This document shows, piece after piece, positions 1-64,000 of a stretch of DNA of 64,000 nucleotides (position 1 is the stretch's first letter; the number at the start of each line of letters is the position of its first letter). A model generated the notes under the pieces. The model was not told the DNA's origin and made no database searches. It saw nothing but the letters and a program-made list of their open reading frames with translations. The position numbers were made by a program, and so were the translations under genes. The DNA comes from Tubulanus polymorphus (Eukaryota > Nemertea > Palaeonemertea > Tubulaniformes > Tubulanidae). Where the stretch lies: the NCBI RefSeq assembly GCF_964204645.1, contig NC_134028.1, positions 25,394,153 to 25,458,152 on the forward strand, in the 5' to 3' direction.

Positions 1-699
1 TATGCTGAAATTTATCATTCATAGCAAATTGCCTTCGATTCAAGGTTCGAATGTTTTACGTATTTTGCATTTTCGCGCGAAAAACACGGAATGTGAAAGA
101 AAGCGTCTCTCGATTGTAAACACGATCTATTTCTCGCTAGTATTAGAGTGACAAATATCTATTCATCGCTTCGAATTTAGCAGTGGGTGAACGTCATCAA
201 ACAGGTGCGTTGGAAGCAATGTTTTATCGCTGCGGCCAAAATGCCGATTTTGGACAGATTCTTAATATTGCCGCGGCGAATTGACTTAATTTCTTCAAAA
301 ACGTGGTATTCATAGAAAAAAAACATCATTCAGTAAATTATTCAGTCGCTGCACTTCCAACGCCACTGTCAAATACTTATCAGTCGTACTCTATGGTTGA
401 AACATACCTAGTAAGTAGTAAAGAAATGTGACTACATCTGTGCGAACAGGACTTAGATATCCATACAAATAGGATAGAAGATGTCCATGCACGCGGACAA
501 AAAATGTCGATGCAGTTAAGACGACGTCCTCCTCTTGCCTGTAGTATATTCCTTCACTACATGTATGTATGTAAAAACCAACTATGGAAATTTTGATAGC
601 GATAGAAATTAAGGTTTTGTGTAATATGCCGTTCAGCCACTGTGAAACTGTTCGTTTTCGTTACAACTGCATCTGCAGCATTTTTGAGTTTGAATGTGT

Positions 700-722
700 A
701 TGATGATGATGATGATGATGAT
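700..722. repeat. (ATG)n microsatellite
   Basis: Uninterrupted ATG/GAT trinucleotide run of about seven units in AT-rich non-coding sequence. Confidence 0.9.
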
Positions 723-969
723 ATGAAATATGTTTTGTCCGTTAGTTTTGTGTTTTGCTGACAATGTCTTGTTGTAATGTAAGTAAATTCTCCGCGAGGA
801 ATGCTGCACTCACTACTATAGCCTGTTCAGTCTCTTCCGACGCCGCCGCCGAATAACGCCTGTTTTATTATTTTTGACCGGGATCCAGTTCTAGGTTGAG
901 ACCATGTCCATGTAATCCGTATATTCAAATTTAAACAAAGAACTGTAAAGCTGGGTCTAGAAAAATATA

Positions 970-1245
970 AGCCGCGATCACACGGAGACGATTTGGCCCG
1001 GGCCAAATTGGCACGGATCAGGCTCGGGCCAAATTTTGCCCGTGCCTAATTAGAGAGCGCGTTCACACGCAAACCATTCACTCGATACTAAACAATGCTT
1101 AAACAAAGGAAGTGGATCATTTCCGGTGGCAGTTGCAATTCAAACGCAATCATTTGTCTGGTGCTAAAATTAGGCTCAGGCCTGGTCCGACGTTTGGCAC
1201 AGGCCAAATTTGGCCCGGGCCAAAAATGCTCGTGTGATCGCGGCT
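970..1245. mobile_element. MITE-like element, family A copy 1
   Basis: Terminal inverted repeats AGCCGCGATCACACG at the left and CGTGTGATCGCGGCT at the right bound about 276 bp with no coding capacity. Inside lie repeated GGCCCGGGCCAAAT-type motifs near both ends and a central CGATACTAAACAATG segment. A second copy at 2624-2864 shares both ends and the centre, so this is a dispersed family. The flanks are AT-rich and the target duplication could not be resolved. Superfamily unknown. Confidence 0.75.
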
Positions 1246-1252
1246 ATACAGG

Positions 1253-1460
1253 ACTCCCAGTTGCTGCGCTTGCCTTAAGATCTCTTACCTGTGACCATTT
1301 TGGTTCTATAGCCATTCTAACAACTTAAGACCAGTCTAAGCTCATTTTGGTTCTATAAACAATCAACCAAGTTAAGAATACTAAGCTCATTTTGGTTTTG
1401 TTGCCAAACATTTTCAAACTTGAGTCTTGCGAAATTGGGTAGTTAACTTAACTCACTAGA
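1253..1460. repeat. degenerate 'AACTTAAGACCAGTCTAAG' repeat
   Basis: Contains CTTAAGACCAGTCTAAG and TCATTTTGGTTCTATA repeated two to three times. The same vocabulary recurs at 38237-38372, where it forms a clear foldback bounded by inverted ends, and at 60903-61030. It is probably a decayed copy of that small non-autonomous element. Confidence 0.5.
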
Positions 1461-2623
1461 ACTGGATCTGTCGAAAAAACAAAAGCTTTCTTTATTTTGA
1501 ATATCTCGAATGGAATTATGGTGCATGTACACTGGTTATTATTTTTTATTATGGTAAAATTCGCTTTGATGTCATTTTTAAACACGACGCATTTTGTCAT
1601 TTCGATTACTGTATGTAGCAGATGAAAATTACAACCACAGAAACCGACGTTGATCCCAGAGAACTAAAACGAAACACGCTTCTTTTACGTACAAGGATAT
1701 CGAGATACAGCTTCCTATTAACATCAGTTATTGCCATAATCGATGAAAAACCCACAATTCCAACAAACCAAATTTTCAAAGAAAATCGTTTTTGTATCAA
1801 AATGCAGAGCTGTCGACTTTTTCCTGTTTTTCAGTATAATTTTTACTATTTGTTCCTGAGAAATACCGATGTGATTAGTTTGAACTGAAATATGGAAGAT
1901 GTTTACTGAGGGTCTCACTGTCGATTACTGATTAAGTAATGATGATAGTAAGGTTAGAGGTTAATAAATTGAGAGTTTTCTTTCATATTTCAATGAAATA
2001 TTATTTAATTATCACTCGTTTCTGAGATACCACTTGAAAGTTGGCAGCACTGAAAATAAATCTCAATAGGTTTTCTTTTAATTTGTGGGTTTTTCGTCAA
2101 TTGTAGTACAGACACTCGATCGACTGCGTATAAAAACCACTACTGCTCTAATGCTGCTTGCGTTTGAATTTGTTTGAATTTGTCGTATGTTTTTGACAGC
2201 TTCGTTTGCTCGCTCGTTTATACCATGCGTATATATTATTTCTTCTCTATATTTGTTATATTAACCGCAGGTCTGACTTGGTAAAACATGGACGACAAAG
2301 CAGGTGCTGTTTATAAATATCGTCTCCCTCGAAACGTCCTCATTTTCCGGGCTTTTAACTTGCACGTAACCCGCCCTGGCAAGTGAGGATGGTATAGTGT
2401 CGTCGATGTCGTCACTGTTGAGTGTATTTACGAAATAGATCCCGTATCTTGTTTTGTTCTGCTCCCGCCCGTAGTGAGAAAATAGGGGGAATCATTGAAT
2501 TGACATTCATAGGGCAGCTAGGGTTAGCATTCGTCCTGTTCTTTATGAACTTAGAGCCTCAAAAGATCCCCTAGTTTGTATCATTAGCTTAATTAGTCTC
2601 TTTGTTCTGGACTGAGGATATAT

Positions 2624-2864
2624 AGCCACGATCACACGGAGATGACTAGGCCAGGGCCAAATTGGCACGGATCAACCCTGAGTCTAATGTTGGCCACATC
2701 TTAGAGAGCGTGTTCACACACATGTATACTCAATCGATACTAAACAATGTGAAGGGAAGTTATTCATTTCCGTAAGCAGTTGCAATTCACACGCAATAAT
2801 TCGACCCGTTGGGCCCCCTGGCAAACAGTTGCTCCAGGCCAAAAATGCTTGTGTGATCACGGCT
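2624..2864. mobile_element. MITE-like element, family A copy 2
   Basis: Begins AGCCACGATCACACGGAG and ends GTGTGATCACGGCT, matching the termini of the 970-1245 element, and shares its internal CGATACTAAACAATG and GCAGTTGCAATTCA segments. It is about 241 bp, non-coding, and diverged by substitutions and small deletions. Confidence 0.75.
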
Positions 2865-3117
2865 TAATATGTCATAATTTTATTAGCAAATTCCTGAAAA
2901 TGAAAGAAGTGATCCTTTAGGCAGACCTGGATCAGTCTTTTTGGTCGGTCGAAATTGGTTCGTTCTAAAATGGAATCGACCAATTTTAGACCATTCTAGA
3001 TAACATAGTATGTCACAATGCATATTATGTGGGAGTAGTCTAATAGAATCTTCTCTTTAATTCAGTAAATTTTCCTACTGTCATTTTACTAGAAGTATTT
3101 TTTAATAGCTTCGTTAT

Positions 3118-3325
3118 AGCACGGCCCTATAGTCGCTCCACGTCCTACAGTCCATCCACGGCCTATAGTTCGACCACGGCCCTAGAGTCGATTCACGACC
3201 CCAGAGTCTGACCACGGCCCTAGAGTCGATCCATGCCCTAGAGTCCAACCAAGGCCCTAGAGTCCATCCACGCCCTAGAGTCCGACCACGGCCCTAGAGT
3301 CCAACCACGATCCCTGCAATCTAGC
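3118..3325. repeat. about 21-bp minisatellite
   Basis: Roughly ten tandem, imperfect copies of a unit like CACGGCCCTAGAGTCGATC, alternating 'gtcgatccac' and 'gtccgaccac' variants. No open reading frame runs through the array. Confidence 0.85.
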
Positions 3326-3942
3326 CAAGCAAGAGATGAAAAGCCATGTGAAATCCTTAGACCTATTTCAAAATTTAGCGACCAACCAAATCCTCCCCGC
3401 ACAAAAATATTTCATTGCTAATGTCGCTCGATTTGTCGCTTAATTCCTGTTTTGTTTGTGTTCTATTAGAGACTCTAATTATGACGTTACCAGTAACCGT
3501 TCTTCAGTTCATCGAAACAACTTAAAATAGAATATAAAATGCAGTTTGTTTGTTTTTTTTTTTTTTAATAAACTTTACACGATTATTGTGCTGTTTTTGC
3601 TTTCTTCGACCGTACCTTCCTCTTGCCTACCATAGTTTTTTTCGTGTGTCTTTAACAAAATAAATGAATGAAAAATCACTGATGGTCACTCGCACTGATG
3701 CACCGTTTGTTAATTTCTAGCATGTTCCAGCATCTCCATTCAAGCTTTAAATCGATTTTTTTTTTCATTTTTTTAGTTTGTTTATTTTACAATCAAATTC
3801 GCTTCGAGTTGTCACATTGGTCAGGCCATCTCTATGTTCATCCTAATGACTGAGGATCGAATACTGTACCGGCTATCCCACCCGATGGCGTCCTAAAAAT
3901 AGGACAACTCGATCTAATCATGTAGATTTCTAGCCTCCCACA

Positions 3943-4105
3943 TTAAAACCCTTGCAGTGCTGACTAATTGATACCCGAAAGTGCTGGAGTTATTAAGTCA
4001 AAAATATTTGAAATTCCACCCAGAATGATTGGCATACTGCGTTAGTGCATCTACACCTTGGTGCGGTGTATCATTAGTTACTAATATTGCACTGTGTTTG
4101 ACAGA
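3943..4105. mobile_element. TTAA-type MITE, left part
   Basis: Starts TTAAAACCCTTGCAGTGC and continues through GCTGACTAATTGATACC, an AAATTCCACCC block and CTACACCTTGGTGCGGTGTA. The order matches the left half of the complete copy at 57094-57389. The right half is missing. Confidence 0.7.
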
Positions 4106-4372
4106 TGCGGAATCCTGGACCGCTTCTACGGTCGTTTATATTTCCAGTACAATTTAATCTTGAGCCATCATTCGAATAAGTCATTGACTTAATGACTGAC
4201 GACTGAAGAAGCGAGTTTGACTATGTGCTTTAAGTTTTTAAACATGTATGATTTCGATAATCGATGAATTACGTATTTAGAATAATGTTCCAATGTTTCA
4301 CGTAGTGTAATAACGACGAGGAACTGCTTATAACTGTTTCATAACGTTTTTGTTTTTTTTAATCTCTTGCAG

Positions 4373-4451
4373 AGCAAAGCGTTTAAATCGAGGTGCTACG
4401 TCGGGCAGCAGTAATAATACCCAGTCGGGACTAGTCAAGGTCGCTCTTTAG
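4373..4451 (+). CDS. candidate terminal exon, unknown protein
   Basis: A strong polypyrimidine tract and CAG acceptor end at 4372. Read with two bases carried in from a previous exon, the next bases encode AKRLNRGATSGSSNNTQSGL followed by VKVAL and a TAG stop at 4449-4451. The serine/asparagine-rich tail and the hydrophobic VAL end look protein-like, but I recognise no family and find no upstream exon in the window. A canonical AATAAA inside an AT-rich 3'-UTR-like context sits at 7706. This may be a chance acceptor plus a short open frame. Confidence 0.3.
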
Positions 4452-4489
4452 AAGAATATCAGATGAAGACGTGTATTAGGTGAAATTAT

Positions 4490-4566
4490 AAGCCATGTTC
4501 ACGCTGGCGCTAGTTAGTCCGTTCTCATTCGGCCGAAAACCAGAAAAAGACTGGAATAGACTTATC
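4490..4566. mobile_element. left-end fragment of family B MITE
   Basis: Starts AAGCCATGTTCACGCTGG, resembling the left end CAGCCATATTCACACTT of the complete element at 6361-6680, and shares the 'agtccgttctcattcgg' type interior. It is truncated, and a hAT-like repeat begins shortly after it at 4593. Confidence 0.5.
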
Positions 4567-4592
4567 TCTGGTCCATTCTTGGAAGAAAACAA

Positions 4593-4980
4593 TAGGGTCC
4601 CTACGACTCCTTCATTCCTTAAAAATTCCTTTAAAATGGAAAATACTTTGAAAGGTACTTGAAACAACTTTGATTTGAACAAAATGCCTGAAACTCCTTT
4701 AGTTTCAGAGAAAAAAGCAATTAGAAATTTGGTCTAGTTTATAGTTGTACAGTAGACTAACCCGAAATGGATACATTTGGGACCTGGATTTAGAAACCAA
4801 GTTTAGGTAGTGAAAAGTTAGCTTACAAAACCACCGAAATAATGGTTTTAACAGCATTGATCTCGGAGGAGTCTACAGTAATTGGGATATGAAAATGATG
4901 GAGACACGACTTCTCGATATTTGAAATTTTCTCCTTTAGAACTCTATGTATCCGGGAATGACTGATCTGTAGGGATTCTG
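4593..4980 (+). mobile_element. hAT-like non-autonomous repeat, family C
   Basis: Begins AGGGTCCCTACGACTCC and ends GGAATGACTGATCTGTAGGG, giving imperfect inverted ends of the CAGGGTCC(C)TAC type. The interior carries repeated 'ctgaaactcctttagtt' phrases, then AGGAGTCTACAGTAATTGGG. Related copies are at 11131, 16745 and, inverted, 38697. There is no coding capacity. The hAT assignment rests only on the CAGGG-like ends. Confidence 0.65.
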
Positions 4981-5835
4981 AATGAGATCCTTGGAACGTT
5001 CTAGATAGCGTCATCGTGTGGACACAGCTATATATATATATCTCTACTGTTATGAATGGTGTTCGAAGGGGAAGCATTTTGCTTTCGATGTTGTCTGCAA
5101 TGGTACAAAAAACCTCGGCTGTTTAATCGGTGCTACGTACATGATGTGATGACTTCGTAGAGATTTTCCACAGCGCGATCGACGACAGCTGAATTCATCA
5201 AAAAATCATTTGCGTTATTTTTTTTTCGGTCGAAAAAGCTTTAAAAGCTGTACAGCAGCAGGGGTGAGATTGATGTAAGAAATTTCATGATATTTTCGTT
5301 TATTAGAAAGGGTTGATGCACTTTTCTGGAGAATGTTCGATCTTTCTGTTTAACCTTTAGAACTGCACTTCTTTCAGGCCTTTGTTTAGTACTATATGTA
5401 AAGAATATTCATATTTTGAAAATCTTAAATGTGAAAAAAAATCTTTAAAAAATACCGTGTATTTTTACAATGTAATAATGTGAAAAAAAGTAATAAAAAA
5501 TGAAGATTCCATTGTGCACCAATCTCATTCCTGGTACAGTATGATAATGGTATGAGAATTACATGGCTGGAGAATGTTTTAAATTGATGTTGAAATATAT
5601 TTACTGAAGAAATCTGGTGAGAAAAGTGTGTTTGAGCATGTGAAATGTTTGTAGGCTCAACCGATAATCTAATACATGTAATACCAGTAAACCATTAGAC
5701 GAAAGCTCACATGTAAAATATAACATATGATCTACATGCCGGTACGAATGATGGTTTTGTTATGGAAAACATTTTGGGAGTTATTACAAAATTCTAAATT
5801 TCTCTTGAGCTTCTCTTAAAAGCTGTCATCTTATA

Positions 5836-5923
5836 TCAATATACTGTGATGCAGTGTACTACTAGCAAATTCCATCACTAATTTATACACCACACTGCGT
5901 TGTAGACTCACTGAAAGGGTTAA
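5836..5923. mobile_element. TTAA-type MITE, right part
   Basis: Contains a decayed CACTGCG box and 'tccatcactaatttataca', and ends CACTGAAAGGGTTAA. This corresponds to the right end of the 57094-57389 copy. Confidence 0.7.
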
Positions 5924-6360
5924 CTCTGAATCATTTATTTTTTTTGATTGATTCAGTCTATCCTATAATCAATTTAGGCGTTAATCCTTTTTTTAAAATT
6001 GTGCCTCGGTCAAATTTCGGTAATTCTCGCGATATTTCAACGATATTTAAATTCGCTCTGCTATAGAGTTTGAAGAGTCTCTGGTTGAGATGGTGTCGTT
6101 CGTTACCGGTGGAATGGACAGACGTACGCGTTTTCCGATGTTTATTTTTAACGATAATGTATGAGTGTATATTTTTGCGGTGCGTTGGTTATCTTCAAAC
6201 TAACCTCTACCGGATAATTGTGAATATTTATGAAATGATGCCATTCTTTTAACCGATGTTTTTTTGATATTATAACGTTGTTGATGAGGTTTTCACAGAA
6301 TTATGGTTACGGTTCCTCTCTTTATCAGTGTGAATAATTGCATTGTTTTTCTAATCCGAT

Positions 6361-6680
6361 CAGCCATATTCACACTTCACTATTTAGAGCGTTCTAAATT
6401 TAGTTCATTCCGATTTAGAACGCACCGAACGTTCACACCAGCCATGGAGTCCATTTTAAATCGTTACATTCTGATTTGGACCAACTAGACCGATCCAAGT
6501 ATGTGTTCTAAATTTTGGAGCGGACCATTTCTCTGTGTGTGAAAAGAAACTATGCTTTTAATCACCTGTCAATCACAACATTGCATCTAGCTGGACCAGT
6601 GATAGAAAGTGAGTTAACATCGTGATTTTGGTTCGAGCCAAACTAGAACGGACTAATTAGCGATAGTGTGAATATGGCTG
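6361..6680. mobile_element. family B MITE, complete
   Basis: Inverted ends CAGCCATATTCACACT and AGTGTGAATATGGCTG are perfect complements and enclose 320 bp without coding potential. Diverged partial copies occur at 4490-4566 (left end) and 10058-10171 (right half). No target duplication is obvious. Confidence 0.8.
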
Positions 6681-7452
6681 TAGTATTAATGATTTGCTAC
6701 GTTTGGGGCATTCTTCAATCAGGGAAGTTCTCTCCCACTTCCGGTGTGACTGCGCAATGGATGATGGATGGCGGTCACATTCTTATAATAATTTCCGCGT
6801 AGGCGACTTCATGAATTTGCCTACAATTTTTTGTGGTCGACGGCAATCTACCTGCCCCACTAGAAAATGTTTAACATTTCAAAGTTTTATGATATTTCCT
6901 GCGTTCCATTTCAATTAACACAAATCATTTGCCGTGAGTTTTTTTCTTGAAAGTCAAGTTGCGACGCAAGATAAGAGATTTCGTGTCTTAAAACAAACAG
7001 ATCTGATAACTACTGGTCATAATTTGGGATTCTGTGCAAAAGGCCAATTAGTGGTATCTAAATTTAACGAGTGAACTTGTTTTCAAGAAAATTTGGATTA
7101 AAAATCAGCTTGGATCGAGCCTCCTATACAAATGATCGGCTACTATGATATAACAGGGTCAGATTGGTGTGAAAAGGGGATCTTTCGGCTTAAAAAGTTG
7201 TCGAAAATTATTTTTGTGAAAATCTGGAAATCAGTGAAAAAATCATGAAAACATGTGAGAAATTCAAGTTAAGTTTTGTCAGAATATTTTAATCCCTCTT
7301 TGTGCCATACACTGTTGAGCTCAGAATTTATAAGTGAATATGAAAAATCTTGGAAAAAACTGAAAAATCCTGGTATTTTGTTGTGAAAACATATAAAAAG
7401 AGGCCAATTGATAGGATGTGATGAAATACGAAAATTCTAGAGTTCATCAATC

Positions 7453-7498
7453 CATGGACGTATAAACTAGATTAGATGATCTAGTTTATACGTCCATG
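7453..7498. repeat. perfect palindrome
   Basis: Left arm CATGGACGTATAAACTAG and right arm CTAGTTTATACGTCCATG are perfect 18-bp complements around a 10-nt loop. A second, slightly diverged copy of the same hairpin is at 32503-32545, so it is a dispersed foldback element rather than a chance palindrome. Confidence 0.9.
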
Positions 7499-7705
7499 AT
7501 CAATCTGATCCCTGATATTATTTGGGTATTTTCGATTACTTCTTGCCCCAATATGGATTCAAACGTAACCATTTTGAGCTAAAACTTGTCATAAATTGGG
7601 GCCTGCTGCTGAAATTCATTAGCATGTGATTAAATATTTAAATAGTATAGAAATTATTGTATTACATGTGTAGATATTTTGTACAGTTCCTGAAGAAAGT
7701 GTGTA

Positions 7706-7711
7706 AATAAA
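7706..7711 (+). terminator. candidate poly(A) signal
   Basis: AATAAA within 'gtgtaaataaaatatg', preceded by AT-rich sequence. It is the best candidate 3' end for a + strand transcript ending with the 4373 exon, but there is no direct evidence of use. Confidence 0.35.
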
Positions 7712-9001
7712 ATATGTTTATATTTAAACACATATAGTCGATCTTGTTTCTAGAAGGGTTTTTTCTTGGCGGTTCAAATTAGAAAATGAGAGAGATGACA
7801 GGGATTTCATTCTGGGGGTCAAAAATCAAAGGTCTCAATATAAACAATATAAAGGAATGAAGCTCTCGAGCACAAATGGTTAATGACAAATCAAAAAGAT
7901 GAAATAGGTCAAGGAGGTGCTGCCGTCTATGTGAACTTCGAGTAAACAAAATGGTGCAAGAGAAAGATGAAGTTTTCATTTGACGTGTGTTGGAACTCGT
8001 AATTCATGGTTAGACGGCTGGTCTGTGATACCTTGAATATGGAACCGTCGAAAACACAATCTGCAACATGCCTAGGATGCACTTAAAGGTATTGACAAGT
8101 TTTGATTTTCAAATTACAAGCGCATTTTGAATGAACATCACTCGAATTGTGCATGCAGATGCATTGCAGCATCTTGATCTTGACAAGACAGACAATGGAG
8201 TAGTAATGTCGGGGAACATGTTCCTGCCAGGTGCTGGGCTGGGTAATCCTGTAGACTTAATTGATGATGTAAAACTTTAATAATTGGAAAGGCTTTAATA
8301 ACTCTGGCAAATTTTATTTTAGAAATATCCAACTATGCAACTTGATTGCGGTTGCGCAGTTGGGCAATTGACTTGAGGCGTTTTTATTTTTAAGCAACTC
8401 GTATCAAATGCTTAACTCTGTCGATTATTATCAACTGGAACAAATCTAATCGCCCTGAAATGACCCCACTCTCTAGAACTAGAACTTGGATTTGCTGCGA
8501 TTGAAAAGGTCGCCATTTTGATTTATCGCTGAACTCTACTGTGGTTGGCGCCTTCTAGCGCCTTCTAGCGTCTCGAGGAATATTTTGGTCATGCTGGGTA
8601 TTCGCGTTGGGTACTCGCGTTGGTGCATGTGCCCAGTCCGTGGAATGAATGTGATAAGCTCGGCTAAGTCTTTGTTTGTGACAATAAATGTAGACAAGCC
8701 TATTACAGGAAGACTCATGTCACATCGTGAGGTCGAGTCACAGATTCAGCCAAGACTCACCTGAGATCTATGATCATTTTGAACTGAACTCTTTAGTCAT
8801 GTGTACATTGATGTTCATTGGCTGCGACCTTAAAACCGGACTTAAGTACACTCATGTCATAAAAATTTCCCTGCTGATTCCTAAAAATCTGACGATTAGG
8901 TCGGATCTTGAGGCTTTTGGCATCCAGTGTGAGCAGTCGACCCAGGTATAATCAGGCACTGCCATATCTGGCTCGGATCAAGAACTCTTGTGCGATCGCG
9001 G

Positions 9002-9402
9002 TTAAACCCTTTCAGTGCTCTGACTAATTAATCCTCAGGATCCAATTGTGAGTTAGAGTTAACTCTGAGTTAAAGTTAGTTCATTTTCGATGAGTTAACT
9101 CAGGGTCAAATTTTAACTCAGAACTATGGAATTGGACCCTGAAGTGCTGGAGATAATTTGAAAGTTTTAAAAAATTCCACCCCAGTGTGTTGCGAATAAC
9201 GGACTTACTGCAATAGTGCGTCTACACCGCGGTGCGGTGTATCGTTAGTTACTAATATTCTAGTATTAGTTACTATTATTTCACACCAGGTGCTGCCATC
9301 TTTCAATACAGATAAAAACTAATCACGTTAACACTGATACGCGATGATGTGGTGTATTAGCGAAGTCCATCACTAATTTACACACCGCACTGAAAGGGTT
9401 AT
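9002..9402. mobile_element. TTAA-type MITE with nested foldback
   Basis: Left end TTAAACCCTTTCAGTGC and right end GCACTGAAAGGGTTA. The body matches the 57094-57389 copy, including CTACACCGCGGTGCGGTGTA. Around 9035-9140 it is interrupted by a smaller palindromic insert containing 'gagttaactctgagtt' and 'cgatgagttaactcag', bounded by CCAATTGTG and CTATGGAATTGG. Relatives of that insert are at 28604-28692 and 63278-63373. Confidence 0.75.
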
Positions 9403-9851
9403 GTCTATGGCTGTACGTAAAAGGCTTTAGCTGAATGAGAGAAAAGTTCTGAAAACTGTCCCGATTTCGACCAATGTCGTCGTCTGCTCTTTATGAGTTT
9501 TTTTTTCTAGTCATTAAGGACACCTCGCGTAATTAGGAAACATCATCGACGCCTACTTGCGATGGACGAGGCGTCAACACCTGCAGAAGGTTACCGTCAT
9601 TTAAACGTAATCAGTATTCTTCCGTTCGGTCGCCGACGGCAATCAAGGCATTCGACGTTTCGAGGTTATGCGCAGGAAACGAACAGAAATGACGCGAATT
9701 TACAAAAACGCGCCGATATTTCGCGCATCAGCCGGTGATGATTTAATCCGATATTCGCCCGTTTGTAACGTGCGGTAAATCCGGTGTGGTTCATTAGAAC
9801 GGGTTATCCGGCTATCCTCCCACCAGAGGGCGCGCGTAACCGTATAGGGTG

Positions 9852-10057
9852 GCCACTGACCTGGAATACCTGGATAACTTAGGGTATCAAAAAAATCTGA
9901 AAACTCAGGGAATTCGGACTTTGTTATCGACCGCTTGTTCTGTACATGATTCAATGAAAAATGAATGAATTGTAACATTTAAACCAAGAAATTTCTCTGA
10001 AACACTCGGGGAATTTTTTGTCATCATTCGGGGAATCGAAGAAAACTCCAAATTGAA
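9852..10057 (+). repeat. dispersed 'CCACTGACCTGGAA' repeat
   Basis: Begins GGCCACTGACCTGGAATACC, then has 'cagggaatt', 'ttcaatgaaaaatgaatg' and 'gaaatttctctga' in an order shared with 15961-16220, the 18.9-kb piece and inverted copies at 38047-38446 and 63766-64000. Confidence 0.65.
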
Positions 10058-10171
10058 GAATGGACCATGTTTCTCTTTGCATGAATAGAAACTTAACTTT
10101 GTCAATCACTATTGGGTCTAACTGAGCCAGTGATAATAAGTAACAAATTTACCTGTGATGTGAACATGGCT
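10058..10171. mobile_element. right half of family B MITE
   Basis: Follows the right half of the 6361-6680 element: 'ggaccat', 'gtcaatcac', 'gagccagtgata', ending GATGTGAACATGGCTT. Confidence 0.5.
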
Positions 10172-10228
10172 TAGTGAAGTGAGTTTGATTGTACCAGTGA
10201 ATAACCTGGTGAGGTTGTAACCTGTTTT

Positions 10229-10583
10229 AGGATCTGTCAGTCAGTCAGCTGGTCAGTCAGTCAGTTGGTTAGTCTGTCAGCTAGTCAGCGGGTCAGTCAG
10301 CCAGTTGATCAGTCAGCTGGTTGGTCACTTAGTTAGCCAGTTGGTCAGTCAGCTGGACTGTCAGCCAGTTGATCAGTCAGCTGGTTGGTGAGTCGTCAGC
10401 TGGTTGGTCACTTAGTTAGCCAGTTGGTCAGTCAGCTGGACTGTCAGCCAGTTGATCAGTCAGCTGGTTGGTGAGTCGTCAGCTGGTTGGTCAGCCAGTT
10501 GATCAGTCAGCCGGTTGGTGAGTCGTCAGTCAGCCAGCTGGACTGTCAGCCAGTTGACCAGTCAGCTGGTTGGTCAGTCAGTG
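10229..10583. repeat. CAGTCAGCTGGTTGGT minisatellite
   Basis: About 355 bp of short units such as 'cagtcagctggttggt', 'cagccagttgat' and 'gagtcgt', with a higher-order period of roughly 90-100 bp visible from about 10320 onward. No frame suggests coding use. Confidence 0.9.
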
Positions 10584-10831
10584 CGTTCAGCACATTCTCT
10601 TCCTCTTCACACAGTAGATAGATAAGATACGCACACACTCTGCTTTGCTCTGCTGTGATTTTTTTTAGTTCCGGCTGCTGCTGTATTTTTTTTGTGAAGG
10701 TCGCCACCGATTGGTAGCTATTATAATACATCGGTTAATGAATATTTCAGTGAAAACTGGCTGCGTATTGATGAATGATGCATTACAGCATGTTCAATCA
10801 ACGTTACACAGAATCCTGTTCTTGCTGTTCC

Positions 10832-10933
10832 CAAGAGAGAGTGAGAGGAAGGAGAGGTAGTGAAAGTATAAGAGAGAAGGAGTGAGAGGAAGGAGGAGGA
10901 TAGAGGGAGAGAGGGAGGATAGAGGGGAAGTGA
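10832..10933. repeat. purine-rich GA/GGA tract
   Basis: About 100 bp almost entirely of A and G on the + strand, a mixture of GAGA and GGA units. Confidence 0.85.
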
Positions 10934-11130
10934 GCCTGCACACACACCTCACTCAATCTATTTCATACTGTCGATATTTTTATACTTGTAAATGAACGAT
11001 TAACATTTTGTCGGTTTACGCAACAAACGTTTTATAAAACCACCAGCCGCGTGCGTGCGTGCAGAGCAATGGTCTGTCTGTTTCTTTTGATTGAAAAAGC
11101 TTTCACCCCCAGTTGCATCTCTACCGCGTG

Positions 11131-11456
11131 CAGGGTCCCTACAACTCCTCGATTCTTTAAAAACTCTTAAATGGAAAATGCTTTTAGAGGTGCCTGAAAC
11201 TCCTTTGAACAAAATTCTCGAAACTCCTTCAATTTTTAGAAAAAGGCTATTAGAAATTTTTGTCTAGTTTTATGATCATACAGTTTGTGGGTTTTTCACC
11301 CTTATAGGGGGTTACCGAATTAGAAACCAAGTTTATGTAGTGTATAGGATAAAAATTTGCTTGTTAGAAAGTACCATTTTAGGAGGAGTCTACTGTAATT
11401 TGGATCTAGTAATGATGAAGACATTTCCTCAAAATTTGAAATTTATACAAATATCA
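11131..11456 (+). mobile_element. hAT-like repeat, family C, disrupted
   Basis: Starts CAGGGTCCCTACAACTCC and follows the family C order to AGGAGGAGTCTACTGTAATT. It then runs into a 60-bp tandem array instead of the usual right end. Confidence 0.65.
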
Positions 11457-12064
11457 CTCTCAAATCAAAAGATCAGACTTGAGCGGAGTCTACTGTACCA
11501 TCCAACTCAGATATCACTCTCAAGTCAAATGATCTGACTTGAGCGGAGTCTACTGTACCATCCAACTCAGATATCACTCTCCAGTCAAAAGATCAGACTT
11601 GAGCGGAGTCTACTGTACCATCCAACTCAGATATCACTCTCCAGTCAAAAGATCAGACTTGAGCGGAGTCTACTGTATCATCCAACTCAGATATCACTCT
11701 CCAGTCAAAAGATCAGACTTGAGGAGAGTCTACTGTACCATCCAACTCAGATATCACTCTCCAGTCAAAAGATCAGACTTGAGCGGAGTCTACTGTATCA
11801 TCCAACTCAGATATCACTCTCCAGTCAAAAGATCAGACTTGAGCGGAGTCTACTGTACCATCCAACTCAGATATCACTCTCCAGTCAAAAGATCAGACTT
11901 CAGCTGAGTCTACTGTACCATCCAACTCAGATATCACTCTCCAGTCAAAAGATCAGACTTGAGCGGAGTCTACTGTACCATCCAACTCAGATATCGCTCT
12001 CCAGTCAAAAGATCAGACTTGAGCGGAGTCTACCATCCAACTCAGATATCACTCTCCAGTCAAA
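11457..12064 (+). repeat. 60-bp satellite array
   Basis: About ten tandem copies of a 60-bp unit containing GAGCGGAGTCTACTGTACC, CATCCAACTCAGATATCAC and TCTCCAGTCAAAAGATCAG. Copies differ at one to four positions and the last is shortened. 60 is a multiple of three, so a 122-residue open frame of 20-residue repeats appears, but it has no coding context. The GAGTCTACTGTA core is shared with family C, immediately upstream. Confidence 0.95.
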
Positions 12065-12409
12065 AGAAATCTCAAGTCAGACAAATTTTTGCAGACTCAA
12101 GCGCAGTCTACTGATTAATAGATTGACTGAGACGTTGATCATTGTCGTTACGCTTGACGCGGACGACATTTGAAGAAGAAACGCGTCTAGTCAACGACGC
12201 ACGTGCGCAGTTCAGACCGACGAGAAAAAATTCTGCAGCAAAAATTATGCACATCTATGTCGATGGAGACGTAGCTCGGTATTTCCTGGTAAGCCTGTTG
12301 ATTGAGATTGCCGTTTGCTTCCTTAAATTATCAGGCATCACCATGGTAACCTGCCTGCTGGCTGGTTGCATGTTTGGACCCGGCATCATCGCTGCCTCTT
12401 CGTTCCCCT

Positions 12410-12541
12410 CGTCGTCGTCGTCATCGTACTGCCTGTGCTCCTCCTCTTTGCATTTCGTCGTATTATCCCTGCCATCATCGGCAGATAATGAATGTCACGT
12501 GTCCGCGCTGTGATTTTTCAGCGTTGTTGCCGCCGCTGTTG

Positions 12542-12580
<39 letters not shown>

Positions 12581-12584
12581 TTGC
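12410..12584. repeat. trinucleotide runs (CGT)n and (CTG)n
   Basis: A short (CGT)n run lies near 12410-12432 and a longer GTTGCTG/CTG run at about 12522-12584, separated by unique sequence. Frames through them give leucine or serine runs. I do not call them coding. Confidence 0.85.
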
Positions 12585-13991
12585 ACTCTTAAAGGTATCG
12601 ATATCTGATGGTTCGGGGGTCAACTATAATCGTTTTATCGATTTACGGCGTATGAACAGATATCATAATTCGTCCTTTCTGGAGCTGGCCTTCGACTGGG
12701 TGAACTTCGGTTCTCCTAGTTAGCTGACTACTGGTCGCGACTAAGGCAAAAAAATAATACCTCGTTTCTCCTAATGGGCGCATCGATACAATTACTCGGT
12801 CAAAATTTAGTTCATTTTCGATAAAGCTTTCTGAATCCAGCTTTCATCTTTATTTTTGCCCTCCCGCATGAAACTTGAAAGGTTTCAAATACTCGCTTAA
12901 TGACGTCATATTTTCTCGGGGAATTTTCTTATATAACTTGGAAAAATCAGCAAAAAATGGGAATTTGTGAATTGGTTTGAAAGTTGTCCTGGTGAACTTG
13001 GCGCGCACTCCTGTAATTACAAGATAAAACAGCTTGAATCATTCTTTCATCGGCGTTTCACGAGCCTTCCACCGAACCTGCCATATTTTTTTCCGAGGGT
13101 CACCCGGTATATTTCACCTTTTAGAAGGGAGAGTCACTTCTCTTCTTGTCTGCGAGAATCGAATTAAATCTTCATTGCGTAATACAATAACGTAATTTGC
13201 GTCTAAGACGTTTTTCTCTCTCTCTCGACCCGGTTTCAGTTGTCGTTGACATTTAATTTGTCTTTGTTATCGACGCGTTTTTAGCGCGCTTCCTATTTTG
13301 TCGACACCCTTCGTTTCTTATAGTCTTGCGCGTGCGATGTTCGTGAAATTCAGTCGCGAAAATTCATACGATCACCGCCGGTATCCGAGTTGCGCCCGCG
13401 GGCGATTCACATGGAATTTTCAGGTATGCAAGAGAAACTTTTTTCAACTGCTAGATGCTAACTTTAGGGGCAGCTCACGGTCGATGCAAGGTATGAATTC
13501 ATCGTTTTTGAGCCTTTCTTAAAGTTTTGGTCGGTGGACTCAGATAAAATGATAGGGGGGATTTTGATCGGGGGGCATGAAGATATTTGTAATAAATAGT
13601 TGAGACTATTTCCAGTCTTGATGAATATCATCGATAGAAACCCACAATTTCAATTTAAACAATTGCGGTTGTTATTTTCTCAAATTCCTGGAATGGAATC
13701 CTTCCACCCATCTTGAGAGTTTATTCGAAAATGACGGTTGTAGTTACAATTATAGTATGGTGTAAAATTAGCTAGAATTTTTAATGTAATTGCTATTGGT
13801 TACTTCATGTTTTCAATGAGGGCAACAATTCAAACTTAACCGTTTTTGGCTTAAACTTTTTCGTGAAACTGGACCCTGAAGGAATTTTTTTCGCGGATGA
13901 CAAAATCAGACAGAAGTTTCAACTCGGGAGAAAAACCAGGAATTATATTAACAGTATCTTTAACGATATGAAATAAGGGCAGATTTTATAG

Positions 13992-14240
13992 TTAGTCCTT
14001 GGAGTAATCAATGGTTAGTATATGTTGAAGGTAAATTAGTACGAGGATAAAGAATTTTGCGATTCTCTCAAAGTTAAAACGATGGCTGGTATCATAAGGG
14101 TGGCGCTTGGTTTGGCAATTGATAATGTCACGTTTATGTTCTTTAATGCGAGTGTCCGTCCGTCCTGTTTCTCCTGTTTCTCCTGTTTCTCCGATATATA
14201 TTTTTTTCAATAACACGACATGGGATCTTGGAAACACCAA
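13992..14240 (-). mobile_element. Penelope-like element fragment (GIY-YIG)
   Basis: On the - strand an 82-residue frame contains YIGETG, then two extra ETG triplets, then RTDTRIKEHKRD. 'YIGET(S/G)RT...R..EH' is the start of the GIY-YIG endonuclease found at the C-terminus of Penelope-like retroelements. The extra ETG copies come from a 9-bp tandem expansion. The frame then loses similarity, and no reverse transcriptase is recognisable nearby. It is a dead remnant. The assignment rests on this motif alone. Confidence 0.5.
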
Positions 14241-14757
14241 TTTAAATTAGTGAAGTCTCTTAATGAATATCATGCTAATTTTGAAATCTTGAAGAAAGGT
14301 TCGATTTTTTGCCACACTTGGCTAGCTGCGAATGATAGCAAGGGACAAGTCGCTCGGAAATTGGTTAAACATTAGACAGCGGATAATACCATAATAACAA
14401 TGAAGTTTTTAATCGTCTCTATGTCACTTGTTATAACGATCTTTGGAGCAACTGGTTCCAGAACTCGTGATAATCGGGACAATGAACGAAATTTTTGTCC
14501 TAATTGGGAATTCGAAAAAAAAACACAATCGTTATTTATGATCAGATAATCGACGGGATGATCAACTGAATTTGTGTCGTAATCTGCAATCATCATCGAT
14601 CAGGACAACAGGAGGAAGTTTTCCTGATCTGAGATTCAGAATTTTGGTGGCATTGCGAGTGATGGTAGGGTTCACTTCACTGAATAGTAAGCCTACATTC
14701 ATCAATCCCTGATGGGAACGATTCATGATGCTGTTAGTGAGGCTGGAAGCTATCAGT

Positions 14758-14758
14758 G

Positions 14759-14792
<34 letters not shown>

Positions 14793-14826
14793 ACGGCTGC
14801 TGCTGCTGCTGCTCCGGCTGCTGCTG
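14758..14826. repeat. (CTG)n microsatellite
   Basis: About 70 bp of CTG with CGG/CCG interruptions. Overlapping frames give poly-Leu or poly-Ala, which I attribute to the repeat. Confidence 0.9.
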
Positions 14827-14899
14827 GTTGGCGGTGGTTATGCACTCATTCTCTATCTCTACCTTCCATCTCTCTCTCTCAGTCGGAGTCTGTTGATCA

Positions 14900-15088
14900 T
14901 GCAACAGGCAAGCGTTGTGCAGCCGTTAGGTAGATGCAGTCCATCAGTGCGTCTGTCCGGGATCATTCTGCTCAGAGGCTGCCGCCGCTGCCGATGCTGC
15001 TGTTACCCAGCGCTAGCTGCTGCATAGTCTCTGGCTGTGACGGCGTATGTTAGTATATACCTGGATGAAGACATCGTCCAGTTCTACG
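14900..15088 (+). other. candidate non-coding exon
   Basis: GC-richer sequence ends in CTACG followed by GTAAGTC at 15089, a near-perfect donor, and then a pyrimidine-rich stretch. It could be a 5' UTR exon of the downstream zinc finger gene. It has no supported start codon, acceptor or similarity, so this is a guess from composition and donor quality. Confidence 0.2.
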
Positions 15089-15439
15089 GTAAGTCTTCCA
15101 TCTCTTTCTCTCTCTCTCTTTTTATGAGCGTTATCTTATATTTTTTGTTGGGAAGTTTTTACGATTCGTTCGTCGGTTCTCCCCGTCCGCAGACATGATA
15201 TTCATTCAAAAAAAGACCCGACGACTTCAAACATTCTCGTTTATGAATGAGAGATACTTATACAATCTATAGCGAGATTGTTTTACGATTCTGTACGCCG
15301 CTGGAGGGTGATATGATAGCCCCACCGCTCGCTGTGTATGAAATTAGAGATATTATTCGCGGGTGATATTTTCCGATTCCTTTCACTTCTTATAACTTGT
15401 ACGTGGTGGTTTTTTAGGTCGGTATTTTTTTTCAAATTT

Positions 15440-15535
15440 CTGTTGCGTGCTGGGCAGGGATTCGAACCTGATGGTAATTGAGACTTGCCGTGGTACGAAA
15501 CCCTGCCACACTAGACCCAGTGCCCAGCTACATAT
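15440..15535 (-). repeat. tRNA B-box-like repeat
   Basis: The reverse complement contains CATCAGGTTCGAATCCC, matching the RNA polymerase III B box (GGTTCGAATCC), and CCTGCCCAGC. Related pieces are at 23815-24035 and 31570-31720. Likely part of a tRNA-derived SINE family. Confidence 0.5.
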
Positions 15536-15960
15536 GCCGCTTAGATGATGTCATTATTTACCAATCAGTAATCCGGTTTTTTTGTCCCGGTTTTTCCAGT
15601 TACAGTTTATCCGTGATATTGCCTTTATTTTCATTGAACTTCCATCCAGATTTTCAGCCTCTCACTTCAGAAATTAGTCAAATCAATCAAATATGGAATC
15701 TGGATACACACTAGCGACACCTGGTGGATACACGTGGAATCCACAGTTGAGTGCGGAATTCTCATTTTTTTGAGTTCTGCAACATCTTTGATATAATTTC
15801 ACTGATTTGATGATGTTTAATTTCATTTTTTTAACATTTAAGAAACAGAAATTAAAAGATAAACAGTAAATTTTCATTTGCGTTTCTGCTGAGATTCAGT
15901 TAAAATCTTGAAACGTTCAAAGAATTTACATCGCGTGTTTGTTTCATGAGCTTCTAATGC

Positions 15961-16220
15961 AGGGCGACCACTGACCTGGAAAACCTGAAAAATTCAAGAA
16001 AAACTCCCGGGGAATTTGACAATTTTTGTAAATGAACCGGGAATTTGGATAATGCTTTTGAACACATGTTTCTTTATCAGTTCGTTATTCAATGAAAAAT
16101 CAATGTATTGTAACATTTTGGACCGAGAAATACTTAGGATTTACCCGGGAAATTTTGTTAAATCGTGTGGAAAAATCAAGGAAAACTCAAGGGATTTGTA
16201 AATGGGCGGAAAGTGGCCGC
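15961..16220 (+). repeat. dispersed 'CCACTGACCTGGAA' repeat
   Basis: Begins GACCACTGACCTGGAAAACC and shares 'ttcaatgaaaaatcaatg', 'gaccgagaaatac' and a closing 'aatgggcggaaagtggccgc' with the other copies. Confidence 0.65.
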
Positions 16221-16744
16221 TCTTATTGTAATAATTGAGTACACATCAGTCTACCAGAAAACGCTCCTTGAGTCCTTGATAACTTCTTTAGCTCGAAGCA
16301 ATATTTCAAGGACCGCAAAATCTGTTCTAAATTTGAGAAATTGCTCTGAAAAGATGTCACTTCCCATAACCCTGTGTATGTGGAATTAACTGCGTCAAAA
16401 ACACGCAGGACGCCTGAGGGCTCGAAGTCATGCTGAAATGTCGGACATTACCTTCAGGGTGCCACGGGATAATTAGGCTGTGAGAGTTTATTTCATGGAT
16501 TAGAGGGTAAGATTGATGTGAGGATTGAAAAAGTCGCAAAAATCATAGAATTTGATTTTTTTTTGTAAAAGAGAAAAAAAATGTGATGAATTTCACAATT
16601 GTTTGAAAATTTGTGTACGAGAAATATTCGATGTTTACCGGTGGGATGAACGGTATTTTTGTTTGGGGTCACATTAGAGCCGAGTTTGGTAATGTACCCC
16701 AAATTGAGCTAAATATTACTGAAGAACAATTCTCAACTATTTTG

Positions 16745-17135
16745 CAGGGTCTCTACAACTCATTGATTCCTTAAATGCTTTTAAAGGTGCCAGAAACTCC
16801 ATAAATTCAAACAAAATGCCCGAAACTTCTTTGAAACTCCTTCGATTCTGAGAAATAGGCAACTAAGATTTTTTACTACGACTAAATCAGTACAATTCGA
16901 ACCAGGGACATGGTTACCCCATTAGGCGGTTGCCGAAATTAGAAACCAAGTTTAGTGGATAAGATTTGCTTATAAAACTTTGGAATTAACGGTTTACTGA
17001 GATAAACAATACTGATTTAGGAGGAGTTTACAGTAATTAGGATATGAAATTGATGCAAGCACTTCCTTGAAATTTGAAAATTTTTTCCTTTAAAACTCCT
17101 TGAATCCCAGGAATGACTTATCCGTGGGGACCCTG
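16745..17135 (+). mobile_element. hAT-like repeat, family C, most complete copy
   Basis: Left end CAGGGTCTCTACAACTC. The right end reads GGAATGACTTATCCGTGGGG then ACCCTG, so the termini are imperfect inverted repeats. The interior has two 'gaaactcc' blocks, 'ttagaaaccaagttta' and GGAGGAGTTTACAGTAATTA. About 390 bp, non-coding. Confidence 0.7.
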
Positions 17136-18904
17136 AATTAATAAGCAGACTTTAAGTATCCGTTCCTGTAAGTTTGGCACGAAGCTTCTGAACCGATGAG
17201 TTGAAATGTCGGTGTAAACGTATGCAACATCGACGTGAAGAAAATCAGGAGCTATTTTCGTGAGAAATCAATGATATATTGATGAATAAGTAGCGTTTGC
17301 ATCTCGGCCCCCGATGATGCTGGAATGTTGAGCTGCAGAGATATTTACTCCGGTAAGCTTCAGGTACTCTCACACGCACACACGGCTCCTCTCAGCTGCT
17401 GCATCAGCACCATCTCTACCATCATCATCATCATCAGCATCATTGATCCGAAAATATTCTCCGCAAAAAGAGAGCTGGAAAGAAAATTCGGCTTTTTATC
17501 TTCGCGGGGTTTGTGTTATTCCGACGCGCGAGCTACGGCGGAAATTATCCGCGCTCGAAAATAAGCGCCCGGTGTCATGTCTCGAGAGCATTTCTAACAA
17601 CCAAAAAACCGCAAGTCTTTCGGTGAAAATGTGTCGCTATTGTCTGATTTTCCAGAAAAATGTTCTCGATGCTGCATTCGACGCATTTGTGACATCGTTA
17701 TGAGATTGAAACGTGTTTATCCGTGAACAATGGAAATAAATAGAAATCCAACAATTTGAAGACTGAAAATCAAACACTTTTTATATATATTCCTGAAGAT
17801 GACTATAGATATAGTCAAAATGTCGAATTGATAAATCATTAGCTGAAAGGAAACTTTTCGGACTTCATCTTTCTCGTTTTATTAGTGTGGTATTTTCTAT
17901 ATATCGTCACAATACGGAATAGTGTTTCATCAATTGGTTGCCACAACTTTTCTTCAGCTGTCGTCCTATTCCACCTGATGATTAGCCTTTTGCACACGGC
18001 ATTTATTAACACGAAACAGAAATGTTTTTCCGGCTTGTTTCTTGACTGTGCTCATCGCTGTGAAACCTGAAACATGAAGCATGAAAGGTTTATTGAATGA
18101 AACGCTGTTTTACCTGAACCAGTGTCAAATTGTTTTTGTGCCCAAGCCAATCATTCGTAGTGGCACCAAATCCCTATTTGACACTGACCAAATTTGGCCC
18201 AACAAAAAAATGTTGCACCAGGCCCGTACCAAATTTTAGCAAGGGTCCAATAATTGTGCGCAACCGAGCATGGTTTTGGAACTAACTCGCCTCACTTGCC
18301 ACGGTATCATTTTTATAGCGTTTCAGTAAGGAGTGAGACCACGTGAAACGAGCTCTGAAATTAGATGCCGACCAAATTAGGGTCTCGTCTGGGCCGGTTT
18401 GAATCGGGTCGAATCGTCTGCGCGCGACCGCGGCTCGTATCAGACTCTGTGACATCAATCTGTCAATTCTGCGTGATGACAAAAATATTACGACATAGAA
18501 AAATGGCCGATTTCCTGGTAGTAGTATCCGATCATGCGGCATTCATAGACTGCTGATAGATAGAGTATAGCCGCACTGTTCGCCAGACCTGATTGATGAT
18601 CTAAACAAATCAACCGCGGCTTCGATACTAATTAAGTCTTATTAAGCAATGAAGATCGAATGTCAATTTAATTCGAATGAAAATTACGCCGCCTTAGGGA
18701 GCTATAAATCATCTCGGAATTCGGTCTCGTCTATTAACGAGGAACCCGGAAACGGTAACAATCGGTCGTTTGTATTTGAATCAACTCATTCATTGTTAAC
18801 GTTTAACAGTCGATATTATGTTCAGTTATTCGTCATCCTCAATTATCCGCTGAAAAGACATTCGTCCCGAGTGTCTTGGATAATGGATGGTGGCGATTTA
18901 TTAA

Positions 18905-19025
18905 ACATAATTTTTGGGAAAACTCAGACGACGCTATTGACCACGCGTTTCTTTTATCAATACGTGATTCAATGAAAAATGAATGAACCGTTACATCTTA
19001 AACCTAGAAATTTCTCAGATTCACT
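18905..19025 (+). repeat. partial dispersed 'ACCTGGAA'-family repeat
   Basis: Shares 'cgtgattcaatgaaaaatgaatgaa' style sequence and 'aaacctagaaatttctcag' with 9852-10057. It ends about 100 bp before the zinc finger exon. Confidence 0.5.
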
Positions 19026-19133
19026 CACTTCAATCGTAGAACAAGTCAGTGTGAAAACTTTGAAAATGAACTTATTTCAACTGTTACTCTTTTTACTTTG
19101 ACTAATCTATATTTTTTGGTTTTATATTTGCAG

Positions 19134-20549
19134 CTGCATCAGCGAACGCACAGTGGCGAAAAACCGTACAAATGTGAATACTGCTCGAAGAGTTTCACGC
19201 AGAATGGATCGCTTAACCGTCATAAACTCAACAACCATAACATTATGACCAAACGACAATGGCAAAATCGGAGGCTACTCGATATCCCGACGGCTGTTCA
19301 AGACAACGGAACCGTGTTCCGACCGAGTGAATCGGCGAGTTTCACGGCGAACGCGCTCAGCGTCACCGGTTCGTTACCGCCGCATTTCTCGGTGGGAGCG
19401 GCGTCTGCCGTCGTAGCGCCGTCCGCGTCAACCACGTCGGTGGCGGCGATCGCGGCGCAAACGTTCGGAGATATGTCGCAGATCACGCGCTACATGCAGG
19501 CATACCAGAACGCGAACGTCTCGGCGCAACACCCGACCGATTACAGCACGACGTCGTCTGCTAAACCGATCGACGCGTCTGCTTGGATGATACACAAAAC
19601 GAGCTCGTCGTTTGAAACGGCAGACGTCGTCAACGAACTAGAAATAATCAACAAAAACGATCTGAATCATCTTCACCACCATCATCATCATCATCAACAA
19701 CATCATCTTCATCATCAACAGCAACAACGTCGGCATTCGTTGCATTCGCCGACGACGTCTTTATCGTCGGAGCTAGCTCCCGTGGCTGCGCGGTCGCCTC
19801 CCACTCCGACACGCGGGAAAGACAGTCCGATTTATTCGTCGTCGAAAGATATCGGTAATTACGACGAGAGTATGGACACGCGACCGGCCGGAATGTCGAG
19901 TCCGAACGATTACCTCGAGAAAAAGGAAGCGGAACGTTCAGACGTGATGTTCATCAGTCACGAATACGCCGGCGATTCACCCGACGTAAGACAGCGTAAC
20001 GGCGGCTCCGGCAGCGGCGACCGCGATCGTTTCAATTCTAGTCAGTCGGCCGAGAGCGGGTATATGAGCCCGCATACGAATACAGATACGGACGATAATA
20101 ACAGCATGGCGCCCGACGGGCACACAACGTCGACCGAGCAGGCGGTCGTACCGGCCGTGCGCACGATCAGCTCGCTACCGCGTATCACCGACCCGATCAA
20201 ACGACTCGGGCAGAAATCGCGTTCGGGCTCGCGCGAGAAACTCAGTTTGGACCAGACGATCTCGCGTCTGAGCGGGCGTATGTCGGTCGACAGTTCGTTG
20301 ATGAGCACGCCTCCGCCGCCGCTGAAAGCGCTGAACGACTACTCTACGCACGAACTGTTGAGTCATCTACGCGTGAAAGGCAAAGCGCATCACTGCGAAC
20401 ACTGTCAGATCTATTTCATCGACGCGGCGATGTACTACCTGCACCGCGGTACGCACGACCCGCACAATCCGTACATGTGCAGTCTGTGCGGCTTCCACGC
20501 GAAAGACAAGTACGAATTTTCGTCGCATTTTTTAGAGCATAGCAAATGA
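19134..20549 (+). CDS. Ikaros/Hunchback-type C2H2 zinc finger factor, terminal exon
   Basis: The exon begins in phase 0 after a TTTGCAG acceptor at 19133 and encodes 471 residues before TGA. It opens inside a zinc finger ([12 protein letters not shown] linker), followed by one full finger (C14, C17, H30, H35). A long low-complexity middle follows: Ser/Thr/Pro-rich, a His/Gln run near residues 191-215 and an acidic [13 protein letters not shown] segment. The end is a finger pair: C421, C424, H437, H441 and C449, C452, H465, H469. The CEHC...MYYLHRG and CSLCG...YEFSSH pattern is that of the Ikaros/Hunchback dimerisation fingers, which in the family mediate protein-protein contact, while N-terminal fingers bind DNA. 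'YEFSSH' favours Ikaros, but the last spacing (H-X3-H) is shorter than Ikaros's. Likely a nuclear transcription regulator. Upstream exons are not identified. The exon is clearly richer in GC than its flanks. Confidence 0.85.
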
Positions 20550-21665
20550 ACGTCGGTGATTTTACACTGACTGACGAGAAAAACAAGTATTGGAAACCAC
20601 CCGCGCCGGAACTTCCCGCGGAGACCACCCGCGCCGGAATATCCCGCGGAGACCGTATTCATTATTTTTTATACGTTTTACATAGTTCCCGCAGTACCGG
20701 GAAATCGGGGATTTCGAAATCATATTTCGCGGTTTTAAAATATTTGGGATCGAAATTCCTCTAATCCGGGAAATATATAAGAAATTCGTGGAGCATAGAT
20801 CTGGGATTTGAATTCCTTACACATGGGTCACTTTCTTGAAAATCATCTTTATCAGCCAGTTACCATTAAAAACTCTCTTAGTAAGGTGATATCTGTTCAG
20901 TTTTACGAAGCCCCATTCCGATAAATCACCCATGTACTACTTGGTAATTTTATGTATGTGTAACTGTGGGAACAATAATTTCAGTACCTGACTAATGAGG
21001 TGATAGGCTTATAAGTTACTCTTCCACGGGCCGGGAAGGGGGTGGTTGTTGAAAGGGATGCCCGGTTTAGCCGGTGTTGTGAAAATCTAGATTTATTTCC
21101 AGTATCAGTTGTTATTGAATTATTAGTATTTAGTAGAGATCTCAAGGTCGTTCGAAGTGATAATGTCGATAACGATTATCGTTTATGATATATACGTTAA
21201 TTAGCTGTGATTTTGAGAGAGTTCTAATTATCATTAACGCGATCGAGAATTTGAATTGTTGCCGTAGCCGTCGTCGTCGTAGCGACGTTGCGCTGTTTGT
21301 TGCTTTCTACAAATTTTAACCAATTTAACGTTTGACGAATCGAATTGTTGTTTTTACCGTGTGATATATTTGAAAGAAAAAAAAAACGACAATTTACTGT
21401 TTGTAAATTATATGAACATTGTTAATTTATAATCTATGAAACTCGTTATGTTTTCACCCGCCGTTCAAATTCGTAAATTCGTCTCTACTTTTTTTTTGCG
21501 GCGGTACGATATTCGACCTTACGCGACCGTTTTGATCGGATGCGATTTATATTCGCGTTGAATGATCGTCTGATACGCCATCTAGCGATAGAAATAGAAA
21601 TGTCGGGGTTGAAGTATGTGCGTGTATATGAGGGCATTTTAAAGGTGAATCAGTTCGGCGAACTG

Positions 21666-21800
21666 AGCCCCGATCCTGTTTTCGGGGCTTATCACCTTCG
21701 TGGTACCCTCGGCCCCGATCCTGCATTCGGGGCTTATCACCTTCCGTGGTACCCTCGGCCCCGATCCCGCATTCGGGGCTTATCACCTTCCGTTGTACCC
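21666..21800. repeat. 46-bp tandem repeat, three copies
   Basis: Three copies of a unit containing GCCCCGATCCTGCATTCGGG, GCTTATCACCTTCCGTGG and TACCCTCG. Each unit itself has CCCCGA...TCGGGG, able to fold into a small stem. It lies 1.1 kb after the zinc finger stop codon. Confidence 0.9.
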
Positions 21801-22400
21801 TGTGCGCGTGAGTTAAAACTGTCTGTGCCAAAAACATAACCATGAAATGATAACGCACATCACGCGGTGTGCGAATTGTGTTTTTCGTTATCTAGTTGTC
21901 TGCATTTCAAAAAAAAAATGTTCTAAGCATTTATGTACGTCGATATTTTCTTGTACTATAGTTTAGTAGAACATGCATTTTTGTTTTTTATTCAAAGTCA
22001 AATTCCTACGTGTTTCAGATATGTATTAGAGTGCATTTCGTATAGGGAGCGCTGCCAAAACTGTGTTCGTCCCGATGTTGTTGTTATTATTTTTTTTTCA
22101 ATTCGGACACCCGAGAATCGGCGTGCGGTATACAGAATGGGCAGTTAGTTCCTTCAACCGACCATCTTGAAAATAACGATTAAAATGACGTATTATATGA
22201 ATCGTTTAGAGAGTATATTTTTTAGATATTTTGTATACAGCATGAATATAGATAATGAGCACAGTGAAACTCGGTGATGTCGTCATAGTCGGGACAGTTG
22301 TTAGGTCAATGATCCGAACAATGACTTACACTTAGTAACGGTCAATCGTGATGCGTTCTAGAGAAGTTGCGTTGAACTGGTGTCGAATCAGTGTTACATA

Positions 22401-22572
22401 AAGATAGACAGTACTTTAAAGGTTAACTAGATTTATTTAGAGTACGAGCTTTCGCTTCTAGTGCATATAGAAGATTCATCGGGTAAATTAGTGATGAAGC
22501 TACTACATGCACTAGTAGCGAAAGCTAGTACTCTGAAGAAATCTAGTTAACCTTCAAAGTACTGTCTATCTT
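22401..22572. repeat. long inverted repeat / hairpin
   Basis: Left arm 22401-22466 starts AAGATAGACAGTACTTT. Right arm 22506-22572 ends AAAGTACTGTCTATCTT. The arms are complementary along about 66 bp with few mismatches, around a loop of about 39 nt. It has no coding capacity and lacks a second copy in the window. Confidence 0.9.
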
Positions 22573-23814
22573 CATGTTTTACTCAGTAAATTGAATCGGA
22601 ACAAGTCAGGACTCAATGAAAGTGATGTCTTATCATCCGATGACGACTTGACCTAGTTTGACTGTTGCATCGATCCCTAGATTTTCATTACGTTTTTACT
22701 GGAAGAGAATCGAAACGTATTTTGCTACATAGTGCTACAAGAATCGAGAATTTATTTCCTGACGATAGTGTTAGTTTGGTAAGTTATATCTTAACGGGGT
22801 AAAGATAGTGTTACTATTAGACCGTTATCCACTGATGAACCGTATGCATATTTTTCTAAAATTCTACTTCGAAGTTCAGTAATTCCCGTCAATGTTCACC
22901 CCTTATCTATATCTCTCTCTCAACGGAGGACGGATTTTAGTCGTATGATTGTCAGTATCGTCTCAGGGGTTTGTGAAGAATTTCAGAATGGCTTACGATG
23001 TATAGCGAAACGTAGAACTTTGCATGACTTCTGTTTCGTGCTGGTGGAATATGGGTAAAATGAACGCACACATCGGGGGGAGGAGCTCCAGGGAGGCAGC
23101 ATCTGAGGGTCTTGCCGAATTTTTTAGGGCAAATTGATTAAAAGGCGGGCATTTTGGCAGTGGAGACAAAATTGTGCCTTTGCATTATAAAGTAAGTGCA
23201 GAAAGTGTCTTTAGAAATAAATAGGGTTGTCTAAAGGTCTTATGCGATATTCTCACAGGGTTCAAAGCGCTTCCTTAAGTACCTAACAGTGATTTCTTTT
23301 GAATAGATGTGAGTAAGGCCCTTAGAATGTGCTCACTTTTCGCAAAATATATCAAAAAGTGCTTACTTTTACAATTATTTGTTATGAAAAATGTCACTTC
23401 TGCCTTTTAAAAGTTCTTACTTTTATTATAAAAAAGTGCTTTTGCCTCGGCCTTGACTCCTGAGAACCCTGTCATTAAAAACCCCTATATCCACCCCTGT
23501 GAACAAAGATATGTATTCAAAATTATTTTTGAAATGCTGCTTCCATTTCGAGGCCTGTGATGAACCTTGAATTGCTCTTGTCCGATGTTTTACTGCCATC
23601 GCATTCACTTGAAAATCTTTAGGAAACTCAGTAAAAACCGTGTTTGATAATTTGAAAGTTGCTTCCGATTTCTTCCTCAATTGAACAGTATTTGGGAACG
23701 TCATTCATTTTACTTTTTAAGAGCCAAACTATGAACTTGTAGAGAATGTAGACTTTAAAAAAATATGCATATGCTTGTTATTACCTGTGCTAATCATTGG
23801 TGTGTTTAGAATAG

Positions 23815-24035
23815 TCATCCAACCTCGGCAGGGATTTCAACCTGATAGCATCCAGAAACATCGCCACGGTACAAATATCATTTATATATATATATATATA
23901 TCCATGGATTTACCACAGCCATTTCACAACAGGCAATACAAACCATCAGGCAGGGTCTTGTGCCATCCATGCCAGAGAGTCTCGCGATGCCCTCAGGTTT
24001 GAATCCCTATCCTGCCGAGGGAGGATGTTCAAAAG
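23815..24035. repeat. inverted pair of B-box-like repeats
   Basis: The left part reads CCTCGGCAGGGATTTCAACC and the right part AGGTTTGAATCCC then CTGCCGAGGGAGGATG, an inverted repeat of about 40 bp. A (TA)n run and CCATGGATTTACCAC lie between. The right arm fits a Pol III B box. It is either a MITE using tRNA-like ends or two SINE fragments head to head. Confidence 0.6.
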
Positions 24036-24335
24036 TGTGTAAATGAAATGTTATGTGTAGATATGAAACAAATGTTTAAAAATGATGTATATTTTGCCCT
24101 CGTTGTTGAATGTATTTTAGAAGTAAATGATATGAACATATTTTTGTGTAACAATGTAATAGTAATAGGTCTCACACATATCCTCATCAAATGTCTAAGA
24201 ATTCTATTGGCAATTCAACTTGTATATTTCTGTTTGTGCTGTACGTACATATCAGGCTCACTATCCTTTATGACTTGCCATCAGCTGATATGAAGGTCAG
24301 TGCGGGGTAAATTTGGCAAGTTTACCAATTGAATT

Positions 24336-24641
24336 CAGGGGGCAGATCCAGGGATGAACATAGGAGTCAACCCGATATAGAAGTTTGGTTAATAAGCAAA
24401 CCTCTTAAATCTTACACAGTTTTTTTTTAGGGCAAATTAGGAATTGAAAAAGCATTCTGGCAGAAATTTAGAAATTGCATTTTTCAGAATTTCCGACAAA
24501 ATTGTGCAACTGTCTGACGGAAAGTACCCTTTTAGTTTTCCCTTTCAGAAATTGTGTCTATTTTGACAGTTCACCTTTATTTTTAAAGGGCACTCAAACT
24601 TTTGAGGGTCATAGAGAAGTTTCCCTCTGGATCCGTCCCTG
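24336..24641. mobile_element. hAT-like MITE, family D
   Basis: Left end CAGGGGGCAGATCCAGGGA. Right end, as reverse complement, is CAGGGACGGATCCAGAGGG. The inner right end has 'gggtcatagagaagtttccctctgg', also seen in the copy at 28705-28973. CAG(G/T)GGCGGATC termini are typical of hAT-derived non-autonomous elements. About 306 bp, non-coding. Confidence 0.65.
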
Positions 24642-26961
24642 AAACTTTGTGTCTGGTTCTACCTGAATTTAAGATTCTGTTGACATTTACCGAAGCGTCA
24701 ACTGGGAAATACTTACTCGAAGAAGGCGGCAAACTTTACAAAATGTACTTCAGAAATGTACTTATTTCATCCAGAAGCACTCTCTAACATCATAGCCTTT
24801 GCTATTCATCAGGATATGTCTAATTTGAATTGATATGAATTTTTGACGTTCTTGACAAAGTTTCTCTTGCGCATGTCTCTCTTTTTTGTATCCGTTTAGG
24901 GCGGAGATTCAAAATGACAGTCACTCGGGTATTGAGCTAAACTATAAATGGCTACAATAATCATATTTCCCTGTTGTCTCGAAAAGTATTCATTGTATTC
25001 GGAAATATTATACATCGCGTTCTAAACTTGATAGTGATTGGCGTCAAATTTTGTCTGGACGACTTTGTATGAAAACTATACCAACTAACTGTCCATCCTA
25101 TTCTTATCGCTTAGAGATCGTGTGGCTTTGTGGCTTTATAGTTCGTTTGCTAAACAGCGCTGAAGACTTGCCATATATATATAACAAAATAGTTCACAAA
25201 CTTCCAGGGTCAGTCAAGCTAATCACTTGTTGTCTATAATATAGGGATAGTTGTTGAATATGAGATGATCCACCATGGTGAAAACAGAACAGTGTGAGAC
25301 TTTGAATTGAATACATGTGATATTTTTACTACTATCGAATGGAGGGGGATTGTGTTCATATCACGGAACTAGAGGTCATTTCACAGAACGACTTGACATT
25401 TCATTAAAGAAAAATCAGTATTGCGAAAGACTATGTAGTGAAACTAATTTTATGGCCCCCTGAGGTTATTACAACAGAAATTTCATTGAAATATATACTT
25501 ACACCAAAAGTTGCTGATTTTAAGCGTTGGGAAAAGTGGTGTTCTGTGTGTGCGTACTTCATGAATGGACCTTCATTGATTTTAGGTCGTAGTAGACCTG
25601 AGGATGATAAAGACGAGATATAGGAGTCATTGATCCCTGAATGTTTAGTTTGGGAGACCTTACCTGCTTGAAATACTACAATATAACCCTTGCTCACGTC
25701 TAATGTTGTTATATTTTTGTCGTGAGCTCAAAAACTTGATCAGTTAATTTCTGTAATCGGTGTTCGCTGTTTTTTGCCCAAAAAAGATGTTATCTATATG
25801 AATAGGGGAAATGTTTTGTTATGATATTCGATGAAATGATCGGTGTAATTTTTGTATTGAAATAATGACACACAAGCGTGATAGAGAGATAGCAAGAGAG
25901 AGAGAGCGACGTCTATTAATATAGTATGCTTCTTACTGAGTGTTTTTACTATAAATTTAAAACGGTCTGTGATAAAAAAAAGTTTCTCAAGAACACGATC
26001 CAAAGACATGACGAACAGGGCTTGTAGTGTTAATCTGACTTTTTACTAAGTAATTGTATGAATATAACGACAGAGTATGAGCTTGTTATGGATATAATAT
26101 AACATTTGGTGCTGTGTATTCATTGTTGATGATGAAATTGTATGCACATGACGAATATGGCTTCTATAAAACTCGCCGCGCTAATTTGTTGTCCATCAGT
26201 TGCCGATAGATAACGTTTGTTACTGGAGCATTCATGACGTAGGTTTAATCGTTTGCTGATTTTCTCCGAATAACTATTGGCCAGTAATTCCATGAATGCT
26301 CTTAGCTTCGGCTCCACTCCGTTCTCAGCTATTCATCGATGATTGTTCGGACGACGCCCCCTGGTGAATCGTGTACTAAGTTTTCGAAGGATAATATTCG
26401 AAGTAAATCTAGCGCTTGGTGACAGCGCCGAAATCTGGGCCCAGTTAGTCACAAAAGTATAAATTCAAATGGTTGGGCTATTATTTATCGTTTCTTCTAT
26501 GGTGTATTCCAAAAAAAAATCTTACTTAGAAATCGAACAACTTCAGTACTGAGCCGATTACCTAACAGACGATATGTTGAAAATTTGCCCACTCTAATTC
26601 AAGTGATTACGTCCCCATTGTTCATGCAAAGGGTCGACTTGTGATTTTAGTTATCGGTTTAGTTGTTCGTGTTTTCAAAAAAAAAATTCCATTTGGAAAC
26701 CACCAATACTGCGTCCAGGGGAAAATGATGTACCGGTAGTCGAACTGATAGTTTGTTGTCGGTAGATGTTTTACATGGCTAAACTCTGTTCGTTAATTTT
26801 GCAAATATTTAACCAATATTTTGGTGTTCGTTGTTTGTTACTCAATATAGATCGTAGTCGGCTTCAGCTTCAAGTTTTACGGATAATGAACTTGCATTGA
26901 AAACGTATATCCTAGGATTAAAAAGGTGCTGTTGATGCTTCCAAAAACTGTACGTTACGAT

Positions 26962-26962
26962 G

Positions 26963-27009
<47 letters not shown>
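26962..27009. repeat. (ATT)n microsatellite
   Basis: Sixteen or so ATT units. Confidence 0.95.
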
Positions 27010-27356
27010 CATTATGATTTATATTATTACCAGGTTGAAATACTGAATATCGTTGAAATAAGAATTTGAAAATGTTTTCTAATGTGCTTCGTGTTTTTTT
27101 CAAAAAAGCCATATCTGAGTTTTCATGTTCATGCCTTATATATGAAAACCATGTATATATCTATATGTAGAAATGTGAAGATAAGGACGAATAGATAGAA
27201 AAACAACTCGTTATTAGGATAAGAATGTGAAGTTGACATCAGTAGAGTTTGTTCGCTACCTAAGTAACGATGAAAATGCATCTTGTGAAAAATGAATTGT
27301 AGTAATAGTTTATATAATCAAAAGCCTGCTTTATACGAATTGTAGTTTAGATAACA

Positions 27357-27570
27357 TTAACCCTTTCAGTGTGTCAGTATAAATCAGTCATGGAATTTGC
27401 GAGTACACTGCACCGCGGTGTATCGATGCTATTAGCAGTTTTTATCTGTATTGAAAGATGGCAACGCCTGTCAAACATAATGAAATATTAATAATTAACA
27501 TTACACATTGTCGATGCACTAAAGCGGTATGCCCATTCAACACACCGGGGTAGTCAGCACTGAAAGGGTT
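27357..27570. mobile_element. TTAA-type MITE, short complete copy
   Basis: Left end TTAACCCTTTCAGTG and right end CAGCACTGAAAGGGTT are inverted repeats. The interior has GCACCGCGGTGTATCG and 'aaatattaataattaac'. 214 bp, shorter than the 57094 copy. Confidence 0.8.
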
Positions 27571-27711
27571 GTGAATTCATCATTGAAAATGAAAAATTTA
27601 ATTTTTTGGTAAATGGATTATTCGTTTTCAATCATAAATCTGTTGAGTGGGCTTTTGATCATATACACATTATCCGTTCACCACGTCCTATTGTGGCTTT
27701 TCTATTTCTAT

Positions 27712-27717
27712 AATAAA
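27712..27717 (+). terminator. candidate distal poly(A) signal
   Basis: AATAAA in 'ctataataaatgtttgttg', followed by GT-rich sequence. It is a plausible distal end of the zinc finger transcript, more than 7 kb after the stop codon; unproven. Confidence 0.3.
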
Positions 27718-27768
27718 TGTTTGTTGAAAGTTGCTGTTATCTTTGATGATATATTGTAGGTGTTCACT

Positions 27769-27769
27769 T

Positions 27770-27800
<31 letters not shown>

Positions 27801-27817
27801 CTATTATTATTATTATC
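27769..27817. repeat. (ATT)n-type microsatellite
   Basis: Interrupted ATT/ATC run just after the candidate poly(A) signal at 27712. Confidence 0.9.
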
Positions 27818-28603
27818 AGATGTTTAATTTTTGGTCATTGAATTTGTGTGATTTGTTGATGAATAACAAGGTAATCTACTATAGAGTCTAATATTTTATA
27901 TATATATATGAATATTATATGTGCGAGAAGTAATTGTTTGTACGTTCATTCTCGAACCTGAAATGTGCCTAAAGTCGGTAAGAAGTGTAATACACAGGCG
28001 CAGATCCAGTAGGCTTTGTACAAGACGCTTAAATGTTTTTGAGTTGCCCTTTTCTGAATGAACCAACTTTTTACTGCCTTATGTATTTGGAATCATATAA
28101 ACTTTTCGCATTATCAGTCGGACAAGGACTACTCAGTAGTGCTTTAAAATGCATTTCAGCCAACCTTGAGTTTTCAAATGCGACGTTAATACGCTTCCAA
28201 GTATTTATATGCCTTTTCGATGTCATCAGATATTTCGTTAAAATGTGCCGAAAGACCGTCAAAATAGTCGTTGGATCTGGCCCTGGTGTACGATCAAGAC
28301 GTAAGGTCTACATCGAGGTGATCTTAGAGATGTTGCGAAAAACCTAAAAACTGTGATTTAGAAAAAGAGAATTTATGAGAAGAGCTGCGCTGGCGTCTTT
28401 TGCTGGCTCTGCAGTTTGGGTTTGAGTATGGTTTGATGTTTGTTCTCATCAGAGTCTTATGCATCTTCGTAAAAAGTAGTATTGTAAACTAAACTGACCT
28501 CATCCGGCAATGGAAAATCAAACTCTCGATTGGAACATGGACGGTAGACTCGGCTCCTTCGCAGTTGTAGCGTCATAACTGGAATTGAAATCAGGACTAG
28601 TTT

Positions 28604-28692
28604 CACAGTTGTGAGTTAGTGATGACGCTTGAGTTGAAATTAGTTCATTTTCGATGAGTTAACTCAAAGTCAAATTGTAATGCACAACTGTG
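28604..28692. repeat. small foldback element
   Basis: Ends CACAGTTGTG and CACAACTGTG are exact complements. The interior GTTAGTTCATTTTCGATGAG... matches the insert nested in the TTAA MITE at 9002-9402 and resembles 63278-63373. Confidence 0.65.
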
Positions 28693-28704
28693 TTGATCTA
28701 GGTT

Positions 28705-28973
28705 CAGGGATATCTGAAAGGCAGAATCGGGGTTGGATCTGGGGCCATTCTCTGAGGGTCTAAACCAAATTTGTGTATGGCTGATTTATTGCGTACAAAG
28801 TTTTGCAGAATATTCAACAAAAGTTGGGCCTATGTTTTTTACAGAATGAGCCATTTTCAGATATTTTTTTCCCAACAACCTTTTTCACATAAAATGTATC
28901 CATATAGATAGGGGGCGGTCAAAGTTTCTAGGGTCATACAGAAGTCTCATAAGTCCCTGTGGATGCAGCCCTG
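28705..28973. mobile_element. hAT-like MITE, family D, diverged
   Basis: Shares the right end 'gggtcatacagaagtctc...gtggatgcagccctg' with 24336-24641. The left end is eroded near CAGGGATATCTG and GGTTGGATCTGGGG. Confidence 0.45.
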
Positions 28974-29861
28974 AAATTGATTTTCCTAGTTGACCTGATA
29001 CCGAGAGAAGCAATGAGTCTACCGTATACTGTGACGACTCGTAAGTACCGCAGGTTTTTACTAAAAAAAAGTGATCAGGGTTTTATTAAATCTTGTACAT
29101 TAAGAGCCTTAGAATTTTTTAGTGCTGGGTCTAGATTTTAAAAACTAATTGAAAACACGCGGGCACTAATCTCATGTTCTTATTATACGCATGGTTTTCA
29201 CGTATGAAATGTCATTAACAATTTCAACGCGAATATCTGATAGGATACCCTCATTAACACGATTACCTCAATGTGACAAAATGGACCCCGTCCAGATAGT
29301 GAATTAATAGCAAAATTAAACTGTATTAAAATACCTTTAAATCCCAGGGTATCAATCCTTATAATAGGGTCATTTCGTTTTGACTTTAATTTAGAAGCGG
29401 CAAAATGTCGAATTAATTAACTTAATTTCATAATTATCGCATAAGATCAGTTCTTCTCTTTTATTGTACGGTTTGTTTTGAATTTGGCCTTGGGCCACTC
29501 ATTTGACACCGGGAGGTTTATGCAACGTTTCTGTTACCGAAAAAAGGACCCCAATGATGTTTTCTTGTACTTTCATTTTGACTTTGGGGGACGGGGGTGT
29601 TTTTTTAGTATGAAGGTAATGACAAGATTAATCATTATGCCTTTCTTTGTTATGTTATATAAACGTAATACGGAGTCATTTTGTCTTCCTCGCCGGGTTC
29701 TAAACCCACCTATTTTTCATCAGAGATTTCAGTTCAACTGTAAACAGTGTTCGTTGCATTTATTTCCAGTTGGATTTTTCGTTGATAGTTGTTATAATTA
29801 TTCTACTGATTATGTTGATTTGTATAAACGGTTCTCTAATACAGTTTATGTGATGCATATG

Positions 29862-29930
29862 TATAAATATAAATATATATATATATATATGTATGTATAA
29901 GAATATATATATATATTATATGATATAATG
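29862..29930. repeat. (AT)n microsatellite
   Basis: Interrupted AT dinucleotide run. Confidence 0.95.
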
Positions 29931-31569
29931 ATGTAGTGTTTTTAAATTGCAATGTGCAGAGTGTAAAAAAAAAATGTCGGCGCTATCAAAAATACTGTTA
30001 TATTTGTGAAATATATTATTAAAAATGACGTGCATATAGAATATTTGTTTAGTTCCTTGTTCCTCCTCTCGCCGAGGACGTTCAAACGCTGTCAAGAAAC
30101 ATTTACCATCTGGAGTGTAGAAGCTTGGTGGCATCTTTCCCCGGTAGACAGGAGATTGTGCAGAACCCTTTGCCCACTCTTCCCATACACTGAGGAGGAG
30201 GACACCTTTTTGGCCGCATCGTCAGAACAGTTAGTTGTTACAGTGAAATCATGGACTATGGGTGATTTTTGAGTGGTTGGTTCATGGACTCTTCGTTGTT
30301 TTACCGTTTGGTTTAACAAGAGTCCATGATTTCACTAGTATTACTACGTACAATAACTAGTTCAGGACTTGTTGAACGGAACACTTGTCCCGATGCATCT
30401 TAAATTCCCATCATATTATGTATGATACGTGACTCGATTTTCATACGCAATATTTTGCAGATTTAAGCCCATCTCCCCAAGGAGGGCCAAGTTTGACCCT
30501 AATCGTTAATGGTAGGCTTTACGATCTGATGGGCAACCGATCATAGAGCCTATACCACTAACGATTACACGTCCCATGAAAATAGAAAAAGGTACGTTTT
30601 TACAAGAAGAGGCAGATAATCATCAACACAAAGACACACCATTCTTCACGATTTCATCTTTATCGCCTGGAAACTAATCTCAAAGCGGTAGATTTTCTAG
30701 AAAGCACTATAATGCATCAGTACTTCATTTATTGCCCTGAAATTGCGTAAGATAATAAAGTGGTTCATGTTTCGAGGAAGACCCCTCGCGTTGTTGTCGT
30801 GAATTGTGCCCTTTTTGTAAGTTGTTCTACCCTCAACAGTAGTCCATGGATCCACCCCTGTCGGCGCCCATATGGAGATTGCCGTGTTGGTTCCAATGTG
30901 ACTCCCCTGCCCTTGTTCTCTGTCGGACTTGGAGAAGGGATTGGTTGTATGTTGCGTGGACTCATGGATGGACTCACAGTCTTATGGATATATTTTTTGA
31001 AATAAAACTCGAAGAGCCAATGGGAATGACCTTAATTCATTAAGTTTCCATTTGAAAGTGATCGGCTGCCTCAGACGCTCTGTTTTTGCACATGTCATTA
31101 GATCTTCCAAGCCTGCTTTTTAGGTGTCAGAATAGTATCTGCAGCTGACATCAGAGTACTGTGCAGTATAATTTTACTGCAACTTTTCAAACTTTTTATA
31201 ACCACTCGCAGCCAAACATGATTCCACAGATCGTCAATTTACAAGTCTAGTAACCTTCACGGAATTGTATACGTAAGAACTATCCCTTTTTTATTTGGTG
31301 TAGCTGTAGGTGTTACGTAAGTTCATCCGTGTTCATTTTACTTGTTTTGAAAGGTCAGAATTAATATCAGATATCAGACTAGTCATTATAACCAGTAAGG
31401 TAATACAGTCTGTTTGCATGACTGTGCATGGCGAGAAAATGGTACAGTACCTGTGCACATTCAGCTTGAATTTAAGGGCAGGGCCGTAGTTAGCATTTGA
31501 GTTTAGGGAGGGGCAGAGAAACCCGAAAGGGGAATTCTATAGGATAATTCTACAGTAATTATCAATAAA

Positions 31570-31720
31570 GCAAATCTAGTAGACTGGTTACCGGTCTCTA
31601 TCTTCAATTCTGTCGCTATCTTCAATCTCCATTGAAAGGGACAGGCAACCAGTCTATACCGTGCCAATCTCGATGCCATCAGGTTCGAATCCCTCCCTGG
31701 GGGAGGATGGGCAAAAATCC
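31570..31720 (+). repeat. tRNA B-box-like repeat with local inverted repeat
   Basis: Contains CATCAGGTTCGAATCCC (B-box match) and GGGAGGATGGGC, as in 24035. Upstream, 'agtagactggttaccggt' and 'ggcaaccagtctatacc' form an inverted pair. Confidence 0.45.
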
Positions 31721-31924
31721 TCTACCTTTCAACTTCAAGTGAAGAGCTCGTGGTGATTTCAGCGTCTAAATCCAACAAACGATACATCAATGAAGCACAA
31801 CATCTTATATTTTGTTCATAACCAGATTCATCAAATGAACGTATTCCGAGCTTAGGAGAGCAAAATTTGCAGAAAAATGGATACGTGAATGAATTATGGG
31901 TGAAATTTCCAAATCGTTAGGGTT

Positions 31925-32193
31925 GGGGTGACTGGCAGGGTCGGGCTATGGGTGATTTACTGGTAGGGTCGGGCTATTGGGTGATTAACTAGAAGGTCGG
32001 GATCATGGATGATTTACTGCTGAATAGAGGATGTACACTAGGGGTGTCCCAGGTTTGAAACCTAGTAATTACTGACACTGATTCAGAGTGGTCCTGATAC
32101 TGAATAGAGGATGTACAGGGGTGTCCCGGGTTCGAAACCACTAATTACTGATACTGATTCAGAGTGGTCCAGATGCTGAACAAAGGATGTACC
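31925..32193. repeat. two adjacent tandem repeats (about 32 bp and 78 bp)
   Basis: 31925-32020 holds three copies of a unit with CAGGGTCGGGCTATGGGTGA. 32020-32193 holds two full and one partial copy of a 78-bp unit with GAATAGAGGATGTACA, a B-box-like GGTTCGAAACC and GATTCAGAGTGGTCC. Confidence 0.8.
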
Positions 32194-32449
32194 GTGGATT
32201 AGCGGATTTTTCATACACTAATGTGAATTGTCTCTGGCAACCAAGAGTCTACTGCCAGAGTCAGTTCGTGTTAGTTTATGCAAATCCAAGCATAGTGAAT
32301 CTTAAAAATTGGCAGAACGTAGCATCACAACCACTGACTGGTGAACTAATTAAGTTCAGAGTAGCTAATTAACTAAGCAAACAAAGAGTTTCTAACAATT
32401 ATATTTACTCTCATACAACAATTATACAAAATGCCAGGTGTGCTCGAGG

Positions 32450-34330
32450 AATTATAACTTAAGTTCCTCAAACAGGTGGACTGTTTTTCAAAAACAGTCA
32501 AACCATGGACGTATAAACTAAAAACTAGAGTTTATACGCCCATGGTCCAAGCAAAGACTCTAAAAGAGAAACGTCTATAGCACACAACCATGGACTCTAA
32601 ACTGTGAGAGTGCATGGCTCCCCGCACTAAAACCAGAGATATACCTGGCCGAATACCCTGGAAAGCGTAAGATTTAATGAATTGTTTACCTGGCCGGCCG
32701 CCTATCTACCTTAGACCTTACATTACTTTTTTTTAAATCATGATCAAGCTAACCATAACAGACACGGCAGATAGAAATTAACTCATTACAAATTTCATTG
32801 ATTTATGAAATTACCCGGCCGATCAGGAAAAACAAGGTATTATCATTAGCCTTTTAATGACTTAGATTATCCAAAATATAAGATTACTAGCTTTTAATAT
32901 ACTAGCTTTTTAATATACTACATCATGGAAGGTATTTCAAGGTTTTATTCACCAAAAACATTTCCACTGCAACTGATTCATACAATTTGAATCAATAGGA
33001 AAATAACAAAATTACACACAGAATTGTAAACCTTGATCCATAAAACACCAACAATTAGGACTAGTCTGAATGTCTAAGACTATTAATTTGACATTCATGA
33101 AGTCACTGGGCATAAGTGACACTTGGTTATTTCATGAAATATGAAGCATTCAATCATATCAACTATTCAAATGACAATGTAAGAGAGATTTAAGATATTG
33201 TATTTATACAAAAAAAAACTGCATAACATATCTCCAACATATAAACATTAAAACTGGACATAAAACAAATTCACTCTCTCAAATAATCAATCTCTGATTT
33301 CATTTCATTAACATTATTTTTACAAGAAAACTGAAATTTTGCAAACTTTGCTTTGTATTCAAGGAATTATCATGTATAAGTCCTTCATTAACAAATGGGT
33401 GAACTGTATTCGAAAAACATGAAAGCATTAAAACCATAGATAAAACCAACAGATTCACAGTGGAAAGCTTGAGATTAACTAATTAACTAATCAATCTTTA
33501 TTTTCATTAACATTATTTTACAAGATAACTAGAGTTTTGCCAACTTTGCCGAGATTTTCAAACATTATCAACGTTATTTTCTCCACATTGTTTCGTTTAA
33601 TGAAAAGTATTTTGAAGGTTTTTTAATTAAGATATATTGAGTATCATGATATAGATATTGTTCAACTATCCATATGAATATAGCTAGGTAAATCACAAAT
33701 AACTGATCGCTAAAATATCTACAATTATCTACTTTTTTCAATATTTGAAATGGTCTAGTGCCTTAATTCTAAGCACTGCCAGCTGGCTAGCACTGGAACC
33801 TCTATAACCAGCGCACATAAAACCTGTACAACATTGTATGCATGAGTTATGAAAAATAAATATACTATATATAGCCATTGTAAAACTGACAATCAAAACA
33901 GGACAATTTACTAATCAACACTGTTCATATATCCTCATTTATAAAAACTACTGCTCCACTTTATTTGATAGGACCTCAGTTTGATGGTTGCTATAAACTG
34001 AACTGACCAATCGAAAAGTTTTAAGATGAATAATGAACACGTATGTGTCGTTTTATTCTCATGACAAAATTACACCTTGCTAAATGACAGGTATTTAATC
34101 GAGGAATTAACTTGTAAGTTCCTAGTAAACAAATGAACTGCACTTTAAAAACAGCTCAACATAAAAGAGACAAATCCTACTAAGTCATCCTGGAAAGCTT
34201 AGAATTAACTTAACGTTCTAAATTTCATGTTCATTAACATCATTTTTACTAGACAACTAGAATTTTCGCTGCACCTTGTCTTAACTAAACATTTTCAAAC
34301 ATTATCAGTTCACTCATTTAATTCAATGTT
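32450..34330. repeat. degenerate long-period repeat
   Basis: The phrase 'gaggaattaacttgtaagttcct' recurs in diverged form at 32450, 33359 and 34099. 'ttcattaacattatttttaca' followed by 'gaaaactgaaattttgcaaactttg' recurs at about 33310, 33500 and 34235. The spacing 33359-34099 and 33465-34195 is about 730-740 bp, so this is an old duplication series. AT-rich and non-coding. Confidence 0.6.
32503..32545. repeat. palindrome, second copy of the 7453 hairpin
   Basis: CCATGGACGTATAAACT and AGTTTATACGCCCATGG form a 17-bp stem with one mismatch. The arm sequence is the same as at 7453-7498. Confidence 0.85.
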
Positions 34331-35681
34331 ATTTCAGGGAAAACATGACAATAATTTTACTATCGATAACTGATCATGTTCATAGCTGTTTAACATTCTT
34401 TCTAAAAAAGAGTAAAATGTATCTCCCAGATATTATCCCTAAAACAATTAACAGTTACAGCAGTGATAGGGTGTGATATATAGGTAAAAGGACGCCTGAT
34501 CTTTCATCAGTTATTCGAAGCATTCTATCGAATCAATTATTTTTTAGTGTGTTTGATTTAGTTAAGGTTTATGGTTATTTGTTTTGTTTATTACTAACTG
34601 ATCCGATAGAACACTAAAAACAACAACAGAAAAGATCTCAAGAGGTTGGGAAACACGGAGAAGGTTGTTCTATGAAAGAAGAACCTTTAATAATTAGATT
34701 AAGTTGATGGGAAAAAATTCCTGATGACGGAGCCCTATATTAACTTATTGTTTGTTGGTTTTGTTTATTTTTTTATTACTTAGTTTTATTTGTTTTTTTT
34801 ATATTATTTATTTTGTTATGTATTTTTGTTTATTTTTTTTAATTATGTTCTCTGTATTTTGTACTATTTATTACTATTTACATCAGGAATTTTTTACTGG
34901 TGAGATTATGGGCTCACTTAAAAAAGTGCTACAAATTCACTGCTGCACCTAAATAATAGTTTCCTTATTGAACACCCCGATTTGAAGTTAAGTGATCATT
35001 AGTATGAAAGCCACTCAACCTAATGATATGAATGACGATGAAAGAAGTTAAAACAGCTATAAACAAAATTAAAACGATCAAAATTACTGCTGGCCATTAT
35101 TATTTATTCCTTTATATATTACATTATTCCTAGTATTACCTCTCATAACTCTATGGATACAATATACTACGATATAAGTTTCATATAGGCCTAACTAGTA
35201 GCTAGGATCACCTACATGGAAGCACAATTCTCTATATGTGAAAATCAAGATATTCTACTCATTAGTCAAATCGCTTTAACGGGCCTTAAAATTATGGCAT
35301 CAAAAAATAAATCAACGCTTTGGTATATAAACTTATTATTTGTACACAGAACACTGCCCAATATTATATGGTTTCCTTAACTATACGTGATGATATTCGA
35401 GGGGCGTAGCCAGTTTGTGGCTATAAAAAATTTCATGCATTCTCAGTCCGCAGATCCGAGACACGACCCGAGAGAGCCGCGCTGCCAGAATCCCACCTTG
35501 TAGTATACCGGACCAGTGTCACACCAGGGCTAGGTGGGGAGTTTTACAGAACCTAGTGGATGACAGCAATAAAATCACGACCACCGTTGATACAATGCCG
35601 GACTGCCACAATTTGTCACAATTAATTTTGATGGAGGATGGATGATAGGCCAATATCCCTATATAAACAAGAATCTTTTTT

Positions 35682-36491
35682 TGCGAATTTATCTGGTCAA
35701 ATCAGATTTGATTTGCCTAATTATAATTTGCTAGTCACGTGTAATCTAATCAAATAAGAGGCGAATTTATCTTGTCAAATCAGATTTGATTTTCCTAATC
35801 ATAATTTGCTAGTCACGTGTAATCCAATCAAATAAGATTTGCACAACAAGATGAATTTGACGTCTTGTTCCAAACAGCTGACAAGAAAATACTGCGGGTC
35901 CCACTTTTCAAAATATTATTTCCCATGAATGGGTTTCAGGTTTCTCTTTCAGTTTTGACATTAATATCAGTTTTTCGACAAAAAAATTTGTGAGTCCACA
36001 ATCTTCAAATCGTATCAAATCTTGATTTGATGATTTGACAAATCGATTTGAATTTGATGCCGTGTTAAATTCAAAAATTAGACCAAATCAAATTTGATTA
36101 TGACAAGATAAAACGATTTTACTTAAAATCAAATTTGATTTGACGTGATAAATTCGCCTAAGATTTGCACAACAGGATGAATTTGACGACTTGTTCAAAA
36201 CGGCTGACAAGAAAATACTACCCCGGTTATTGAAATATTATTTCCTATGAATGAGTTTCAGTTTTTCTATAAGTTGTGACCAGTTATTATCAGTTTTTCG
36301 AAAATATTTGTCCACCATCTTCATTCAAAGCGTATGAAATCACCTCCGATTTGTGATTTGATGAATCGATTTGAATTTGATAGGCCTACCGTGTTAAATT
36401 CAAAGATTAGACCAAATCAAATTTGATTTTGCCAGGATGAATTATACGATTTTACTTAAAATCAAATTTAATTTGACGTGATAGATTTGCC
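35682..36491. mobile_element. AT-rich MITE with internal duplications
   Basis: The left end GCGAATTTATCTGGTCAAAT and the right end, as reverse complement GCGAATTTATCACGTCAAAT, are inverted repeats of about 32 bp with CAAATTTGATTT-rich arms. The left end is tandemly duplicated (35684 and 35761, about 79 bp). The body from about 35837 is repeated from about 36168, about 330 bp later, with a second right end near 36490. No coding capacity. Confidence 0.75.
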
Positions 36492-36557
36492 TTATGGTAA
36501 ATATCTTTAAGGAAACATATATTGAGGTGGCGCTAGCGTGAACGGATCGAAAAAATC

Positions 36558-36645
36558 TTCAACTAGCAATTGTGGCATTTGACAACTAGCAATTGGCAAC
36601 AAGCCCAACTAGCAAATGGTAACTAGCAACTGGCAACTGGCATGC
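36558..36645. repeat. AACTAGCAATTGG short tandem repeat
   Basis: Five or six degenerate 10-14-bp units (AACTAGCAATTG, AACTAGCAAATGG, AACTAGCAACTGG). Confidence 0.7.
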
Positions 36646-37362
36646 CGTCTTCCATAGTAGAATTGTCCATTGCACCTACTTGTCAGTCATGCTCCGTGTC
36701 ACATGGAAGCGAATGCGTTCACGGCTTTAAACTGATTAAAATCTTTATTTGCCGAAAAAATGTCTAGCTTGTGAGAATTACAAGTGGAAGGAAAAGCCTA
36801 CTTCATTCGTTTTGAGAGTGTACTAACTGCCAGCGTTTACCTATCCTGTCCGAAAATCATCTGGAACTGATCGTGTCTTGCCGCGTATTGGAAAATTGAT
36901 TTAACTTTTATCATAAATTGTTAACAGTGGATAGAAATCTATTCTCACAAAACAACACAACATTGACTCAGATTTTGCGGAAGTGTGGAGAAATATACTA
37001 TAGTAAAATATCTGAACCGGTTAGAAATATCGACTAGTTCCATACAGGGAAAACAACACGGGGCACACAAATTCTATCAGGCCAGTCCAGGTTCAAGGGT
37101 GAAGATTTTTTCAACAGGCTGCTGCGTGACGGCTTCAGTGGGCGCTTGCTTTTCGATCTGTGTGATTTATGAATTTCTATACTTTTTCCACTCAATGCCC
37201 TTAATAGATCAGTTTGGCATCATAAACTATATATAGATACAAATATTGAATAATAGTGTATACGAAATACTGAATTGGATACTTTAAAGACAAGTCAGTT
37301 TCCTCAGCGTGCCACCATGAGAATATTAAAAAAACTTGAAAGAATATATAACGTTATTTTAC

Positions 37363-37368
37363 TTTATT
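37363..37368 (-). terminator. MICU1 poly(A) signal (candidate)
   Basis: The - strand reads AATAAA, about 470 nt beyond the MICU1 stop codon, the nearest good hexamer downstream. Confidence 0.5.
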
Positions 37369-37835
37369 GATGTCAAAAACGTAACAGGTTTTTACCAACA
37401 AATATTTGCACCTCATACATAAGATCTAAGTGCCTTAAACAGTTTAGTAATTATATATAAGTTATACAGAAAAATATGAAAAAGTAGTGCAACTAATGCG
37501 GAGCCAGCAATTCAATGAAACCGATCAGTAATCAAATCCTTAATCGTTCAGTTTCAGCCAAAAAACTAAAGCAGTAGACTGTGCTTGCCTCAGACATTGT
37601 AGTGCTAATATCTTCTCTCCGAGATACGTGAATTGCGGGGCAGTCGGTCATCATCACATGATTCCGATTAAGAAAATGATTTTAAAGATATTGTCTGGGT
37701 GAGGCTCGTGATATCGGAGGCGCGGTAAGCTGTAGTCTACTGTAGTTTTAATCACACAATCACTATACGTAGAGGTTATTTCTATTTACAATATCTTATT
37801 TACAGATTTTTCGCATATTTTTGACAGATTCTGAA

Positions 37836-40800
37836 CTATGACGATTTCTCAGGCATAACAGCCGCGATCAGTTGAGATTTCGAACACTGCCACATGGCGT
37901 CCATCACTTTCCAAAGTCCGGTATCTTTCGGCTTCTCGAGTCCGCGCATCAAACGATGTTTCATCACAGCGACGAACTCTTTATTACTCAGCTGACCATC
38001 GTCTGAAAATTAATTAGAAAAATCTCTATATCATTACATCAGGATGACAACTTTCCGCCCATTTATAGATAGTCTGAGTTCCCACTGATATTTCCACGTG
38101 ATAACACAAAATTCCCCTCGAGTAAATCAAAGATATTTCTAGGTCTAAATTCATTCACTTTTCAGTGAAACACGTATTGACGAAAAAGCACACAGTCAAT
38201 AGCATTATCTGAATTCAATGAATTATCTGAATTCCAGGGGCCGGTTGCATAGTCATGGCTTAGACTTAAGACCAGTCTAAGACCAACTTACTTCTATAGC
38301 CAATCTAACAACCTAAGACCAGTCTTAAGATTTGAGACCACTGGACTTAAGTCACGACTGTGCAACTGGGCCCAGGTCTTTTGCAAAATTTCTCAAATTC
38401 CCCGAGTTTTTCCCTGATTATTTTCTGATTGCCAGGTCAGCGGTGCCGATTCAAGAACGCTGCTTACTGTTCTCGTCGAATAACGTGAAAACGACGTCGA
38501 TTATGTGATCGTTCAGTTCAATCCCGGCTACAGTCTTCGCTACGTGTTTTAGCGTTACTGAAATAATACAAGAAATGTATAAGAGAGGTTGCCGTGTTCT
38601 AACCAGGAATACTTTGAAAATTGAAGTTGTATTCAAGCTAAAAATGCTTGCGAGTTTTTAAGGGGGGGGGCTGTATCCTTTAAAGTGCACTTATTCCAGG
38701 TCCCTACAGATCATTCATTCCTGGATATAAGGATTTTCTACGGAGAAAATTTCGAGGAAGCGTCCGTATCACTTTCATATCCTAATTACTGTAGACTCCT
38801 CATTAATCGGTGCTGTTTATCTCAGCAAACCATTAATTCAGTGGTTTTGTATGCGAATTTCTATTCTTTACACAACTAAACTTAATTTGGTTACCGCCTA
38901 ATTGGGTAAAAAAACTGTACCGATTAAGGCATAGTTTACTGTATAACTAAAAACTAGACAAAAATGTCCCTATTTCTCAAAATTGAAGGAGTCTTAAAGG
39001 AGTTTCAGGCATTTTGCTCAAATTAAAGGAGTTTTAAGCATCTTTTATAGCATTTTCCCTTCAGAAAGAGTTTTAAGGAGTCGTAGGGTCTCTAAACTGT
39101 GAATAGGTGAGAGAGTTCATGTTCATTATAAGCTGATGAGAATACATACCTTGATCAATAGAAGCACCAGCTACGTGATAAAACGTCAGCGCTGTGTCGA
39201 CATCGTTTATATGCTTCAAAAACGTGTAGAAATTCAAGTATTGATCGAATGAAATTCCCTGAAAAAATGCGAATGATAAAATATTTACTTTTCTAGCCAG
39301 GAAAACTTTAAGAAGAAAAGACATTTTCAAAGCACGTGTCAATCAATCGGCAGCCAACACTCCTCAGTTATGATTATTTCATGACTAACTTCATAACGTA
39401 CTTGCGGATTTTCTTTGTACATCTTTTTCACGCGTTTCAACATTTTCGTGCATTTCACCTCGGAGAATCCGGCGTACGTAATCAGCGAACTGGCGAAATC
39501 GCTTTCCGTTATCATACCGTTTTCATCGGGACACGCTCGGTCGAACTAAACAGCAAAACTGAATGCTTTAATACCTCGCATTTTCATAAAAACACGCTTC
39601 ATATTTTCATTCCATAATTTGGAAACTTTTGGGGAGAAAATATCAAAATTTAGAGGCACACAATAAAGAGAATGTTACAGGTACTAAACGTCAAGAGAGG
39701 AGAAAGGAAAGTAAGTGAATACATTTTGTCTTTTTTGTTTCAAATCCGTAAAAACATGCCTTAAATGTGCCAGCAGTACTTATATGGTATGTAATCATTC
39801 TCATCTAATAACGACTTATTAGATATGAAAGAAATGAGAGAGAAGGAGAGGAGCAAGAGAGGCGAAGGTCACAGAAACAGAAATAATAAAGAAACACAAT
39901 AAGGAGTAGCATTATATAACCGGGTTTATACAGTCTTATCAGGTATCAACGTATCAGTTTCTGATGAGGCGACTGCTACTGAATAAACTTCTGACATTTG
40001 TCTGAGACATTTCAACTGACCTCGAGTTTCAGCACGTCTTTCTTCAGTTGATTTTGGAACTCGAGGAACTTTTCGATCGTAAGTTTTTGGTCGAGGTCTT
40101 TACCGAAGAAGAAAGCGGTGAGCGCCGAGTTGAACGGTTTGATCGTATTACCGGTGACCGCGTGGTCTCGATGTCGCATCCCGATACTAGTCTGAGATCG
40201 GATGATCGTCTGGACCTGAAACAATACGCACTGTTTTAATGATTCATTCCGCAATCATAACAAAACAGGATATAAAGTCCAAAAAAATCTTTCCTTGAAT
40301 TATCCGAGTTGACTTATCTAATTGACGCAGGGAAATCCTCGGAAACATATTTCTGTTTCCTGTTCCTGAGTTAACCTGCGTTGGGCTTAACTCAAAGAGT
40401 CAACTTTGCCAAGTTCTGTGGAACTGTCTGGCAAAGGCTAAAAAGTTCATCTAAAAATACTAGAAATATTTCAGGTGGTTCCCACGACCCTTCTTTAGTC
40501 CAAAAGGTTTTTACGAGTTTTTCATACGGTCATTTTTCAATTTTGCCAAAAAAAAATGAACAGGGGTCACCATACTACCAAGAATTTGACATTTTCAACG
40601 TGTTTAGAGGGAAATCTATGAAATACCCAAAAATTTCCAAAGCGGCAAAATCCCACATTTTTCCCCGATTTTCCGGATGCTGTGTGAAGCATGATCGTCT
40701 GAAAAGGTAAACGGATTAATCTAAAATTTAAAATCCGACCTTTGAAAATTCCTCGTAGTCGACATCTCCGTCACCGTTAAAATCGAACATCCGGAAAGCG

Positions 40801-42899
40801 AGTTCGAACATCCTTTGAGGAGCTGAAAAAAAAAACGATGAATCTTTTCAATCACGAAATCTTTTTAAAGATTATCAAGTGAAAATCACCGAGATATTTA
40901 AGAAATATGTAAGTAAGGCTTACTTGATAGAATAGTCAACAAGAAAATGTAATCTGAAAATGATATGAGGCCGTGTTGGCCTAACTTTGAGAATATGCTA
41001 TTTTCACCGAGGCTGCATTCAACGTGATCCTTCTACAAAAATTAATCGAAAACAACAATAAAGAAATTCGATAATTTCATTTCTTCTTTCAAAAAGTTTT
41101 TAAAGCGATCAATTTGAACTAATGCCGAACTCGGGCTAAGATCCTGGCTTAAATTTGAAGTCAACAATACTAAAAAGTCCCAAATAAGATAATCAATGAT
41201 TTATATATGAATCTTTTTACCTTAGCATCAAATTTTTTGAACTGATCGAGTCCTAAACCTGAAATAAAAACATCGATTACCAATCAAGAGAAACCAAAGA
41301 TAAAGGACACTTTTTTAAAGGTACGTTTCAGTAAATTTACACAGCAGTGCGATGTATAAATCTGTGATTGAATTCGCTATTCCCTGACATGCACGTTGTT
41401 TTCCCTAACAGCCCTAGCTAAGAATCCAATTAAATAACACACTCAATTACGTAAGACATAGAGGGAAACTGGTTTGATTTTACACGCGATCTCAACAAAT
41501 TTCCCTAATTTCTAACTATATTACAAAATTCACTGACTTTTCCTTCATTTCCAGTTAAGTGGCCCAGCCACTATTGAGGGCCACATGAAGCAGCCTGGAC
41601 CTGGCAGGACGGACCGATAATTTTACCTTCTGGTTGTTTAATTCCGGGTGTAATCGATCGAACGAAGTCGTCGGGAGTCATGAACACCTCCCATTCGCCG
41701 GTGTCGTGATTCTTAACCGATAAAATCGCGAAATAACGAAATATCTTATCGGGAGTAGAGTACGCTCGAATTCGATTCTCGTAGCCGATTATCTGTAATA
41801 AAAATACTAAAACGTATTACGGCTGCTACGGTATCAGATTGTTGAGGCCAGAGAACTTTTCAAAATTGATTTATAGATAGCGGAGATGCGCAGTGGCCGA
41901 GTGGTTTAAGCCGCCGGTCACTGGTCTCGTCAATCCAGGGTTCAAACCCTGGTGGCGACAGAGTTTCTTGGTCGAAGGTTCTTCTCTGGTCTCTCCCCAT
42001 TGGGAAAAAGAAACACTGAACCCGCTTATAATGCCCTGCATGGCGCTTAGCGGGTTGAGGGTGTTAACAAAAAAAAAATCTATAGATAGCATTTTCAGAT
42101 TCTTCATACACAAACCTTTCTATCACGGAATCCGACTCGTTTTTTCTTCTTGCGTTCGTCGACCGTTTCCTCCTCGCTGCGATCTTCACCTTCGACGGCA
42201 GCGTCTGCCGACGTAGGTGGCGCCGCCGCTCTCACTTCAGGGAATATTTTCCTGATCAACGACGGTCTGAAACGAAATCATAAACAGTCACATCGCAAGC
42301 GAGACTAAAGGAGAAGAACGTCTAATCCGTCTAATCCATCTTAGAATTTAAGGGTTTTCAATTTGGTTCGCTATTCAACGCAGGGGTTAATTACATAAAG
42401 CTGCTGGGTTCCAAAATCAAAGAATTACAGTATCCTGGGTACCATCTAACAACGGCTAGATCATAGACTATAGCCTGCTGGGACTTGAATCGTGAGATCA
42501 ATGATGGTTCATTCAGACTGCAAAACTCCACTGGTTGTAATTAGACAAATAAGTAAAATAACAGACAATAATTAGAAGAGAGGAGCTACTTACATGTCAC
42601 CACAGAGACACAGGACGAACATTGAACCGAGGAAAAACGCGTAAATATACGACCATTTAGAAGCGATTCGTTTTTTCGGATGAGCGAATCCCGAATAGCC
42701 GTTTTTCATGCGGAATTTCTTGAGGATCGGAGACGAAGTCGAGAAATCTCGACACTTTACGAATATCAACGGAGCGATAAGTTGTGAATTCGGGTTGAGA
42801 GTCTGTCGACGTTTAATCTCCGTTAGTAACGGTCTCAACAGGCGTCTGTTGTGCTGTACGATTGACCTCAACATCGTCACAGCCTCTCTCTCTGACTCT
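37836..42899 (-). CDS. MICU1: mitochondrial calcium uptake protein 1 (MICU1)
   Basis: EF-hand gatekeeper of the mitochondrial calcium uniporter in the intermembrane space. Coding starts at 42874 ([11 protein letters not shown]); the same exon has 25 nt of 5' UTR after an acceptor at 42900. Exons: 42594-42899, 42116-42266, 41627-41792, 41221-41258, 40924-41032, 40740-40822, 40021-40215, 39402-39545, 39150-39258, 38468-38557, 37836-38002. The phase closes to 510 aa (human about 476). It has a basic N-terminus, a hydrophobic segment about 74-91, polybasic RKKKKR at 132-137 before GFRDRK, a canonical EF-hand [12 protein letters not shown] (262-273) and a second [12 protein letters not shown] (453-464). 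Cys495 sits in MWQC, the position used in MICU1 for the disulfide to MICU2. MICU3 is the main alternative, but the closest match is MICU1. An upstream in-frame ATG at 43000 would add 42 residues across an intron-like boundary, so I rejected it. Confidence 0.95.
38047..38446 (-). repeat. dispersed 'ACCTGGAA' repeat carrying a nested foldback
   Basis: In MICU1 intron 10. The - strand reads the family order starting GGCACCGCTGACCTGGCAAT and ending 'atgggcggaaagttgtc'. It is interrupted at 38237-38372. Confidence 0.6.
38237..38372. mobile_element. foldback element nested in a repeat
   Basis: Ends GGCCGGTTGCATAGTCATGG and GTCACGACTGTGCAACTGGG are imperfect inverted repeats. Inside are paired CTTAAGACCAGTCTAAG and CTAAGACCAGTCTTAAG motifs. 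About 136 bp; relatives at 1253-1460 and 60903-61030. Confidence 0.65.
38697..39093 (-). mobile_element. hAT-like repeat, family C, inverted copy
   Basis: In MICU1 intron 9. The - strand begins GAGACCCTACGACTCC and runs through the two 'gaaactcc' blocks to GGAATGAATGATCTGTAGGG then ACCTG. Confidence 0.65.
41872..42090 (+). mobile_element. tRNA-derived SINE with target-site duplication
   Basis: The tRNA-Ser/Leu-like head has an A box (GTGGCCGAGTGGTT, about 41893) and a B box (GGGTTCAAACCC, about 41939), followed by an unrelated body (GAACCCGCTTATAATGCCC, ATGGCGCTTAGCGGGTTG) and a terminal run of ten A. It is flanked by a perfect 10-bp duplication TATAGATAGC at 41872-41881 and 42081-42090, the mark of LINE-mediated insertion. 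It lies antisense in MICU1 intron 2, with the right duplication ending 25 bp from the exon 2 boundary at 42116. It looks recent, as the duplication and tail are intact. Confidence 0.85.
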
Positions 42900-43953
42900 C
42901 TGGAAATAGAGAAATAGATGAGTTCCCTGATGAAGCAAAAGAGGGCCTTACTGTACGTAACTTTCGCAAGACCCTTGGCCTCAAAACGTTGAGTACCCAT
43001 CTATTCAATCAAACTGAAAGGAAATTTTGGCTTCTAAAAGGGAAAAGGGCATAGATTTTTTTTTTAAATATCTAATATTTTTCGGTGTGTATGACTATCA
43101 TAATTCTTCATGCATGAGGTTGATCAGATTCAGAGAGGATCAAGAAGTGACAAGTTTGGTTCCACTTTTTGACTCGATTTTAAGCGGTTAAAATGAACAA
43201 CTTGCAGTTTGCGAAATTTGGCCATTGAAGCCATCAAAACATTACATTAATTTCAACCCGTAAACGTGGTTAAATCGTCAGTAATTGATTAGAAATTCAC
43301 CAAATAGTAGATTAGCTTTGACTTCTCTGGTAAACAATTCTGTTACTTCCGGGTTAGTGTCACGGTCTGTCAACTCGGTGTGGTGGCAGCACCTTACGGT
43401 AAATACCACATATCTGTCGTATATCCTATGTATAAATGTTATATACGGCGCAATAAATATAAGTTCAAGTTCAGTTCAGTTTTTTGTCGTGTAGGCTTTC
43501 GATCTACGAACCTCAGTTCCATCCAGTGGTGTCACTTGCTCCTCATAAAACCGGTTTAAGTTGACCATTAGAAAGAAAGCTCATTTTAAGTGGCGCTTCG
43601 CTTTATATCCCAATATGGTAATTCTGTCATCACCACTTCACAATAAGCCATGAATCCTTTAAGGTTTTACCGAACCTCAAAATTCAACTCTCCCTAACTA
43701 TCTAGCTCCCGATGTGCCAAATCAAGTGATCTGATGCTTCCTATTTCATCCTCTCGGAGAGTATCAAGTAAATCAAATATAAGACATCTTTGCAAAACGA
43801 ATACAAGCACTGTTATTTATTGAGTAGAAATGCCATACTTTTTACAGATCATAATTAATTCTTAATAATATTTATAAATGATTACTAATTTTTAAAAGAG
43901 TTCATAAGCTCTTGGTTCAAAATTCTAAATCGGGCTTTTTCTCGAGTCTGAGT
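42900..43953. other. intergenic between PCNA 3' end and MICU1 coding start
   Basis: Should contain the MICU1 promoter and a 5' non-coding exon, since an acceptor precedes the first coding exon at 42899, but I cannot place the exon. The stretch around 43335-43495 ('ggtggcagcac', then 'gcaataaatataagttcaag') resembles the polyadenylation part of an LTR, with no second LTR or coding part. Confidence 0.4.
43816..43821 (-). terminator. PCNA poly(A) signal (candidate)
   Basis: The - strand AATAAA lies about 130 nt past the PCNA stop codon. Confidence 0.6.
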
Positions 43954-46826
<2,873 letters not shown>

Positions 46827-47493
46827 GTTGATTAGTTCGGTTGTTTCACTCGAATTCGCGAATAAAAGACGGTTTATTGTCGACGAGATGTAAACTAGTT
46901 GTCAGATCGCGACCAGAACGACGAAGAAATCGGATGATGATGGATATCTTGGACGGCGAAATGATAAAAATCTTCCGTCTTTCTTCCACTGGCGCAATGT
47001 CCCGCTAACTCCCGCCAATGGCTTGTAATGGCGCGAATGTTATTATGAGGCGCCGTGAAACACAGTTCGAATCCCACATTTTCATGATTTTTGCGTCGCA
47101 TTCAATGCGGGTTCGAATCCCAGCATGATCACGCGAACATTTCATTACTCTAATTTAAATTTCTGTAGCCTGGAAAACAAGTTAGATTTGTATAAGTGTG
47201 TAGCCCTAGTGTTTTTTTGGGCAAATAGAATTATTATATTCTGTGTGAATTCATTGGTTTGAATCTCAAAGTATTGGTTATTAGCAGCTAATAATTAAAT
47301 TAGAGGGTAGGGTACCGTGTTTCTACAGAAAATAAACAAACCCTCAGATTCATGTCTCTGTACTTGTCGTAGTCTTGACGTATATAAATTCAAGAAAGAA
47401 CACCAGAATAGTTGTATAAAAGCCTCCTCCTTCATAAAGAATAAAACGAGAAAATTTGATATTTTTTGTATTCGACAATAAATTAATATTCTA

Positions 47494-47499
47494 TTTATT
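47494..47499 (-). terminator. candidate distal poly(A) signal for CDS
   Basis: The - strand AATAAA lies in AT-rich sequence, 4.1 kb after the CDS stop codon and 0.67 kb upstream of the PCNA start. Other hexamers could be used. Confidence 0.25.
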
Positions 47500-48177
47500 A
47501 ACATGATAGATTTGTCTTTAAAACAAAAACAGTGCTAATTCAAGACTTTGGCCCATCAAAAATCCCACACATGGGATGAGACCACGTTATTTTACATGTA
47601 AAATTTAAGTTGCAAGAGAATAGATTTATCGAAGCATTCATATGATAAATATCATCCGGACTCTCAGGCATTTCAATAATAACGATAAATTTACGTGCAA
47701 CAAACACATTGTCAAATACATAGCGACGAAATTCGAAATAAAATGCATATCAAGAAGTGGTTTTTAGATGCGGACCATACATAATTAGAAAGGCAGCACC
47801 AATTAAAACATAATTTCAAAGCGATTAAGAAATGTTTTATAACCCAGAACAGTTGTAGTCCCTTATTCATATTGATGAACGTAAACAGGTTCGAGTCAGA
47901 TGTAAGTCGAAAGAGTGCATTATATAATGTCACCTGAACTCGCCCATACCACGCCATGAAAGGAGCACCTGCTTAATCCGCATTATCTGGGATTAATGGA
48001 ACTAATCCGATTATAAGAATTCAGGAACGAACACCATGATACTTTACACACATTTAAAATGGCATAGGCTCAGCTCCAATTAGATCCGTTCAATTCTAAT
48101 AATCGTTGAAACATTTTTCTGACAAATTCGGAAAAATCATTCATCACCACAGTGTACTGTATATATGGTCTGTTAAT

Positions 48178-48435
48178 CAGGGGCTGGTCCAAGCTAGAAG
48201 AAAGGAGGTTCACCTCATATGAATAGGGCACTGTATAGTAATGGCAGGTGTCCCAGCAGACGCAAAGTGCTTGCAGGGGGTGTGGGGTACCCTCCAGAAA
48301 AATTTTGAAAATTTAGCTACATCTTTATGCAATTTTAGTGCATATCATTATTTAGTGCTTATTTTCAAAAGGGTTTGGTCAGAAAAAGGGTGGGGGGATT
48401 CAAACCTGCTGAACCCCCCTCTAGATCGGCCACTG
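48178..48435. mobile_element. hAT-like MITE
   Basis: Left end CAGGGGCTGGTCCAAGCTAG. Right end as reverse complement CAGTGGCCGATCTAGAGGGG. About 258 bp, non-coding, with a GGGTTCAG-type inner right end typical of CAGTGGCGGATC elements. Confidence 0.6.
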
Positions 48436-51400
48436 TTAATGATAACCAGATAAGATCATTACACGGTTTCAATTGATCTGGATTAAAGCGAGGATTAATG
48501 TAATTTCGACTTGTATCTGACCAGGGCTGGTAAAAATCATCAGTCATCTGTTCTAATACATTTCGTACATGTATCACATAATTCGATAATAGAAAGAAGT
48601 ATAAAGATAAACAAAGTAAAAAATAATTGATCATTAACCACAACGATAACGACTACGAAATGACGATGTTGTTTCTACAGCCGTTCGATGCCGTTCTACG
48701 TCGTATTTGAAAAGATTCGATGTTTTAAAATAAAGTTTGATTATCGTTTCATTCAATGAGGATTGAACAGTTGACAGGAGCAATCAAGGACTCCGCTGTG
48801 GCAAGCGAGGATCCACCAGGCTGCCGGATTTTAACTCAGTCTCCCAAGATTGGTCTTATCTGTTTAGCGACATGACTTGCCTAATTTTTTTAATGTCGGA
48901 GGCTAAGAATCTACACCAAATTTATTTGAAAATGAATTAAATAGTTGTCATAATGATAAGCACATCATCCAGTGGGATAGTTGGAGCAGCACAGTCTCTG
49001 CAGTCAGAATGTGACAATGGGACATTTGGAGCAAAAATCCATGAATTTTCAATGACTTTTTGAACCTAATTTTAGGCTACCAAATCTGAAAATTATCAAA
49101 AAAGTCATTGAATTGCTTTAAGATTGACTTTCTCACTCAGTGCATGTGGTATAGATTTCACTGAAAATTGATTTACTAACAAGAAAAGTTGACACGAATT
49201 TTAGTGAAATGTAGAAGAAATTGAAGCGCAGTAACCGAGTGCCACTAGCGACACCTGGTGGAATCCTCGCTTGCCCCATTGCTCTCAAAAATCCTTAAAA
49301 AACATAACTGCATTTTTTTTCAATGATAAAACCTGATAAGATGCGTTGATAATGTTTGTTAACTTACATCAATAATAAGAATAAATTAAGCTATGATAAA
49401 TTCAATAAAACATAATCATTAAACTGTCATTCTATCTAAAACTGAATACACAAATCTATAATACACAAATTTACAATACTCGGTACATAAATTTACAATG
49501 CTACGTAGAGGTAAAATGTTAAAACGCAATCGCAAATATCATGATGTCAATTATACACGATGTTTAATGACTTGTAGGCGACCTTTTTTACAAGCCAGGT
49601 AATGAGAAATATAAAATTCCCGGTAGTCAATTACGAGTATTTCTGGCCCCAAAATCAGTACATAGCCCAGCTGCGGGCTTGCTGCAAACCCAGATCACTT
49701 GATTTCCTCGAATTATCGCATGCCCCGACGAACAAAATGTTCAAAATTGTCAACGCGATCACAACCACTGAATTCACTTGCCTCGGGGAAAAATTTGCCT
49801 CAGGATATATCGAGATGGCACATGTTATTATCTAACATTTTGAAACCAAATTCAAAGATTTAAAATTTGCAGCGACGAGACCACGATTCAAGTGCATGCA
49901 ACGAGGATGGGCATTTACTTGAACCCCTGAGAACAATACTATTTTTATATCAGGTAGTTAAGTGTGTTAACCTCGCTCTACAAAATATACAGACCCAAAA
50001 TACTGGCCTCATTCAGGTCATATGGACCAGCCATCAGGTCCGTACGCAAAATTTGGCTGACTTAGCTTGAGAGGCAAATTGTTGACGCCTTCCCGCATGT
50101 TCACAATTTTTAGCATTACCTACATACGAGAGAGGAGAGGCCAATCCTTGATTCCCATGGATGCGTACGTACTTAATGAATGACCCCTTTTGGCAATAAT
50201 TTTGTACTGTTAAGTATCAACATTTAACAAATATCTATGATTTTCCGTAGTTAAAATCTAAAACAATCAATTACTAAAGCAGCTACATAGCATTTTTGTT
50301 GAAAGTTAACACAAACATATACATATATACCAATATATATTATGCCATATACGAGATATCGAAATAGATTTAAGGCAAAATTACGAAGAAACTACGAAGA
50401 ATTATTGATAATGAAATAACCAGACAACCAAAAGATTTCATAGATTCAATCATCAGTATCAGTTAGTACCAGTTTATCACAATATTCAGATTTTGATTTG
50501 GACGACGACGACGACAATGACGAACAATTGTTCGGTAATAATATGGCGGTGACACGACAAAAATCTACATTACGTTTACTTTCATGATTTCATGATTATC
50601 TATCGTCTAACAGAATTAGGTAATTTCTCTAGAATGAAGCCATCGGATGTTTACTTCATTAAACTTTCATGGGAAATCACTAATACATAGAAACAAAGTG
50701 GTTAAGGTTTGGTTTAATGTATGGTTTGTTTCTATGGGTGACTATATTCATAATTCAAGTGCAAGTGGGTCAAATAACCAATTCGTCACTTCTTCAGATA
50801 AACTCAGGTCGACTTACGACTCGACTAGATCGTCGTAAGAACAGCGGTAGTATACAACACAACACGTGACACCTGATCACTGCTTCGATCGTAAGAGCAC
50901 TCAGGTCGATTACTACTCAATCATCGTTGATCAACAATCCGAACTGGTTGTAGAAAAAAGAAGTTGTTCCATCCTTGCGATTCGGCTTACAATCAGTCTG
51001 CGATCAATCCACCGCGCGGTCGCAAGTTGTTAACTCACGTCGAAAAGGTCCCTGATTAAAAAATCGCAGACTCGTCTTGTTCCGATACGACAATCTGATC
51101 CGGTCGATCCCTCTGAGCTTAACTTCAGATAACTGGTTCTGTGCCCTTGAAGTATCAGTGATTTCCATGAAAGTTTAATAGTTATTAATATAATACAGTG
51201 AAGTAAACTGCCTAATTTACATATATCTGATATCCACTTCGTCGTAATGAGGTTCCGGCTTATCCTTATTCCCGAAAGTTTTCTAAGACACATGTTCAAT
51301 CGTTCAAACACCGACATCAGTTAATTTTAAAATACCTCCAACCTTACGGTACATTTATGATATAAGTATTATTTTTATAGTTGCCAATCCTTAAAACAAC

Positions 51401-51574
51401 ATCAAGAGGAAGGGGGGCCGAGACTTCCACCTATAATCGTCATGGCTATTTTGGTAATGTTTACTGCGTACAACTGGGTACATGTGTGTATTGCATTGTT
51501 ATTTGTTCTACTACTGACCACAACGAACGAACGTCACAACCTACAAATATTCGAATACTCGCTCAACTCCGCCT

Positions 51575-54500
51575 CTAAGCGACGACGTTGTCGGTTAAAT
51601 TAAGAACGCCACGTTTCGTTAACGCCTCCGTCAACATCGTGTAAAACTGTAACTGTTCCTCGGGTTTCAACATGAATACGTTCTGTAATAGTTTACCGGG
51701 ACTCGGCGCTCTGCAAATACATAAACAAATGCACGTCTGAAATTTCGAGAAAAACAGCAAAAACTACCGCTAATAAGGCCATCTAGTAGGTACACACGCT
51801 AATTCTAGCTCACGTTCAACCCCCTCCATCGCCTTTCCAGCAAAATTTAGTGGAATTTAGCGTACAAAATAGTCGAACCCGCTCGAGACATCTTAGTGGG
51901 AACAAGCATTATGTTGATGACTTGTTATAAACTTAGTAAACCGAATAGGAAATACACACCATTATTAGCACTCAAAAGATAGAGATGACTTATGATGACT
52001 TAAACAAGTTTGACTGCATATGAATTATGAATCTGGCTCGTCAATTGTTAGGGATGTTTTGTTACAAATTTTGAGAACTCCAATAAATTGGACGGCTCGT
52101 ATTCAGAATGTTCGTACCTTATGAAGCTGCTGAAATATACATTTATAAACGTCGCCATGAGTAACTGGCAATCGAATCTGTCCATCAATCCACCGTGACC
52201 GGGAATCGTATCGCCGAAATCCTGAATAAAATTCAGAAAGAAAATCCATTTTATATGTTCCATGAGCAGTTTCGCTGGGGATATAATAACACGAGATTAG
52301 CATGATTAACAGGCATTATCAATATCAGAGTTCATTTTCACTCGAATTAGAAGCAGGTTTCTAAAAACTACGGAATTCGAACAAAGGGGAAAAATGGATG
52401 AATTCAGGATTTTTCATATTTCTCTAAAACATCATGTATTTCATATTTTTTCCAAAAAAAAACCAAGGATTTATTTTTCACATTTACTTCCGAATGATTT
52501 TTCCAAATTTTCACATTTCATATAATGCCAAGGTACACAATAACATAAGCAGTTACTAATCACAATCTGTGGAATGCAATTTCATGAACTTTTAACATAG
52601 CTTGTGCATAAATTATGAGCTGCATAGTAAAAGGCATAAAAGCAGATATAAATATTTAGAATTTTTCACAAATTTTTCACATTCTTCATATCAATCAAAC
52701 CCTCGGTAACATCAATCAAGGAGGCGCTTACTTTGATTTTGAACGCTCGTTTGAAGCCGCTCGCGAAGAAGCCACCGAACGGGCCGATTATCGAAGCGAA
52801 CAGCGACATCGCTACAGAATGCAACAGGAATGGATACGTAGTGACTGTTTTCATCGGAATAAAGAACTGTAAAACAAAACGTAAATTGCATCAAAATACA
52901 CCGGTATACGTAACATCAGTAATTCAGATGTTTGACCAGTGATGATCTTTCATTGATAATTGATTTCGTAGTAGACTTGGTAAACGTGATAAATTTCGGT
53001 AATTATCATTTGACAATTGTAACGTTAGGAGTCATTCATTTATTACGTACACATTAGGGGAGGGGTGGCCATCTTTCCGCTCATTTACAAATTTGATTGT
53101 AGTTTACAAAATGAACCCAGCCCACTAGGGAAAACGAGGTATCATTTTTTCTTTTGGGTCATTCATTTATTACGTATACATTAGGGGAGGGGGAGGGGTC
53201 AGTGCAATTGCGTACTGTAAAATTCAAATTTTATGCGTACGTAATAAATGAATGATCCCTTATAAGTTCTTGAGATGATTAACTCGGAATTTCACACTAC
53301 GACAACTAGGCTTTTTAATTTTTTTTTTTTTTTAGAATATTTTGGACTTTTTTTCCATGTTTTCACTTACGAGAAATTTCGGTATTTGAATCTCGGTTAG
53401 TCTGAACACAGCTGGTATTTCGCAGGCCATCGATAACGCGTTCAATTTGGCCGAATACTCAATCGGACAAATGAAGAAATTCCACTGCAGCAATACGTAT
53501 GACATCTGAAAATATCAACATAATTACCGCAATTAAGTGATAGTAAATGCAGCGCCTACAGACGCGAGCTTACTGTCCCGTCTCTGAAAAACTGTCGATA
53601 TCTCAATAACTCGTTGGGATAAATTCTCCAAAGGACACCCTTGCGCCTGCCAGTGAAAAGATCCACTGCGACCATCCGCAAACAATTACGTCACTTAGAC
53701 CCATAACCTACGTGAATGGCACATGAATGGCGTATGTACTCTCAACCAACGCGAATGGCGCATGTACAAGGCCATCGTCTCTCCAAGTCGCAACTGTACG
53801 TGTTGCGTTGCAAGCAGTCGCGAATCGCCCTACGGGTACGTCGTTTGTTTTGGAGATGTAAAACTCACCCCGAGTCCGAAGAGAATCGCCCCTACCGGTA
53901 CGTCCATCGTTATGGAGATGTAAAACTCACCCCGAGTCCGAAGAGAATCGTCGACACGGCTCCACCGATGAATCCTTCCCATGTTTTTTTCGGCGATAAC
54001 TTGATGAGCGGAGTTTTACCGAAGAAAAATCCGAACATGTACGCCATGATATCGTTACAGATAATCATCGATACCGGCAACAAGAACCTGACGAGAAATA
54101 ATACGAATAAATCAAGAATCAACCGAGCAATTAACCTTAGAAATAATTCAACTAACATCATCTTACCAGATCAAACCTTGGAAAATGTTCTGCATGATGA
54201 AATGAGACTGAGTAACGACTATCAACAGAGTTACGTGAGTCCATCCGAACTGAAAATATGACGACCAATCATTTTTACTTCAGATATTTTCTTCTGAAGC
54301 ATATAGGTATACACTACTATACTTAAAAAGATATTCATTAGTGCCTCCTAGATGATAGAAGGATCTTTTTGTCACCATTTCAAAGCTATGACTATAAACT
54401 ACAAAGCGAAGACGACGCAAAGCGTTTTTCAAAACCCTATCTTAAATAGTTTGGAAGTTATATAAGGATAATGTCATACAGATCATGTAGCACAAGTGGC

Positions 54501-57500
54501 CCACGGGTTAAAGATTAAAGAAATTCAGGAAATTCATGGATTAACAGGTCAGTCAGGTGCCATATCTAAGTCAGGGGGAGTGAAACAGATGTTCAAAGGA
54601 TGCTACCCTTCGATACTATGACAAAGACCTATTGTTCTATCACAGAATTTAACTGTATTCATAGTTCATGACCACAAACTATATCAGACCTACACCATTC
54701 AGTAACTAAAACACACTGTTTTGATATAAATAGGAATATTCTATGGTATATGTTTAATCAATGCTAAAGTACTGCATGTTTTAATAGCTGCGCATCTGCT
54801 CCCAAAACATAACCCATTTATGACTAGATTTGAATAATGAAACACATGGCTGAGCGATGTACAAGGCAGAAATGGCCTATAAATCATATGCATCCTCATG
54901 CTTTCGATTTTATAGGGATTAAACTGAATGTTTTTTCTAAATGACTGTGATTTTAGTGTTTTTTTTTCTTACCAATGTGAACTGTTGAAGATAGTGTTTT
55001 TTAACTAGACTGCACACGAACCAGACGAATCCGGCGACGTACATCGAGAATGCTATAAACCGGTGATAGGTCATCAGGGGTAATAGGAAATGCTGCCAAA
55101 ATAGAAAAGGGACAAACATTTCGGTTATTAGTAGAATAACCTGCAGAATCAGACGAGAAGGATAGATTAAAATCAAAATCCAAACTGAACGCTGAAAATT
55201 TCAAAAATCAAGAATTAAGATCGAAAATTAAAAGGCATGCTATTTGGATGCTGAAACACTGTCTTTTAATTCTTGAAAAATTCTTTTACGAAATTGGTAT
55301 TTGAATATGGTGGTTTTTCTCATTTTTTCGTCAGACTACGACAAGGTTAACAAAAGTTATCAACACGTACCTCTTTCGATAGCAAAAAGCTGAAATAATC
55401 GACGAAACTTTCTCCGTAGAAGAAATAGTTCGACGTGATTAAGAAATACCAACTCAACGTACGGAACCACGGTAAATCATGAGATCGGTAGACGACGTAA
55501 CCGATTGTGATAATCTCATGAAAACATTTGATTTGTATCGCTAAAACCTGTAATAGAAACAAATACACTGAGAAAATCGACAAATCGCAGTTCCATACTA
55601 TAAATTATCAAATAATTTGTCATTCCAGAATTTGAAGATTTTTTGAGTATTAATCCTTTCAGTGCATTTAAACCACAGTGCGGAGTATGAATTGGTGATG
55701 GACTTTGCTAGTGCACCGCATCGCGGTGTATGGATGTTATAAGTAATTAGTTTTAATCTCCAATGAAAGATGAAAGCATTTGTCAAACTAGTGAAATATT
55801 AATAGTAATTAACGATACACCACGCTGCGGTGTAGATGCACAGTTATTAACTTAAATCAAGGATAAGTTTTTTTTACTCTGGAATAATGTGTTGTCGTTA
55901 TTTGAATACGTACCAGTAGAACTAGCGCAATCGGTCCCAGATAAATAACAAACCCGAATCCAAATATCATAACCCAGCTGAATATTCCTCGAATTATCCA
56001 GTTTTTCCATCTAAAAAAAAAAGCGAAATTTCAACTGTGAATTAATACAATGTAGGAATCAGGAATTTACTTCATCGTCGAAATAACGCAATGTAGGAAT
56101 TTATGGATTTATTTCCTCTTCGAAATAATTAAACACAGTTCGTAAAATGTAGCTAAGAAAGGCTGTATCATTTTCATTTGACCTGAACGTACAATCATTT
56201 AGGTGGATAGGGTCAGGGAAATCGAACGGAGTATTGGGCCTCAGGTTTTCTCGACCCCCCTCATGCGTTTTGTATTTCGAGAGCCTCTGGTGCTCAATTT
56301 ATCAATGATACAAATGTGAAGAATTATCGACCCTATCGTTGGAAAAAGTTCGGGTCTCCTTATCACCCTGGATCTGTACCCGAACCCGAGGAAGTTTATT
56401 TTCGATAGCAAAAAGCTGAAATAGTCGACGAAACTTTCTCCATAGAAGAAACAGGGTCTCCTTATCACCCTGGATCTGTACCCGAACCCGAGGAAGTTTA
56501 TTATTTTGAGCAGGGTGGGTGTGGCTGCAGCTGTATTCATGTAACAACGACTGCGAGTAGAGGAATGCCTAGCTGTATGCTAGATCAATACACACATCTA
56601 TATCAATTTACAACTATCATCAAATTCTATTCTCTTTCAATACAATCATGGCACGTGTACGCACTGACAGGCTATGCGTGTTATCAATCAATAACGCAAT
56701 AATCATCGAACAGTGAATGACAGCGGTATTCAAACCTAATCATAGCTTTCCCTTTCGAGACACACGTATCATAAAAAAACAAATCCTTTTACCAGAGCAT
56801 AACCTTTATTTTCTATGATGATAATGTAGGATGCAATCCCATTGAAATAATGATAATATACATTTGGTTTTACCAGAATTTGGGACCTTTTTATCGAAGG
56901 AGTATGGGGCGGGGGCGGAGGGGGTGGGTACTTAACAGGACTTATTGATTTAACATTCAGCGCGTGAGTGTGATTTAGATGATCGACAGGGTCCAGCATC
57001 ACACATTTCCAGATTTGACAACACAGAAGCTTTTAACTTTCAACATATTTCATACCATTCCTCCTGAAGACGGTTTTATATTTCATTCCTGATTCAACCC
57101 TTTCAGTGCTGACTAATTAATACCATATAGTGCTGGAGAAAATTTGAAAATTCTCAAAAATTCCACCCTAGTGTGTTGAACAATGGGAATACCACTATAG
57201 TGCGTCTACACCGCAGTGCGGTGTATCGTTAGTTACTAGTATTTCACTATGTTTGACACTTTCTGCCATTTTTCAATAGAGATAATTACAAATTACTAAT
57301 TACATCAATACACCGCAGTGCGGTGTACTAGCAAAATCCATCACTGATTTATACACCGCACTGCGGTGTAGACGCACTGAAAGGGTTAAGATGATTATAA
57401 ATATCGAAACGTAGAATAAGTATATCAGCTCAAGGAAACATTTCAAACTGTTTTTATTCATGGATCTTATCATCTTTAGCAGATGCCCTCAGTATTTCAC

Positions 57501-59369
57501 TGCTAGTTTTTTGTCAATATTTGTCATGTTTTATATGCACGGTAACTGCGGTAGTTCTATCTAGCAGCTATTTCCCGAGAGACGATGTTTACACACACTG
57601 TGACATATACTGTCGGTATTTCAAACAGTTGCCATGAAAACCACCGGGCTGAGACTATTTCTGATCCAGGGCTATCTGTTTAAATTCAATTAATAGGTCA
57701 GACGTCTCTTTTGGGATAAAATTAATTAACGAAATCGCGTCATCAAATGCTACATCAGTGTGCTCAGCAACAGATTTTAGAAGGGCAGCCACCCCTTTCA
57801 TTTTAACATCCACCCCTCTGAAAATCAGCCACCCCTTATAGAATATCTGCTGCCCCGACCAGAGTGGATTTCAATTAATTCTACCAATGCTTATAATTGC
57901 TTTGCAAAATATTGAGCTAATGTGAAAAATAGAAGATTACACAAAAATTAAGCTTAATTTTTGTGGGGATCAAAAGCCTTGCTACTTGAGCCACCATGAT
58001 GTCATACACTTAACAATGAATGCAACCCCTTTAAAATGCCAGCGCATGGAAAACACTGTCTATAGGCTATAGGCTATAGCTCTATATCGATACAAGAGTT
58101 CTTGACATAATTTTTTTCAAAATTTTGAAATATTGCTTTTTGATAGATGAAATATATTTGTCAGGGATACGTTTTGATGAGGCAATCTACTGTTCATAAC
58201 GGACAATCATTGTCAGGAATGCATTTTAATGGCAATTTATTTTTCATTGCAGAACAATATTTCTGTTTGGGAATATATATTGATGAGGTAATTTATTTTA
58301 CAAAGAGGATGAAATATCATTTCAAAGACCCTTTTTACCCAACAGGCAGTAGTAGAGAGACAATTTGGATTGAAAATAATTCTCGTGTAAAATCAATTAA
58401 ATTTTAAGGCCTAAATTTATTTATTTCTTAAATTCTATTAGGCCTAAGCGCTTCAGAGCCTTCAGGAATACTAATAATAATCATTAGGCCTATTATTAAT
58501 TATTTTCTAAAAACACTATTCATGGTTTATCAGAATCTAAATTGCCGTTGATTTTAATCTCAGTAGACTTTCTGATTAATAAACTGATTTTAATTACAAT
58601 CCCTAAATCAGGAATTCACGCAGCGCTGATTTATCTGACTTACCGCGGAGGAATTCCCTGTAAACTTGAGTTAAGTATTTCGGGTGTATTATCAGTTCCC
58701 TGTGGTATAGTGCTGGTCGCGTTCAAATCTAACCCGGGAGGAGAATTCGGATCCTGCCCAGACTCCTCTTGTTCTTGCATCGAAGACTTGCCCTAGAAAA
58801 GAAAATAGATTATTAGGTCAATGAATTTGGCCCTGTAAGAAAGTAAAAAATTCCAGCTTTATTGAAGCACTATGTCTGACAATGCACTTTCCCTGAACCC
58901 TAAAACCTAAGAGCCAATGATGAAATAATTGTAGCCATGGGTATATGGACCAGTGATTGAAGCCCTATTCTATGGTAGGACCTGCCCTGGTCTGTTAAAA
59001 TTAGAATATTAGTCAATTTAACTGTTATGTTAGCCTTATTTATTAGCCTAAGTCAGTGTTCAAGAGTAAGACACCACAACAAGTAAAATAGATAGTTTTG
59101 CTTAAAAAATTCTTGGATCCTAGAAATTAAACTTCATTTACTCCCATACACCTTGCTAAAATGTTTCCCATCGAATCCTTTTCAGAAGAGAATTCCAGAA
59201 TCAATCGAAAAAAACCAATCGAAAAAACTTAGCGGAAGTGAAACAGACTACATTTTCAGGGGTAGGTCAAATAAATAGCTATATTTACCGCATCTGCATC
59301 ATTTGACAGTTTCTCCGAGCTACCCTTCAGACCGCTATCATCCTGAACTCTTCTTCTAACATCAGTCAT
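51575..59369 (-). CDS. CDS1/2: phosphatidate cytidylyltransferase (CDP-diacylglycerol synthase)
   Basis: Integral ER enzyme that converts phosphatidic acid and CTP to CDP-diacylglycerol, feeding phosphatidylinositol synthesis. Exons: 59289-59369, 58644-58792, 55914-56010, 55371-55547, 54973-55092, 54167-54249, 53931-54087, 53371-53505, 52732-52866, 52118-52221, 51575-51710, closing in phase to 457 aa (human CDS1 461, CDS2 445). Acidic, low-complexity N-terminus starting [13 protein letters not shown], then several membrane segments (from about residue 85), with conserved [43 protein letters not shown] and [12 protein letters not shown]. The complete CTP-transferase signature S-G-F-K-R...K-D...[11 protein letters not shown] spans residues 369-395. 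One invertebrate gene probably represents both vertebrate paralogues, so I do not choose. Intron 7 contains a duplicated splice donor and intron 2 a fragment of exon 4 (see findings). Confidence 0.97.
53027..53260. mobile_element. family E MITE, with duplicated left end
   Basis: In CDS intron 8. Starts AGTCATTCATTTATTACGTA and the same left end recurs near 53157. The right end is GCGTACGTAATAAATGAATG then ATCCCTT. Shares ends with 44101-44254. Confidence 0.8.
53822..53950. repeat. 62-bp tandem duplication across CDS exon 7 donor
   Basis: 53822-53883 and 53884-53950 are near-copies. Both contain GGAGATGTAAAACTCACCCC then GAGTCCGAAGAGAATCG. In the right copy the CACCCCGAG part is the exon 7 / intron 7 junction (- strand CTCGGG|GTGAGT). 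The left copy therefore carries an identical second donor 62 bp into the intron. Confidence 0.9.
55650..55850. mobile_element. TTAA-type MITE, diverged
   Basis: In CDS intron 3. Left end TTAATCCTTTCAGTGC, GCACCGCATCGCGGTGTA, 'gaaatattaatagtaatt', ACACCACGCTGCGGTGTA. The right end is eroded. Confidence 0.65.
56352..56502. repeat. CDS exon 4 fragment between perfect 49-bp direct repeats
   Basis: 56352-56400 and 56454-56502 are identical 49-bp repeats (start GGGTCTCCTTATCACCCTGG). The 53 bp between them match CDS exon 4 at about 55375-55427, with three substitutions. On the - strand it still reads [17 protein letters not shown]. The flanking repeat has no other copy in the window. Confidence 0.9.
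57094..57389. mobile_element. TTAA-type MITE, best complete copy
   Basis: In CDS intron 2. Left end CAACCCTTTCAGTGCTGAC and right end GCACTGAAAGGGTTAA are inverted repeats. Three near-perfect palindromes of the form ACACCGCA(G/C)TGCGGTGT lie inside. The TTAA flank suggests piggyBac-type transposition, an inference from target site and CCCTTT ends. 296 bp, no coding capacity. Confidence 0.8.
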
Positions 59370-59834
59370 CTCGAATTCCCGGTACAAATTCGTTCAAATA
59401 CGGCAAAAAACGAGAGAGAACAAGATCGAATCACATCGCTTCACGGATTATCAACATTTTGTTGACATCTCGTCGAATATCGCGAGAATAAAGAATATCT
59501 TATCAGATTCATTTCTAATCTAATTTTGATCTATTTTCGAAAGTTTATTATCTTAAACTGATCATATATATTCATAATCTTCAAATTATTTTAAATATTC
59601 TCTTACAACTTTTCCTGTTGAAATTGGTCGAATAATCGCGTGCGCGCGTATGCCGTCGTTAGCTACATTTGACTTGTTTACATGTGACACGCGCCTGTAA
59701 AATGTCAGTCTACATGTAGATATTGATACTCCCCTAGCAAGCCTCTAGAAACTGAATTAAACGCTTTCGTAGCTCGAATCAGGCCCAACAAAGAACGTTA
59801 TCACTTACCTGAACATTAATTCGTACTTGTAAAG
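59370..59834. promoter_or_regulatory. bidirectional promoter interval
   Basis: 465 bp separate the CDS start codon (leftwards) and the start of the 180-aa gene (rightwards). Both 5' UTRs and core promoters must lie here unless non-coding first exons exist elsewhere. I see no TATA box in a convincing position. CG-containing motifs cluster at 59630-59660 (GCGTGCGCGCGTATGCCG). Confidence 0.65.
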
Positions 59835-61248
59835 ATGATGAACAGTCAAAATTCGAATCCGGAGGACCCTGCTGCTGGTGGACCACAGGAAGAAAATCAA
59901 GATGAAGAACAACAGTGGGATAGGGTTTCTGTATATGGTACAGATAGAATTGGAACTGGTGCAATGCTATTTTCAGGTCTCTATTTTATTTGTAACCATC
60001 ACTTACTAATTGCTGTGTATCTGTATATCAACCTTCCACCAAGAAATAGAGCGAGTTTTGAATCATTTTCTGCTTTCAAAAACATCACAAAATCAACTGA
60101 AACTGGTCCTGTTGTGTAGCTCTCCTCAGAGAAAGTTATTGAATTTTGATCTATTCAATGAGCTTCTGGGGCAGTAAGGTTAGGAGCCACAAAACAGTGA
60201 ACAAGCTGTTCCACGTGCCTCCTATGAAAATCTGATTTTTCAATAGGCCTATGGTTTTTTTTTCGTTCGAAGGTCCCGATGGCTTGCGGAATCACGTTAT
60301 GAAGATAGAATCGGAACATCGTTACGTAGGAGAAGGAACTATGTCGTCGGAAGGCACCAGCGACGTATCGTATTTATGGCGCGCCCCTAGAAGTCAGCCA
60401 GCTCCTCGACCTAAAACAGCTGCTGTAGGCTCGATAGGTTGGGGTGTCCCTTGGCTTACCGATTGGTCAGTTCCGCAAACTGGTAATCAGATAAAGGTAT
60501 CGTCATCGAATAAACTATTATTTTCAGGGGCCTCACAGTAACTGATTTCACATCTACCAGGCGATCACCGCATTGCAGTCTAAGGCTAATAATATTGATG
60601 TTGATGTTCTATGTTTTGTTTCAAGTTGAGGGATTTCAGACAGGAATGTGAACAACGCTATACTCATGCCTACCAGAATCCATGGTAAGTTATATAGGGT
60701 TGATGGATACCTGAATACCGTTTTTAAATCTCATAAATATTCCAATGTGTTTATATATAAATCTCTCTGGCAGGTATCCGGATCCGAGATCTGAAGAGGA
60801 TACATATCGCGTTGGTTACGGTACAAATGGATTCAGATGTGGTAAGGTTAAAAAATCTACCGACCGATTCAATCCGTATCACTCTATTGCCTGGTAACGC
60901 CCTAGGGCCAGTCGCACTACCAGTCTAAGACCATCTAAGTTCAGTAGACAATCTAACAACTTAAGACTAATATTAGTCTTAAGATTTTAATGCTACTTTT
61001 GGATTCAATTCATGACTCAACAACCAGCCTCGATTCCAGCCAGTTTTGACCAGTGTACTTATCCTCAACCTATTTTGTAAAATTAATCATAAGTTTATCA
61101 TGAGAAATCTTGCTTTCCTTTAAGTCTTTTACATAAGTAAGTATTGTCCATTTTAGTTTTAAATCCTGTGTAAAATGATCTATGCCATAATGTTTCAGAT
61201 CTCTACGATACAGATGGCAGACCGAACACAGCGAGACCTAGTGCCTGA
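59835..61248 (+). CDS. unrecognised 180-aa protein, possible axonemal type
   Basis: Exons 59835-59976, 60273-60496, 60626-60684, 60774-60841 and 61199-61248 join with GT/AG borders and one closed phase to 180 aa. Exon 3 uses the acceptor TTTCAAG at 60625; the later TTTCAG at 60639 would bring a stop. The start is one of two adjacent ATGs at 59835 and 59838. The N-terminal 30 residues are acidic and Gln/Pro-rich. The rest is soluble, with Trp/Tyr/Pro/Gly motifs (SYLWRAPRSQPAPRP, GSIGWGVPWLTDWS, YQNPWYPDPRSEEDTYRVGY, TNGFRCDLYDTDGRPNTARP). No signal peptide or membrane segment. Such composition recalls ciliary microtubule inner proteins, but I cannot name a family. A poly(A) signal lies at 62330. 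Confidence 0.75.
60903..61030. repeat. degenerate foldback repeat in intron 4
   Basis: Begins GGGCCAGTCGCACTACCAGT and contains ACAACTTAAGACTAATATTA and 'agtcttaagatttt', as in 38237-38372. Confidence 0.5.
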
Positions 61249-62329
61249 AATAGTTTCCATTGATTTCATATTCTCAATCCAATCACAATATTTACCAATG
61301 AAAAGTTTTATGAAATTTTCATTTGTTATTTCACAAATATTTAGAGTGTAAAGAATAGTAGTTCTAATAGCTATAATTGTATATTTCTAGGCTTTGGTGT
61401 TGATGGTTTTTTAGATGCATTTTAATTATGGTCGCTAGTCATTAGGGTTAACTGTTTCAATACTGATTATGTGCTCATACCTATTTACTGTGGATAATAA
61501 TAGACAATTAAATTATCAATTTAATTTACTAATTTAGGGGGAGGGTGAAATATAGGTAGAGGACCATTCGTAAAGTACGTACTCTTCCAATGGGTCAAAA
61601 TTGACCACTGCTCCCTAATGTACATACTTAAAATTGTGTACATGGGGAGAGTGGGTAAAAGAGGGCTTGCGCGTACATGAATTATGGACAGTCCCTAAAA
61701 TATCACTACTACATACTTCAGAACCCAGTTCTATAGTTATTGGTTAAGAATAGAACTAAAAACAGTTGAATAATTCAAAATGGAACTAATAATCTCAACT
61801 TTCACAACTGTGGAACTGGGATGAGCCTAGAGCTGTCCAGATAATAATCTCAACTCCTTCTCACAACTGTGGAACTGGGTTCAAGAGAACAGATAATTTG
61901 CAGATTTTCTCATTTAAGAGTTAAATCTTCTATATGGTAAATCATTCAAATTTAGATTTTTTTGTCACGAGATTGGCAACAATTTTAGAATGAAAAATTC
62001 AGATGAAATTTAAGATAATAAATCGAATGTACCATAAAAATCGAAACATTTAGTGCCTTTTGATCGATGATTTAAACTTTGAATTATATGTATGTGTGTG
62101 TGTTGATTTTAGAGATTGAGAGTAGTTCCAGTATTTATTTCTAAGACTGTGATAAAAATATCGTTTTAATTTGCTGTGATTTTTTCTCCTATTTTCTATG
62201 AATTGTTGTTTTTGCTATACAATTTCACACGACGCTTAAGTTCGGTCGTTCACCTTTTTTATGAATCATGATTAAATGATTTCAAATTTTGTAATTATTA
62301 CGCAAAAATGTGCTTTATGATTGACCAAA

Positions 62330-62335
62330 AATAAA
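62330..62335 (+). terminator. candidate poly(A) signal of the 180-aa gene
   Basis: AATAAA on the + strand, about 1.08 kb after the stop codon at 61248. Confidence 0.4.
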
Positions 62336-62750
62336 ATCATTATTTGAAAAGAAAGTTGAAGTCGGTTTTAAGTTGATTTTCGTCTGGGTCACAGAAATCA
62401 GAGTTCGTGCAGTCATATGCTTTTGTTTTAAGTGACCGACTGCAAATTGGTTGGGAAACAATAGCAAGACCTCCGTCATCAACATATGACAAACCCTCGA
62501 AGTTTGTAAATCCCCTGATGATCTTTTGTTGTTACGTGTGGTATGTCTCCACTTATTGGCAGACAAATTATGACATAATGTGCAAATCCTCTATTGGCAC
62601 TTGAAACCCTGCATTTCAAGATATCGGCAAAATTTCATAAAGCTATTTCTTATGTAAAATGGTGTTTGCAAACGCTACAAAATGTCAAAAGTTGATTCGT
62701 AAGAAGTAAGATTTGATTTAGGTTAAAATCTAATATAATATCATGGTTGA

Positions 62751-62756
62751 TTTATT
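62751..62756 (-). terminator. candidate poly(A) signal of the 63051 gene
   Basis: AATAAA on the - strand, about 300 nt past the TAG at 63051-63053. Confidence 0.45.
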
Positions 62757-63050
62757 GCGTTAAAAAAAATCATAAATAAAAAATTTTCCTACACACATTT
62801 AGTACAGTAGTAGATCTCGGTTAATCCGGACCATTTCATGACTAATAAAATTGAACCAGTTCATGAGAAATCCAGATTAAACATCGTGGTTTACATACAT
62901 TTCAGCCCAGATCAGAACTGATCAAAATCAAGATTCAACTGATCCGAATGAAGTGAGGTCAACCGTACATCAAAATGTCTAAAATTCACACACATTTTCA
63001 CAAGAACGTTTTTTTTTTTGGATTCCTCATTATGCGAATCCGTTTGACGA

Positions 63051-63615
63051 CTAGAAGAATGTTTTAATGTAGTCCGTCACATAAGTCACCCATACAGGAA
63101 TGTATCTTTCCGGTTTTTCGAACGTTTTATTATCAACTCGTAGCGATCGATTCTGCATTTTTACGTGTTCCTGAAATATAGCAGACGTAGAAAGTATGAG
63201 AGCGGACAGAGTGAATTTATAAAACGGCACCATCAAATATTGCAGCGTCCTTTACTGGTTTAAGTCTTGAATGATAGGGGCCAGTTTTACAGACTGGTAT
63301 TAACTTAAACCCGGGGGCTAACTCAATTGAAAATGAATTGACTGAGTTAGCCCCTGGGTTATAAAACTGGGCCTTGAGTACCAATGCAGATATGATATGA
63401 TACAAGAATTAGAGGTCGGGTGCAGATCTAGGTAGGGATTACTTTTAATACCCGTCTCTCAACAAACATACAATTTTGTTGGAAACTCTGGTGAAAGGTA
63501 CAGCTGGTGTATTATTCCTGATTCACACATACCTGTTTGAGTTGTAGCTGTAATTGTTTATTACACGTAACGAGAGCTATTTGTGCTTCTAAATCACGGT
63601 ATACTGATCTATAAC
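63051..63615 (-). CDS. C-terminal two exons of an unrecognised gene (partial)
   Basis: Exons 63533-63615 and 63051-63170 have good borders (TAACAG acceptor, CAG|GTATGT donor, TTTCAG acceptor) and join in phase. Together they encode a helical, Gln/Leu-rich stretch (YRSVYRDLEAQIALVTCNKQ, then LQLQLKQEHVKMQNRSLRVD) and a Tyr/Trp-rich end (PERYIPVWVTYVTDYIKTFF) before TAG. The first part looks like a coiled-coil or amphipathic helix. I recognise no family. The 5' exons lie right of the window: the sequence from 63616 to 64000 is intron and repeat. Confidence 0.65.
63278..63373. repeat. foldback element in the last intron
   Basis: GGGGCCAGTTTTACAGACTG and ATAAAACTGGGCC are inverted ends. Inner arms GGGGGCTAACTCAATTGAAA and TTGACTGAGTTAGCCCC pair almost perfectly. 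It resembles the inserts at 9035-9140 and 28604-28692. Confidence 0.75.
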
Positions 63616-63765
63616 CTGTTACAAAAACAAAGAAAATTATCATCAATCATAACATGGTATTTTCAGCCAGTTTTGTAGACATCACATGGTATGCTAGGGA
63701 CGCTCATGAAGTACCGTATGTACACGAAATTGTGCTGATTATCTCCTTCATCTCCTCACCCCCAT

Positions 63766-64000
63766 TCGCAAACTCACATTTTCCCTGATTTTTCCATGTT
63801 ATAACACAAAATTCTCTGAGTGAATCGGAGGAATTTTTTGGTTTTCGAATGATACAATTCATTCATTTTAATGAATTCAATATTGATAGAGAAATGCGCG
63901 GTCAACCACATCCAAATTCCCTGAGTTTTCCAGCGTTATTTTTTTTGCAAAATTTGTCAAAGTCTCTGAATATATTTCTGAGATTTTTCAAGATTTCCAG
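63766..64000 (-). repeat. dispersed 'ACCTGGAA'-family repeat, inverted
   Basis: The - strand order matches 38047-38446: 'ctgggaaaactcagggaattt', 'ttcattaaaatgaatgaattg', 'tcactcagagaattttgtg', 'aaaatcagggaaaatgtgag'. Continues to the window edge. Confidence 0.55.

Follow-up and report, generated by a model that had tools for sequence, protein, structure and literature searches.

The closest described counterparts of the structure studied here are short tandem duplications with templated inserts that arise when breaks with protruding ends are joined (cNHEJ or Pol theta-mediated end joining; PMC5730883, PMC8355091). Our locus is like them in that a duplication of tens of base pairs encloses filler from nearby DNA, the overlap at the junctions appears minimal and small errors lie beside a junction. 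It is unlike them in that there is one 53-bp filler from 1 kb away, while the inserts made by Pol theta are generally shorter than 25 bp (PMC12426944) and typically take the sequence beside the break as their template. Insertions in rice also include duplications with inserts of nearby DNA, which a review ascribes to asymmetrical nicks (PMC7407515). As summarised there, these patch-mediated insertions (Vaughn and Bennetzen 2014) resemble our locus as natural duplications joined to a piece of nearby DNA, with asymmetrical nicks and end joining as the proposed route. They differ in the organism and in their donors, which according to the same summary lie within 200 bp for that class.

Templated sequence insertion polymorphisms of class 1 and class 2 (PMC5110952) share with our locus a short piece of another locus copied into a break. 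In class 1 there is a poly(A) tract with a polyadenylation signal, together with a LINE-1 site (TTTT/A); class 2 shows no target-site duplication, the donors are distant, and neither class fits fully. At our locus both ends of the insert lack a poly(A) or poly(T) tract, which speaks against class 1, and a 49-bp duplication is present, which speaks against class 2. No paper on template switching from exon to intron with direct repeats came up in a literature search.

Repeats and exon fragment in intron 2

We analysed a stretch of 64,000 nucleotides from Tubulanus polymorphus, further called the window. The structure lies in intron 2 of a gene whose roughly concatenated exons match Pfam CTP_transf_1 (E 3.2e-42); a PDB search with the same concatenated exons gave no match. 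We take the product to be a CDP-diacylglycerol synthase-like protein, a name based on its residues, the Pfam match itself being to CTP_transf_1. The features were located as follows.

55371..55547, minus strand: exon 4 of the gene for the presumed CDP-diacylglycerol synthase, with the fragment's source at 55374-55428 (placed by reading frame and splice sites; Pfam CTP_transf_1)
55914..56010, minus strand: exon 3, between donor and insert (reading frame and splice sites)
56011..58643, minus strand: intron 2, host of the insert (exon 2 donor at 58643, exon 3 start at 56010)
About 58644-58792, minus strand: exon 2 (reading frame and splice sites)
56352..56400, minus strand: R1, the left one of the two 49-bp direct repeats, 100% identical to R2, with no other genome match found
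56401..56453, minus strand: 53-bp insert from exon 4 (match with 1-bp overlaps 56400-56454), 95% identity to 55374-55428, E 3.3e-16
56454..56502, minus strand: R2, the right one of the two 49-bp direct repeats, identical to R1

Two marks of an end-joining scar were found, namely two direct copies of host sequence around a filler and a filler with an identified template. Repeat finding gave two copies identical at 49/49 positions (56352-56400 and 56454-56502). Even with up to 3 mismatches allowed, none of 100 shuffles contained a chance match to the 49-mer. Between them, 56400-56454 matches 55374-55428 of exon 4 in the same orientation at 52/55 positions (95%; genome-wide E about 3.3e-16). One base pair is shared at each junction, so that the insert proper comprises 53 bp. 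The copied segment opens with the C ahead of the initial Tyr codon in YFFYGE and reaches as far as the AAA codon located 3 nt ahead of the donor site of exon 4. Source and copy are about 1.03 kb apart. The initial annotation had reported perfect repeats around a piece of exon 4, which we confirmed. Codon comparison likewise bore out its count of three differences, two of them silent (GAT/GAC, TAC/TAT) and one changing Tyr to Cys.

The structure was read from the assembly sequence, and an assembly error was weighed as well. We regard it as extremely improbable. The copy departs from exon 4 at three sites and the whole structure covers 151 bp, which a collapsed repeat or a misjoin of exon 4 would not readily yield, and the stretch contains no N.

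Donor and junctions

We searched the 267.8-Mb assembly with a 176-bp stretch containing the structure (E up to 10) and with 1041 bp of context around it. Neither search returned a match besides exon 4; as counts of further copies, these results are lower bounds. A second CTP_transf_1 gene was not found in the assembly, as every exon match falls in this one gene. Judged by these searches of the assembly, the structure therefore does not belong to a dispersed repeat family or transposon, and no second, paralogous donor is needed; both candidates were rejected. The initial annotation had suggested looking for other copies of the 49-bp unit and for a paralogue carrying the substitutions, and neither was found in the assembly. 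The donor is then the working exon 4 itself. If it was another allele, or exon 4 before it changed, the silence of the other two differences is as expected.

The right junction was compared between exon (GAAATAGTTCG) and host (GAAAAAGTTCG), and 10/11 bases agree (GAAAWAGTTCG). A match as good occurs in about 0.8% of random position pairs (p about 0.008), which is only suggestive, since two junctions were examined for microhomology. The feature is located as follows.

56342..56355, no strand: host sequence at the edge of R1 that shares 10/11 bases (GAAAWAGTTCG) with exon 4 where the copy ends (junction comparison, p about 0.008, suggestive only)

Compared with a clean switch within this motif, the joined product is short of 4 bp (TTCG or equivalent). 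The base responsible for the Tyr-to-Cys change is the third base from the right junction. It lies 3 nt from the join, and therefore it is probably a junction error and not evidence on selection. The hint that a separate donor had once been under protein selection is thus not needed: no paralogue or further copy was found, exon 4 serves as the donor and the only amino acid change sits at the junction. At the left junction we looked for microhomology beyond 1 bp and saw none.

A break driven by a hairpin was also considered. An 8-bp stem (GTTCGGGT/ACCCGAAC) is present around R1, but folding was no better than in shuffled sequences (z -0.2), and this candidate was rejected.

Proposed repair origin and age

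We think it likely that the structure is the scar of a single germ-line event in which a double-strand break was repaired by an error-prone route. It most likely belongs to the short tandem duplications with a templated insert, a known kind of mutation, of which this is an unusually clean case. Before the event, intron 2 would have carried a single 49-bp copy without filler. Overhanging ends would have come from a staggered break, or from two nicks spaced by about 49 nt, and fill-in of both ends would have produced the 49-bp duplication. Before joining, one end may have copied 53 nt of exon 4, about 1 kb off, on the same chromosome, the sister or the homologue. Rejoining of the copying end would then give the order repeat, exon fragment, repeat. 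The polymerase may have acted in Pol theta-like end joining or in template switching at replication, two routes that would look alike at this locus.

Template switching during repair, or an insertion with a long duplication, had been proposed in the initial annotation, and it is the best explanation of the exact layout and the single nearby donor. The repeat-insert-repeat layout is exact, fragment and exon have the same orientation, the donor is 1.03 kb away and belongs to the sole CTP_transf_1 gene found. The short two-copy tandem duplications seen elsewhere in the surveyed DNA, described below, and the rice insertions also speak for such a repair event. Error-prone joins often show a small loss or a base change beside the junction, and here a 4-bp loss and one base change lie beside the right-junction motif. 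Against a repair scar it may be argued that a single 53-bp piece exceeds the usual length for Pol theta, that the donor is farther away than usual and that the left junction appears to have an overlap of 1 bp only.

A short reverse-transcribed piece of mRNA, captured at a break with or without retrotransposon machinery (class 1 or class 2), would also place exon sequence in an intron. The fragment is wholly exonic and stops 3 nt before a splice site, the duplication is long, and cDNA templates have been described for templated sequence insertions (PMC5110952). We nevertheless consider an RNA or cDNA patch unlikely. The fragment lies inside one exon and so contains no spliced junction, its ends lack poly(A) and poly(T), and the donor lies on the same chromosome at a distance of 1 kb, which favours a DNA template. 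The target-site duplications usual for LINE elements are shorter than 49 bp, so that the present duplication exceeds them.

An origin in two steps would require that the 49-bp duplication or the fragment came first and the other later, or that a 102-bp unit was duplicated and then partly lost. Short tandem duplications are indeed present elsewhere in the sampled DNA. On either side, however, the boundaries of repeats and fragment agree to within 1 bp, therefore a single event is simpler, and we hold the two-step origin to be distinctly unlikely.

The repair event may have been fairly recent. The repeats differ at 0/49 positions and the fragment carries two silent differences and one at the junction. 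If all changes followed the event, and assuming that exon 4 evolves at a quarter of the neutral rate, the probability of no change in the repeats is about 0.16 for two differences and about 0.07 for three. Gene conversion between the repeats would not be needed, because 0 versus 2-3 differences is only weakly unlikely. Of the earlier suggestion of a recent event or gene conversion, the first part fits and the second is not required. A donor allele that already differed at both silent sites would explain all of the data, with no change since.

Predicted cassette exon and occurrence of similar structures

The spacing of the repeat units is 102 bp, a multiple of 3, and therefore a single open frame of 112 codons (56241-56579, minus strand) covers repeat, fragment and repeat. 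No evidence for a function of the insert was found, and its fragment carries neither splice site of exon 4. A scan for bacterial-type promoters and terminators found nothing; the models are bacterial and do not apply here.

We considered whether the insert may be spliced in frame between exons 2 and 3, adding about 55 residues, which would be compatible with a repair origin. The predicted exon is as follows.

56386..56550, minus strand: hypothetical in-frame cassette exon across the insert, 165 nt (acceptor 9.0, donor 4.1, consensus matrix)

The predicted acceptor at 56550 scores 9.0, like the acceptors of the gene itself, the frame is open in the right phase, and at two thresholds, chosen after the scores were seen, intron 2 holds no other candidate locus. 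The predicted donors at 56385 and 56379 (exons of 165 or 171 nt) are weak, with 4.1 and 3.6 against 5.6-10.1 for the scored donors of the gene. The same predicted donors occur in R2, where they would give exons of 63 or 69 nt without the fragment. As the fragment begins within exon 4 and stops 3 nt short of the donor site, no splice site came with it. In the window, the looser threshold yields 0.2-0.34 such candidates per kb, and the cassette exon is therefore a weak lead. A functional cassette exon is, in our judgement, very improbable. The same small chance applies to recruitment of the scar as an alternative exon that keeps the frame (from 56550 to 56386 or 56380), which would place a second copy of an 18-residue segment ahead of exon 3. 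It would be a new exon that templated repair had made by copying an exon farther downstream.

We scanned 264 kb for repeat-insert-repeat structures, that is the window and ten 20-kb samples (200 kb, four contigs), with classification by eye. Among the matches listed, the others lay in tandem arrays, or were apparent repeat families or low-identity matches. The clean case was single among the matches listed in these 264 kb and thus gives no hint of a special mechanism, and a systematic one was rejected. A rough TRF filter gave 18 short two-copy tandem duplications in the 264 kb, several of them inside repeat elements and one, of 62 bp, in the same gene. The latter (53822-53950, copies about 91% similar) includes both the 3' end and the donor site of an exon, approximately the seventh. 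It yields two GTGAGT donor sites 62 bp apart, the second of which would shift the frame if used.

Other repeats were observed as well. Inverted arms of 139 bp and 42 bp (55650-55841 and 57199-57389; 80-88% complementary, motif TACACCGCAGTGCGGTGTA) flank exon 3 and the insert. They probably belong to a family of short palindromic elements, with similar pieces at 9266 and 27425. The repeats of GTCATTCATTTATTACGTA at 53027-53260, direct and inverted, resemble a short foldback element. A 60-bp tandem array lies at 11451-12067 (10.4 copies, 95% alike), with a period divisible by 3. In the sample taken from contig C4 near 11.0 Mb, dense arrays with tandem units of about 64 and 29 bp are present (L012 and L013; in joined coordinates, from about 1557 onwards and at about 13529-14014).

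In summary, this finding changes no concept, as the kind of mutation was already known. It is a clean natural case of break repair copying coding sequence into introns, which is raw material for exon shuffling, and its frame-keeping 102-bp unit could serve for asking how frequently scars of this kind turn into exons.
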